From Amphibalanus amphitrite (Eukaryota; Arthropoda; Thecostraca; Balanomorpha; Balanidae), in contig NW_024881501.1 in the NCBI RefSeq assembly GCF_019059575.1, positions 558,001 to 622,000 of the forward strand: 64,000 bases of DNA. The letters run 5' to 3'. The notes beneath the pieces were generated by a model. The model searched no databases and was not told the origin of the DNA. It saw only the letters and a list, made by a program, of their open reading frames with translations. The position numbers were made by a program, and so were the translations under genes. This document shows, in pieces, positions 1 through 64,000 of this stretch. The number at the start of each line of letters is the position of its first letter. The first letter of the stretch is position 1.

Positions 1-100
1 TGTAGGCGGCTGCCCCAACATGGCCGCCTGACCTACATGTTCGCTAGTATGGGGAGCCAATGGGCGTGTCCTATCTAGTCTGTATATCTATGGGTTTTAT

Positions 101-2211
101 CCTAGTATCCTCTAGAAGTCTCAAAACTTGTATATCTCGGATTTCTCCTAGAGGTCACATGAGGTCAGGCCGATCGCGTGACGTCACCATTACAAGTCAA
201 TGGGGAAAATATGGAAACTGTAATTTTGACGCCGAGAATGATCTAAACCTAGCTCAAGCACATGGAATCGCAATTTCATGCACTTCTTGCAATGCCCAAT
301 GCTTCACTTTTGCATCTTTAACTTAGCGTGACGTCATAGGTCACAAGTTTTTTCGTCAATAACTCCTGATAAAATTGAACTGGCAAGTCGGAAAAGTCGC
401 CAATGGACTCGGGAAGACCTATCGAATCGAATGATATACGATATAACCTCCTCCGACCAACTTCGTGGCCTGAGTGCCTCTGACCTGACTTTGACCCGAT
501 GTGAACACCTTATGTTGACCCCACCTAAAGAAAAGTGTACCATTTGACGCACCGCGGAGCATGACAAACATGATGGTACTAAAATCGCGACTCTGCGCCG
601 TTTTTTGGCAAAGTTATTTCTCAAAACCCGAAATCGTATTTTGGCCCTCGGGGCACTTGACCTGACCCTCAGAGGCCACCAGTTGACCTGAGACTTTTAA
701 ACCGTGCATTAATCGCTGCGTCCCCGGTCCCGTAACGGCATACATGCTTGTTTTTCCCGCGAGGCTAGCTCAGTTAGGGCGAGGGAGTCGTACCCGCCCA
801 CTCTCGCGGCCGGGAAGTAGGTATGTAAAAAAACTAAAAAGTCTGGTGATGATTGATGCAAGATTCTTACAGATAATGGTAGATGAAGGTAGGGCATCAG
901 TTATTCAAGATAAGTGAAACAAATTTGCAGCCCTCAGTAGCCTTGATTTATGCATTAAGAGTTATAGAATTAAGTTAGAACAACTGTAAGCTGCAGGCTC
1001 AGCTCTTCAGTTTCTATCTATGCCTGCAAACACAATAAACTCAATGGAAGAGTAATAACCCTCGCCCATGTAGGGCGGGGGGGGGGGGGGGGGTTGGTGC
1101 AACCCCCCTGAGGTTTTTCTTAGCTACACGCCGAACCGTTTCAGATAGCCTGCTCAAATTTTCAGTACCCTATGGGGCATCCATTGCGCAACTTTTGGTA
1201 TTTTTTTTTGTCAAGGTCATGTCAGGTCACGGAGTTATGACGTCATAAAGGGAACAACCTCCGGCCAGATTTACGCTAAATTGGAGATTGCTTCACATTG
1301 GTATAAATGCCGACTGACCTGACACACTGATCGATTGTTTTAGAATCACAACTGGCTGATTTGACATTGGCACAATGTCCGTTGACATTTTGAAGTTTAC
1401 TTAAGGTCAAGGTAAGGTCAGTGACCTCGGTTGACCTGTAATGACTTCTTGCACTTGTATGCCTTTTCGGGGTATTTTGATGCCCTGAATTCGAATTTGC
1501 TATCCATTTCAGGCATCGTTGGTTTTCTTGTAGTTCATTTTGGGTCAGGGTCAGGTCAGTGACGTCACACGCCTGACGTGACCCAATGCACAAATGACCT
1601 TGCAGACTTCCGATGCTCCCAACGCATCATTTTTAGAGTTATGACAACGAAATACACACCAAACGATAGAGAATTGATCAAGGATCACGATAGTGAAGGT
1701 TTCAAGTCGATATCTCTTACCGTTTTGCCGCAATCGGCGCGGAAATCTGAAAAAGTTAGATTTTTCCGAAAATTTGACCTTTGACCGGTCATAAGTAGGT
1801 CAAATGTTGACCTAGGACCAAAAAATATACCACCAATCGCGAGATCTCGTTGAGAGCAATCCGTTGGTCTTTTCCGCTAAGCTCTACGACGCTCAGTTTT
1901 CAAACGCCAGGGGGGGTCGCACCAACCCCCCCCCCCTGCATGGGCGAAGGTGGCAAAACACCGTTTACGGGCGAGGGATAATAGTTTAATTGTATTTTAT
2001 TGATGCTATTCGAGTTTCAATGGTAACTATGTCACCGATAATTCAATATTATTTGCACGGTATCATTTACTACCACACGTCTAATTATTTAGTATCTAAA
2101 GTAATGCAGTAAAATAAGCTGCGCCACATCTGTCGACAAAATCTGGTGCCAACTCAAGGTCAAACGGAAAATGTGGTCACGTGACCAATGTCCGGCAGCT
2201 GGTTTTATCCT
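101..2211. repeat. Dispersed repeat R1, copy 1 (interrupted)
   Basis: The stretch 101-1058 plus 1978-2211 reappears at 50096-51290 and 53226-53291 with only small differences. It carries several AGGTCA/TGACCT hexamers and no convincing ORF. Copy 1 is split by a TTAA-class element at 1059-1977 that copy 2 lacks, and copy 2 has two insertions that copy 1 lacks. A more diverged relative of 330-880 lies at about 21590-22200. The original nature of the repeat is unknown; it may itself be a non-autonomous transposon. Confidence 0.8.
1059..1977. mobile_element. TTAA-class non-autonomous element P1
   Basis: The ends are inverted: CCCTCGCCC at 1059 and GGGCGAGGG ending at 1977. ATAA flanks it on both sides (1055-1058 and 1978-1981), and the uninterrupted site with one ATAA is seen at 51115-51118. 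G-rich and C-rich tracts lie just inside each end, and the interior has many AGGTCA-type hexamers. No transposase is encoded. The TIR and the 4-bp AT-rich target resemble piggyBac-type MITEs, but assignment to that superfamily is inference. Confidence 0.75.
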
Positions 2212-2297
2212 CAATAACTTATCAAGTGCTCGAATTTATTTCACGGCTTATATGTTATCATAATCCCCATTCAGTTGCATACACGGCCTATTGCACC

Positions 2298-3532
2298 CTA
2301 GCGTGTCACGTTTCAGGTTGTCAAGAGTCTCTCCTTTGAAACAACGCCATGCCGTTTATATCTTCTGAAACAGCCTCTTCTCTGAGCTAGCCCTGGAAGC
2401 TTGCTGAGCTCTTTTCTGACGATTGTCCAGATAATTTGAATCGGGGACAGGTCCAGACTGTTGGCAGACCATGTCCCCTTCTCCCAGAGGCCTGGGAGCC
2501 TCGCTCGGCACCAGTCCTGGGTCTTCCTGGCGTGATAAGCTGGAGCCCTTTCTTGCTGGAAAATGGCCCTGGACATGTCCGCAGTCCGACAAAAGTTTGA
2601 CTCTGGTTTTTGAACCATTTACCTTTTCCTCTAGCATCTTTGTGGCATCAGTCTTCTTCAGCACCTCGCTGACATAGTAATAAGCAGTCACGGTCTGTTC
2701 CCGAGGCACCTCGTGAAGCTCAGAGCGCCTCTGTAGCTCACCTTGCTCCAAATGAGATTCTCCAGCAGACGTTTCACCGTCTCGACAGCGGACTCCTCAG
2801 AGCTGCCGTTGGCCCACATTTCGATCGTTCTGGCAGTTAGGGGCTTAGAGACCACAAAGGGCACCTTGTCACTGAAAAGGACGCATCTCCAGTTCTGAAT
2901 GGTCTAGTTTTTGTGGGTTTTGGCGAAATCCAGCTGCCTGCACTTCTGGACCACGGTAGGCCAAGTCTGCATCCTGAAGCTGAGCAGCTTCAGCTTCAAG
3001 ATAGTCTTCAAATACTGGTGGAGGGTCGATTTGGATGCTGAGACATACATCTCATTCAGTTTTCTTGTCAGCTATGTTGAATGGTGCTTTTAAAATGTCG
3101 ACTTTGCAATCACGATTTTCGCCACTCGGCTGAAGGCAGTCTTCCGCCCTCGAACTGTGCTGTTCTTGAGTGTCTCTCCTGATCGTTTGCGGTCCATCCA
3201 AAGTTTAATTGTCGCAGAGTTGACGCCCAATTCTCTGGCATCCGGAACCTGGGTCACACCGTCCTTGATCATCCCCACCGCGCGGTAGCGGATCGGTAGT
3301 TTGTGCTTTTTCACTTTTGGTGATATGCAGTTTCTCCACGTTGCCTGTCTGGACAAGAGTGGCCTCCCGCGCCCACTACCGGCCGCGGTCGGGTTAGTCG
3401 CTTGGTTCACGTGATCGTGTGACCAGCAAGATGTCAGTGGTGCCAGTGCCGGTAAAATTGCAGTTGTTCAGCACTCGGGAGGGACAACATAACATGCGGC
3501 ACCAACCGCGCATCAATTTCGGGACACCCTGT
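2298..3532 (-). pseudogene. Decayed Tc1/mariner transposase element
   Basis: Minus-strand reading frames keep parts of a Tc1/mariner transposase in the right order. An HTH-like segment (about 3400-3090) contains a stretch resembling the helix-turn-helix and linker. A catalytic-domain segment (about 2750-2350) contains APAYHARKTQDW and a degenerate WSANSLDLSPI block, which in intact proteins reads NSPDLNPIE. The pieces are in different frames with stops between them, so no full protein can be made. The right end near 3532 has a TIR (CAGGGTGTCCCGAAATTG on the minus strand) shared with the shorter element at 4487-5061. The left end near 2298 (GCGTGTCACG) is more degenerate. Confidence 0.7.
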
Positions 3533-4140
3533 GGCCTGTATATAGAAATTAGAAAGAATGGGCTGGCCAACAAAAATGTGCCAACCGCCGGCCATCGACC
3601 CGCCTCCGTGACCTCTCCAAGGTCACGTGAATTACTTGTCACGACGTCGCAAGCAGCCGAGACTGAGTCAGGCGAGCGTCACTACTACAGATAAAGTCAT
3701 AAATCGCAAAAACGAAAGAAATATGCAGGAATGTGCCCCTAGGCAGTGCGTGCACGAACCTGCCCCACAACGTTATTTGTAATATAATTCAAAATTTCTT
3801 ACCGAAAAAATGACAGTTTTTCAACAAACAAGTAAGCAGCAGTTCCGTGAATAAAGTGAGCTTCTTCGGACCCAATTTTGAAAAGTTAAACCTTATTTCC
3901 GAGTCAGGATCACGAAAATGGATGATATGAGAAAAGTTTGGAAAGCCGACGAATATGACAAATTTGCGTTTTTATCAAGCATGACAGCAGGTACAGTGTT
4001 GTCTTCTACAGTGAACGAAGGGCGGCAATGATAGACATATTTTCATAATTTACCTTGAGCTCGTGCAGTCACTCGTGTTCCCATAAACTGCTGAAAACGA
4101 ATGTGCCCCATGCACGACTGTGCCCCACTCTCCCCTATGC
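3533..4140. other. No gene recognised
   Basis: About 600 bases between the mariner remnant and the 34-bp repeat. Short ORFs here have no recognisable motif. I see no TIR pair or RNA gene. Confidence 0.5.
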
Positions 4141-4260
4141 TGTTCCGCTACGAATACGAAGCTGCACTATACTCTGTTCCGCTACGGATACGAAGCTGCA
4201 CTATACTCTGTTCCGCTACGGATACGAAGCTGCACTATACTCTGTTCCGTTTCGAGCTTG
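4141..4260. repeat. 34-bp tandem repeat, about 3.5 copies
   Basis: TGTTCCGCTACG recurs at 4141, 4175 and 4209 and, diverged, at 4243, giving a period of 34. The last copy runs into sequence (TTCGAGCTTGCAGCCGAAG) that returns inverted at about 7550-7575, so the array sits at the edge of a larger inverted-repeat element. Confidence 0.85.
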
Positions 4261-4332
4261 CAGCCGAAGTGCCCTACTGAAAGCAGTGTGTGATTTCTGT
4301 ATATATGTTACAGGCAAAGTGAAAACTCGGGC

Positions 4333-4402
4333 ATTTTGCAAAATGCCTAGGCAATTTGCAAAATGCCGTACCGGCCAGGTACTTTGCAAAATACCTGAGT
4401 TT
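4333..4402. repeat. Palindrome cluster 1 (GGCATTTTGCAAAATGCC)
   Basis: Three tandem variants of an 18-20 bp palindrome built on GGCATTTTGCAAAATGCC. They are part of the foldback block and match the larger cluster at 5553-5702. Confidence 0.8.
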
Positions 4403-4486
4403 CCACCGTTTTGTTGACTACAGGCGTTGACCATAAACGTTCCACTATGCCTGAGTCTAAACACATTCCACGGTCACGAATATCTA

Positions 4487-5061
4487 CAGGGTGTCACGAA
4501 ATTGTTACGGGTTGTTGTATGTACTTGTGTCCCGAAATTGATTGCATCGTAGTTGCGTCAGTGCTCTCCAGCACCTCGCTGACAAGTTATCAGCGGCCAG
4601 GTGGTCTGTCCCTGCGGCACCTGAAGAAGCTCAAAGAGGCCTCTGTAGCCCATCATGCCCCAAACGAGAATCCCCAGTGGATGTGTCACCGTCTCGACGG
4701 TGCAGCGCCTCTGAGCTGCTGTTGGCCTAGAACTGGTTGTCGGGGACTGTTAGTGACTTAGAAGAGCTCTAATATCCCCTCATCACTAAAAAAGTTTGAA
4801 TGTCTAGTCCTGAATGGTCCAGATTTGTGGGTCTTGGCGAAATCCAGCTGCATCACTTTTGGCTGACGGTAAGTCAGGGTTGCGGCCTGAGGTTGAGCGG
4901 CTTCAGCTTAAGGTCTTCAGATACCGGAGGATGGCCGATTTAGATGCCGATTGCCCTGTTGCCGGACCCATTAAAATTACATCCATTCAGCACTCAGGAG
5001 GGACATGGGAGGGACAATATAACAGACCGTGCCAATCGCGCATCAATTTCGTGACACTATG
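4487..5061. mobile_element. Internally deleted mariner element
   Basis: The ends are CAGGGTGTCACGAAATTG at 4487 and its imperfect complement at 5061, with TA on both sides (4485-4486 and 5062-5063) as expected for Tc1/mariner. The interior matches the decayed transposase at 2298-3532 (for example CAGCACCTCGCTGACA at 4570 and 2660), so it is a deletion derivative of that family and cannot encode a full transposase. Confidence 0.8.
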
Positions 5062-5552
5062 TATACCTACGTCTTGCGTCAATTCCGTCGAGCTGGAGTC
5101 ACCACTGAATGGTCTTGAGCCACCGTCTCCGTACCTTTCGTATATACGGAGTTGTAGCCGTGTGTATAAAAGCTGCGATGTCTAGTATTTTGCCCTCGTG
5201 GGCTACTGTTCCGGCAGAGACGATTGATAATGTAAACTTGTAACAATCAAATTTTCGTAAATTGAAAGAGTATTCTTTTCTGATCAATATCCACCCATAG
5301 TATTTTCAAAAAGCCACCAAGGACTCTCAGAAACAGTGCAATTGTTGTACCGAGCGCATGTTTACCAACGAAACCACGCCCGGTGCTCGGCACCCGACGG
5401 CCGCTGGGGCTCAGTGACCTGAACTCGGCGGCGCTACCCGGAGAACGCAGTGTCCTCTCACTTGGTGCGCATTGACAGCGATTAACTTTTGTAAGCGGCA
5501 GTTATAAATGATGCTTACCTTTACATCTTTGCTGGTGTGAGTTTGTTGTCAG

Positions 5553-5702
5553 GCATTTTGCAAAATGCCTGAGAAAATAATTTCAGGCAGTTTGCAAAAT
5601 GCCTGGTGGGACAGGCAGTTTGCAAACTGCCTAGGCATTTTGCGAAATGCCTGTCCGGTCAGACATTTTGCAAATTGCCTAGGCATTTTGCAAAATGCCC
5701 GA
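5553..5702. repeat. Palindrome cluster 2 (GGCATTTTGCAAAATGCC)
   Basis: Seven or so adjacent variants of the palindrome AGGCATTTTGCAAAATGCCT are packed with little spacer. Mismatches within a copy are often mirrored in both arms (GGCAGTTTGCAAACTGCC), which suggests the pairing is conserved. Confidence 0.85.
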
Positions 5703-5744
5703 GTTTTCACTTTGCCTGTAACATATACAGTTCTTACATTTTAA

Positions 5745-6952
5745 CCCGCGCCCGGCTGGGGGTCCTGGATTTCCACGCCCTGCTGGGGGGGGGGGGGGTG
5801 TTTGAACACCCCCCCCTTGTAACTCGGCTCCTAGGCCACGTAGCGATACGCGGAAGGCGGCGTTCGAAAGAGCGTCAAAAATAATGACGAAAGCACTTCG
5901 GTCAATTTTTTGGTCAGGTCAAAGGTCAGGTCACCAGAGGTCATTGAAGGCAAAATTTCGCCGATTTCCAGGTCGAATGTCGAAAATTTCCAAGAAGCCA
6001 ACGCATAACTCGGGAACCAATAGAGCTACAGCGCCGCGGAAAAGCGCATTCGATAGCCCTATTAACGCCCTTTCTGGGTAATTTTCTCAGATTTGACCTA
6101 ACGTCAACGGTTTTGCCTGCAGGGGGCAAAAACTGCAAAAATAACCGATTTTTTTTCGGAAACAGTTTTTCTGCAATAACTGTTGACCCAAGCCTTGTAC
6201 GAGCTTACTTTCACCGGCATCGTGTTCCTCTCGTCAAGACGCATCGAATGAACTATAACTTGACCTTGAAAGGTCAACTTAAAAATTTGACCTCAGGTCA
6301 AGGTCATGACCTGACCGGAAAGGGTCATGTTGCATATCAGTCGATCCGTATCGTCGAGCTGAACACATCTAAGGCGTTTTCATCGCTCTAGCATGCCTCT
6401 ATCAAAAGTTATTGGCGAAAAACTGTTAGATGGGTACCATTCGTGACCTAAGATGACCTCAGGGCATAAACAAGGGTCACTGACACCATTTTCATGTTCA
6501 GTGTGTCTAAACCACTTGTAATTCGGTGTTTGGGAGTGTTTATAATGTCTTTCGTCGAAAAGAGGCGCATTTCAATTTTCTCCCATTGACTTATAATGAC
6601 CGCAAAATTGACCTGACCTTAGGTCATCGATATCAAAATTCTGAGATATACATTTTGTACATGCTATTGCTCTTAGCAATCGCTGAAAGTTTCAAAGCGA
6701 TCGGTCACTCGTTGTAGCTATGACAGACATTGAAACTTTTTATGAGGTGAGGTCACTTCAAGTGACTTGGTGACCTGACCTTGAATGACCTTGGTCTGAA
6801 ATTTTCACAACATGTGTAGAATCGATGTATGATAAGGTGTAGGTTCCAAAAACGGCCTCGCTCCGCGCCGCCGTTTTTGAGATATTCGCAAAAAAAAAAC
6901 ACAAGGGGGGGGGGTGTTCAAACACCCCCCCCCCCCCCCAGCAGGGCGCGGG
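5745..6952. mobile_element. TTAA-class non-autonomous element P2
   Basis: TTAA at 5741-5744 and 6953-6956 flanks a TIR of CCCGCGCCCGGC versus the complement of GCAGGGCGCGGG. Each end continues into a G-tract palindrome (GGGGTGTTTGAACACCCC). The unoccupied target, with a single TTAA at 7493-7496, lies inverted in the paralogous sequence 7427-7530, which confirms TTAA duplication. The interior is rich in AGGTCA hexamers, including a perfect direct repeat with 1-bp spacing at 5916-5928. There is no coding capacity. The TTAA target suggests piggyBac-like mobilisation by a transposase outside the window. Confidence 0.85.
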
Positions 6953-7585
6953 TTAAGATGCAAATTCTTGAGCAGAGGAGCGATCTGCCGAAGAAACTCC
7001 GACCGCAAGCTTGATATGGAACAGACTATAGCAGAGTGTTGGCTGGGTGCTGGATAGACCGTAAGCTTTAATGGAAAGCGATTGTGAGTGACGATGGGTA
7101 TATTCTGATGGTAGAAATGACGGTGCAGAATATAGCAAAAAGTCACATCTTATGTCGTCATAAGCACTTCGTGCAACTTTTCTCAATATACATGGACAGC
7201 TCAACAAACATTGTAATGTCAGGGAATAAATTGAATAATTGGTTCATTATTCCACGCCCGGGCGGTGGCCCGGCCGTAACAAGGGCCGGATTAAGTGTTG
7301 TTTGATCCCCATTCCAACTTGACTTCTGGGCAAGACAGTGTTAGAGAAGTGAAAAATATGAAATTTTACTCCAGTATTGCTTTGGCATTGTTCGAAAGGA
7401 TGCCAAGTCTTAAACAACTATAGTCTGTTCCATATCAAGCTTGCAGTCGGAGTTTCTTCGGCAGATCGCTCCTCCGCTCAAGAATTTGCGTCTTAAAATG
7501 TAAGAGCTGTATATACAGAAATCACGCATTGCTTTCAGCAGGGCACTTCGGCTGCAAGCTTGAAACGGAACAGAGTATAGCTAAG

Positions 7586-7976
7586 CCATTTTCAGGTCGG
7601 GCCAATTTTTTGGCGGTGCACGTACTTTGAGGGCAAGCGGCCGGACGTGTTTTTAGGTGTTCCAGTTTTGTGTCATTTTATCGATGATGCGCTACTTTAC
7701 CGTCAATAATTTACACACCGCCAGAAAGCTTAATTTTCAGGGATAACGGACACATAAAAATGTTGCTGATAACGATTTGTTTTGATGGTTTAATAATTGT
7801 CTAGAAAATTTATATTTTCGAACATTTTTCCGTTTCCATGAATTTTTGTGATCGCAGTTGGGCCTTGATTTTTTTCACTATATCGCGTGACGGTTCCTTG
7901 TAGGTTACCTTCATCAATTATTAATCATGTTAACGTGCTACGTAGTATTACAGGCGATAAGTATGAATGTTAACAA
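7586..7976. other. No gene recognised
   Basis: AT-rich sequence with no ORF, TIR or tandem repeat that I can support. Confidence 0.5.
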
Positions 7977-8585
7977 ATGACCGGCGATGTCTTCTTCAGT
8001 CACGCAGCTACAACATCTTGTGTGGCGGATACCACTGAACGAACCGAAAATGAAACATCGGTTGCGCCCACCGCGTCCGATAGCGGCTGTGGCTTTTCGG
8101 CCACTCCAGCAGAATGCCCCAGTTGTGGCAATGTCGGCAAAAGGAAGAGACTGATCTGATGCAATCTATGTAACTGAGAGTGGCATCTAACATGTGTCCG
8201 TTTAAAAGGAAACCAGGCGGACGCCCTAAGTGCTGGTGGTGCCCAAGCTGTGTGAGGCACAACACGGCGGAGTCTGTGCCTCATCGCTCAGCAGACGAGA
8301 CACCACTTTAAGATGTGGAAGACCTCAGCGGTCTGGCAGCTAGATTAGCCAGATTAAAACAGTCGCGCAAGGTAATCTCAAGAATACCAAAAAGAGCAAG
8401 AATTCTGGCAGCCGACGCTTTGGCAGCGCTACTTGAAACAGCATTCTTGGAAAAGACGGCAATAGCTTGGGCGAGGCTCCTCGACTTCCTCTCGTAGCCC
8501 TAGCTGCCCCATCAAAGAGAAAGCGGCAATCAAGAGACACGCCTACTAGGGCGGGTCGATGGAAACAGTTTTCAAGTGAAGAGCG
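7977..8585 (+). pseudogene. Non-LTR retrotransposon, N-terminal fragment
   Basis: Translated pieces in shifting frames give a Cys-rich PHD-like finger (CPSCGN at about 8117, a diverged Cys/His segment with EWHL, then CWWCPSC near 8230). A following segment (8315-8497) has LAARLARLKQSRKVISRIPK and AWARLLDF. This arrangement occurs upstream of the reverse transcriptase in a family of invertebrate retroelement ORFs. Stops and frameshifts (TGA at 8157, frame change before 8315) make it a pseudogene. The matching RT fragment resumes at about 10554. Family placement rests on recalled motif resemblance. Confidence 0.5.
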
Positions 8586-10457
8586 ATTTTCCTACGGGCT
8601 GATCCATAAAACGGTTAAAACATATTTTTTGCGAATTTTTGAAAAGGAACTGGGCGCGCCGTCCACGGTTTTTTCGGGACCACTTTTGCTAATTTTTCTC
8701 GTTGTTTGCAAAAGTTAGTGGGGAAAATTCGAGAAAGGTACTATATTTACCAGTTTCCTAGTTCTACACGCTTACCCTCACCTCTTCACAAAGTTTGGAA
8801 ACCCCAGTGGCAGAATCGTGCTCAGAATAGCGATTAGCATCGGCGATCTGAGCGCAACGAAACCAGCGCCATCTATTGAGCAAGTTTGGCATAACATTGA
8901 TTTTGACGGCTTTCCGACCGTTAAAAGCTGACGCAGCCGCTGCCACGTCAGGTATATGGTGTTCTTTGGTGTTCCTAGGTGCCTGGTGTTCCTTATTTGA
9001 CACTAGGTGAGTTGTACCCATTCGATCCGAAATACTTCAGGAATCATAAATTGCTCCGGAAGCTATACCATATAGTGATTTCACCAAGAAAACAGCGAGA
9101 CGCTTAACTTTGATATATGTTATCAGTTAAATTAAGTTTTGCAGACAGATAACATCAGTCCAAACCGTATGTTCATTTTTGAATGCAATGTAGCCAGCCA
9201 CCTTACCGTCCTAGGACAGAAAATCACGCTTCGATAATTGATTCAAACGCCGGCATGAGAGCGTTGCATTGCGTCCTGATGGCACACGTGATGTAACCGA
9301 GACGTGCTCAAACAATAGCGTATGCTGCGTAAGTTACGAGGCGGACGGCTCGCTCCACTGTCTGAGTAGTGAGTATGGGTATGCACCGGATCGAAATTAA
9401 TTTGTTAAGCAGCGGGTCGAAGGTCACCCTCTTCCAGCGAGATTGCTATTGGTGACTCTGTAACGCGTTCTTTGGACCGATCTATGAGCTGCATGTTTAA
9501 ACATGACTTGTTTATTGCAAAATGCTGATAGAATAGCATATCTTTATGTCTCCTGCCTCATTCGCTTCCTACACTTTTTTTGCCGTAAGTGGCTCGAGTC
9601 TTTGTATCACCATTCCTTAGTTCAGCAAGCATCGCAGCGTCTGCACTGTTTGCTGGCTGTCTGTATCAGCCAGTACCTACAGCCCAAAAAAAGTTTCCTT
9701 TAGTGAGCCCGATACTTAGGTATTCCTGTCGATCACTGGGCAAATGACACAGACCGAAGAGTTGAGAGGTCTCGCAATAGCTGGATGCTTTGGAGTAATT
9801 GACCAAAAGCCAAAACTGAGAATAATGCTGCTGAAGTCTCAGCGCAGAAGCAAATGACTAATAGGTCCAGCGGACACTATCGCACTTGGCGAATAACGGC
9901 TGTGCTAAAGTCAGGTGAGCCCCTAATATGTACATTTCATGGCTACTTTAATTGCAATTGACAGCTTTCACGCTGTATACGCTCCTGTGCCTCACGTTTT
10001 TCATCAGCGTCCTAAGATCGCATCAGCAGAATGCATATTGTCTCGACCGACGCAAGGTTAACAGTCCTCTCAAGAGATGGCGCTGCGATCGAGTTGCGGA
10101 AAACCGATACAGAGAGCATGGCACCATGGCCACAGTTGGAGAGATACAGCCAACAGACTTACAGGATAGGTTGAGGAATAGCTGAAGTTTCGATGTATAT
10201 ATTTGAAAATAATTAATTATTTGACATTTGTGCTCAAAACTCACGTGCAGTGAAAATGTAGCGAAAAACCCGGTTGATTAATTGTCTGCGGCGACCCGCA
10301 ACCTCAACCAAAAAATTGAAAAAATTCACACAGTCTTCTTGTGACATGCTTCGTAGGAATTTCGGTCTTCATTTTGTGTCCTCGAAAAAAAGTTATCGGA
10401 TGACCCGCCCTAACGCCTACCCCGATTTCCATACTCAAACGCCAAATATGTCCATAC
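8586..10457. other. Unassigned sequence between retroelement fragments
   Basis: About 1.9 kb with no recognisable coding sequence. Two loosely inverted stretches (around 8810-8890 and 10065-10130, both with AGATGGCGCTG-like cores) hint at inserted element ends, but I could not define TIRs or a target duplication. Confidence 0.4.
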
Positions 10458-10950
10458 ATGGAGTGCTCCACTTCAAGAAGTCAGCCTTTATTGGGCGATG
10501 AATTGTCGCAGCATGAGTGTCCCAGAACGGGAATTGAGCAGTCGGACGATCACCTGAAGAAGGTTGTCTCAGGTAAACTCTCTGATGGCGACATCCGTGG
10601 CGCGATCCGTTTACTCGCTTCTAGTGACGTCATTGTCCAGGAACCCGATGAAGCCGTTAAAAGTCTGACGGCCAAACATCCACCCATTCCACCAGACTTG
10701 TCTTTTCGACCACGCCAAGACGGCTCTACACTACCTATACCGGCAACTGAGGCGGATGTATCGGCAGCCATTGCCTCTTTCAACACGGGCTCTGGCGCGG
10801 GTTTGGACGGGCTGAAACCCGCACATCTGAAGGACATGACCGGGCGATCAGCTGGAGAGGCCGGTCTGCGCCTCACCACAGCGCTGACTGGGCTGGGTAT
10901 CGCCGCCCTCAGCGGGGAGCTACCTCAAGTGTCACTATCTGCCTTCTATG
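10458..10950 (+). pseudogene. Non-LTR retrotransposon, RT-upstream fragment
   Basis: An open frame of 173 codons (to 10979). From about 10554 it shows GDIRGAIRLLAS, KHPPIPPDL and GSGAGLDGLKPAHLKD, the segment just before and into the first RT motifs of retrotransposon ORFs. The frame is cut at about 10950, where CAGGGTTG begins a hAT-like terminus. The catalytic YxDD block is not in the window, so this is a truncated relic and probably part of the same element as 7977-8585. Confidence 0.6.
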
Positions 10951-12094
10951 CAGGGTTGTATACCAATCAAGTCGATTGAATTGATTGATTTGTTTCAACG
11001 CGTATTTTGAGTTGATTGGATTGAGTCGATTGACTTTTTGAGATGACTGGTTGACTGACTCGTTTGACTTTAGCGACTGGTTGACTGATTTGATTCCCGA
11101 AAATTAGAGTGACTCGTATGATTGAGTCGATTGAATGGAAAGTTCAAATAAGTTTTAGTTGACGAAAAATATTGACACCAATTGATGACATCAAAGATCA
11201 CAAAACTACACTGAAAACTGCTTGTCATCACAACTGCAATATGGAGTAGATGGCCAAATAAAGAACAGGGCCTAAACATGAACAGCCAACTTTGACTTAC
11301 AACTGCAATAACTGCTCCAATCCTGGTGATAGAACCTGGCGATACACCTACCTACCTTTCTGCACTCAGCAGGAAAGTTTTTTTTTTTAATCCAGATAAT
11401 AAAGTGCAAGGCCCTATATACTAATAAAGTGTGATTAATTAATAATTCACATCTCCACATCTCCTCAGGAACAACCCACTGAACTCTATAAATATCTGAA
11501 ACCCCTACAAAAATAACTGAAACAAAAGCGCCGTTTTCGTCTCGCTAATTACGTTTACGTACCTAATTAATAGCTAATTTGCTGCATTGTTTAATTTGCA
11601 GCAGAACGTTTGTTGATCCTTTTCTCCTAAGAGCCTAAGCATAACATATTTAATATATTTCATTTTCCTTAAAATATTTTACGGAATATTATTAAGTGGT
11701 TTTATTTCAAATGAAGTAATAATTAAAACGAAATTGGTGTTGTACAACCGATTTATTTTATGATGATCTACCATTGTCCATACTACATGATAATCAATGA
11801 CGTCATCTTACCAAAAAATCAAAAGACGTAGAATAAGGATTTATAAAAGCTTAGCATACTTATTCGCAAAACGTTTTCTTTGTTTTGCAGTCGCACCTTG
11901 CCATTTTCGCGTTTTAATTTTCCTTGTTCCTACTTCCTTTGTCCTGAACTTATCCTGTGGTTCCAGAGTCCCTGTCCTCTCCATTTCCTTTTAAATATAT
12001 TTTTAATCCTCATCCCTATCCCCCAGTCCTAACAGTTTCAAATTGTAGTGCAATAAAATGTTTTGAATTCTTCACATAGGTACCTAACGTTGAC

Positions 12095-12241
12095 ATGCCA
12101 CGTCCAGAGTCGTGGACCGCTAAATACTTCAAATCTCTTCCTTCCCCATCTGACAACATCCCACGTCTCAAATGCACATTGTGTGGAAAGATTTTTCAGG
12201 CTGCCCGTCAGTCTCTGTCTAACCGAGACCGTCACATGCAG
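12095..12241 (+). pseudogene. BED-type zinc-finger exon of a hAT transposase
   Basis: ATG at 12095 opens 49 codons ending exactly at a donor GTAAGA (12242). The peptide starts MPRPESWTAKYFKSL and contains CTLCGKIF followed by a distal NRDRH. The aromatic WxxxYF lead plus CxxC plus His layout is the BED zinc finger that begins many hAT transposases and binds the element ends. No downstream catalytic exon (hAT dimerisation block) is found before 17109; the following intron is occupied by TTAA-class elements. It is likely the 5' exon of a dead or internally deleted element. Confidence 0.6.
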
Positions 12242-12302
12242 GTAAGATATTTATTTCTATTTCCCTATGGTTAATATGTTATTGATGCATATTATCCATT
12301 AA

Positions 12303-13500
12303 CCTTCCAGGCGGTGGGGGGGGGGGCATTTTTTTGCCCCCCTTTAGTTTTTTTTCGATATATCTCGAGAACCGCTGCGCCGATTGTCACCAAACTTTCA
12401 GTACCCTCCCGAGAGTAGCTAGCGCACATGGTGACTAAAAATATTTCGAAAGGCTATGATAGGTTGGCCGCTAATGACGTCAGAGTGACGTTTTTTTGCC
12501 ATTTTCGACCCAAAAAAAGGTTTCGCGGGAAGAGCTGTCAGGCCTACAGCTTTATAGATACAGAAAAATGTTCCAGACATAAAAGGTGTGGAATCAAAAG
12601 GGCTACAAAACTGCTATTTCGGTTTTTCGAATTTTTTGGATTTTGACTCCCAAAAATCAAAAAATAGATTTTTTGAATATAATAGCCGAAAAATCCAAAA
12701 AGTTTTTTGAACTTCGAAAAAAACCGGAATATATGTGATAGACCCTACCGCCTTCTATCTACATACCAAATTTGAGATCAATACCTCTTTTTTTGGCCAA
12801 GTTATAGCGAAAAAACTTCAAAATTGATGACGTCAAATTTTCAAACTCAATTTTTACAAATTCTAGACCTTGTAGCGCAAAACAAAGACCACCATTAGAC
12901 TCCCCGTGACGAGCTGCATCGAATCGATACCCATTTTATGCAAAAATATCAACTTTGAAATTTGACCTTTTTTGACCTGACCTTGACCTGATCTCCACCA
13001 GAAAGTGACCTAAACCGTACCTGATGGTCTTATAACCAATACCATTGAGTTGGAAATGAAAAACTGGCCATAAAACATGCATCGCACAACCTTAGTAAAG
13101 TTGGGTTCATGTGGTGACCCTTGGTGACCTTTGGTGACCTGACCTGTGACCTGACCTGTGACCTGACCTGGTATGACCAGTGACCTCTAATAGCAACATA
13201 TGTACTAGACAACTGACGCCTTATCGCTGATTTTCGACAAAATGCGTTTTACTCGGTGTTATAGCGCTTTCCCTAGAAGCCCCGTGAACGGTGAAACATT
13301 TTATCTTTGACCTGACCTGTGACGTCATCGGTGACCCCGAGGTCAATGAAATTTGGTTTCGTTCGACAAATTTGACAGGGCTATCGAACGCCGTTTGAAT
13401 TTTCCGGATCCGTCCAGTAGTTTCGGAGATACGAGGGGGGGGGGTCAAAAAATGCCCCCCACCGCGTGGAAGGTGGCTGGGAGGCCCACCGCCTGCCGGG
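12303..13500. mobile_element. TTAA-class non-autonomous element P3
   Basis: TTAA at 12299-12302 and 13501-13504. The TIR CCTTCCAGGCGGTGGGG matches the complement of CCCACCGCCTGCCGGG at the right end in most positions. G/C tracts lie inside both ends, and the right half has a cluster of TGACCTGACC motifs (12963-13180). No coding. Its right TTAA is also the left TTAA of the next element. Confidence 0.75.
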
Positions 13501-13504
13501 TTAA

Positions 13505-14364
13505 CACGCGCAGTGGAAGGGGGGGGGGGGTGGATTTCGCCCACCCCTCCTATTTTTCGCCAATAACTCGCGCCGCAAGCATAATATCAATGTGAAATTT
13601 CGGCTACCTGTCCAGAATTGAATTGCGGATCTTCTCGTGCAAGAAGTAAGAAAATCGGTTAACAACTTTTCTAGTAATAGCGGTGTAAAGTCAAACATCC
13701 TGCCGCCGCGGCGGCGCGGCGGCGCGGCGGCCGGCGCTAGCCGTTACGCGCCGCCTGAATTGTAGACTGTGCCGGGGCGGGACGGTTCCGTCTTTACATC
13801 GCGCTCCTTACCGCTGATTATATTAGATTCGCGTCAAATTCGGTGAGAAGACTGACAAAAGTACAGGCAATCATATGGTCAAAGAATTTTGAAAATCGGC
13901 CGGTAACAACTTGAGTTATGAGTGTGTAAACACAAAATTGTGATTGCCGCGTTTCCCGCGTCGGCCGATGCCGCCTCAGCCGGCGACATCTTACCCTTCG
14001 CAGGCTTCTAACTGCCATATTTATAGTTGGATTATCTACAAATTCACCATACATACTCACAAATGTTTGCTCTTTCGTATAGTGAAAGATTAAAAAAATT
14101 GGCCGGTAACTTGTTGAGTTATCGGCGTGTAAACGCAAAAAAGTCGCTAATATGGCAGATTTGACCACATTTGACCTCATTTGACCTTGAAGATATTGAC
14201 CTAGGGTCATGAAATTCACACACAACAGAGTTCCCCATGGCCCCCACCCACCCTCCAAATTTCGTCTTTCTAGCTCCAGTGGGAGCTGAGATCTTAGGGG
14301 GGGGGGGCGACATCCGCCCCCCCTTCCACTGGGCGTAGTACTCGCAACCCTTCCACTGCGCGTG
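13505..14364. mobile_element. TTAA-class non-autonomous element P4
   Basis: Perfect inverted ends CACGCGCAGTGGAAGGG (13505) and CCCTTCCACTGCGCGTG (to 14364), flanked by TTAA (13501-13504 and 14365-14368). It directly abuts P3 through one shared TTAA. No coding capacity. Confidence 0.85.
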
Positions 14365-14368
14365 TTAA

Positions 14369-15168
14369 AATAGACATGGCGTAGGGTAAATCAGGGTATA
14401 TAGAACAACGGGTACACCAACGACGCGGAAAGCGCCCATTTTACCTGGACAAGTTACAGGGTATGTGATATATTTTTTTTGTATATGGAAAAAATAGAGT
14501 ATTCTATTCTGACGGGTAAAGCCAAATCCATAAAGCAGTTATTTTCAAATTATATGTACCAGAAACAACATACTAACCATAGTTTAAAACTTAGTCTTAA
14601 GTTAGTTGAAAAGCGCATAGTTGATACTAAGATGGAAGGAATCAATGGAAGGCAGAAATGGCGCAGCTGTTTCATTCTTAAAATGTGTTCGCAAGCAGCA
14701 CTTACGTGATGCTAGCGACATCTATTAATGTAATTGGGGAAGCTGATTGGCTGATAGAGTCCGTGAGCAGTATCACTAATTTACGCCAGTACAGGGTTGA
14801 GGCAAGGTGCGCATGCGCAGGAACTTGTGCTCTCACGGAGGGGCTTTTGGTACCTCGGGCAGCGCCCAATGCTTTTTGGACCTGTTATGGCCTCCGCATC
14901 GAAAAACGCCAGATAAAAAGGTCGAAGAGGAGGCTTGAGGCTACCTTTCGCCACAATAAAATCGGCACTTTATCTTTTAGCTTACGTGTGAGGCTCGCTT
15001 GAAAAAGGCCGATTTAACATGGAAACCCTATGGGGTAGTAGTTTTTGAGCGCCTATTTGGCCTAATGCTACCAACTGTTACTGGCTACCCCTGGGGTAAA
15101 TGGCCAAATCACGAACACTGCCAAAATCCGAGCAGCCAACTTTCAACTGCAATATCTGATATTTAGTG
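14369..15168. other. No gene recognised
   Basis: About 800 bases, presumably interior of the surrounding hAT-like element. No ORF with a recognisable motif. Confidence 0.4.
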
Positions 15169-15170
15169 TA

Positions 15171-16524
15171 CAGGGTGGAAAGAAAAATATGTTTTGATTT
15201 TAACAGCGCGTGACATCAAAGCGAGTAGTAATAGCTCAAAATGAATTAGTGCATTTGAATCACCTTTTCTGGAAGTTTTATACCTGGTGTCATTCACACT
15301 CTTTCTCGCTCCTGGGCGTCCCCCATAGCACGTGTTCTGAGTAACCCCTTTTTCGCAGAATTTAGAGATATGTGTACCGCGCAACCTCGCGAGATGAATT
15401 CAGCGCACAAATCGGGTGGATTCTACGTGCGACCTTCCAAATCGTCTTCATCACGTTCGGGAGACTCTCTGGGCTCATGGCTGGCACCTGTGATTTCATT
15501 AAACCCCACAGATAAAAACCAGGGGCGTCGGGCCTGAGAAGAGGGCTGGCCATGAAATTTCGGCTTTTTTGACTGGTCACGTGCCCTCTAAAGTGTTCCT
15601 CCGGCCAGGAGAGGCTCGCTCTTTATGTGCTAGATGGAGCCCCGTCTTTTTTGGAAACAGTGTACTCAGTTACACCCTCCAGAGCTGTCACTATCTAACG
15701 CCCGAGCCTTCTCAGCACCCGAGCGTAGCGTTCCTTGTTGACGGTGACCGTGGTGCCTTTCGATGTTTCGAGGGAAAACGGTCCGATGAGACAGGCGGTG
15801 GACATAACACATCATTACGTCAATGTGAGACTGTGCAGAGGGCTCTATAACGTTGTGCCCAGAGGGAATGAAGCCCAAACTTGACAGTTCTGGGTTGATT
15901 TTACCGCTCATTCGGACCGTTTCCCTCGAAACATCGAAAGGCACCACGGCCACCGTCAATAAGGAACGCTACGCTCGGGTGCTGGAGAGGCTCTAGCGTT
16001 AAATAGTGGCAGCCCTGAAGGTTTTAACTGAGTAATTGTTTCCAAAAAAGACGGGGCTCCACCTAGCACGTAAAGAGCGGGCCTCTCCTGGCCGGAGGAA
16101 CACTTTAGAGGGCACGTGACCAGTCAAAAAAGCCGAAAGTTCATGGCCAGCCCTCTTCTCAGGCCCGACGCCCCTGGTTTTTATCTGTGGGGTTTAATGA
16201 AATCACAGGTGCCAGCCATGAGCCCAGAGAGTCTCCCGAACGTGATGAAGACGATTTGGAAGGTCGCACGTAGAATCCACCCGATTTGTGCGCTGAATTC
16301 ATCTCGGAGGTTGCGCGGTACACATATCTCTAAATTCTGCGAAAAAGAGGTTACTCAGAACACGTGCTGTGGGGGACGCCCAGGAGCGAGAAAGAGTGTG
16401 AATGACACCAGGTATAAAACTTCCAGAAAAGGTGATTCAAATGCACTAATTCATTTTGAGATATTACTACTCGATTTGATGTGACGGGCTGTTAAAATCA
16501 GAACATATTTTTCTTTCCACCCTG
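15171..16524. mobile_element. Mariner-type foldback element (two ~620-bp arms)
   Basis: TA flanks CAGGGTGGAAAGAAAAATATG at 15171 and its complement ending at 16524. About 15171-15795 is repeated inverted at about 15907-16524, leaving a spacer of roughly 110 bp. Both arms carry the same transposase C-terminal piece (minus strand 15580-15362, plus strand 16116-16484) with FYLWGLMKSQV, which resembles the catalytic-domain end of mariner-like transposases (usually FFLWGYLK). It is therefore two copies of one element end joined head to head. Confidence 0.8.
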
Positions 16525-16860
16525 TAAATGGACGAATCAGTAGGTACCTAAATGGCCAAATGCAGCGAGTTGAGGGGGGAAGAGGGATGCGGATAGGTAC
16601 CTGCCTAGAATAATTGAATTCATTTAAATCAAAATGTATTTTCAGTGGGTAGGTACCTAGTCAACACACACACTTACACTTAGTTAGGTACACTTACAAA
16701 GTACGAGAATTTAGAAGGCCACTTGGCCTGTGGGAGTCCATTGAACCTCAATATCATGATCCACCTGTCCATCACTAGGTATCCTTCCTTATTACATAGA
16801 AACTTTGAATGGCATGGCAATTTATAATTTTAAATGACAACATTTTTATGTTTCTTCTGT

Positions 16861-16889
16861 AGGTAGGTAGGTAGGTAGGTAGGTAGGTA
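16861..16889. repeat. (AGGT)n microsatellite
   Basis: About seven tandem AGGT units. Confidence 0.9.
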
Positions 16890-17109
16890 CACCAGACTGC
16901 TATGGACACTTTTCCAAGTTGGTGGGGCAAAAAACCTAATGTATGTCTTGGTTTGAGTCGTTTGATTGAGTTGATTGATTCCTTTCATTGTCGCGTTTGA
17001 GTCGATTGAATCAATTCCCGGAAACTGCTCTGACTTGATTGATTTGATTGATTTCCCAAATTTGTCGTGATTGAATTGATTGCTATTGATTGAGTCGTAT
17101 GCAACCCTG

Positions 17110-18177
17110 GAAGCAGCAGGCTTTAAGGATCATTGCCATGCATAATTTTTGCAGTTTGTATTAAATGAACGCACGCTAGCGGCGTTTGAACTTGCAAGTA
17201 TCTGACAGTCATTTTACAACACAGAAAATGTCACGACTTCTGACAATCATACACGAGGCCGGTTTTGACAAAAATATGAAAACTATATTATTTCAGATGC
17301 GCCAAACATTTCTTTGGTTAGCCTTATAGCGATTTACTCGGTTTGGTAAACTTGACTTTTTGGTATTTATGGTCACTCGTTAACCCCATTTGCATCACTG
17401 TGCGTCCGCCGGGAGGGCGGAGCTTAATGGTCACGTGTTTGTGACGTCATGCGTACGCACGGATAGCCTCTACTCCACTGACGGATTTACGGAGCCGATT
17501 TTAACATTACGAGGCAACGACAAGTACCCTTAAATTTAAAATTTTGTCAAGAAACCACATTGACGAAAGTTGGCGCTTGAGCTGAAATGTGCATTATGAA
17601 ACTTTGAAGCAAATTCGACAAATATTAAGTAAATTATCGCCAAAAAACAGGGTCTCATGGGGTTTGAAATGCATAGTAGGTTTTATAGAAAAAAACTTAT
17701 GTGTCGATGACCTTTCAATGGCCTTTGACCTGACTAGGTCAAACTGGGTATTTTCAAATTTGACGTGTTCTGTACCTCAGATGTTTACGAAAAATTAGCA
17801 GAAGATGTATCATAGTACCTATTGACAGTAAGTAAGGCAAAAATATTTCTGGGGAAATTCTAGCCTGTAAAGAAATAAATCATCATATTAAGCCAAACGC
17901 GATATACGAAATATGCCCTGAGGCTATTTGACGAATCCCGGCTAATTTGGCGCCTCTCGTTGGCCCGATTGGGCTACAATTTGGTATGCACAATACCCTG
18001 ATACCCGACCCGAGATTGATACCGTAAATTGATACCGTACATATTTTGGCCTCTCCCTTTAAGACGGTTCATATTTCTTATAGCATGTAAATTGCAAAAA
18101 TGTAGTTCTCTGTGAGCTCTTTGGTGCATTTTAGTTCAGCTAGTAATAATGATTAAGACTATTTTTTTTTTAGTCAA
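17110..18177. other. No gene recognised
   Basis: About 1 kb of AT-rich sequence. The 69-codon ORF at 17589 has no recognisable motif. Confidence 0.45.
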
Positions 18178-18587
18178 AGCCTGTCTCAAATAGCCCCATG
18201 GGGTGGGGCTATTTGAGACAGTTTTAGTTGCAAAGAAATAGAAGAAAATCGGTCACGCTAGATATAATTTTTTAAACGCCATACAATTGGAAATTAAATT
18301 TTGATCATTTTGGCGAAAAAAATTGCAAACACTGTTACATGTCCTTTTTATTCAATCTTTTCCTTTTTCGTAGGACACTTCAATTTCGGTAGGGTATAAA
18401 ATTGCATCACTATATGCTAAGGTTATCATAATATGATGTGACGCTAAACTTTCAAAATGACAGGATGATCATCAAGGACTATTGTAAAGTCAACTACAGT
18501 AAAATTTTGAAAGTAAGTTTTTGTATATAGCCCTGGTGACGTGAAAACAGATATACCGAAAGTCGGTGGGGCTATTTGAGACGGCTT
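18178..18587. mobile_element. MITE with GTCTCAAATAGCCCCA inverted ends
   Basis: GTCTCAAATAGCCCCA at 18183 and TGGGGCTATTTGAGAC at about 18567 are inverted. A third copy (TGGGGCTATTTGAGAC, about 18204) lies next to the left end and makes a local hairpin. No coding. No clear target duplication. Confidence 0.6.
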
Positions 18588-18830
18588 GCTACCTTATGAA
18601 GCACACCGTAATGAATCAAAAAAGGCAAAAGGATTCCCAAAGCATTTAAGTGAATAGTCTGCATGATTGCTTGTTCCATTGTACATATCCATGTGAAGAA
18701 ACAACAAAAATGTTAAGCAGTTTTGATTTTATGCCGTTTTTCATCGATCGCTGCATGCTGTATCAATTGGCCGGTTACCCTACCACATCAAGTACTTGGA
18801 TAGGCTCATCTAACAGTACGTTCAATTGAA

Positions 18831-18902
18831 GTCGCCGATGGGATTCGAACCACCGATCTCATTATCACCAGTTCGATACTCGAACCACTCCGCCACGGCG
18901 TA
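18831..18902 (-). other. tRNA-like sequence (pseudo-tRNA or SINE head)
   Basis: On the minus strand the sequence has an A-box-like TGGCGGAGTGG, a B box GGTTCGAATCC and a 5-bp acceptor pairing (CGCCG with CGGCG) at tRNA spacing. The anticodon arm pairs weakly, so the isotype cannot be assigned and function is doubtful. Confidence 0.4.
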
Positions 18903-19480
18903 AACTTATGTTTAAGAGCTTTTGTTTTTGTTTTGTTGGGTTAGGCCCTTTCGGTCCAATGGGACCATTTCAGAGCCGTATAAGAGTTTAAATATCGTAA
19001 GCTTAAAACCTAGCTGCAATAGACGCAACCAAGGGCAAGGACCGAACGTATGACGCCACGTTGACGTCACTCAAGAGGCACGCTATTGGTCGGCTGATTC
19101 GTGTAATACAGTTGGAGAATACGCGTCGAGGAGACGGGTCCGGTCAAAACGATTCAGAAGTTCGTGTTTAGGCCGAGTTTTCGCCATGAAATAGCAATTG
19201 AGATAGAAAACAAAGACCATAACGATGTAGTGAGATCATTTCTGAACTAAGTGATATAGAAAGGAAAAGAGTGGGGAGATGAAAGGATGAACGCAGATGA
19301 AAGGAGCGGGGAGTGATGTGACCAAACGTGCTTGAGTCCCTATCCTGAATTGAAGTTCTATGGTACTTGACGTAGCCAGGTGACATGGGCATGGAAGGGC
19401 ACTCCTGAATACCTGTTCCGCTATGTTTTACATAGTGGACCAGTAAAACGCCTTTTGGGCGAAGAACGAGCGAGCGAGAT

Positions 19481-19930
19481 AGTGAGCCATGCACGTGCGG
19501 AAGGGCGAGAGGGTATTTCCAACAGGCTTGTGCAAAGCACCCTTCCAACCGTTACCGGTCGCTAGCGGTGTGCCAAATCTGAACGCAATCGGCCCACCCG
19601 TTCCTGAGATCTGGAAGCGGCATTCTGCACGTGCCCACGTGCAAACGGGGTCCAAACTGACTTTTGCACGGCACCCTACTAACCGGTCCCCAATCGTGTA
19701 CCAAATTTGAGCGCAATCGGCCCAGCCGTTCTCGAGATCTGGGAGCGCCCCCTGCACGTGCGCACCTGCTGTAGCACCCCAACCTTAACACATGCAGATG
19801 AATTATCTGATGGAGACCTAACTGTGTACCGAGTTTCAATTCAATCGGCCCAACTTTACCACGCGCCACGTGCGGTGGTTGGCAAGAACGCATGGTGGAC
19901 ATCACACCACAGAACTTTTACGTCCAAGTG
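19481..19930. repeat. Diverged tandem repeat, about three units of 120-140 bp
   Basis: Units share GTACCAAATTTGAGCGCAAT-type and TCGGCCCA / GAGATCTGG cores at about 19570, 19700 and 19825. There is no consistent reading frame. Confidence 0.5.
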
Positions 19931-20447
19931 ACATTCAGTAAAGAAGACCGCTTGTCAATCGGATGTCCCGTTCCTAAGATATTAGCTTTTGAAGAGCGTC
20001 CCCACGGCCGGCCGGCCGGCCGCTCATACTCAGGATTTTCCCTTAATTGAGTATGAACTCGCTCGCTCGCTGCGCTCGCTCGCTCGTAATAAGTCAATAG
20101 GTATGGGACAAATAAAGCGCCTGTGGCACTGACAATATGGTCGAGGCACGATTTTGTGGCATGACCATCATTAACATGAGGAACACTTTCTTGATCGAGA
20201 AGAACATTATCTGCTATCACTGAGTGAGATTCTGCCCAGATAACGACCCACTTTTCAAGTGGGTCGTGTTCGTGTGCCTAACTTGTAAGCATCTAAATGA
20301 CTATAAGTTAAATTATAAATAATTGTTTCGCCGCCCTGGGACTACCAGTCCGATATTCCCACCACGGACTGGCCTGTCACGTGACACCAGTGATCGCCGG
20401 GGACGTCCGTCACGTGAGACCATTGACGTGCTGCTGTCCGTTGGCAG

Positions 20448-20935
20448 GGCCACGTGACGTCATACTACTCGACCGGCCTGCAGAAGTACACCTCATTCCA
20501 GGTGCACGGCTCGCAGGAGATCCGCCAGCTCTGCGCCACGGCCGGCCTGGTGCTGTGTCTGTCGCAGACGCAGCTGCGCGGCCAGCTGCGGCGCGGCCTG
20601 CCCGCCTTCACACACAGCTCGGCCCAGCTGGAGGACCTGCAGTGCCTGCTGCCGCGCGGCGACACGGCCCTGCTGCTGGCTGGCCACCAGACCACCATGG
20701 TGTCGTTCGACATGGTGCGCGCCCAGGAGACCCAGCTGGTCGACGTGGGCGCTCACGGCTGCGCCATTCTGCGCCAGCACGCTCGGCTCATCTGCTGCGG
20801 CGCCCCCACCGGCCGGGTGACGCTGCGTGACCCGAGCTCGCTGCGTGCGCAGCACACGCTGGACGCCCACTCGGCCAGTCTCAACGACCTGGATGTGCAC
20901 AACAACCTGCTGGTGACATGCGGCTTTTCGCACAG
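20448..20935 (+). CDS. PAN2: PAN2 deadenylase subunit, one internal WD40 exon
   Basis: PAN2 is the catalytic subunit of the cytoplasmic PAN2-PAN3 poly(A) nuclease, which trims mRNA poly(A) tails. This 488-bp exon follows an acceptor (TTGGCAG, 20441-20447) and ends at a GTGAG donor (20936). It reads in phase 0 and leaves 2 bases. The translation (HVTSYYSTGLQKYTSFQVHG at its start) matches the order of landmarks in animal PAN2 WD40 propellers: IRQL, a gly-rich turn, an LLAGHQ strand, VxxQETQLV, LRDP, LDAHSASLNDLDVHNN and a CGFS end. It covers about 162 residues of the N-terminal beta-propeller. Codon third positions are strongly GC-rich, unlike the AT-rich flanks. No other PAN2 exon is visible, so flanking introns would be very large, or this is a fragment. 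Identification rests on recalled family resemblance. Confidence 0.85.
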
Positions 20936-20989
20936 GTGAGGCCGGCTGCCGGCCGCCGTGACCGGCACAGGGCTGCGCACAATCCAATG

Positions 20990-22640
20990 GGGGCATTCCA
21001 CGATAGATCGTACCACTTTTTTCCAATTTGACACCCTCATCTCTCGGATTTTGATGATAATTAGTCTAAGTGGTAATCAGGGGCTCTGAATCCTCCTGTA
21101 ACAATTTCAGGCTTATCAGATGAGTAGTTTTTGAGTTATAGTGTATTACATGTTTTGGATCTTGCGTTGCAGCGCTAAGTTTGGCGGGCTGTAACTCTAA
21201 CACGAATAATCCAAATGCCAAATGCTATACGGCGTTGAACTTGCATTGAAACAAAAAATAATATGCATTTTTTAATTTTTGAAATATAAACTATTTTTAT
21301 TTATAACACAGAGTTTCCTTTGATTTGCATTTTTAAGCCTTTGGGACCAAATCTTTTTGAATTTTTATTTGCTTAAAAATATTTTTGATCAATATTAAGT
21401 AGTATGCAAAAAATTAGGAAGATGTTCTTTCTATAAATGTACTTATTTTGCGTCACGGTAACGGTCTCGAATTGTGATTTGGGGAGGGGAGCCTACACAT
21501 GGCGTGGTAAAGCTGCCTAGTGACATCACTGGTTACATAAAGTTCAATTGAAGTCATTTGTGCCTCACCTTTGCATTGTTGACATTGCGTGACGTCATTC
21601 GTACGTCACTAGGGACATAAGAGTTTTTGGTCAATAACTCTCGATCAAATTGAGCTAGCGAGACGGGAAAGCTACCAATGGACTCGGGAAGACCTTGCGA
21701 ATCGAATGACGTGCAATATGATCTCATTCACCCAGCTTCGTGGACTGACCCGACTGTTAACCATCTCTGTGGCGGCGCTGTTTGTCCAGCGCCGCGCTGG
21801 TTGGCTTTGCTGCGGACTCGGGGCGGTCACGTGATGCCCGGGGGCTGGCTGCCGGCTGGGCTGCCCGGTCGGGGCGCGGAGCCAAATACACGGCAGGTGT
21901 GCTGACCCGAGGTCAGCGACTTAAGCTGACCTCACCAGAACAAACAGTATACCATTCGACGCGTCTGAGCTAGGCGAACACAAAGATGCTAAAATCGCGG
22001 CTCTACGACCATTTGTTGCGAAGTTATCTACTAAAACAGGACCCGTAATTTGGGTCACTTGAAATGACCTCAGGGTTCACCAATGAACCCGAGACCTTAA
22101 TATGTGGTACCAATCGCTGCATCATGTAACTGCGCACATGCTCGTTTTTTCCGCAAGGTTCTAGCTCCATTAGAGGCGAAACGGCGAGCTGGGGTCGTAC
22201 CGACCCCCGGAAACCCATTTTGCATTTATTAAAATGAGGAACTTATAGAAAGAACACCTTTCTAATTTTTTTGCATGTCGATTTAAAATGACCTGAAGTT
22301 TATTTAGAAAAAATAAAAATGTCAAAAATTTTGGTCCCAAGGGCCATTATAGACACTAAAAAAAAAACATTACGACTTGTTTCAATATATAAAGCTTTTT
22401 TCCAATTATAAAAAAGCTGTATTAATCTTAGATTCATCGTTAGTTCAAAGCTGTTAACCGTCTGCTGCTTGTTTAGCTCATTTTTGAGTTATAGCTCATC
22501 AAACTCACCCTTACAATCCGAAGTTTAGAAAATATTATGCAATATAACTCAAAAAGTTTTCATCTGCGAAGTCTGATATTTTGGCAGGTGTTTTTGGAAC
22601 CTATGATGGGTGACATTAGGGGAGAGTTTTAAAATCTAAG
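20990..22640. mobile_element. Foldback-type element with GGGGCATTCCACGA end
   Basis: The left end GGGGCATTCCACGATAGATC at 20990 is found complemented at about 53720-53739. About 21250-21450 and 22230-22430 are loosely inverted (for example TTCTTTCTATAA and TTATAGAAAGAA). Between them (21590-22200) sits a diverged copy of repeat R1. The right limit is uncertain. The stretch 22600-22715 matches the complement of 53558-53650. No coding. Confidence 0.5.
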
Positions 22641-22729
22641 CTCCCTTGCGGCATTTGCGGTAATATGCGGCGTGTATGCCGCATCGTTTGTAAACTGCGA
22701 CCACTAAATTAAAAACAGCGGGTTTAGCG

Positions 22730-23515
22730 GAACAAATTTGGACCCAGCCGACTACAGCGGGATACAATGGGACTCGGCTGGTCCCAGCGGGATAAAGTGG
22801 GCCACTCAGCCGGTCCCAGTGGGACAAAGTGGGACTCAGCCGACTACTAGTGGGACAAATTGGGACTCAACCGACTACAGCGGGACATAGTTGGACTTAG
22901 CCGTCTCCAGCGGGACAAAGTCGGACTCATCCGGTCCCAGCGGGACACAATGGGACTCCGCCGATCCCAGCGGGATAAAGTGGCTGTGGAACTCATCACA
23001 CTAGTTATGTCCCGCTGTAGTCGACTGAGTCTCACTTTGTCCCGCTGTAGTCGGATGAGTCCCACAATGTCCCGCTGTAGTCGGCTTAGTCCCACTTTGT
23101 CCCGCAGGAACTGGCTGAGTCCCACTATGTACCGCTGTAGCCTCGGCTAAATCCCACTATGCCCCGCTGTAGTCGGTTGAGTCCCAATTTGTCCCACTGT
23201 AGTCGGCTGAGTCCCACTTTGTCCCGCTGGGACCGGCTGATTTCCATTTTGTCCCGCTGGGACCGGCCGAGTCCCATTGTGTCCCACTGTAGTCGGATGA
23301 GTCCCACTACCTACGTCCCGCTGGGACCTTACGATTGACCGAGTCCCATTGTGTCCCTCTGGGACCGGCCGAATCCCATTGTGTCCCGCTGGGACCGGCT
23401 GAGTTCCACTTTGTCCCACCGTCAGAGGATCCGACTTTGTCCCGCTGGAGCCGCCTGAAACCCATAATGTCCCGCTGTAGTCGGCTGAGTCTAACTTTGT
23501 CCCGCTGTAGAAAAA
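22730..23515. repeat. ~31-33-bp minisatellite in two opposed orientations
   Basis: From 22730 to about 22985 the unit reads GGGACAAAGTGGGACTCAGC with a CCGACTACAGC or CCGGTCCCAGC spacer. From about 23005 to 23515 the same unit runs on the other strand (CCGCTGTAGTCGGCTGAGTC). The switch point is 22985-23005. Apparent long ORFs here on both strands are artefacts of the repeat. Confidence 0.85.
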
Positions 23516-23664
23516 AGCACAGTGTATATAAATACAGTGGCGGCAAATGCGCTTGGTCACGTGACCAAATCTGCGCGTGCTGTTGTGGCGAGGGCACTTC
23601 CCGAAACTCTGGTGCCAACGGCATCGCGGCGCCCATAGATAATACATGGGGCCTTTTCTTTTCA

Positions 23665-23672
23665 GACCTATC
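23665..23672. repeat. Left target duplication GACCTATC of the large hAT
   Basis: Identical to 47587-47594 on the other side of the element. Confidence 0.75.
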
Positions 23673-23779
23673 CAGTGGCGCAGCCAGGGGGGGGGGGGTC
23701 AGAGGGTCAGCTGACCCCCCCGAAATTTCTGTCAGGGGCCCGCTCTTGCTGAAAGCTTTGGTGAAAAAGTATACATAGC

Positions 23780-23783
23780 GAGG

Positions 23784-23867
<84 letters not shown>

Positions 23868-24012
23868 CAGAGAGACAGAGAGACAGAGAGACAGAGAGAC
23901 AGAGAGACAGAGAGACAGAGAGACAGAGAGACAGAGAGACAGAGAGACAGAGAGACAGAGAGACAGAGAGACAGAGAGACAGAGAGACAGAGAGACAGAG
24001 AGACAGAGAGAC

Positions 24013-24089
<77 letters not shown>

Positions 24090-24699
24090 GAGAGACAGAG
24101 AGAGAGAGACAGAGAGAGAGAGACAGAGAGAGAGAGACAGAGAGAGAGAGACAGAGAGAGAGAGACAGAGAGAGAGAGACAGAGAGAGAGAGACAGAGAG
24201 AGAGAGACAGAGAGAGAGAGACAGAGAGAGAGAGACAGAGAGAGAGAGACAGAGAGAGAGAGAGACAGAGAGAGAGAGAGACAGAGAGAGAGAGACAGAG
24301 AGAGAGAGACAGAGAGAGAGACAGAGAGAGAGACAGAGAGAGAGAGACAGAGAGAGAGAGACAGAGAGAGAGAGACAGAGAGAGAGAGACAGAGAGAGAG
24401 AGACAGAGAGAGAGAGACAGAGAGAGAGAGACAGAGAGAGAGAGACAGAGAGAGAGAGACAGAGAGAGAGAGACAGAGAGAGAGACAGAGAGAGAGAGAC
24501 AGAGAGAGAGAGACAGAGAGAGAGAGACAGAGAGAGAGACAGAGAGAGAGAGAGACAGAGAGAGAGAGACAGAGAGAGAGAGACAGAGAGAGAGAGACAG
24601 AGAGAGAGACAGAGAGAGAGACAGAGAGAGAGAGACAGAGAGAGAGAGAGACAGAGAGAGAGAGAGACAGAGAGAGAGAGAGACAGAGAGAGAGAGACA

Positions 24700-24733
<34 letters not shown>
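23780..24733. repeat. GA/GACA microsatellite, mainly (AGAGAGAC)n
   Basis: It begins as pure (AG)n, passes through a run of 8-bp AGAGAGAC-type units (AGAGACAG phase), then 10-bp AGAGAGAGAC units and mixed lengths, and ends at AGAGG. The 501-codon minus-strand ORF across it (Ser/Leu/Cys/Val only) is a repeat artefact. It lies in the left part of the large hAT. Confidence 0.95.
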
Positions 24734-24734
<1 letters not shown>

Positions 24735-25609
24735 GCCTACCCGTTCACCCGGGGGCCCGGCCCCATCCACCCGGGGGCCCGAGCCCCATCCACCCAGGGG
24801 CCCGGGCCCCATTCACCCAGGGGCCCGGGCCCCATTCACCCGGGGGCCCGGGCCCCGTCCACCCAGGGGCCCGGGCCCCATCCACCCGGGGGCCCGGGCC
24901 CCGTCCAACCGGGGGCCCGGGGGCGGGCTCCATCCAACCGGGCCCCGGGCCCCGTCCACCCAGGGGCCCGGCCCATCCACCCGGGGGCCCGGGCACCGTC
25001 CAACCGGGGGCCCGGGGGCGGGCTCCATCCACCCGGGACCAGGGCCCCGTCCACCCAGGAGCCCGGGCCCCGTCCACCCAGGGGCCCGGGCCCCATCCAT
25101 CCGGGGCCCGGGCCCCATCCACCCGGGGGCCCGGCCCCATCCATCCGGGTTCCGGGCCCCGTCCACTTGGGGGCCCGGACCTCGTCCACCCAGGGGTCCG
25201 GGCCCCATCCACCCGGGGGCCCGGGTACCGTCCAACCGGGGGCCCGGGGGCGGGCTCCATCCACCCGGGACCAGGGCCCCGTCCACCCGGGGGCCCGGGC
25301 CCCATTCACCCGGGGGCCCGGCCCCATCCACCCGGGGCCCGGGCCCCGTCCACTTGGGGGCCCGGACCTCGTCCACCCAGGGGTCCGGGCCCCATCCACC
25401 CGGGGGCCCGGGCACCGTCCAACCGGGGACCCGGGCCCCATTCACCCGGGGGCCCGGGCCCCATTCACCCGGGGACCCGGGCCCCATTCACCCGGGGGCC
25501 CGGGCCCCATCCACCCTGGGGCCCGGGCCCCGTCCACTTGGGGGCCCGGACCTCGTCCACTCAGCCAGGGGTCCGAGCGGCGAGCCCCATCCATCCGGGG
25601 GCCCGGGCA
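24735..25609. repeat. GC-rich minisatellite (GGGGGCCCGGGCCCC units), left block
   Basis: Units of roughly 20-40 bp combine a palindromic GGGGCCCGGGCCCC core with CATCCACC, CATTCACC or CGTCCACC spacers. All frames on both strands are open for long distances because of the repeat (Pro/Gly/Arg/Trp-rich), so I do not call these as genes. The array continues in the same orientation at 40748-40925 and is split by the MULE. Confidence 0.9.
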
Positions 25610-25965
25610 GCAAATTTACAAACTGTATACACGTCTTCGGAGACCGAGCCGTGACGTCATGCCAATGGGCGGAGTCTTCGGAGACCGAGCCGTGACGTCA
25701 TGCCAATGGGCGGAGTGAAAGGCTGTAGCGGCGCTTGGCAGGTGACGTCAAGTGCAGGGGCGGAGCGGAAGACTCGCGGATCGTGGAGCTTACCTACTCG
25801 ATGAGAAATTGTAATGTTGTGTTGAATATTTACAACTAGCTAAAACCCCTGATCTTGTTTGGGAAAATAGTTCATCCGAAAGACCAAGTTATACTTACGA
25901 TAGCATAATTGGTAAACACAGTTGCCTGCAAAGTTTGAATGTCAATCAGAGCAATCGTCTACCAA

Positions 25966-26037
25966 TCGCCTGTGGCCAAGTGGCTATGATCCTCGCACGT
26001 CACCTAGAGGAGCCGAGTTCGATTCTCGGGGCGGCGA
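25966..26037 (+). other. tRNA-like sequence (pseudo-tRNA or SINE head)
   Basis: CCTGTGGCCAAGTGGC resembles an A box and GAGTTCGATTCTC a B box. CGCC near the start can pair with GGCG near the end, and TCCTC/GAGGA form an anticodon-like stem with an oversized 12-base loop. Likely a degenerate tRNA or tRNA-derived SINE inside the MULE 3' region. Confidence 0.4.
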
Positions 26038-26477
26038 GTTTTTCTCATGAGCTCCGACGTCTAATTGAACGGTTTTACGTAAGCCTATAAGTAATATAAA
26101 GCAAACCCCTCTTATTGACGAACGCGGTTGGCGGCTCACACGCATGTTGCAGGTCAGAGTGGGTGGTATGAAGCGACGCGTCTCGACCGTCTCCGTGTTG
26201 TTTGCTAGGTGTGCACGCTGTCAGTGCACGGGTTTTGTGCATTTCGCCGAAAATCATTCTGGATTCTAATGAAATCGGACGTCTAAATAGGCCGACTCGG
26301 CGGCGCTCTGAACGGCAGACGGCTTAAAAGATCAACTTGAAACTTATACGCCCGTCTAGCGGCATCGATTTTGGCGAGGCACTTTTCGGATCTCTAACTA
26401 TGCTCCAAAATGCCGAAAAACGTCGGGAAATTGGTGAAAATTGCATATCCGAAACATGACAACACACAAACACCGAA

Positions 26478-27438
26478 TCAGTGCCCTGCTCCATGCGACT
26501 TAGCATTGGCCACATTGGCTGCCACGCTGGCAGCTAGACATCTGCGCCGTTTGACTGGCTTCCCTGGGAGACTGTCGGGGCGGCGACCTTTCCCCAGGCG
26601 TGCTGCACCACGGACCTGTCCTTCAGCCCGCCGGCTTATTGAACTGGGCTGGACACGAATTTTCCCCCTTCCGGCTCCGCCCCGATATGCACAGCCAGCT
26701 CCAGGCTCTGCCGAGTGCAGGAGGCTGTTGAGATCCGAGCTGGACTTCACGGTGTTCAAACGATGCGTGGCTCTGGCTAGGGCTTCATCTGTCAGGCCAT
26801 CACCATACGCCGCTATGGCTTTGTTGAAAGCCTCGTGGTATGCAGCGACTGCTGCAGGCGTAGGGTGTTCCTCACCCGAGTCGGAGCCGGAAGATGGGCC
26901 TTCCACCGGCCCCTGGAACTCCTCTTCGTCATCCCACGTCGGATCTGTGGGCTGTCTGGACGTAGATGGATTCGATTGATCTTCGGGGGGCAGCTGCTTC
27001 TCGCCGGCAGCAGGAGCTGTTCGGACGTGGATGTCCGAGAAGAACGCTTGTGGTGGCGCCTCTGACTCTCCGACGGCAAGGCACATGAGCCAGCGGCGCT
27101 TCTCCGGCGTGGCAAGTATCTCCTGTGGAAGAGACACCATACCGACCATTCGTGCGCATGCCACCTGGTGCTTACACGCCGCGCCCGTTTCTCCCTTGAC
27201 ACAAGTGCACATGCCTATTGAAATGTCTACGTCGTACTGGATGCTGGGATCCGCGTCGCTACGCACTCGAAAGCTGTTTGTGTCGATCACTGTGATGTTC
27301 TCCTCTGGGACGGTAGATGAGTCCAGTCGCTTGGAGCGCCGACGACCCAGCGCAACGTCAATCAGCCGCTGTTGGATGTAGCCACTGTAGATGTCAGCCA
27401 TGACCATAACCAGCTGGCAGGCGTTCCGCGCCTTGCAC
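26478..27438 (-). CDS. MULE transposase exon 6 with SWIM domain
   Basis: It begins after TGTTTCAG with CKARNACQLVMVMADIYSG. The SWIM finger follows (CTCVKGETGAACKHQVACAR), then an acidic, proline-rich spacer and a basic C-terminal segment (GKPVKRRR) that could be a nuclear localisation signal. Stop at 26478-26480, about 870 bp inside the left TIR. Confidence 0.8.
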
Positions 27439-30400
27439 CTGAAACAGGATCAATTTTATTGCAAAACCGGATCGATCTCTACGGCTGATGAAATATGGGT
27501 ATAAACTATAAATTCATACAAGTGAAGGTTTGAAGTCAGGTCAATATTTCTTTATAATAAATGCTTTATAATCCAATTAGTGGGTATAATGTTGTTCCCT
27601 CAGGAACTGTTCACGTGGCACGACATCAAAGTTTTATGTGAGATGATATCACTTAACTTGACCTGGTGACCTGACCTACCACAACAATTTTAACCAAGGT
27701 GTAAAAACATCCGTTCGTGCAAAATTTGGGGGTGCTGCACAACACCGTTTCTCGCTGTCGTAAAAAGCATGGTGAGTGTTTACCCCCGCTCTCCCCCTAA
27801 CAGTGCGGAGGTTAACAGCATATTCCCTGAAAAAAAAATGTGCCAGTGGTCAATGGATAGGGACTCACTTTCCGTATCCGAACGCCGCAATCCGCTTAAA
27901 AAAAACTTTCAATCGCTCACAAGCTCCAATTAAATAACTTCAAATTACCTGTCAAGGACCACGTCTTTGATGATGTTCATGGTGGCTTCGGCGTGGTTGT
28001 TTGTGTGGTTTCCACGAAGTAGTGCTCCGCTCCGGAACCCGATAGCCCACTCTGTGCGGCGCTCCACCAGGCTCTCCAGATACCTGCAGGTCATTCAGAG
28101 AGATTCCTGTCAGAGAAACCTGCGATTATCCACATTCTGGCGTTAAGGATTTAGGCTTATGCATATGCAACGTCACATTCGATTCTTTTGGATTAGTTAT
28201 AGGAATGTAAAATACACCAGAATCCATAGACAACACGCATATTGCGGCGGGGGGGGGGGGGGTTATTACCGCACCTCTCTCTGTTTTCGTTAATAGTAAC
28301 ACGCGCACTGCAGGGGGATCTGAGCCTGACACGAACTGCAGGGGAGGGGCGAAAAGCTATTGAGATTTCGAAAACGGTGCAACGTAGCGACAAGCCCAAA
28401 ACGGCGTTGGATAGGTGGAAATATTATCTAGAGGAAATACACTGGGCCATTTTGGTCTCAGGTCGAAAATGAGGTCACTAGAGGTCACCGAAGTCAAATA
28501 TGTTACGATTTTCATAACGTAAATGTCGCAGTAGTTTTTCTGCAAGAACTTCTGTTCCCGAAGTGACAGAGGAACGATTCAAATGTCGTTGTTCTTAGCT
28601 CTTCAAGGCGCGTCGAATGATATATATTTAATATGGCTTCGAACGGTCAACTAGACTTCAGGTTAAACCTTTGACCTCAGGCACAGACTTCTCTATAAAG
28701 AGAAGAGAAGTCTTTATAGAGAAGTCTGTGCCTCGGGTCAAGGTCATGACCTGACCACCCAAATGGGTAATACTGCATATCAGTGGATCCTTGTCGACGA
28801 GACAAACACACTGAGCGTTGTTTGGAGGCTCTATCTTTATTTAGTCAAAAGTTATTGCAGAGAAACTGTTGGCGATCTCAGGTGACCTCGGATGACCTAA
28901 GGAACACCTTCCAAAGGTCACAGGTGATATGTGTCGGTAAAATCACCAAAGGGGACCTGTAATAGCATGATCCTGAGGATATTGAAGTCATTGGATGGCA
29001 TTCAGAGTAAGTTGAAATTTCTCCCATTGACTTAAAATGGGAGGTCGTGAAGTTGATCTGACCTCAGGTGACAAATACCGATCGCTCAATGTAGCTTTGG
29101 TGCAAGTTCAAATATCTTTGGAGGTGGGGTCTCTAACCTGACCTGGTGACCTGACCTTAGATCACCTGGGGTCAAAATTTTCACACAATGTGCATTGTGC
29201 GATGGGAGAACAGGTATTCAAAATTTGGCGGCGCTGCGCGCCGCCACGTTTTCTATGGATCTGAAAAACGCAAGGGGGTTCAACCCCCTTCCCCAGCAGA
29301 GCGCGGGTTAATGCGGATCGAGCGATATACGCTTAAAATGACCTATTTGGATCAAGCATCGCCTATTTGACCTCGTGAAGCCTTAACACAAGGCCTCATT
29401 TTCAAATTCACCTTTGGAGTTCAAGTTATTTGTGGCTGAACGCGTCTCTAATATCGAACGAAAAAAAAAAACGATGGTGTGTGAATAGCTCCTCTGTCTT
29501 TTCTGGAACAAAATTAATTGTAGAAACCCAATGTACGTAAATCTGTCATTAATCTGCCATTACATATGACCTCTGGAGGCTAAACTGATGACCTGAGTTC
29601 AAATTGTCGCTATTTTTGTCGCTATATTCTAGTTCACTGAATGTCGAGCCGTAACAATATCGACATATTTTGAATTTGGTGACCTTTGGAAGCTCTGGTG
29701 AACATATTATTGACCTGAAAAGCAAATGGCCTTAGCATTTACGCTATTTTATGATCGTATATGCAAAGTATTCAAAATGAACTGTTGAATGTGAATGAAC
29801 CAACCTTGCGAAGCCCTCATGTGCGACATCTACGCCATCCAGGATCAGCTGAAAGGCATCTGGAGACGGTGCGTACACGAGCTGCTTCATGATGGCCATG
29901 TAGCGTTGGCGGTCCTGTTTTGGTACACCATGGCGACTGTCCAGGACCCACCGCCACACCTGTTGCAGCACATGAAAGATGCATAGGTACTGGGCTGACT
30001 CTGGCCACACCTTCCGCAGTGCACCCCTCTCTGCGTCACAGTTGTCCGTCATGAAGCACTCGGGGTGTTGTCGACCGTAGAACGCCTTCTCTCCCAGTGC
30101 CTTCTTCAGCAGCTCGAAGCCTGCAAACAAAGAGTTCGTAGACGTTGCCAACACATGCCAGTGTCCATTATCTTCACGTTACACACATATTGTATACGGG
30201 TATGGTAAGCAAACAAGACACTTATAATGTAAATTATAGATATATTATTGCTGTGGATAAATCGTAAGATGGTAAAACATTTTTGATGTCGCATGTGCAC
30301 AATGGTCAATGATGAATTGAATCGAAAGTGGTGATACCGAAAGAGACGGGGTCTCACGATTCTAGCACGCCGCAATCAGAAAATTGTCTGAGGTTGCCAC

Positions 30401-33400
30401 AAATTATACATACTATTTATACATACTACTGAGATTACACAAAAAAAAACTACTAATAAGTACTTATGTAACAAACATGAATCGTCAATTACACATCGTG
30501 AACATACCTTTGGTAAGGTGAGCCTCGTCCTGTGAGGACGTCAACACAATCCCCAGAGGCAGCGCTCCCATGGGGGTGGCGCACAGCAGCGGTATCACGG
30601 CCGTGTTGAGGCGATCGACAGACGCCGTCGCGTCGACGAACACGACCTCGCCTGCGGTGACCTAAGGTCAGGGCATTTTTGGAATCACCATTATAAGTCA
30701 ATGGGAGAACTTTCAACTTCCTCTGAATGCCACCTGATCCACTCAATATGCTCAGGATCATGGTATTACAGGTCCCTGGTGGTCATTATACCGAAAGATG
30801 TCATCGGTGACCTTTGTAAAGTGTCCCCAGTTCATCCGTGGTCACCTGAGGTCACCAGCGGTTTTCTGCCATAACTTTTTATTGAATAGAGATAGAGACT
30901 CCGTTCGACGTTTATCGTGTTTGTCTCGTCAATGCGCATCAAATGATATGCAACATGACCTATTTCGGTCAGGTCATGACCTTGACCTGAGGTCAAATTT
31001 TCAACTTGACCTTTCGAGGTCATGTTATATATCATTCGATGCGCCTTGACGACCTAAGAACGATGGTGTTCGAGTCGATTCTCTATCTTGTCTGAAGAAA
31101 AAGTTTTTCAAGAAAAACTATCAGAAGTAAAAACGAACATTTTTTCTCCGGTGACCTCTGGTGACCTAGTTCGACTGGTGGCGAAGTTGGTTGACCTGAT
31201 CGAAAAAATGACCGAAGTAGTTTCGTAAGCATTTTTGATGAGCTTTCGAATGTTTTCTTTTCGTTTTTCTCTACGACCAATACCGGCTGAGATAGAGGGG
31301 GATGTTCAAACACCCCCCCACACCCCCACACCCCCACAGTAGGTGATGGAAAATCTAGAGTGCCAGTGGGGCGCGGGTTAACACGCGCACTGCAGGGGGT
31401 GTTTTCAACCCCCCCCCCCTCCCCTGTGGTTTTTCGAAGATCGCGAGAGCCGCCAAATTTTGCATACCTGTTTTCCCAACTTTTGCACACATTGTGTAAA
31501 AAATTGACCCCAGCTGACCTATGGTCAGGTCACCAGGTCAGGTCAAGTGACCCTACCTCAGAACGTAAATTTCGAAGTTTGCAATCCCACCAAGCCCACA
31601 GTTGTTGAGATAGGATCTTGACACCCGCAGGAAATAGTAAAGGCGTCACGAGCTACAACTTGTAAATCTCGGAATTCTTATATCGATGACCAAAGGTAAG
31701 GTCATTTTTGCGACCGACCCATTATAAGTCAATGGGAGAACTTTCAACTTACTCTGAATGCCATCCTATGACTTCAATATGCTCAGGATGATAGTATTAC
31801 AGGTCCCTGTTGGTGATTTCGCCGAAACATATCACTTGTGACCTTTGGAAGGTGATCTCCAGGTCATCTGAGGTCACCTGAGGTCACCAACGGTTTTTTT
31901 CAATAACTTTTAATTGAATAGAGATAGAGACTCCGTTCGACGTTTATCGTGTTTGTCTCGTCAATGCAGATCGAAAGATGCGCAACATGACCTATTTCGG
32001 TCAGGTCATGACCTTGACCTGAGGTCAAAGATAACATCTTGACCTATCGAATGCCGTTTACTGCTTGACGCTGCGTTGCGCCGTTTTCGAGATCTCAGGG
32101 GGGGGGGTGTTTTCACCCCCCCCCCCCTGCAGTTCGTGTTCGGCTCAGACCCGCTGCAGTGCGCGTGTTAATCCTCGCCCGCAAGCACATAGAATCTCCA
32201 GGGAATTTCGCATTGCTGGATGCCACTGGTTGGCCTTTGCCCTTATTTGTGGGTACCAGTCGCTGCGGCTAATGACAAGCAGCATGGTCCTTTTTTCGCA
32301 ACGCTCTAGCTTTACAAGGAGCGAAATGGTGAGGGTGGGGGTCGTACCAACCCTCCCCCTGGCATGGCGAAGGTGTAAAAAAGTGATAGGTTGGTATGGC
32401 CAGTACTGCGGAGTCAGAGTCGGAGTCGGAGTCTGCCGGAGTCGGAGTCGGTAATTTTTTATCGACCGGAGTCTGAGCAGGAGTCGGAGTCGATTTTTGC
32501 GGACCGGTGTCGGAGTCGGAGTCACTGAAATTCGGTCGACTCCGCAGCACTGGGTATGGCGTGGGATACACGATTCCCTGTTCTAGGATGACGAAATAGC
32601 ATGTGCGGGCGAGGGCTAAGGTAGTCTGTCACTATAGGACAACTATAGGCAGATTTTCACCATCCTTACCTCCTCTGAAGTAATCGTGGAACGCAGCTTC
32701 GACGGAGGGAAGAACCCGGAGTTCCTTGAGAGATGCTGCGCTGGTTGTCTCGTGGTTGTGGCTGCCGCTGATGGCGATGAAGCACGGTGACATGGCAAGC
32801 ATCTCGTCGTCTTTCACCTTGCGGGCAGTCTGGTGCCTCACTTGCACCAGCATCTTTAGAGGGCATCTGTGGAAGAAATTGTGATGTTAGAAATTTGTAT
32901 TTTCTCTTCCTCTGACATGAAGTCAGATGGGTCACGTGACCTTTAGGTATCAGTCATTGGGAAATCAAACCCAGCGATGCCGGACAGTTACTTAGGGAGA
33001 TGGGAAATAACTTGCTGAGACCTTTTGCTGTTTTTTTTCTGTTTATATTTTCAGTCAGAGCGAGTGAACTTCTCCGAGTTGGCAGCGATACCTATACATT
33101 TCTTTTTTCGGTTGTGTAGAGGTCAGATAATGACGCCACATGTCAGTGACCTGACCTGACCTGGAGTCAATTTTGGCACTTGAAAGTCTGTTCCCGAAGT
33201 GACAGAGGAACGATTCAAATGTCGTTGTTCTTAGCTCTTCAAGGCGCGTCGAATGATATATATTTAATATGGCTTCGAACGGTCAACTAGACTTCAGGTT
33301 AAACCTTTGACCTCAGGCACAGACTTCTCTATAAAGAGAAGAGAAGTCTTTATAGAGAAGTCTGTGCCTCGGGTCAAGGTCATGACCTGACCACCCAAAT

Positions 33401-36400
33401 GGGTAATACTGCATATCAGTGGATCCTTGTCGACGAGACAAACACACTGAGCGTTGTTTGGAGGCTCTATCTTTATTTAGTCAAAAGTTATTGCATAGAA
33501 ACTGTTGGCGATCTCAGGTGACCTCGGATGACCTAAGGAACACCTTCCAAAGGTCACAGGTGATATGTGTCGGTAAAATCACCAAAGGGGACCTGTAATA
33601 GCATGATCCTGAGGATATTGAAGTCATTGGATGGCATTCAGAGTAAGTTGAAATTTCTCCCATTGACTTAAAATGGGAGGTCGTGAAGTTGATCTGACCT
33701 CAGGTGACAAATACCGATCGCTCAATGTAGCTTTGGTGCAAGTTCAAATATCTTTGGAGGTGGGGTCTCTAACCTGACCTGGTGACCTGACCTTAGATCA
33801 CCTGGGGTCAAAATTTTCACACAATGTGCATTGTGCGATGGGAGAACAGGTATTCAAAATTTGGCGGCGCTGCGCGCCGCCACGTTTTCTATGGATCTGA
33901 AAAACGCAAGGGGGTTCAACCCCCTTCCCCAGCAGAGCGCGGGTTAATGCGGATCGAGCGATATACGCTTAAAATGACCTATTTGGATCAAGCATCGCCT
34001 ATTTGACCTCGTGAAGCCTTAACACAAGGCCTCATTTTCAAATTCACCTTTGGAGTTCAAGTTATTTGTGGCTGAACGCGTCTCTAATATCGAACGAAAA
34101 AAAAAAACGATGGTGTGTGAATAGCTCCTCTGTCTTTTCTGGAACAAAATTAATTGTAGAAACCCAATGTACGTAAATCTGTCATTAATCTGCCATTACA
34201 TATGACCTCTGGAGGCTAAACTGATGACCTGAGTTCAAATTGTCGCTATTTTTGTCGCTATATTCTAGTTCACTGAATGTCGAGCCGTAACAATATCGAC
34301 ATATTTTGAATTTGGTGACCTTTGGAAGCTCTGGTGAACATATTATTGACCTGAAAAGCAAATGGCCTTAGCATTTACGCTATTTTATGATCGTATATGC
34401 AAAGTATTCAAAATGAACTGTTGAATGTGAATGAACCAACCTTGCGAAGCCCTCATGTGCGACATCTACGCCATCCAGGATCAGCTGAAAGGCATCTGGA
34501 GACGGTGCGTACACGAGCTGCTTCATGATGGCCATGTAGCGTTGGCGGTCCTGTTTTGGTACACCATGGCGACTGTCCAGGACCCACCGCCACACCTGTT
34601 GCAGCACATGAAAGATGCATAGGTACTGGGCTGACTCTGGCCACACCTTCCGCAGTGCACCCCTCTCTGCGTCACAGTTGTCCGTCATGAAGCACTCGGG
34701 GTGTTGTCGACCGTAGAACGCCTTCTCTCCCAGTGCCTTCTTCAGCAGCTCGAAGCCTGCAAACAAAGAGTTCGTAGACGTTGCCAACACATGCCAGTGT
34801 CCATTATCTTCACGTTACACACATATTGTATACGGGTATGGTAAGCAAACAAGACACTTATAATGTAAATTATAGATATATTATTGCTGTGGATAAATCG
34901 TAAGATGGTAAAACATTTTTGATGTCGCATGTGCACAATGGTCAATGATGAATTGAATCGAAAGTGGTGATACCGAAAGAGACGGGGTCTCACGATTCTA
35001 GCACGCCGCAATCAGAAAATTGTCTGAGGTTGCCACAAATTATACATACTATTTATACATACTACTGAGATTACACAAAAAAAAACTACTAATAAGTACT
35101 TATGTAACAAACATGAATCGTCAATTACACATCGTGAACATACCTTTGGTAAGGTGAGCCTCGTCCTGTGAGGACGTCAACACAATCCCCAGAGGCAGCG
35201 CTCCCATGGGGGTGGCGCACAGCAGCGGTATCACGGCCGTGTTGAGGCGATCGACAGACGCCGTCGCGTCGACGAACACGACCTCGCCTGCTTCGCGGAG
35301 CTCGTGCACACGTGCCATCAGCGGTGTGACGAGTGCCACACAGAACGACCCGTTAGCGCCCACTTCGACTTCAACGACGTTGTCGGTGTTGTTGGCGAAG
35401 TTCTCGAGCGCGGCAAACATGTCGGAGTCGTTCCAGCCGCCGACCGTGCTCTTCAGCCACTTGTTGTGTATGTGTATCACAGCTCGGGCGGTGGGGTTGG
35501 TGTCGGCTCTGGCTCTTTCGACCCACACGTCCGCCGCCAAGTCCAGCTTCAGCTGGTGATGTCGCGAGGCTGCGGCCGGTCCCATGCCTGTAAATAGATG
35601 TATTTATTGTTTAGTCAACGATAAATAGAAAGGTCATTATTGCATCGGTCACGACAGCCCATAAGCAGATTGACTTATTTCAATGGACTGCACAGCAAAA
35701 TTCATCTTAACCCGCGCCCAACTGTGGGGGGTGTTTGAACATCCCCCCGCCCTGCGTTTTTTTAGGATTGTGAGAAAACGGCGGCGCGCAGCGCCGCCAA
35801 ATTTGGTCTACCTTTTCGTCCAGCCTTTCTACACCTTGTGTTATTTTTTTGCGTTTGGGTCAGGTCAGGTCAGGTCGCCAGGTCAGGTCAAGTGACCCCA
35901 CCTCCGAAAAACTTTCAAACTGCATCAGGGTCACAGTAGTGGAGAGAAAGATTTGAAACTTTCAGGATTTGGTATACTACCAAGTACCTACAACTTGTAT
36001 ATCTCCGAATTTTTATACCGGTGACCTAAGGTCAGGGCATTTTTGGAATCACCATTATAAGTCAATGGGAGAACTTTCAACTTCCTCTGAATGCCACCTG
36101 ATCCACTCAATATGCTCAGGATCATGGTATTACAGGTCCCTGGTGGTCATTATACCGAAAGATGTCATCGGTGACCTTTGTAAAGTGTCCCCAGTTCATC
36201 CGTGGTCACCTGAGGTCACCAGCGGTTTTCTGCCATAACTTTTTATTGAATAGAGATAGAGACTCCGTTCGACGTTTATCGTGTTTGTCTCGTCAATGCG
36301 CATCAAATGATATGCAACATGACCTATTTCGGTCAGGTCATGACCTTGACCTGAGGTCAAATTTTCAACTTGACCTTTCGAGGTCATGTTATATATCATT

Positions 36401-39400
36401 CGATGCGCCTTGACGACCTAAGAACGATGGTGTTCGAGTCGATTCTCTATCTTGTCTGAAGAAAAAGTTTTTCAAGAAAAACTATCAGAAGTAAAAACGA
36501 ACATTTTTTCTCCGGTGACCTCTGGTGACCTAGTTCGACTGGTGGCGAAGTTGGTTGACCTGATCGAAAAAATGACCGAAGTAGTTTCGTAAGCATTTTT
36601 GATGAGCTTTCGAATGTTTTCTTTTCGTTTTTCTCTACGACCAATACCGGCTGAGATAGAGGGGGATGTTCAAACACCCCCCCACACCCCCACACCCCCA
36701 CAGTAGGTGATGGAAAATCTAGAGTGCCAGTGGGGCGCGGGTTAACACGCGCACTGCAGGGGGTGTTTTCAACCCCCCCCCTCCCCTGTGGTTTTTCGAA
36801 GATCGCGAGAGCCGCCAAATTTTGCATACCTGTTTTCCCAACTTTTGCACACATTGTGTAAAAAATTGACCCCAGCTGACCTATGGTCAGGTCACCAGGT
36901 CAGGTCAAGTGACCCTACCTCAGAACGTAAATTTCGAAGTTTGCAATCCCACCAAGCCCACAGTTGTTGAGATAGGATCTTGACACCCGCAGGAAATAGT
37001 AAAGGCGTCACGAGCTACAACTTGTAAATCTCGGAATTCTTATATCGATGACCAAAGGTAAGGTCATTTTTGCGACCGACCCATTATAAGTCAATGGGAG
37101 AACTTTCAACTTACTCTGAATGCCATCCTATGACTTCAATATGCTCAGGATGATAGTATTACAGGTCCCTGTTGGTGATTTCGCCGAAACATATCACTTG
37201 TGACCTTTGGAAGGTGATCTCCAGGTCATCTGAGGTCACCTGAGGTCACCAACGGTTTTTTTCAATAACTTTTAATTGAATAGAGATAGAGACTCCGTTC
37301 GACGTTTATCGTGTTTGTCTCGTCAATGCAGATCGAAAGATGCGCAACATGACCTATTTCGGTCAGGTCATGACCTTGACCTGAGGTCAAAGATAACATC
37401 TTGACCTATCGAATGCCGTTTACTGCTTGACGCTGCGTTGCGCCGTTTTCGAGATCTCAGGGGGGGGGGGGTGTTTTCACCCCCCCCCCCTGCAGTTCGT
37501 GTTCGGCTCAGACCCGCTGCAGTGCGCGTGTTAATCCTCGCCCGCAAGCACATAGAATCTCCAGGGAATTTCGCATTGCTGGATGCCACTGGTTGGCCTT
37601 TGCCCTTATTTGTGGGTACCAGTCGCTGCGGCTAATGACAAGCAGCATGGTCCTTTTTTCGCAACGCTCTAGCTTTACAAGGAGCGAAATGGTGAGGGTG
37701 GGGGTCGTACCAACCCTCCCCCTGGCATGGCGAAGGTGTAAAAAAGTGATAGGTTGGTATGGCCAGTACTGCGGAGTCAGAGTCGGAGTCGGAGTCTGCC
37801 GGAGTCGGAGTCGGTAATTTTTTATCGACCGGAGTCGGAGCAGGAGTCGGAGTCGATTTTTGCGGACCGGTGTCGGAGTCGGAGTCACTGAAATTCGGTC
37901 GACTCCGCAGCACTGGGTATGGCGTGGGATACACGATTCCCTGTTCTAGGATGACGAAATAGCATGTGCGGGCGAGGGCTAAGGTAGTCTGTCACTATAG
38001 GACAACTATAGGCAGATTTTCACCATCCTTACCTCCTCTGAAGTAATCGTGGAACGCAGCTTCGACGGAGGGAAGAACCCGGAGTTCCTTGAGAGATGCT
38101 GCGCTGGTTGTCTCGTGGTTGTGGCTGCCGCTGATGGCGATGAAGCACGGTGACATGGCAAGCATCTCGTCGTCTTTCACCTTGCGGGCAGTCTGGTGCC
38201 TCACTTGCACCAGCATCTTTAGAGGGCATCTGTGGAAGAAATTGTGATGTTAGAAATTTGTATTTTCTCTTCCTCTGACATGAAGTCAGATGGGTCACGT
38301 GACCTTTAGGTATCAGTCATTGGGAAATCAAACCCAGCGATGCCGGACAGTTACTTAGGGAGATGGGAAATAACTTGCTGAGACCTTTTGCTGTTTTTTT
38401 TTTCTGTTTATATTTTCAGTCAGAGCGAGTGAACTTCTCCGAGTTGGCAGCGATACCTATACATTTCTTTTTTCGGTTGTGTAGAGGTCAGATAATGACG
38501 CCACATGTCAGTGACCTGACCTGACCTGGAGTCAATTTTGGCACTTGAAAGTCCGTCTTTGATGGATAGCTGCATTGGTCAAATTTCAGCTCCCTTATCC
38601 TATCCCTTCGCGTTTTCCAGCCATCTCGACAAAAAAAGCGTATGTCCTCTCCCCGTAAGGTGATGGCTGTAGAGCAACCAGGGGGACAGGGGTGACACAT
38701 AGGTGTAGGAACCAGGGGGTCAGGGGGGCCATGGCCCCTCCACCTTTTTATCCAATTTGTTTTGAAAATCTTTGTTTTTGTTTTAAATGCAAAACTAAAA
38801 GTGGCAAACGATTTAGCAAGCGGGGAAGAGCACAAAATCTCATTTCCTTTCTAGGGGTGTTGGGGTTACCACAAAGTCACATCAAAGTTCATCTGGCCCC
38901 CTCATTTTTTGAACCGTTCTTACGCCTATGGGGTGACATGTCACCCCTCTCTGATCACGGAGGCCGATTTCGATCAAGCTGGTTAGTGCTGTTACTAGAA
39001 ACTACCTAAGTAGCAATGAAAAAATCATTTTATTGCTTTTGGAAAGCCTGAGAGGGCCCGTTTCAAGCCTGAGAGGGCCTGTTTCAAGCCGGAGAGGGCC
39101 TGCTTCCAGTCAATGCTCCCGCTGCCCCCGCGCTTCGGCCGCCACTGCTTTCAAGCCTGGGAGGACCCGAGAGGGGGCCCTCCGAGAATGAAGTGGTAAA
39201 AAACGATGAGCTTTCATTTTTGGAAGTGACCCACTCCGCCAGGGGCTTCTTCATGATACTGTCACCCGTCACCAAAGCTTTGGCTGCGCCACTGGGCGAT
39301 GAATAAAACATTGAATTGGAGCCTACAGCCCAACGTATCAGCTACAAGACAATGAGGAATTGTCCTAATAATAACCTCATATTTTAACCCCATAAGTTCT

Positions 39401-40492
39401 CTATACAGGCGCGGATACAAGGGAGGGGCGATGGGGCCATGGCCCCTCCCTTGAGTGATATTTTTTGTCTTGAGAAATAAAATTAATAAAGAAAAATTGA
39501 AAAGGGGGCCTCCTAAACATGAAGTGAGAGAAATCCGATGATTTTGTTTCGAAAAAAGTAGGACTTTTAGGGGCCTCCGAAACCGAGAAAGGGGCCTCCT
39601 GAGTGGGTTAAATCCGATGAGTTTTTTTTTTCGAAAACTAGGACTTTTAGGGGCCTCCGAAGCTGAGAAAGGGGTCTCCTGAATATAAAGTGGGTTAAAT
39701 CCCATGAGTTTTTTTTCGAAAAGTAGTTTGTTTAGGGGGCCTCCAAAAGTGGGAGAATGGGGCCTCCAACAGGTGAGGGCCTCCTGATTTCCAATAGCCC
39801 TTGGAGATTTTCTAGATCCGCCCCTGTCTCTATAATCGTCCGTTTATTGATGTATGTACGCTCTGCGTAATATCGGCAAAATTGACGAGAAAAATCGTTA
39901 TTGCTGGGATTCGAAACCAGATCAGCGCACACACCCGCGTAAGAGCCCGATGCGCTGTCCACTCGCCCAAACCTCCCCGACGCTACGGGCGTTCAGAACC
40001 AATTTAAAAACATGTGTCGTGATAACTTTTTAGTAGACAGTGCAAATCAGGTACAGATTGGCGGCAGAGACGCATCGAATAATAGGTAGGTATACCTGCT
40101 TACCTACTTATGATATAGTATATATTTCTACCTATCTATACCTTAAGATTCTGCACAGCAGAGGTAACACATAACATGCCTACAAAATGCAAGCACACTT
40201 ACTTTGTGGACGTCTTCACTTTTCCAGTGTGGCGAGTGCTGCCGTGCTGGCAGAGCAGTGTCTGAGAGAAGACGTTGTGTTCTGTCTCCCTGGCGGCTCT
40301 TCGTACGATCAATGTGCTATGAGTGAGCAAAGAATATATCTCCTTCCACTCCTGGAACTGACGCTCTCCTCGGACGTTACACCTCAAGCGAACGTTTCCA
40401 GCCTCTGAACAAATCACATTGTTTTGGAATCCGGCATCAATGAAAAGCTCACTTGTCATCAAATCCCTTCTCAATTTGTCTACCTCATCCAT
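26478..40492 (-). CDS. MULE transposase with SWIM zinc finger, six exons
   Basis: A nuclear DDE transposase expected to bind and cut the ends of the MULE at 25610-40747. Joining 40492-40203, 38229-38033, 35587-35144, 34756-34441, 28083-27949 and 27438-26478 gives 2343 bases: one open frame of 780 residues plus stop, with matching phases at all five junctions and GT/AG borders. Order: N-terminal Cys/His-rich DNA-binding region (exons 1-2), MULE DDE domain (exons 3-5, with FVDATAS, MTDNCDAE and NHTNNHAEATMN supplying the three acidic residues), then a SWIM finger (CxCx8CxH at CTCVKGETGAACKHQ) and a basic KRRR tail (exon 6). Second copies of exons 2-4 lie in a tandem duplication between exons 4 and 5. 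A transcript must skip them or include a damaged exon 3. Confidence 0.8.
27949..28083 (-). CDS. MULE transposase exon 5
   Basis: 135 bp. It reads RYLESLVERRTEW, then GNHTNNHAEATMNIIKD, supplying the catalytic Glu. Acceptor CTGCAG, donor GTAATT, phase-compatible with exons 4 and 6. Confidence 0.8.
28310..29308. mobile_element. TTAA-class element P5 (spans the duplication border)
   Basis: The left part (CACGCGCACTGCAGG at about 28310, then a block ending CGAAAACGGTGCAACGTAGC) is the complement of the right part of P6. The right end is GCAGAGCGCGGG followed by TTAA at 29309. The start of the tandem duplication (about 28551) lies inside it, so copy B has only its right portion (33187-33944). Confidence 0.6.
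28679..28733. repeat. Perfect 23-bp-arm hairpin
   Basis: Arms from AGGCACAGACTTC... and ...GAAGTCTGTGCCT are fully complementary over 23 bp around a 9-base GAAGAGAAG loop. The same hairpin is in copy B at about 33315-33369. Confidence 0.95.
29805..30120 (-). CDS. MULE transposase exon 4 (copy A)
   Basis: Same as 34441-34756, offset by 4636 bp, with splice borders intact. Either copy of exon 4 can splice to exon 5 in frame. Confidence 0.7.
30508..30657 (-). pseudogene. MULE transposase exon 3, truncated (copy A)
   Basis: Only the 3' 150 bp of the exon remains, from GEVVFVDATA on. The sequence jumps at 30657/30658 into the middle of a TTAA-class element, deleting the counterpart of 35294-36021 (about 728 bp) including the splice acceptor. 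Confidence 0.8.
30658..31377. mobile_element. TTAA-class element PX, truncated copy A
   Basis: Right 720 bp of the element that is complete at 35711-36741. Its right end GGCGCGGG meets TTAA at 31378. Rich in AGGTCA motifs. Confidence 0.75.
31382..32167. mobile_element. TTAA-class element P6, copy A
   Basis: Ends CACGCGCACTGCAGG (31382) and CCTGCAGTGCGCGTG-like (to 32167), flanked by TTAA at 31378-31381 and 32168-32171. Both flanking TTAAs are shared with neighbours PX and P7. Subterminal palindrome GGGTGTTTTCAACCCC; interior with dense TGACCT. Confidence 0.8.
32172..32615. mobile_element. TTAA-class element P7, copy A
   Basis: TCCTCGCCCGC at 32172 and GCGGGCGAGGG ending at 32615 are inverted. 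Flanks are TTAA (left) and CTAA (right). It belongs to the CCCTCGCCC family of P1 and P8. A hAT MITE is inserted at 32401. Confidence 0.75.
32401..32552. mobile_element. hAT MITE with GAGTCG repeats, copy A
   Basis: Ends CAGTACTGCGGAGTC and GACTCCGCAGCACTG are inverted, and GGTATGGC flanks both sides (32393-32400 and 32553-32560), an exact 8-bp duplication. The 152-bp interior is mostly (GAGTCG)n. The serine/aspartate ORFs here are repeat artefacts. Confidence 0.85.
32670..32866 (-). CDS. MULE transposase exon 2 (duplication copy A)
   Basis: Identical in layout to 38033-38229, with the same acceptor and donor. Exon 4 copy B ends in the same phase as exon 1, so splicing 4B to 2A would keep frame, but the next exon (3A) lacks its 5' half. 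Confidence 0.7.
34441..34756 (-). CDS. MULE transposase exon 4 (copy B)
   Basis: 316 bp from acceptor TTTGCAG. It includes CFMTDNCDAERGAL (second catalytic Asp) and the CIFHVLQQVWRW helix. The donor is GTTGGT, weaker than the others. Duplicated at 29805-30120. Confidence 0.8.
35144..35587 (-). CDS. MULE transposase exon 3 (copy B, intact)
   Basis: 444 bp between acceptor TATTTACAG and donor GTATGT. It contains the first catalytic Asp in EVVFVDATASVDRL, followed by PLLCATPMGALPLG, a typical MULE block, and ends DEAHLTKG. Copy A of this exon (30508-30657) is truncated. Confidence 0.8.
35711..36741. mobile_element. TTAA-class element PX, complete copy B
   Basis: TTAA at 35707-35710 and 36742-36745. 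Ends CCCGCGCCCA and TGGGGCGCGGG. A GGGGTGTTTGAACATCCCC block lies near the left end. It sits in the intron 5' of exon 3. The family matches P2. Confidence 0.8.
36746..37530. mobile_element. TTAA-class element P6, copy B
   Basis: As copy A, with homopolymer-length differences only. TTAA at 36742-36745 and 37531-37534. Confidence 0.8.
37535..37978. mobile_element. TTAA-class element P7, copy B (with hAT MITE 37764-37915)
   Basis: As copy A. The embedded 152-bp hAT MITE has the same GGTATGGC duplication, so that insertion preceded the tandem duplication. Confidence 0.75.
38033..38229 (-). CDS. MULE transposase exon 2 (duplication copy B)
   Basis: 197 bp between acceptor TTCCACAG and donor GTAAGG. 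It reads CPLKMLVQVRHQ, then SPCFIAISGSHNHE, completing the N-terminal Cys/His domain, and ends FRGG. The same exon recurs at 32670-32866. Confidence 0.75.
38698..38930. mobile_element. hAT-like MITE, 233 bp
   Basis: Ends CATAGGTGTAGGAACC and GTTCTTACGCCTATG are inverted. GGGTGACA flanks both sides (38690-38697 and 38931-38938), an exact 8-bp duplication. Non-coding. Confidence 0.85.
39281..39294 (-). other. Solo hAT terminus (CAGTGGCGCAGCCA)
   Basis: The same terminal sequence as the large hAT occurs here complemented, preceded inside by AAAGCTTTGGTGACGG. No partner end or matching octamer is found nearby, so it is an orphan end. Confidence 0.5.
39406..39826. mobile_element. hAT-like MITE, 421 bp, with internal ~85-bp repeats
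   Basis: Ends CAGGCGCGGATAC and complement of CAGGGGCGGATCTAG. TCTCTATA on both sides (39398-39405 and 39827-39834). The interior repeats GGGGCCTCC...GAGAAAGGGG units three times. Non-coding. Confidence 0.85.
39897..39976 (-). other. tRNA-like sequence (SINE head or pseudo-tRNA)
   Basis: On the minus strand TTTGGGCGAGTGGAC resembles an A box and TGGTTTCGAATCCCAGC a B-box/T arm. Spacing is longer than a standard tRNA and the anticodon arm is unclear. Confidence 0.4.
40203..40492 (-). CDS. MULE transposase exon 1
   Basis: It starts at ATG (40492, MDEVDKLRRDLM) and ends at donor GTAAGT with 2 bases over. It encodes the W-x-Cys N-terminal block (QEWKEIYSLLTHSTL, then LLCQHGSTRHTGK) that pairs with the CPLK and SGSHNHE segment of exon 2 to form a FLYWCH-like zinc-binding domain. 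The start lies about 255 bp inside the transposon's right TIR. Confidence 0.7.
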
Positions 40493-40747
40493 GATACTCG
40501 TCGCATCACATCAATCAAACAATCAAAATCAATCACGCTGCAACCATCTATACCAATACGGCCTTGGCAACTATTGTTTACAAACAAAATCGCGCGCTCG
40601 CCGCACTGCGCCGCCCGCCGCGCTGTGAAAACAGCTGGCTAACCAACTTCGCTCCGCCCCTTCTCTGACGTCATGGCCGACGTCACGCCAGCGGCTGGTG
40701 CAATATGATTGGCGCTCCGAAGGCGTGTATACAGTTTGTAAATGCGC

Positions 40748-40925
40748 GCCCGGGCACCGTCCAACCGGGAACCCGGGCCCCATCCACTTGGGGGCCCGGG
40801 CCCCATTCACCCGGGGGCCCGGACCCCCCGTCCAACCGGGGACCTGGGCCCCATCCACCCGTTGGTCCGGGCCCCATCCACTCGGGGCCCGGGCCCCATT
40901 CATTTGGGCCCGAGACCACGGATGG
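40748..40925. repeat. GC-rich minisatellite, right remainder
   Basis: Same GGGCCCGGGCCCC units and orientation as 24735-25609, continuing after the MULE insertion. Confidence 0.85.
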
Positions 40926-42882
40926 ACCGACCCCGGGGCCCTCACCCGTGTCTCAGACTCGTAGGCATTTCTCGAAGCGGGCTCGTCAGATATGATTAGG
41001 CCCTCTCTCTTGATGTATCTTGTCTTTTGACGTCATAATCTCTTACCGACTGTGCCAGACCATTAGGAAACGTTGCACCTTGAACCTTGAATTATGGCCC
41101 TATTTGGGAGGCATGCTCACAAGGCTCAATAGACAATATGCCAAACTTATGATGTCACTGGTACCATGTGTCAAACTCTTTTAAACAACGATCGAAATGA
41201 AGGGCTCTTCAGTCAACCGCCATTCCTTGCATGATGTTTTGTTAAATTTGAACTCTTCTGAACATATCTTTTCCGTTAAATAAATGACCTACACAATCAG
41301 AATATGTGGGCGCTTTCCGACGAAGATATCACCCACGAGAAGATTCTGGGCCGATAGCCAATCACCACGCTGCATTTTGATGACGTCATTGGTCAGTATA
41401 TCGCACTACTCATATCCTTTCTTCGGTCCAGCTTGAATTTTGAAAATACCATTACACGACACACGTGGGATTCAAGGGCAAGGCCGTCGGCCGTCTGCTG
41501 TTGTGTCTGTGGACTGTGTGGTTCATGTTGAGTAGGTGCAGTGTAGACAAGTGTAGACCAAGTGAAGGCTTCTTTTTATCATCGTTTTGTCAATATATCG
41601 TGAGTGCAGCAAGAACGAGAGAGGGGTAGCTCTGGATTGGTGGCGTTGCTTGTTGTTTGCTGCCTACTTTAATGTTTTGTAAATGATAATAGGGATAGAA
41701 GTTTAATTATTGACCCCCAGTGCCAGAACCCCTACCTGCACCTTGATCTTGATCTTCTAGACATTTACGTTTTTTATTCGGGTTGTACTTTATTTTTCAT
41801 TATCATGCACTTCATCAATACCTCAACCTACACAAATTATCATTAGCTTCTAGCAAACCCTTTCTCATATTTTTCTGGAAGTTTTTTTGATGATTGAATG
41901 TGCAGCAGTGTTGATTTTATTTAATAGGTATAATGTGCTTATTTTCCGAACCTTTTCGTAAATTTTGTTTATTAATTGACTTGGACTTCTCATAATTGCA
42001 CCATGTAAAATGTAGTCAGTAAAATCCACCCTTGATTTTCATCCCCTTGTAATGCATTATATTTATTTCTCCAGTCCTGCCTTCCTACTTAATATTTTTT
42101 ATGTATCAAGTGCAAATTAATGATAAATTGATCTGCTGGTTTAGACCTGCCAGGGTGATATGCATGCAAGACTGAAAAAGAAAGCAGTTGATAATGATAC
42201 CTACCTTTGTCATCAAGATCTTAGTTCATCATGTCACTGTTCCGCAAGCATGGACACATTATATTTTTACGGGGTTATTTGAACACCATTTATCTAGAAA
42301 TCTGCCCTTACATTTCTCTTCCTGATTGATACTATGACTTGGATGAAAAAATATGTTAAAAATGTTAAAGATGTTGTTTGGTAAATGTGTAGACAAAGTC
42401 CAAATGGTCTGAGGAAGATAAAACAATCTAACCTGACCAAACCTTACCTACTAAATTACTAACCTACTGAACTATAACCTAATACCACCTACAGCCAGCA
42501 TACGTACAACCTTTACCACTCGGACTTCATCTACACATACACCAGTATAAGTTTCAAGTTAACAAGCATCTTTTTTTGTTGGGCAGCTGACCTGAACTAA
42601 TGTTTTGCGATCATGGAGGTAGATAGTGTTGCAATTTACCTGTATGCATTTTAATTATTTATCTGACCTGATGCTTAGCTGTGCATTTTGTTACAACAAA
42701 CTTTAATTTTATCACACCAAAGCTAGCAAAGCCTTTCAGTACCATGCATCACAAATCTGCAGATCAGTCAAATGACATTATGGTTATTCATGAGTGCTAT
42801 ATTGCATCAATTTTCCATGTGATTGGTTCTAACAAAAATATATGCTTTCAGTTCTTTCAAAAAGTTATGCTTGGTTGCTAGA
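40926..42882. other. 5' region of the hAT transposase gene, no ORF recognised
   Basis: AT-rich, without coding motifs. About 41090-41440 has diverged direct similarity to about 46640-47070 on the far side of the gene (shared GGCCCTAT, GACGTCACTGGTAC and TGACGTCATTGGTC landmarks in the same order). Confidence 0.5.
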
Positions 42883-45800
42883 ATGCCTTACAAACATCAG
42901 TCTGGTGCCCAGAAGAGGGCACAGAAGAAACAAAGAGCAGAGCAACTACACAAAATTCCAAAGCTAGATAGTTTTGTGAGGTGAGTACTTGAATAGCTTC
43001 ATTTGCACTTGCAGTTCAGCTCTGCAAATGCAAGGAAACCCTTCCCCTTCTTTAGGAAACCCTTCCCTAAATATTCCCAAACTTGGGAAACTATCTACAA
43101 TATTCTATGCTTCATTTCATTCATGCAATTCATAATTTCAGGATGTGTCACACTGTTCAAAAGATGAACTTGACACTTACACTATTGAACCCTGATTCCT
43201 GATTTTTCCCCAAGGCAATATAAAGCTCGGCGATGACATTATACACCTAATTTTGAGAAAAAGGGTGATGGTTAATGTAGCCCTGTTTTTTTTCCTTACA
43301 GGCCTTATCCAAATTCCTCACCAGCAACAAGCTCTCAAGCCGCTGGAGCATGCTCTGGTCACAGCCTTCCAACCCCATCTCCTGATGCATCAAGCAAAGA
43401 TGCTCAGAGCAGCTTAGCATCAACACCCAAGGCCGTCCAGTACAACGAGTCCCCTGATGCCGTATCCGCCCACCCTGGCGATGATGTGGCGGTGCTGGAC
43501 CCACCGGTTGAGCCTTGCGTTCCGTCCGAAGACAGCGATCCTGATCCGATGCCACGCCAGGTGACTTCCGATGCCGTATCCGCCCACCCTGGCGGTGATG
43601 TGGCGGTGCTGGACCCACCGGTTGAGCCTTGCGTTCCGTCCGAAGACAGCGATCCTGATCCGATGCCACGCCAGGTGACTTCCGATGCCGTATCCGCCCA
43701 CCCTGGCGGTGATGTGGCGGTGCTGGACCCACCGGTTGAGCCTTGCGTTCCGTCCGAAGTCAGCGATCCTGATCCGATGCCACGCCAGGTGACTTCCGAT
43801 GCCGTATCCGCCCACCCTGGCGGTGATGTGGCGATGCTGGACCCACCGGTTGAGCCTTGCGTTCCGTCCGAAGTCAGCGATCCTGATCCGATGCCACGCC
43901 AGGTGACTTCCGATGCCGTATCCGCCCACCCTGGCGGTGATGTGGCGGTGCTGGACCCACCGGTTGAGCCTTGCGTTCCGTCCGAAGTCAGCGATCCTGA
44001 TCCGATGCCACGCCAGGTGACTTCCGATGCCGTATCCGCCCACCCTGGCGATGATGTGGCGATGCTGGACCCACCGGTTGAGCCTTGCGTTCTGTCCGAA
44101 GTCAGCGATCCTGATCCGATGCCACGTCAGGTGACTTCCGATGCCGTATCCGCCGACCCTGGCGGTGATGTGGCGGTGCTGGACCCACCGGTTGAGCCTT
44201 GTCCGGGGCCTCCCAGTCGGCTCACCACTGCGGTCACCGTTCCGTCCGAAGGCAGCGATCCTGATCCGATGCCACGCCAGGTGACCTCCGATGCCGCATC
44301 CGCCCGCCCGGGTGGTGTGGTGCATGCAGGGCATGAACTGACAAACCGTGATATTGGTGCTCACATTGGACAGAAAATTACTGATGACAAGCGGTATTTT
44401 CTCCTTAAAAACACGTGGAAACCAGGCAGTGATTATGACTCCAGTCGTTGAGGAAGCTGGTGCGCGGAGACGTTTTCAGCGATCATGGATGGATGGAAGG
44501 GAGTGGCTCGCTTACAGTAGTCAGAAAGGCGGTGGCCTGTGTAAATGTTGTATTCTTTTTGGTGACCATGACACGAAGGGCGTTGGGAAGGGCGGCCATG
44601 TGAAACCCAACCTGTTTGTGACCAAACCCCTGTCAAAGTTCAAAAAAGCGCAAGAAGCAATCCGTTCACACGAATCACTCTCGTACCATGAGCTCAATGA
44701 AGCAAAAGCGTACAGCTTCATCCTCAGTTATGAGGGTAAGAAGGCTTCGGTGGCAGAACAGCTCAGAGACTGTGGTAAAACCCTCGTTAGACGAAATCGC
44801 GATGCTTACATTCCTATGATCGAAACAGTGAAGCTGTGTGGAAGGCAGGAAATAGCACTCCGTGGCCATAGGGATTTCGGACCCATCGAAGAAGAACCAG
44901 AACACAACGACGGAAACTTTAGGGCCCTACTCAGGTTCCGCATGAACAGTGGAGACACTGCCCTGAAAGAACGCCTCAGAGCATGTCCAAGGAACGCGTC
45001 CCTGACAAGCTGGCAAGTTCAAAATGAAATGATCGCGTCGATCGGCCTTCTCATGAGATCTGAAGTCGTGCGAGAGGCGAACGAGAGTGGCCTTTTTAGT
45101 ATCCTCGTGGACGGAACCACCGACATTGCAAACACTGAGCAGCTTGTCCTCTGTGCGAGGTATCTGGACAAAACAAACTGCATTCAGGAAAGGTTCCTAG
45201 GCTACGAGGCTATCCGAGATAGAACAGGAGCGGGCATGGCTAAAACGATTCTCTCAACTCTGGACTCGTACGGCCTACAACTGAGCAAATTGCGTGGCCA
45301 AGGATACGATGGGTGTGCATCAATGAAGGGGGACATAAATGGAGTGCAAGCACACATCAAAGCGCAGCACCCAAAAGCCCATTTTACTCATTGTGCTAGC
45401 CACGTCTTCGCTCTAGTGGTGAGTTATGGGGCTAGAATTCAAGAGGTATCGAAATGTCTTGAGACAATCAGGGAAACAACGAACTTCATCACGGCCAGCT
45501 CAAAGAGATCAGACTGCTTTGAAGAAGCACAGACCGACAGTGAAGTGAAGGCCAAACTGAAAAAAAATTCTGTGAAACGAGGTGGGTCGAGCGTCATGAT
45601 GCGGTGCTGCGATTCATCGAGTGCTACACCCCAGTGGTCACATGTCTGGAGAGCATCTCTGGCTGGTCTGACGCCGTCGCAGCCTCCAAGGCGGAAGCGT
45701 TCTTGGCAGCAGTCACAAAAGACGGCTTTGTCGTAGCGCTCTGCATCGTCGCTAGATTTGCAAATCTACTTCTTCCTATCTCAAAGGCTCTGCAGAGTTC

Positions 45801-46542
45801 AGCCTTGGACCTAGTGGGGTGCATTGAAGAGGTGATGGGACTGCTCACCATCCTGAAAGAACTGCGAGAGAAGTCTGAGGAAGACTTCAAGACTGTCTTC
45901 AGCCGTGCTGAGGAGGTTCTGGGCAGACCTCCAGCAATGCCTCGGATCGCAGGACGCCAACGGAACAGGTGTAACCCACCAAACGTCACAGAGCCAGAAA
46001 TCTACTATCGCATCAGCGTTTATGTGCCATACGTTGATGGACTCATCGCTCAGACAGCCGACAGATTTCAAAATCACGTCAAAGATGCTGCGAAGCTGCA
46101 GTCTTTGGTGCCCCGCAAAGTCTCAACTGAAACATCAGAGAACATCTCCGAAGCGGTAGCCATGTATTTGGATGATCTGCCATTGACCTCAGACGAAGTG
46201 AGCGGTGAGGTGGAAAGATGGGTCCAAAAATGGGTGTCCGATGACTCGGCGCTGCGTCCCAAGTCGTGCGCTGAAACACTTCAGCTTCCAATGATCGCTG
46301 ACTTCTACCCGAATATTGCGTGTCTGCTACGCATACTTGCGACAATCCCAGTCAGTACAGCTACGGCCGAAAGAACATTCAGCTGTCTGCGCCGGCTGAA
46401 AAGCTACCTGCGGTCAACAATGGGTGAAGACCGACTGTCAGGGCTGACGCACATGACCTTGCACAGAAATGGTCTGCCCAGCAACGACGATATTATCGAT
46501 GAGCTAGCAAAGAAACCCCACCGACTGGGACCTCTTACGTAG
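42883..46542 (+). CDS. hAT transposase (TTF/ZMYM-type), two exons, two frame breaks
   Basis: Transposase expected to mobilise the hAT at 23673-47586; acts in the nucleus. Exon 1 (42883-42980) starts MPYKHQSGAQKRAQKKQR and ends KLDSFVR at donor GTGAGT. Exon 2 starts at 43302 after TTCCTTACAG, in frame. It encodes tandem 38-residue repeats, ITDDKRYFLLKNTWKPG, a TTF-like Cys segment (WLAYSSQKGGGLCKCCILFG), LVDGTTDIAN, GQGYDGCASM, TRWVERHDA and the C-terminal hAT dimerisation block with ATAERTFSCLRRLKSYLRS. One frame shift lies near 44430-44455, another at the A-run 45559-45567. They may be real decay or base-calling errors. Family: 52-kDa-repressor/ZMYM-like hAT proteins. Confidence 0.8.
43507..44304 (+). 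repeat. 114-bp in-frame repeat, about seven units, in the hAT transposase
   Basis: GTTGAGCCTTG recurs at 43507, 43621, 43735, 43849, 43963, 44077 and 44191, an exact 114-bp period (38 codons). The unit reads EPCVPSEDSDPDPMPRQV followed by TSDAVSAHPGGDVAVLDPPV: acidic and proline-rich, probably disordered. The last unit is diverged and slightly longer. Because 114 is a multiple of 3, the minus strand is also open for 314 codons, which is an artefact. Confidence 0.95.
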
Positions 46543-47586
46543 GTGAGTGAAGTGTGACCAGTGTATCTGCACGCCGCAGCCGTGGTGTTGTCTCGGCTCA
46601 GCTTACGTCATGTTGCTCTAAAGCTGTTGGAATGGAAACGAATCAAGGCCCTATATAGAAGGTATGCTCATTAGGCCGAAGCAGCGATTTCCGTGACGTC
46701 ACTGGTACGAAGGGTCGGACGGCTGTAATGCAATCCTATGGAAAATGACCCAACTTTAGGGCTCTCCCACATAGCTGCCAACCTCGACACTAAGGTAAAA
46801 GTTATATCACATAAAAGGTCAAATCAAGACGAACAAGAAACCTATCTGACGTTTTTACGTATTACTAACGGCTTAGACTCTATTCAAGTATATTCAGAGC
46901 TCTGCATTACCTCATTTTTTTTGCCGTCAATGCCACTACAAATGTCTAGTCGGCGCACGTGCGCTTGACGAGCGGAGACCACCAGTCGGGCGATTCAGAG
47001 CTGCCGCCCAATCAGAACGCCGCAATGCCGTGACGTCATTGGTCGCACACGACACGTTACGGAGATAGGGATGAGACAGCCCTGGAAACGAATCTGTGGT
47101 GTATTGTCACTCGCCTGTGGCTTGAGCAAACTTGGCCTATATACAAATAAATGTCTTTCATGTGAGCGCGTTAAAACTGCTTGTGAGCGAATTCATGTAT
47201 GAAGAATAATGGCACAATCTACAGCAGCAGCCAACAGATAGTTTAGGACAGGCACATTGGATCCGACAGAAATAGGCAACAGTTCCGTTTGCAGATATGC
47301 ATATTGTGGGAAAGGCACATTTCGGCCTCGAAAGATATGAATTCATACTTCATAATTACAATATATTTCTGTCATGGTCGGTTTGCGTAGAAATTGAATA
47401 CCGGGTGAATACCGAGCTGTTGTTCAATCAAAACTTTCCGCTTCAAACTCTCTCAGGGTTATCGTGCAGGTAAAGGGGGCCCGCTCAGCAGAATGCGTAT
47501 GAAATATTGGAGATTTTGAAAAATGGGGGGGGGGGGCCGCTTTGAAGGGGATGACCCCCCGAAATGAAATCCTGGCTGCGCCACTG
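46543..47586. other. 3' region of the large hAT
   Basis: Non-coding sequence between the transposase stop and the right TIR. It includes the direct-repeat partner of 41090-41440 and a G-rich block at 47525-47536. Confidence 0.5.
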
Positions 47587-47594
47587 GACCTATC
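47587..47594. repeat. Right target duplication GACCTATC of the large hAT
   Basis: Identical to 23665-23672. Confidence 0.75.
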
Positions 47595-48521
47595 GTGTCT
47601 AAACCAAGCCATTTAGTGCAAGGATACGACTGGTTTGAGATTCAGTCGTCTTTTGGCTTTTGGCTTTTGGCTATAAGTCGGCATAAGAAACGAATTTTTA
47701 TCGGCAAAAGTCGCTAAGTACCAGGTGGTTTTCCGATACCCTGCACGCCTCCTAACCCCCGGCGCACAGTGTGGCCAAACACCAGATTAGCGCGAATTTA
47801 ATCCCAGCGCTGCTCGGATCCGTTGAAAATGGTTCCCTGGTTTCAAAATTGACACTTAAACCTATGTGAGACCTTTTACGATGCATTATAAATGCTTGCT
47901 GACATATTATGGCATAGTTCCGCCTCTAAAAGTAAGGAGAACCAGCTTACGACGGGTGATGGCCTTACCAGGGCTCTGAAGTCGATGGAGTTACTCCGAC
48001 TAGGCTTTCAAAAGTCAATTTCAACTCTGACTCCGGGCAAAACTGTCCACTACGATCAACTCTGACTCTGACTCCGCAGCCATGGCAAGGCCACGCAGTC
48101 GATGGATTTTCGGTGACTCAGACTACGAATCTTGGTCCGAATTCCAAAATCGATTCCGATTCCGACTCTGACTGGGGTCAGAACTGTTGACTCCGAACGA
48201 CTCCGACTCTGATTACGAAATCCTGGAATTTAACCGCATATAAGAGGCATAAAATTGTGGGTCCCAGTAATGATGAATTGGGCATGTTAGGAGGAGGAAT
48301 CGTTTACGAAATTCCCATCATTTCTCTGGTAAATTCTTATGATTGTCCAAAGTTTGCTTGAAAAAAAAAATCAACATCTAATTATGTTTCTGTGTGAATG
48401 TTCCTGGTGAAGCACATGAATCGGTAGACAGTTGCTGAAATACACGCACCGATAGGACTGAACCTCAGCAATGGGAGTAAAAACAAAAACTCCTACACCA
48501 TAAGCACCTTCATGTCATTAG
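47595..48521. repeat. Unassigned, with GACTCC-rich tract (about 47975-48225)
   Basis: Degenerate GACTCC/GGAGTC hexamers similar to those in the hAT MITE at 32401. Around 47762-47803 there is an inverted match to 49793-49836 (ATTAAATTCGCGCTAATCTG), which suggests ends of an unrecognised element of about 2 kb. Confidence 0.5.
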
Positions 48522-49143
48522 CCCTCGCCCGTATTGGTGCTTTGCTAGCCGCGAACATAGGTCGGGTCAGGTCAGGTCAGGCCAACCAGTAGGCGTCCTT
48601 CCGGGTCATTCATTCATTCAGTCATCCGTAATTAATAGGTGTCAACCGCCACTGACAGCTTCGTTGCATGTTACGAATGCACCAAACTTCTTCCTAAATG
48701 TTCAAATGGTTACTAAATTCGAAATCAGCTCCAAAAACTAGCCTGGAAGCATGTAAAACTAAAAAAGGTGAACCGAGGTCATCAAAGGTCATTGAACTGA
48801 CCTGACCTTCAAGTGATCTTGACACCGACCATAATGCATGGGATCAACATCATAATATCACATGTTTAGACGCTTGAAACCACGAAAAGACTGCGACCGC
48901 GTGGCTAATGCAAGCAAACATACGCCGAATCGCGATTCCGGCCAAACACGGTCTCGAGAAATAGGTCACAGGTCAAAGGTCATTGGGGTCAGGGTCGTGA
49001 TATTTAAAGGGTAGGTGTAAAATTGATAAACTCGAGGGTACTGAAAGTTTCGTTGCGATCGGCCGCTTTTTACGCGAGCTTTTTGCAAAAAAACCGAGAT
49101 GGGTCCGTTCGACCCCCACTCTCACCCCCTATATGGGCGAGGG
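48522..49143. mobile_element. TTAA-class non-autonomous element P8
   Basis: CCCTCGCCCGTAT at 48522 and ATATGGGCGAGGG ending at 49143 are inverted, with TTAG and TTAA flanks. Same terminal family as P1 and P7. Contains GGTCAGGTCAGGTCAGG (48553-48569). Confidence 0.75.
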
Positions 49144-50095
49144 TTAAAAATTGCCAAGATTTATTCATCGGCGACCGTATTCTGCAATATAACAAGTCAG
49201 AAATACAGCGGTTGAGCCATCCACGTAACGGAACCGCCGCCGCGCCCACCCTGTAGCCGGACCTCCCCGGGCGGGCCAACCCGATACGTTCAAAGCTGAG
49301 CCAAAGGCCGGGGGGCAGGTTGGGGCAGGGTTTCTTGAATGGATCATGTCCAGAAAAGTGTGGCGAATCTTCTCATGGTAGATTTGGCGTGGAGTTTTTT
49401 GGCCATTTTCTTATATCTCTACGTTTTTACGATGGACAGTGTTTTCAGGGGATGTCTGAAAAGGTAATTTCAAAATGAGCATAACTCATCGGTTAGTCCA
49501 AGGATGCCTATAGAATTCGGGTATTCTATCAAATATAGGCTCAGTAGTCCACATACCACTACATTTATTTTCAAACCTCTCCGACAATTACGCCAAAATG
49601 TGTTGTAAACGTGACGCGGGTTTTCGACGATTTCAGCACAGCCGGGACCGGCATTGCGTATGTCCACTTAAGCTAGCGTTTTGGACACCGAAAGGAAGAC
49701 ATCGAACCAAAGTATTGTGATATTGACATACTTTGGACAATTTCCTATCGACTGATAGGTATAAAAAGACAAAATTCCAAAATTCGTTTTTTGATTAAAT
49801 TCGCGCTAATCTGGCGTTTGGCCACACTGTGCGGCGGCCGACCGGAGGAGTCAGTAGCGCTCCACTCACGACTTTTGGCGATAACTCAAAACACCTTACA
49901 GCTAGAGGGCTGCTATTTGGCACACCTTATCTTTGCTTCCATACGCATCTTTGGAAACCAATTGAATTTCCGTCCCAGGTCAGATCACTGACTTATGACG
50001 TCACACGTGAGCCTCTGCAATAGTCCCAAAATACCGAAACTTCGCAATGCCCTCGGTGCCAGAGGACCTGTCACAGCGAGATGATACTTACAGGA
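49144..50095. other. No gene recognised
   Basis: Short ORFs only. It contains the 49793-49836 inverted match to 47762-47803. Confidence 0.4.
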
Positions 50096-53000
50096 CCTAG
50101 TATCCTCTAGAAGTCTCAAAACTTGTATATCTCGGATTTCTCCTAGAGGTCACATGAGGTCAGGCCGATCGCGTGACGTCACCATTACAAGTCAATGGGG
50201 AAAATATGGAAACTGTAATTTTGACGCCGAGAATGATCTAAACCTAGCTCAAGCACATGGAATCGCAATGTCATTCACTTCTTGCAATGTCCAATGCTTC
50301 ACTATTGCATCTTTAACTTAGCGTGACGTCATTTATGACGTCACAAAGGTCACAAGTTTTTTCGTCAATAACTCCTGATAAAATTGAACTGGCAAGTCGG
50401 AAAAGTCGCCAATGGACTCGGGAAGACCTACCGAATCGAATGATATTCGATATAACCTCGTCCGACCAACTTCGTGACCTGAGTGCCTCTGACCTGACTT
50501 TGACCCGATGTGAACACCTTATGTTGACCCCACCCAAACAAAAGTGTACCATTTGACGCACCGGAGCATGACAAACATGATGGTACTAAAATCGCGACTT
50601 TCTTAGGTGTTGTTTTTATTTTTAAGCTTTTTATTTTATTTTTTTTATTTTAAATTTTTAGATAAAATCGCGACTCTGCGCCGTTTTTTGGCAAAGTTAT
50701 TTCTCAAAACCCGAAATCGTATTTTGGCCCTCGGGGCACTTGACCTGACCCTCAGAGGCCACCAGTTGACCTGAGACTTTTAAACCGTGCATCAATCGCT
50801 GCGTCCCCGCGGCACACGTGCTTGTTTTTCCCGCGAGGCTAGCTCAATTAGGGCGAGGGAGTCGTACCCGCCCACTCTCGTGGCCGGGGCGTAGGTATGT
50901 AAACAAACCTGGTGATGATTGATGCAAGATTCTTACAGATAATGGTTGATGAAGGTAGGGTATAAGTTATTAAAGATATGTGAAACAAATTTGCAGCCCT
51001 CAGTAGCCTTGATTTATGCATTAAGAGTTATAGAAGTAACAACTGTAAGCTGCAGGCTCAGCTCTTCAGTTTCTACCTATGCCTGCAACACACAATAAAA
51101 TCAATGGAAGAGTAATAATAGTTTAATTGTATTTTATTGATGCTATTCAAGTTTCAATGGTAACTATGTCACCGATAATTCAATATTATTTGCACGGTAT
51201 CATTTACTACCACACGTCTAAATATTTAGTATCTAAAATAATGCAGTAAAATAAGCTGCGCCACATCTGTCGACAAAATCTGGTGGAATGAATCTGGTGG
51301 GGAGTTCCACGACAAATCGACAAGTGCCCTGCACCCTCATATTTTATTTTTTGCTTAAAATTGGTCTAATGGGTTGTGATGGGCGGGGAAGCCAGCTGTG
51401 GCAAGGATTTTTTTCTTCGAACAACGGTTTCCGAGATATAGCCTCGGGCAATTCCTGGAGGTCGCGCTGCAGCCCTATGTTTGGCGGCCTATAACTCAAA
51501 AACTATTGGTTTTCTACGATAAAAACTTTATATGGTTCAACTCACAATCAACCAACAAACATTTTGGCTATCTCGGATTTTCAATTTTTGAAAATTTTGA
51601 TCACGTGACCTTTTGACCTATTTTTCGAAGAGTGACCTTGATATTTTCCCCACTGAAAGTTGCAATTTTGTCTGATGACGATTAAAGCCTTATTAATTGT
51701 CATTCATATGCGAAAATAAAAAAAGTGGATATCGCCCTGCGTTGACCTCAGGTCAGGTCATTTTAATGACCTGTTCATTATTACGAGCTGGAGCGACAGC
51801 GAGATCTCGAGAATAAAGGAAGATAGCGACAAGCGGTAAACGGTGCAGGGTACAAACGGATAATGTCTATAATTTTTACTGAGGTCATTTTCAGGTCAGG
51901 TAAAAGATGACGTCACAGAAGCAAAAAGGAAGTCAAAATTGCGGCACTACATATATACGAAGTTTTTCTCGAATAACTTTCAAGGTATCCCAGCTAGGAC
52001 CAAACTAATATCACCATCGTGATCCTCTCGTCGATCCGCATCGAAGCATATGTATGTTGACCTCGAAAGGTCGAAATGTCAAAAGTTGACCTTAGGTCAC
52101 GCGACCTAATGTCAACTTTTGACCTTTCGACCTTTCGAGGTCAACATACATATGTTTCGATGCGGATCGACGAGAGGATCACGATGGTGATATTAGTTTG
52201 TTCCTAGCTGGGATACCTTGAAAGTTATTCGAGAAAAACTTCGTATATATGTAGTGCCGCAATTTTGACTTCCTTTTTGCTTCTGTGACGTCATCTTTTA
52301 CCTGACCTGAAAATGACCTCAGTAAAAATTATAGACCTTATCCGTTTGTACCCTGCACCGTTTACCGCTTGTCGCTATCTTGCTTTATTCTCGAGATCTC
52401 GCTGTCGCTCCCGCTCGTCACGTGACCTAAGGTCAACTTTTGACCTTTCGACCTTTCGAGGTCAACATACATATGCTTCGATGCGGATCGACGAGAGGAT
52501 CACGATGGTGCTATTAGTTTGTTCCTAGCTGGGATACCTTGAAAGTTATTCGAGAAAAACTTCATATATATGTAGTGCCGCAATTTTGACTTCCTTTTTG
52601 CTCCTGTGACGTCATCTTTGACCTGACCTGAAAATGACTTGGGTAAAAATTATAGACCTTATCCGTGTGTACCCTGCACCGTTTACTGCTTGTCGCTATC
52701 TTGCTTTATTCTCGAGATCTCGCTGTCGCTCCCACTCGTAATAATGGACAGGTCATAAAAATGACCTGACCTGAGGTCGAAGCAGGGCGATATCCACTTT
52801 TTTATTTTCGCATATGAATGACAATTGATAAGGCTTTAATCGTCATCAGACAAAATTGCAACTTTCAGTGGGGAAAATATCAAGGTCAATCTTCGAAAAA
52901 TAGGTCAAAGGGTCACGTGATCAAAGTTTTCAAAAATTGAAAATCCGAGATAGCCAAAATGTTTGTTGGCTGATTGTGAGTTGAACCATATTAAGTTTTT

Positions 53001-53291
53001 ATCGTAGAAAACCAATAGTTTCTGAGTTATAGGCCGCCAAACATAGGGCTGCAGCGCGACCTCCAGGAATTGCCCGAGGCTATATCTCGGAAACCGTTGT
53101 TCGAAGAAAAAAATCCTTGCCACAGCTGGCTTCCCCGCCCATCACAATCCCTTACACCAGTTTTCAACGAAAAATAAAATATGAGGGTGCAAATTTAATT
53201 TTTTATTTGTCGATTTGTCGTGGAACGCCCCTGGTGCCAACTCAAGGTCAAACGGAAAATGTGGTCACGTGACCAATGTCCGGCAGCTGGA
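50096..53291. repeat. Dispersed repeat R1, copy 2 (interrupted)
   Basis: Matches 101-1058 and 1978-2211. It lacks P1 and so shows the empty P1 target at 51115-51118. It has a 65-bp insertion at 50599-50663 and a large foldback insertion at about 51299-53231. Confidence 0.85.
51299..53231. mobile_element. Large foldback element with GGGGNGTTCCACGACAAATC ends
   Basis: The outer ends are inverted: GGGGAGTTCCACGACAAATC at 51299 and, complemented, GGGGCGTTCCACGACAAATC to 53231. The outer arms pair over several hundred bases (for example 51376-51660 with 52860-53140). The inside holds further inverted and direct copies of a ~320-bp AGGTCA-rich segment (51780-52095 inverted to 52100-52410, then again at 52420-52745). 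The uninterrupted target is present in copy 1 at about 2145. No coding. Confidence 0.8.
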
Positions 53292-53554
53292 AAAAAGTAG
53301 ATTGTGGTGAACATAAATTAGTATAAATTAGTCAATTTCAACCTTAGAATCTTATAACGAGATCATTTTAGGCATGAACTGTTATTCATTCAAAAGAAGG
53401 TTAGATATCTCTGAGATGGTATATGAGAAAGCAGTTACAGAAAATAAGAGATAACATCATAAAGATGAACACCATAAGTTTTGGTTATGTCAGACTTTAG
53501 GCTTATAAACTTTCTTCGAGGGATTAGTAATGAGGTTAATTTGTTTTTAATTTA

Positions 53555-53745
53555 GTGGCCCCAGTTTACAAACAATGCGGCATACACGCCGCATATTACC
53601 GCAAATGCCGCAATGCAGCTTAGATTTTAAAACTCTCCCCTTATGTCACCCCCTATGATTACCCCTAGTACCAATTTTCATTCAAATCTTAGAGATGAGG
53701 GTGACGGGCCTGGTACGATCTATCGTGGAATGCCCCAATGGCACA
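53555..53745. mobile_element. Terminal fragment of the GGGGCATTCCACGA family
   Basis: About 53558-53650 is the complement of 22600-22715 (GCGGCATACACGCCGCATAT core). 53714-53739 is the complement of the end at 20990. Confidence 0.6.
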
Positions 53746-54103
53746 GGTCGGTGCAGCCTGCAGCGCTTCTGCCACGCCAGTCACCTCTCACTGTGCCTTT
53801 GGCTCCGTTATGCGACTGCCGAATAAGTGATGACTGTGTTGTTTGAACCATAGAGATCCTATACCGCGTGGCCCAGAAAAAAAGGTTCCCAACTTAAAGT
53901 CTATATTTTTTGAAAGGCGTTCAAGATGCAACACTGCCACTTTCAAGGGTCAATGCCAGGGCCGGCGCTGACCTTTTGAAAGAAGGTAGGCACTCGATAA
54001 GGTAAAGCAAAGAATAGAAAAAAATCATGATGAAAAAGTACAAAGAAGAAGTAAAAGTACAACGCAAAGTACAAACTCGCATGCTAGTTAATAGGTACCT
54101 TAA
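53746..54103. other. No gene recognised
   Basis: No coding motif. CAGGGCCGGCGCTGACC at about 53957 looks like another hAT-type end but has no partner. Confidence 0.4.
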
Positions 54104-54140
54104 CAGTGGCGTATCTAGGATTTCGCTCAGGGGGGGGGGG
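54104..54140. mobile_element. Probable hAT terminus (CAGTGGCGTATCTAGGATTT)
   Basis: It closely resembles the right TIR of the large hAT (CAGTGGCGCAGCCAGGATTT) and is followed by a long G-tract. It lies about 0.8 kb beyond the stop of the second transposase gene and is probably its 3' end. The opposite end is not found in the window. Confidence 0.6.
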
Positions 54141-54935
54141 GGGTCCGCAGTCAAAAGGGCCCATGAGTGACCAGGTTGAAAGGGCCCGTATGTGTCAAAA
54201 GGGCCCCATAACCTGAGTTGAAAGCTGTAAAGTAATGCTCATTTTCCATTATGCCGTCGGTGTACTTTCAGTAATTTGAGATACTTGCATTTGACTCAAG
54301 TTATCAATGAAGGGAGCCATGGGCACAAAAAGACAATCTGCGGATACAGGCTTCGATTTTAATTCGTGCTGGTGCGCGGGTATCTGAGCATGTAGGACAC
54401 AAAGTCGACTCACTTTGAACAGACGGAGAAGGCGGTGTACGCGACTTGTCCTTCGTAGGCCGTAGCCCATAGTGGTCTTCTGCAGGGACCGAGCGACAGA
54501 TGCTTAGTCACTGGGACGTCAGCTGAAAAGAAGAACAGAAGAACCATTACTGTTGTGATGTACACTATGTTAAATACTTGTGCTTTTGCATGTATCGTTA
54601 TTGTGCGGTTACTTTCTCTACAATATCTGCAGTGAAACCGGTCCCGTCCAGGCAGCTTTACTGTGGTCCGGGACTTGGGAGTCTGAGTACGGCCGAATAC
54701 ATGTACATGTACATATATAATATAGGTACTCGTATTTTCATCTTTCAGACTGAGAGAAGAGAATGTGCTTGATTCTTGTTCGTTGGTAGATATCAAAACT
54801 GAATAACAATGCATGAGATATGCCTGCCCATTGAATTAAGCAATTTTATAACTGATTTAATAAAAAAATCTAACAAAACTTCTGCGACATTAAAGACGAG
54901 CTAGTTTCTGTAAGCCAGGCATCACGGGATGCTAT

Positions 54936-57336
54936 TTACCGAATCCGACGGTTCTTCGTGCGTATGAAGTTTTCGATGACAGCAGTTGGCGCCGGCACTC
55001 GTTCGGGGTGAACGGACATCATCGCCAGCGCACTGAGACGAACTTCTCCCATCCTGCTCCGTAGCCATGTTTTCAGACGTTTCAATGTAGAAAATGATCG
55101 CTCCACGGACGCAGTTGTTGTCGGCTGGCAGACTGCGATGCGGAGTAGTCCCCATATGAGTGGGAAACAACTCCTGGTGCAGCGCTGGTAGGCAGTGAGG
55201 AAGGTCGTCGGTCTTTCGGATAGTGGCACAGCCGTCCAGAACTCCCTCCAGGTAGCGAGCTCGCCGATCGCAGCTGGTAAGAAGAACGGAGTGAGCAGCG
55301 GTCTGTACTGTTCAACGGCATCACAGAAGAAGCCGTCGTCTGTGTCAGAGAAACCTGGCAGACCAGGCACGAGCCTGCTCAATCTCATTGCTGTTTTTGT
55401 TTGAGAGGAAAATCGCATCTCGAGCTGGTCGATAAGGTCATTCAGGAGAGGCTCATAAACCGTTTTTCGATAGTACGTCTCCGGATCTGCCCCACTGCCC
55501 GACTCCATCACACGTTCTGCCGATCTCGGCACGGACATATCCGGGTCAGGTACTGTCAAGCTGCGTGCCTCCCGTGCCTTGTCGAAAACTCGGTTGAAGC
55601 TTTGCTGGGACACGGCTCGCTTCTCCTTCAGGACTTGTTTTACGGTTTGCACCATTGCCACTCCTCCCGCCAGGTCCTGCTGCTCACCCTGCAGCTTAAC
55701 AGCCAGGGGCCGAGTAATGGCCATCACGTCAACAGTCGCGAATAGGCTAACGGTGAAACCAGTATCGGTGACTGCGGCCAGCAGGGGTCCTGCCTTACCG
55801 GAGCTGTTGGGGTCGGACCACTTGTTGATCTGCTCCAGGGTCAAAATGATGGCTGGGATCAGCTGCGCAAACACGTCTAGCGCATCGTGGCGCTCCACCC
55901 ATCGGGTGTCAGAAAGACTTTTCAGCCGTGTCACAGCGGAAGCCGGGCATTTGTGCCTTACTGCCGCCTCAAAGACAACTTTCCGCTTCGCGCTGCTGCA
56001 CAGAAAGTCGATCACGCTTTTTACCACACCGTACATGTTTCGCACGGCCCGCTGCTTACAGGCTGTAACCAATGCCAGGTTCAGCGAGTGGCTGCAGCAG
56101 TGTACATAAAGAGCCAGTGGGTTTTTCTCGGTGATCGTCGCAGCGGCTCCTTTCACTTCTGAGGACATGTTGGCGGCTCCGTCGTAGCCCTGACCAACAC
56201 ACGAGTTCATGTCGAGTCCGATGTCTTCTACCGCTTTCATAATGAGCTCACCGATGCGCCTTCCCGTTAGTTTTGGCTCGATAACGTCCCCTTCAGCCAA
56301 ACTTTCGAAATCCACGTCGAAAGTTTCTTGGTGCGCATCGTAGAACCCCACAAAGTCCTCGCGGAGTTCTCCGTCGTCAGTCACATACCTCACGACCAGG
56401 CTTAGCTGCTCACAGCATGACACATCAGTGGTTTCGTCAGCGAGGACGGTGAAACACGGTCCGTAGGCGCTGCTGTTTATGTCGCTTACGATGCTTGACG
56501 TCATCATGGTGCCAATGCAGGCGATCAGCTGATTTTGGGTCAGTGCACTGGTGTACAGAGCATTCGCAGCTGCGCTCTGTAGATGCTGTCGAAGACTCTC
56601 ATCGGCGGCGGCTCTGTAACGAAGTATTTCGCGGAAGTTGCCTTCGTTAGTGCCAGAAACACCTCTCACTTCAATCCTGCCACTGTCGCGGTGGCCCCTG
56701 AGAGGAATATTCTGCTTCCCACAGAGGATGACGAGTTCAACGATGGGAAGGAGACGGTTGCGAGCCAGCTGCTCGTCTTTCAGAGCCTGCTCATCAAGCT
56801 GGAACCTGATGTCCTTGCTGGGGTCCTTTTGGGACTCGACGAACTTCGCAGCAGCGGCCACGGCGTCTTTGTGATATGCACGAGAGCAGTGTTTGTCAAG
56901 AACACCAGTATTGTCTTAAGCGTTGAGCTTAGAATACCTCGTCAGGGGGCGTGTTACCAGCGTCCCTGCGGTTTGGCCACAACTGGCAGCACCTACCACA
57001 CTGGGGACGAAAAGTGCACATATGCGACAGAAAACTCCCGACTTCGAGACGGAGTACGCTAGCCACGGGTGTTTTTCAAGTGAATATTGTGTCAGACGTC
57101 GTATCTTCTGTTGCCCCTTTTCAATATGCACAGAGGATGGCCACTTGAAGTTGTGAGGGGGCCTCCACGCGTTTTCTACGATGAAAATCTTATCTGCAAC
57201 GGAGCATGAGCTCATGTAGCGGCCAATGTCATAGGACTTGTGGATGGATGTTCGGGGTGTTTCAACCAGAACGTCCTGCTCCTCGGCGCTGGCGACCGGT
57301 GTGGGCTCGGCTGAGCAGCTCGGGCCTGCGGAGCTC
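54936..57336 (-). CDS. Second hAT transposase terminal exon (catalytic part)
   Basis: 800 codons after the acceptor at 57337-57339. The first ~23 residues are the repeat peptide (SSAGPSCSAEPTPVASAEEQ), then VETPRTS and the TTF-like, DUF4371-like and hAT C-terminal regions. A TAA at 56916-56918 is the only break. The next in-frame ATG (56861) opens 641 codons lacking the zinc finger. Confidence 0.85.
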
Positions 57337-60300
57337 CTGAAACAAACGGTCATTTGCCGTTTTTATAGCCGAAAATGGGATTTTCGTTTCTTTGATGATG
57401 AGGAGTTGACCAGGAAGATACTTCGTCTTTAGATAACCTGGTATTCGGTAAATTATCCAACACAAGCGAGCACAGACAAGCTTCACTTACCGATCGCTGT
57501 GCCCGGCTTCACGTTGTGACGGCGGAGCCAGAACGTCCTGCTCCTCGGCGCTGACGACCGGTGTCGGCTCGGCTGAGCAGCTCGGGCCTGCGGAGCTCCT
57601 GAAACAGACGGTCATTTGCCGTTTTTATAGCCGAAAATGGGATTTTCGTTTCTTTGATGATGAGGAGTTGACCAGGAAGATACTTCGTCTTTAGATAACC
57701 TGGTATTCGGTAAATTATCCAACACGAGCGAGCACAGACAAGCTTCACTTACCGATCGCTGTGCCCGGCTTCACGTTGTGACGGCGGAGCCAGAACGTCC
57801 TGCTCCTCGGCGCTGACGACCGGTGTCGGCTCGGCTGAGCAGCTCGGGCCTGCGGAGCTCCTGAAACAGACGGTCATTTGCCGTTTTTATAGCCGAAAAT
57901 GGGATTTTCGTTTCTTTGATGATGAGGAGTTGACCAGGAAGATACTTCGTCTTTAGATAACTTGGTATTCGGTAAATTATCCAACACGAGCACAGACAAG
58001 CTTCACTTACCGATCGCAGTGCCCGGCTTCACGTTGTGACGGCGGAGCCAGAACGTCCTGCTCCTCGGCGCTGACGACCGGTGTGGGCTCGGCTGAGCAG
58101 CTCGGGCCTGCGGAGCTCCTGAAACAGACGGTCATTTGCCGTTTTTATAGCCGAAAATGGGATTTTCGTTTCTTTGATGATGAGGAGTTGACCAGGAAGA
58201 TACTTCGTCTTTAGATAACTTGGTATTCGGTAAATTATCCAACACGAGCACAGACAAGCTTCACTTACCGATCGCAGTGCCCGGCTTCACGTTGTGACGG
58301 CGGAGCCAGAACGTCCTGCTCCTCGGCGCTGACGACCGGTGTGGGCTCGGCTGAGCAGCTCGGGCCTGCGGAGCTCCTGAAACAGACGGTCATTTGCCAT
58401 TTTTATAGCCGAAAATGGGATTTTCGTTTCTTTGATGATGATGAGTTGACCAGGAAGATACTTCGTCTTTAGATAACCTGGTATTCGGTAAATTATCCAA
58501 CACGAGCACAGACAAGCTTCACTTACCGATCGCTGTGCCCGGCTTCACGTTGTGACGGCGGAGCCAGAACGTCCTGCTCCTCGGCGCTGGCGACCGGTGT
58601 CGGCTCGGCTGAGCAGCTCGGGCCTGCGGAGCTCCTGAAACAGACGGTCATTTGCCGTTTTTATAGCCGAAAATGGGATTTTCGTTTCTTTGATGATGAT
58701 GAGTTGACCAGGAAGATACTTCGTCTTTAGATAACTTGGTATTCGGTAAATTATCCAACACGAGCACAGACAAGCTTCACTTACCGATCGCAGTGCCCGG
58801 CTTCACGTTGTGACGGCAGAACCAGAACGTCCTGCTCCTCGGCGCTGACGACCGGTGTCGGCTCGGCTGAGCAGCTCGGGCCTGCGGAGCTCCTGAAACA
58901 GACGGTCATTTGCCGTTTTTATAGCCGAAAATGGGATTTTCGTTTCTTTGATGATGATGAGTTGACCAGGAAGATACTTCGTCTTTAGATAACCTGGTAT
59001 TCGGTAAATTATCCAACACGAGCGAGCACAGACAAGCTTCACTTACCGATCGCTGTGCCCGGCTTCACGTTGTGACGGCGGAGCCAGAACGTCCTGCTCC
59101 TCGGCGCTGACGACCGGTGTGGGCTCGGCTGAGCAGCTCGGGCCTGCGGAGCTCCTGAAACAGACGGTCATTTGCCGTTTTTATCGCCGAAAATGAGATT
59201 TTCGTTTCTTTGATGATGAGGAGTTGACCAGGAAGATACTTCGTCTTTAGATAACTTGGTATTCGGTAAATTATCCAACACGAGCACAGACAAGCTTCAC
59301 TTACCGATCGCAGTGCCCGGCTTCACGTTGTGACGGCGGAGCCAGAACGTCCTGCTCCTCGGCGCTGACGACCGGTGTCGGCTCGGCTGAGCAGCTCGGG
59401 CCTGCGGAGCTCCTGAAACAGACGGTCATTTGCCGTTTTTATAGCCGAAAATGGGATTTTCGTTTCCTTGATGATGAGGAGTTGACCAGGAAGATACTTC
59501 GTCTTTAGATAACTTGGTATTCGGTAAATTATCCAACACGAGCACAGACAAGCTTCACTTACCGATCGCAGTGCCCGGCTTCACGTTGTGACGGCGGAGC
59601 CAGAACGTCCTGCTCCTCGGCGCTGGCGACCGGTGTGGGCTCGGCTGAGCAGCTCGGGCCTGCGGAGCTCCTGAAACAGACGGTCATTTGCCGTTTTTAT
59701 AGCCGAAAATGGGATTTTCGTTTCTTTGATGATGAGGAGTTGACCAGGAAGATACTTCGTCTTTAGATAACTTGGTATTCGGTAAATTATCCAACACGAG
59801 CACAGACAAGCTTCACTTACCGATCGCAGTGCCCGGCTTCACGTTGTGACGGCGGAGCCAGAACGTCCTGCTCCTCGGCGCTGACGACCGGTGTCGGCTC
59901 GGCTGAGCAGCTCGGGCCTGCGGAGCTCCTGAAACAGACGGTCATTTGCCGTTTTTATAGCCGAAAATGGGATTTTCGTTTCTTTGATGATGATGAGTTG
60001 ACCAGGAAGATACTTCGTCTTTAGATAACCTGGTATTCGGTAAATTATCCAACACGAGCACAGACAAGCTTCACTTACCGATCGCAGTGCCCGGCTTCAC
60101 GTTGTGACGGCGGAGCCAGAACGTCCTGCTCCTCGGCGCTGACGACCGGTGTCGGCTCGGCTGAGCAGCTCGGGCCTGCGGAGCTCCTGAAACAGACGGT
60201 CATTTGCCGTTTTTATAGCCGAAAATGGGATTTTCGTTTCTTTGATGATGATGAGTTGACCAGGAAGATACTTCGTCTTTAGATAACCTGGTATTCGGTA

Positions 60301-62027
60301 AATTATCCAACACGAGCACAGACAAGCTTCACTTACCGATCGCAGTGCCCGGCTTCCCGTTGTGACGGCGGAGCCAGAACGTCCTGCTCCTCGGCGCTGA
60401 CGACCGGTGTGGGCTCGGCTGAGCAGCTCGGGCCTGCGGAGCTCCTGAAACAGACGGTCATTTGCCGTTTTTATAGCCGAAAATGGGATTTTCGTTTCTT
60501 TGATGATGATGAGTTGACCAGGAAGATACTTCGTCTTTAGATAACTTGGTATTCGGTAAATTATCCAACACGAGCACAGACAAGCTTCACTTACCGATCG
60601 CAGTGCCCGGCTTCACGTTGTGACGGCGGAGCCAGAACGTCCTGCTCCTCGGCGCTGACGACCGGTGTGGGCTCGGCTGAGCAGCTCGGGCCTGCGGAGC
60701 TCCTGAAACAGACGGTCATTTGCCGTTTTTATAGCCGAAAATGGGATTTTCGTTTCTTTGATGATGATGAGTTGACCAGGAAGATACTTCGTCTTTAGAT
60801 AACCTGGTATTCGGTAAATTATCCAACACGAGCACAGACAAGCTTCACTTACCGATCGCAGTGCCCGGCTTCACGTTGTGACGGCGGAGCCAGAACGTCC
60901 TGCTCCTCGGCGCTGGCGACCGGTGTCGGCTCGGCTGAGCAGCTCGACTGCGCTCCTGTGATTTCTCTGAAAAGGACAAGTAGTTCATCATTAACTAACA
61001 GAAAGAGTTACAGTAAGGGAGACCAAATTAGTGATTACCGCGTTAATGTCTTGGGGTTGGGAACAATAAATCAATATTGTTTCTAAGTGGCTATCGGTGC
61101 TTTAACCTTACCCAGTTTTTTGTGGTATTGATGAAATGACACTTCAGAGTGATGCTAACTTAGCGGATAGGTTTCTGAATCGCTGCTTTTACTGGAACGG
61201 CCCGCTCGTCTTTTTCGGCCGGTGGCGGTGAGTACTGAGTAGAGATGTCAATTAGATACCAACTTTTCTCATATTCCCAACTCCCAAGTCGGTTCGGTTT
61301 CGGTATTTTCCCATGGTCATTGATGGTATTTGGCTTGGTATGGTATTGGTATCCCGATTTTCTCTGATTAACATCACTAGTAGTGGTGAGTCTGGTGAGC
61401 CGGGTCAAGCATGCAGAAGCGGGTAGGACGGTGGTGTTACCTGGCGGTCGTTTATTGAACTATAAGTAACCTGCACCTATCCCGTAACGACTATGATAAA
61501 AATGTGACGTCTTTGTGCCGCTCCGGCTCGGCTGACAGATAACAAAACTAAAAATTCATTAACTTGAGTTTTGTTATTTCGGCAATTATTACTCGTGTTG
61601 CGTGTTATACTAACCAACACCATGATTGTCTTGCCGTTGGGCGGAAGGTCCCCACCTGTAATTCCTCTCCGGGGTGACCGTTTGGGAGGCGGGCGGACTG
61701 TCCCAATGGGGCAATCCGGTCCCACCAGCGGGACGGTCTCGCCTCCGCGGATCGTTGTCAGTGTCCCGCACAGCCCAATGTTCACGCCCTATCCTCGCAT
61801 TCCATAGCTCTGCAATGGCCCGAAAGAGCTTTCTCCCGAGTCCCAACAAAACAAAAACAAAGATAATGCACCGTAGTCCGTAGTCCGTACCTTGTAAACT
61901 GTAAATTACCATACCTTGTGAAAAGCTCCGAAATAGTTTTAAGCTTCATTTTTTTGGCCACTGAAGATGCGTCCCTTCTGGCTTTCATTTTTCGTTTTTG
62001 AGCGCCTGTTTTTGGTTTCGCTGGCAT
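54936..62027 (-). CDS. Second hAT transposase gene with a tandem exon array
   Basis: A TTF/ZMYM-type hAT transposase. Exon 1 (62027-61915) is followed by a 114-bp exon (60966-60853), thirteen 108-bp repeat exons down to 57491, and a terminal exon (57336-54936). Total 4032 bases, 1344 codons with stop, all junctions in phase 2. The terminal exon carries NAWRPPHNFKWP, a TTF-like segment (HPWLAYSVSKSGVFCRICALF), VLADETTDVSCCEQL, GQGYDGAANMSS, DTRWVERHDAL and the C-terminal dimerisation block with TTASVERSFSTLKRLKTWL. One in-frame TAA (56916-56918) falls between LTRYSKLNA and DNTGVLDKHCSRAYH, so this copy is interrupted or needs readthrough. Otherwise it is intact. Left TIR probably at 54104. Confidence 0.8.
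57491..60966 (-). repeat. Tandem exon-intron array, 14 units of ~258 bp
   Basis: On the minus strand each unit has an acceptor TCTGTTTCAG, a 108-bp exon and a donor GTAAGT with a ~150-bp intron. Exons: 57491-57598, 57753-57860, 58011-58118, 58269-58376, 58527-58634, 58785-58892, 59047-59154, 59305-59412, 59563-59670, 59821-59928, 60079-60186, 60337-60444, 60595-60702, and a first one of 114 bp with a different 5' part at 60853-60966. Each exon begins with 1 base completing a codon and ends with 2, so any number keeps frame. The peptide is SSAGPSCSAEPTPVVSAEEQ followed by DVLAPPSQREAGHSDR (S/C variant near the end). Copies are almost identical. The final exon starts with a fifteenth copy fused to the transposase. 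Confidence 0.9.
60967..61914 (-). other. First intron and upstream part of the second hAT gene
   Basis: Intron between 61914 (GTATGG donor) and 60967 (CCTTTTCAG acceptor). No further exon recognised. The ORFs at 61477-61912 on both strands show no family motif. Confidence 0.55.
61915..62027 (-). CDS. Second hAT transposase exon 1
   Basis: ATG at 62027. It reads MPAKPKTGAQKRKMKARRD and ends KTISELFTR at donor GTATGG, leaving 2 bases. This is the lysine-rich start plus short hydrophobic motif found at the N terminus of this hAT family, and it matches exon 1 of the gene at 42883 in length and layout. Confidence 0.75.
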
Positions 62028-62540
62028 GTTTGCCCCGAGGTAAAAAGAACAGAGGAAAAAGGATGCAGTATTTAATCATCAACCAATGCAGAATCACTCA
62101 AGATAGCGAAGAAGACAGTTTTAACCGGTCTCGTATGACATTACAAAGCAGCACAGCAACGCCAACAACGCCACACTGCAGATGTGCCCCGCGACACCTT
62201 CTGCTGTAGCAGAAAACGCGCGCATTTCTTTCGTCCCGTCTGCGCCATAAACGAAATACATAAGCGTAAAGCGATGGACCTAAAATGCAGCACTTTATGG
62301 CTTCCTTCTTGTTTGGTCCACTAAACGTCATTAAATTTTAATATTCGAGGGGCAATAGCATTGGCTCGCTCTTAGAAATTAATAACTGCATAACTTTTGA
62401 AAAAGTAGTGCTTATTTAACAAGTAACAACTCGACGAGCAAATGTCAGGCAGTGAAGGCCGGAGAGTGGTTGTTAAGGGCTTCGGATAGCTTAGCAGATC
62501 GCTTTGTGCTATAACATTGAGCTTTAAACAAAATAAGCAT
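62028..62540. other. Upstream of the second hAT gene, no ORF recognised
   Basis: About 500 bases between the transposase start and the terminal minisatellite. Probably 5' UTR or promoter, with no motif I can assign. Confidence 0.4.
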
Positions 62541-64000
62541 GCTTATTTCATAGCCTTAAGCCTGCCCTCAGAGGGCCCTCTGGCTGGTGGTCTTAAAGGA
62601 CCCTCAGGCCTCAATCGACCTCAGATGGACCTTTGCTGGCGTCATAAGGTCTCCGTTAGCCTGAAAGGGTCCTCCAATAGTCCCAAGGGGCCTTCTATTC
62701 TCCTTAAAGGCCCTGAGTCAGCCTAAGAGGGCCATTCAGTGGCCTCCGAGGGCACTCTTTGTCCTCAGAGGGCCTGTCATACGGCTCAAGGACCAAGGTG
62801 GCCTGAAATAGCCTTCATTTCACTGCTGAGGGCCCTCCAATGACCTCAGAGGGCCCTATATTTGCATCATTACACCTCTTTGAGTCCTCGGAGAGCCCTC
62901 TTTGAGATGGCTGAGAGGGCCCTCTTTGATCTGAGATGGCCTGATGACCTCGTAGGGCTCATGAGGTGGCCTGAAATCACCTCAGCAGGCCCTCCAGTGG
63001 CCTCAAAGGGTCCTGTTTTTGCATTAGAGGGCTCTCTGTGGCTTCCGAGGGCCCTTTTTGATCTCAGAGGGCCCTCGTTGATCTCAGAGGGCTCTTTTTG
63101 ACCCTTCGAGTTGTCTGAGGGGGCCCTCTGGCCTCTGTTTGCCTAAAAGGGCCCTCTATTCGCCTCAGAGGGCCCTCTGTTCGACTCCAAGGGCCCTCTG
63201 GTGACCTCAGCGGACCCTATTTTTGCATCAGAGGTCCCTCTGTGGCCTCCGAGAACCCTCTTCGATCTCAGAGGGCCCTCTTTGATCTCAAAGGGACCTC
63301 TTTGAGGTGGCTGAGAGGGCCCTCTGTTTGCCTCAAAGGGCCCTCTGGCTCTGTTTTCCTAAAAGAACCCCCCATTCGCCTCAGGGGACCCTCTGTTCGC
63401 CTCAGAGGGCCCTCTGGTGACCTCAGGGGGCCCTATTGTTGCATCGGAGGGCCCTCTGTGGCCTCCGAGGGCCTTTTTTATCTCAGAGGGCCCTCTTTGA
63501 CCTCAGAGGGTTCTTTTCGACCTATTCGAGATGTCTGAGAGGGCCCTCGGGGCCTGAGAGGGCCCTCTGAGTGCCTGAGAGGGCCCTCTGAGTGCTTGAG
63601 AGGGCCCTCTGAGTGCCTGAGAGGGCCCTCTGGGCTCTGGCCCCCGTTCGTCTCAGAGGGTCCCTTTATTCGCCCCTTCAGAGGGCCCTCTGTTTGCCTC
63701 AAAGGGCCCTCTGTTTGCCTAAAAGGACCCCCTATTCGCCTCAAAGGGCCCTTTGGTGACCACAGGGGGCTCTATTGTTGCATTGGAGGGCCCGCTGTTG
63801 CCTCCGAGGGCCCTTTTTTATCTCAGAGGACCCTCTTTGACCTCAGAGGGCTCTTTTCGACCTATTCCAGATGTCTGAGAGGGCCCTCGGGGCCTGAGAG
63901 GGTCCTCTGGGCCTGAGAGGGCCCTCTGAGTGCTTGAGAGGGCCCTCTGAGTGCCTGAGAGGGCCCTCTGAGTGCCTGAGAGGGCCCTCTGAAAGCCTGA
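62541..64000. repeat. GAGGGCCCTC minisatellite running off the window
   Basis: The palindromic core AGAGGGCCCTCT recurs dozens of times at roughly 20-45 bp spacing with CCTCAGA / CTGTTCGCCT / GTGACCT spacers. It becomes regular (22-bp CTGAGTGCCTGAGAGGGCCC units) near the end. Two higher-order blocks (about 63230-63640 and 63650-63990) resemble each other. Repeat ORFs are not genes. Confidence 0.9.

Follow-up and report, generated by a model that had tools for sequence, protein, structure and literature searches.

Tandem phase-symmetric exon cassettes in a DUF4371 hAT transposase gene of Amphibalanus amphitrite

Transposase genes are commonly regarded as compact. A 64,000-nucleotide stretch of the Amphibalanus amphitrite genome (contig NW_024881501.1, positions 558,001 to 622,000; here called the window) raises the question of what 14 near-identical exon-like units are doing in front of the catalytic region of a transposase gene, and whether they form part of the protein or are a repeat lying within an intron.

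Anatomy of the array and of its host element

The gene lies on the minus strand, and its predicted exon 1 (61915 to 62027; 113 nt) reads MPAKPKTGAQKRKMKARRDASSVAKKMKLKTISELFTR, a basic stretch followed by KTISELF, and closes in phase 2. Intron 1 (60967 to 61914) is predicted to run from a GTATGG donor to a TTTCAG acceptor. Between 60966 and 57337, sequence reading recovers 14 cassette exons bounded by TTTCAG acceptors and GTAAGT donors, every one of them in phase 2-2. The first (60853 to 60966) is 114 nt long and has a 5' end of its own; the other 13, within 57491 to 60702, are each predicted at 108 nt and read RSSAGPSCSAEPTPVVSAEEQDVLAPPSQREAGHCD or close variants (60702-60595, 60444-60337, 60186-60079, 59928-59821, 59670-59563, 59412-59305, 59154-59047, 58892-58785, 58634-58527, 58376-58269, 58118-58011, 57860-57753, and 57598-57491). 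The 14 cassette introns (57337 to 60852) measure 150 nt in 11 cases and 154 nt in 3, all with GTAAGT...TTTCAG. The terminal exon (54936 to 57336) contains the last partial repeat, a CxxC region, DUF4371, and the hAT dimerization domain. The first-pass annotation had described 14 phase-symmetric exons with these lengths, phases, and splice sites, and its description was borne out to the base. Its in-frame model was likewise confirmed: predicted exon 1, the cassettes, and the terminal exon join into 1344 codons with one internal stop at codon 684, the sole in-frame TAA of the terminal exon (56916 to 56918), besides the terminal stop. The cassettes contribute 506 residues by translation of the predicted exons, close to the 510 estimated earlier. 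Tandem Repeats Finder places the array at 57266 to 60946 (period, 258; 14.2 copies; match, 98%), and the unspliced 258-base unit contains stops in every frame.

The array belongs to a complete hAT element of 10,210 bp on the minus strand, which occupies 54104 to 64000 of the window and runs on to 64313, its right end lying 313 bp beyond the window (C4:622313). Its terminal inverted repeats (TIRs), CAGTGGCGTATCTAGGAT and CAGTGGCGTATCCAAGGG, share an identical first 12 bp, CAGTGGCGTATC, and fall within the 10 to 25 bp given for the superfamily (PMC3942097); the one on the gene's 3' side spans 54104 to 54121. An exact 8-bp target site duplication (TSD), TACCTTAA, as expected of a hAT insertion, flanks both ends (54096 to 54103, and 64314 to 64321 outside the window in L050). 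A scan for TIRs by 16-mers confined to the window returned none because the right end lies outside it; the ends were later recovered with a TIR probe from a sister element, L041, and 1.5 kb of sequence past the window. Degenerate repeats of about 20 to 21 bp resembling GAGGGCCCTCT form a 5' subterminal array within the element (62721 to 64000, continuing into L050).

The assignment to hAT made in the first pass is supported by these ends together with two domain matches above their cutoffs, PF14291 (DUF4371; E value, 2.7e-18; 67.1 bits against a cutoff of 32.1) and PF05699 (hAT C-terminal dimerization; E value, 4.9e-10; 39.5 bits against a cutoff of 21.4). The gene carries DETTD, GQGYDG, CCSHSLNL, and ERSFS, with counterparts in L041, a statement about motif presence that carries no inference on activity. 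We take DETTD, GQGYDG, CxxH, and ERSFS to be the hAT catalytic D, D, and E and CxxH motifs.

When the 258-base unit was compared with the 807.55-Mb assembly, all 15 matches belonged to the window array or to the beginning of the terminal exon. A 301-base probe covering that beginning matched in full once, at the window locus itself, and produced seven short matches within the array (the search skips very common words). By these two probes the window copy appears to be single in the genome and, being also stop bearing, it cannot alone show function.

Array variation in a sister family

The L041 element is 8,958 bp long and contains 13 cassettes of 129 nt in phase 1. With splicing as predicted, its exon 1, cassettes, and terminal exon form an uninterrupted open reading frame of 1343 amino acids that includes DETTD, GQGYDG, CxxH, and ERSFS. 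Equal-phase repeated exons, introns with splice sites, and a single frame are found together in both L041 and the window element. Three insertions of the L041 family (L041, L044, and L045) have distinct TSDs (GTGGCGGT, CGTGCTGT, and GCTCTGTC), homology between them stops at the TIRs, and their longest shared blocks are 99.4 to 99.9% identical, which, as far as sequence can tell, shows that this array-bearing family transposed recently. The insertions contain 13, 8, and 6+3 cassettes. The proposal that array length can change without loss of frame is upheld indirectly, by sister insertions with unequal cassette numbers.

Counted by unit match, seven loci, belonging to the L041 family or its diverged relative, contain 0, 0, 6, 8, 9, 13, and 15 cassettes, three of these loci having been fully read. 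The relative with 15 cassettes is at C322:229975-234059. At two loci of the family, C16 and C329, the search matched unit positions 64 to 216 only. L041, L044, and L045 each open with a partial unit, that of L041 being a 52-nt exon that would be out of frame if spliced in; 3 of the 30 cassettes in these insertions have lost a splice site (GT at two L045 donors and AG at one L044 acceptor); and the terminal exons of L044 and L045 are broken.

Recurrence of leader arrays in other hAT families

The phase-symmetric exon array noted in the first pass stands as a real sequence feature; with other repeats, the cassette layout recurs in three families, one of them with an uninterrupted frame. In L026 and L031 the tandem exon array was recognized by exon phase and length. 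Cassette exons measure 315, 243, 243, and 243 nt in L026, 315 and 243 nt in L028, and 129, 246, and 207 nt in L031; L027 has exons of 246, 243, 216, and 243 nt and one split by an insertion. The acceptor AG is lost in one of five in L026, exon 1 and the terminal exon of L028 are frame-shifted, and exon 1 was looked for in the L027 region and not found. The exon 1 layout of the window gene recurs in L041, L026, and L031. By eye, the repeats of the window, L026 to L028, and L031 arrays are unlike one another.

All 57 uninterrupted cassette exons measured have a length that is a multiple of three: 14 in the window, 30 in L041, L044, and L045, 4, 4, and 2 in L026, L027, and L028, and 3 in L031, excluding the insertion-split first cassette of L027 and the incomplete units with which the L041, L044, and L045 arrays begin. 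The informative exons for this rule are those of families with several lengths. Intron lengths within the same arrays step by 4 nt (150/154), 7 nt (118/125), 3 or 7 nt (163/166/170), and 10 nt (252/262).

A second hAT gene with DUF4371, part of a separate element, lies on the plus strand of the window (43486 to 46542, with the frame broken further on), and has for a leader a coding minisatellite of 114-bp units (43456 to 44201; 6.5 copies; 98%) that shares the frame of the region preceding the zinc finger. Of 22 regions surveyed, 20 were hand-picked from the match list, favoring long open frames and before the arrays outside the window were seen, and 2 were those in the window. L032 (no transposase match) and L024, L025, L033, L035, L039, and L043 (without the N-terminal part) were dropped; arrays do lie nearby in L025 and L033. 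The 16 remaining copies form 12 families, all with a PF14291 match over the cutoff, L030 plus and minus being joined by their common best relative only. Leader arrays were found in 8 of these 12 families with a readable N terminus, 4 as exon-intron cassettes and 4 as coding minisatellites, of which those of L029, L040, and the second window gene continue into the transposase frame and that of L036 lies in a separate stretch with an inferred junction. This compares with about 0.21 arrays per random 1.3-kb interval (P = 7e-4), the control being the eight arrays in the rest of this one 64-kb window, outside its two elements. With at least 149 dimerization-domain and at least 114 DUF4371 matches in the assembly, the survey took in a minority of elements.

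On the tree, the cassette label must change twice, either gained on both occasions or gained once and lost once; the branches of L041, L040, and the second window gene are long and their placement is graded unsure, and 18 public proteins with an unread leader stand outside the count. The best reading is that arrays arose more than once. Among public proteins, none of 7995 scored candidates matched a 683-residue model of the N-terminal part, in a search that also missed relatives sharing the model's zinc-finger part. The catalytic part of L041, used as a query, returned 19 relatives, long leader repeats being present in none and a short one in P0126, and a simple score found leader repeats in 3 of 138 related proteins.

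Interpretation and significance

The arrays are probably best explained as amplified, phase-symmetric linker cassettes of a hAT (DUF4371) gene, variable in length and, we infer, spliced in and translated. With symmetric intron phases (2-2) on either side, the frame stays open whatever the number of cassettes, and the array can therefore change length without killing the gene. We propose that the second exon, which encodes a Ser/Pro/Glu-rich and presumably disordered linker joining the basic N-terminal peptide to the zinc-finger region, was amplified in tandem together with its intron. The array would then expand and contract through unequal exchange, or through slippage during gap repair after excision, and would be homogenized in the process. 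Long linkers may be tolerated or favored, several hAT families of this genome having built arrays of their own at this position.

An ordinary minisatellite inside a leader intron, spliced out whole and with an open frame inherited from an ancestral exon and not maintained, would account for several of these observations, and we consider it unlikely. Skipping of the whole array, with exon 1 joined directly to the terminal exon, also keeps the phase, so that the frame does not prove translation, and the residues appear to be without constraint: diversity among window units is 0.0161 in exons versus 0.0119 in introns, with two synonymous and four nonsynonymous changes, and shows no sign of purifying selection, and of the six variable sites among 24 L041-family exons, five fall on codon positions 1 or 2. 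Splice sites are lost in four cassettes of sister copies, C16 and C329 match the unit as if they were without any full cassette, and minisatellites are common, as the eight arrays outside the window's two elements attest. Such an array is, however, not expected to show exon length differences that keep the frame (315, 246, 243, and 216 nt in L026/L027; 129, 246, and 207 nt in L031; 114 and 108 nt in the window) beside intron length differences that are mostly not multiples of three, nor does it account for an open-frame leader repeat in four further families (L029, L040, the second window gene, and L036).

A regulatory role, in which the units serve as monomers of a promoter or enhancer, or as a brake on splicing that lowers full-length transposase as cassettes increase, seems to us very improbable. 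TATAAAA occurs in the window introns (13 of 14 read CTATAAAA and one reads CGATAAAA), and mouse L1, with its monomers, is an earlier example of promoter units in tandem; TATAAAA is absent from the L041 unit as read, and the promoter-monomer reading was set aside on that ground. For a brake, a retained cassette intron would end the protein within a few codons, and full-length transposase would thus fall with copy number. Reading the donor in frame in L026, L031, and L041, we found that a retained intron leads to an immediate stop in the first two, as in the window element, and to a stop within six codons in L041. Immediate stops arise from every phase-2 intron whose donor is of the GTAAGT type and are therefore not evidence of design, and a regulatory array has no need of exons in multiples of three. 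That cassette number was inflated or collapsed in assembly is scarcely credible: the units are near-identical and 14 is a count in the assembly, yet they differ at 13 variable sites in mosaic combinations, three carry a 4-bp insertion, the same layout with different repeats is found in four cassette families on different contigs, and arrays are present in three insertions with different TSDs.

Translated linker cassettes, the reading we prefer, have partial parallels elsewhere. Titin PEVK and collagen are host genes with tandem phase-symmetric exons whose number can vary with the frame kept; they are structural and not mobile, whereas the present units are alike to about 98% and their number varies from one insertion to another within a single transposon family. 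Mouse LINE-1 has 5' arrays of monomers of about 200 bp that vary in number between copies, but these are noncoding promoter units of a retrotransposon, without exon-intron structure. Among hAT elements, BuT2 of Drosophila buzzatii (Tip group) resembles the window element in its DUF4371 and hAT dimerization domains, short TIRs, 8-bp TSD, and multi-exon gene; it is 2,775 bp long with five predicted exons and a 643-amino-acid protein, in contrast to 10.2 kb with 14 tandem cassette exons in the window element and 9.0 kb with 13 in L041, both of which exceed the 2.5 to 5 kb typical of the superfamily, a descriptive range (PMC3942097). Merlin elements judged recently mobile share internal tandem repeats and size variation of the 5' region among copies; they belong to another superfamily, and the available part of the source places the repeats in divergent 5' and 3' regions, with no description of them as exons or cassettes (PMC8101967). 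The first-pass annotation knew of no hAT with such an array, and at the level of search results the literature on hAT elements, repeats, and exon arrays likewise yielded none, nor any description of tandem exon-intron cassettes in a transposon.

Here, then, is a transposon gene with 13 to 14 tandem cassettes and, in the sister family, arrays that are carried along by the element, cassette number varying from insertion to insertion. The L041-family series makes the birth, homogenization, and loss of symmetric exon arrays traceable over a short time, something difficult to achieve in old host genes. A further proposal, tentative and in our view unlikely, is that the arrays are self-adjusting: each cycle of excision and repair could set anew the length of the linker, the mixture of isoforms, and the output of transposase, making the array a tunable, repeatedly evolved part of the transposon instead of passive satellite DNA. 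A retained cassette intron would in that case yield a short peptide, with only the basic, PIP-like N terminus and some repeats, that might act as a brake. If the cassettes do affect activity, they would give a transposon a new means of varying its own dose.

The cassette array and its element

The hAT gene on the minus strand of the window contains 14 cassettes, each an exon with its intron, at 60966-57337, as read from splice sites and lengths. The first-pass annotation had described cassettes of ~258 bp with GTAAGT donors and TTTCAG acceptors, and these are present throughout: one exon is 114 nt and the other 13 are 108 nt, with introns of 150 nt (n = 11) or 154 nt (n = 3) that all run from GTAAGT to TTTCAG. 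Exon 1 (62027-61915, minus strand) ends in phase 2, and the terminal exon contains the DUF4371 and hAT dimerization domains. With predicted splicing, joining exon 1 through the cassettes to the terminal exon yields a frame of 1344 codons with one internal stop, as had been claimed, and the proposed addition of about 510 Ser/Pro/Glu-rich residues is close to the 506 counted, in which S, A, P, and E are abundant. Thirteen variable sites are shuffled among the units, and distance does not rise steadily with separation, as would follow from a mixing of units by exchange or conversion.

CAGTGGCGTATCTAGGAT marks the left end of the element at 54104, and CAGTGGCGTATCCAAGGG its right end at 64313; because each is flanked by TACCTTAA, this is a complete hAT element, and its 10,210 bp amount to two to four times the superfamily length stated in PMC3942097. 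Probing the 807.55-Mb assembly with the unit and with the first part of the terminal exon, very common words being skipped, revealed no further locus. No transposon with tandem exon-intron cassettes was found in the literature on hAT elements, repeats, and exon arrays, in a coverage lying mostly outside subscription journals, and the accessible parts of PMC8101967 and PMC3942097 make no mention of such cassettes. Elsewhere in the window (23780-25560), a GA-rich microsatellite of 955 bp is closely followed by a CCCGGG-rich 23-bp minisatellite of 35 copies. Tandem-repeat units are also shared by 30404 and 35040 (4.6 kb apart) and by 32409 and 37772 (5.4 kb apart), which suggests a duplicated stretch of several kilobases.

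Leader arrays across hAT families

Twenty of at least 149 hAT dimerization matches in the assembly were sampled as ten-kilobase stretches; the choice, made by hand, favored long open frames and preceded the first sighting of an array beyond the window. A readable N terminus was available for 16 copies in 12 families, the two window genes included, and all 12 families had a DUF4371 match above the cutoff. The leader, the region preceding the zinc finger, contains a tandem array in 8 of these 12 families. Exon-intron cassettes occur in the window gene, L026 to L028, L031, and L041, while single-frame open minisatellites form the leaders of L029 (63 nt), L036 (30 nt), L040 (102 nt), and the second window gene (114 nt); the L036 array forms an open stretch of its own, and we infer how it joins the transposase. 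Leader arrays are absent from the families of L030, L034, L037/L038, and L042. Random 1.3-kb window intervals outside both elements meet an array at a rate of 21%, giving a P of 7e-4 for 8 of 12, and arrays open on a given strand at a rate of 16%, giving a P of 1e-4, a comparison that is not like for like because a cassette array as a whole is not open; both control rates derive from just eight arrays.

The second DUF4371 hAT gene (43456-46542, plus strand) has a coding leader minisatellite of 6.5 copies of 114 bp, each unit encoding 38 residues, that abuts the zinc-finger region, and its frame is broken further on. Short leader tandem repeats were also seen in 3 of 138 related public proteins (P0109, 17 residues; P0033, 23; P0126, 16), and leader repeats are therefore not limited to this genome.

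Exons or plain repeats, and changes in array number

Are the cassettes exons, or are they plain repeats? The strongest sequence argument for exons is their length, which is divisible by three in every one of the 57 uninterrupted cassette exons that were measured, including those of unequal length within families (315, 246, 243, and 216; 129, 246, and 207; 114 and 108), whereas intron lengths within those arrays vary by 4, 7, 3 or 7, and 10 nt. L041 retains AG and GT in 13 of 13 cassettes, and with predicted splicing its frame runs for 1343 amino acids before a stop and contains the hAT motifs. Plain repeats, however, would also fit residues that bear no sign of constraint and the decay seen in several copies. 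The frame would also survive the skipping of one cassette, as the first-pass annotation had proposed, or of all. L045 has lost two donors and L044 one acceptor, which makes 3 cassettes with a lost splice site among the 30 of L041, L044, and L045, and in L026 1 of 5 acceptors is gone; moreover, a partial unit opens every L041-family array and in L041 would be out of frame if taken as an exon. The splice-site losses in sister copies and the completed exon count pull in opposite directions on the exon reading, and its likelihood is unchanged by the two together.

The copies L041, L044, and L045 represent separate insertions: their 8-bp target-site duplications differ, and homology among the three stops at the terminal inverted repeats. 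They carry 13, 8, and 6+3 cassettes, respectively, a stricter pattern having detected fewer in L044 and L045. Match coordinates alone give 2+4 cassettes for an L041-family copy on contig C1223, 15 for a diverged relative on C322 (83 to 84% identity), and only positions 64-216 of the L041 unit on C16 (G000:C16:633116-633266) and C329 (464961-465109), remnants suggestive of an array that has lost its last full cassette. In the L026 family the arrays have 4, 5, and 2 cassettes, and an insertion splits one cassette of the 5.

Origins and possible effects

When cassettes are mapped on a tree built from 32 transposases, the label has to change twice, either by being gained both times or by one gain and one loss. 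A well-supported group unites the window gene with L031 and L026 to L028, and L041 falls outside it, on a long branch. Intron phase agrees with separate origins, since L041 has phase 1 whereas L026, L031, and the window gene have phase 2. The window, L026, and L031 families may have inherited one linker exon that each amplified separately.

In relatives with a leader, the zinc-finger region is frequently preceded by a Ser/Pro/Glu-rich stretch, which itself follows a short basic peptide. In the first 60 residues of P0001 to P0120, a PCNA-binding-like motif, Q..[ILMV]..[FY][FYL], was seen in 16 of 66 related proteins with a leader (0.3 expected by shuffling), and degenerate versions of it (KTISELF, KVSDFF, KKLDQFF, and KKLDSFLF) stand at the end of exon 1 in the arrayed elements. 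Degenerate arrays of 20- to 21-bp repeats, GAGGGCCC-, GGAGGCCC-, or CAGAGGG-like, lie 5' subterminally at several loci (window 62721-64000, continuing into positions 1-72 of L050, the stretch past its right end; L041 22-341; L028 1655-2012). Their unit approximates two helical turns, and they are possibly transposase binding sites.

Unequal exchange and slippage during gap repair after excision are sources of repeat-number change and could supply the changes in cassette number; symmetric introns would leave exon number free to vary, and a Ser/Pro/Glu-rich linker could grow longer without folding problems. A retained cassette intron would bring a stop after a few codons in the window gene and, with donors read in frame, in the three other cassette families as well; for this reason the arrays may affect the transposon through a cost of splicing or through truncated peptides made when introns are retained.
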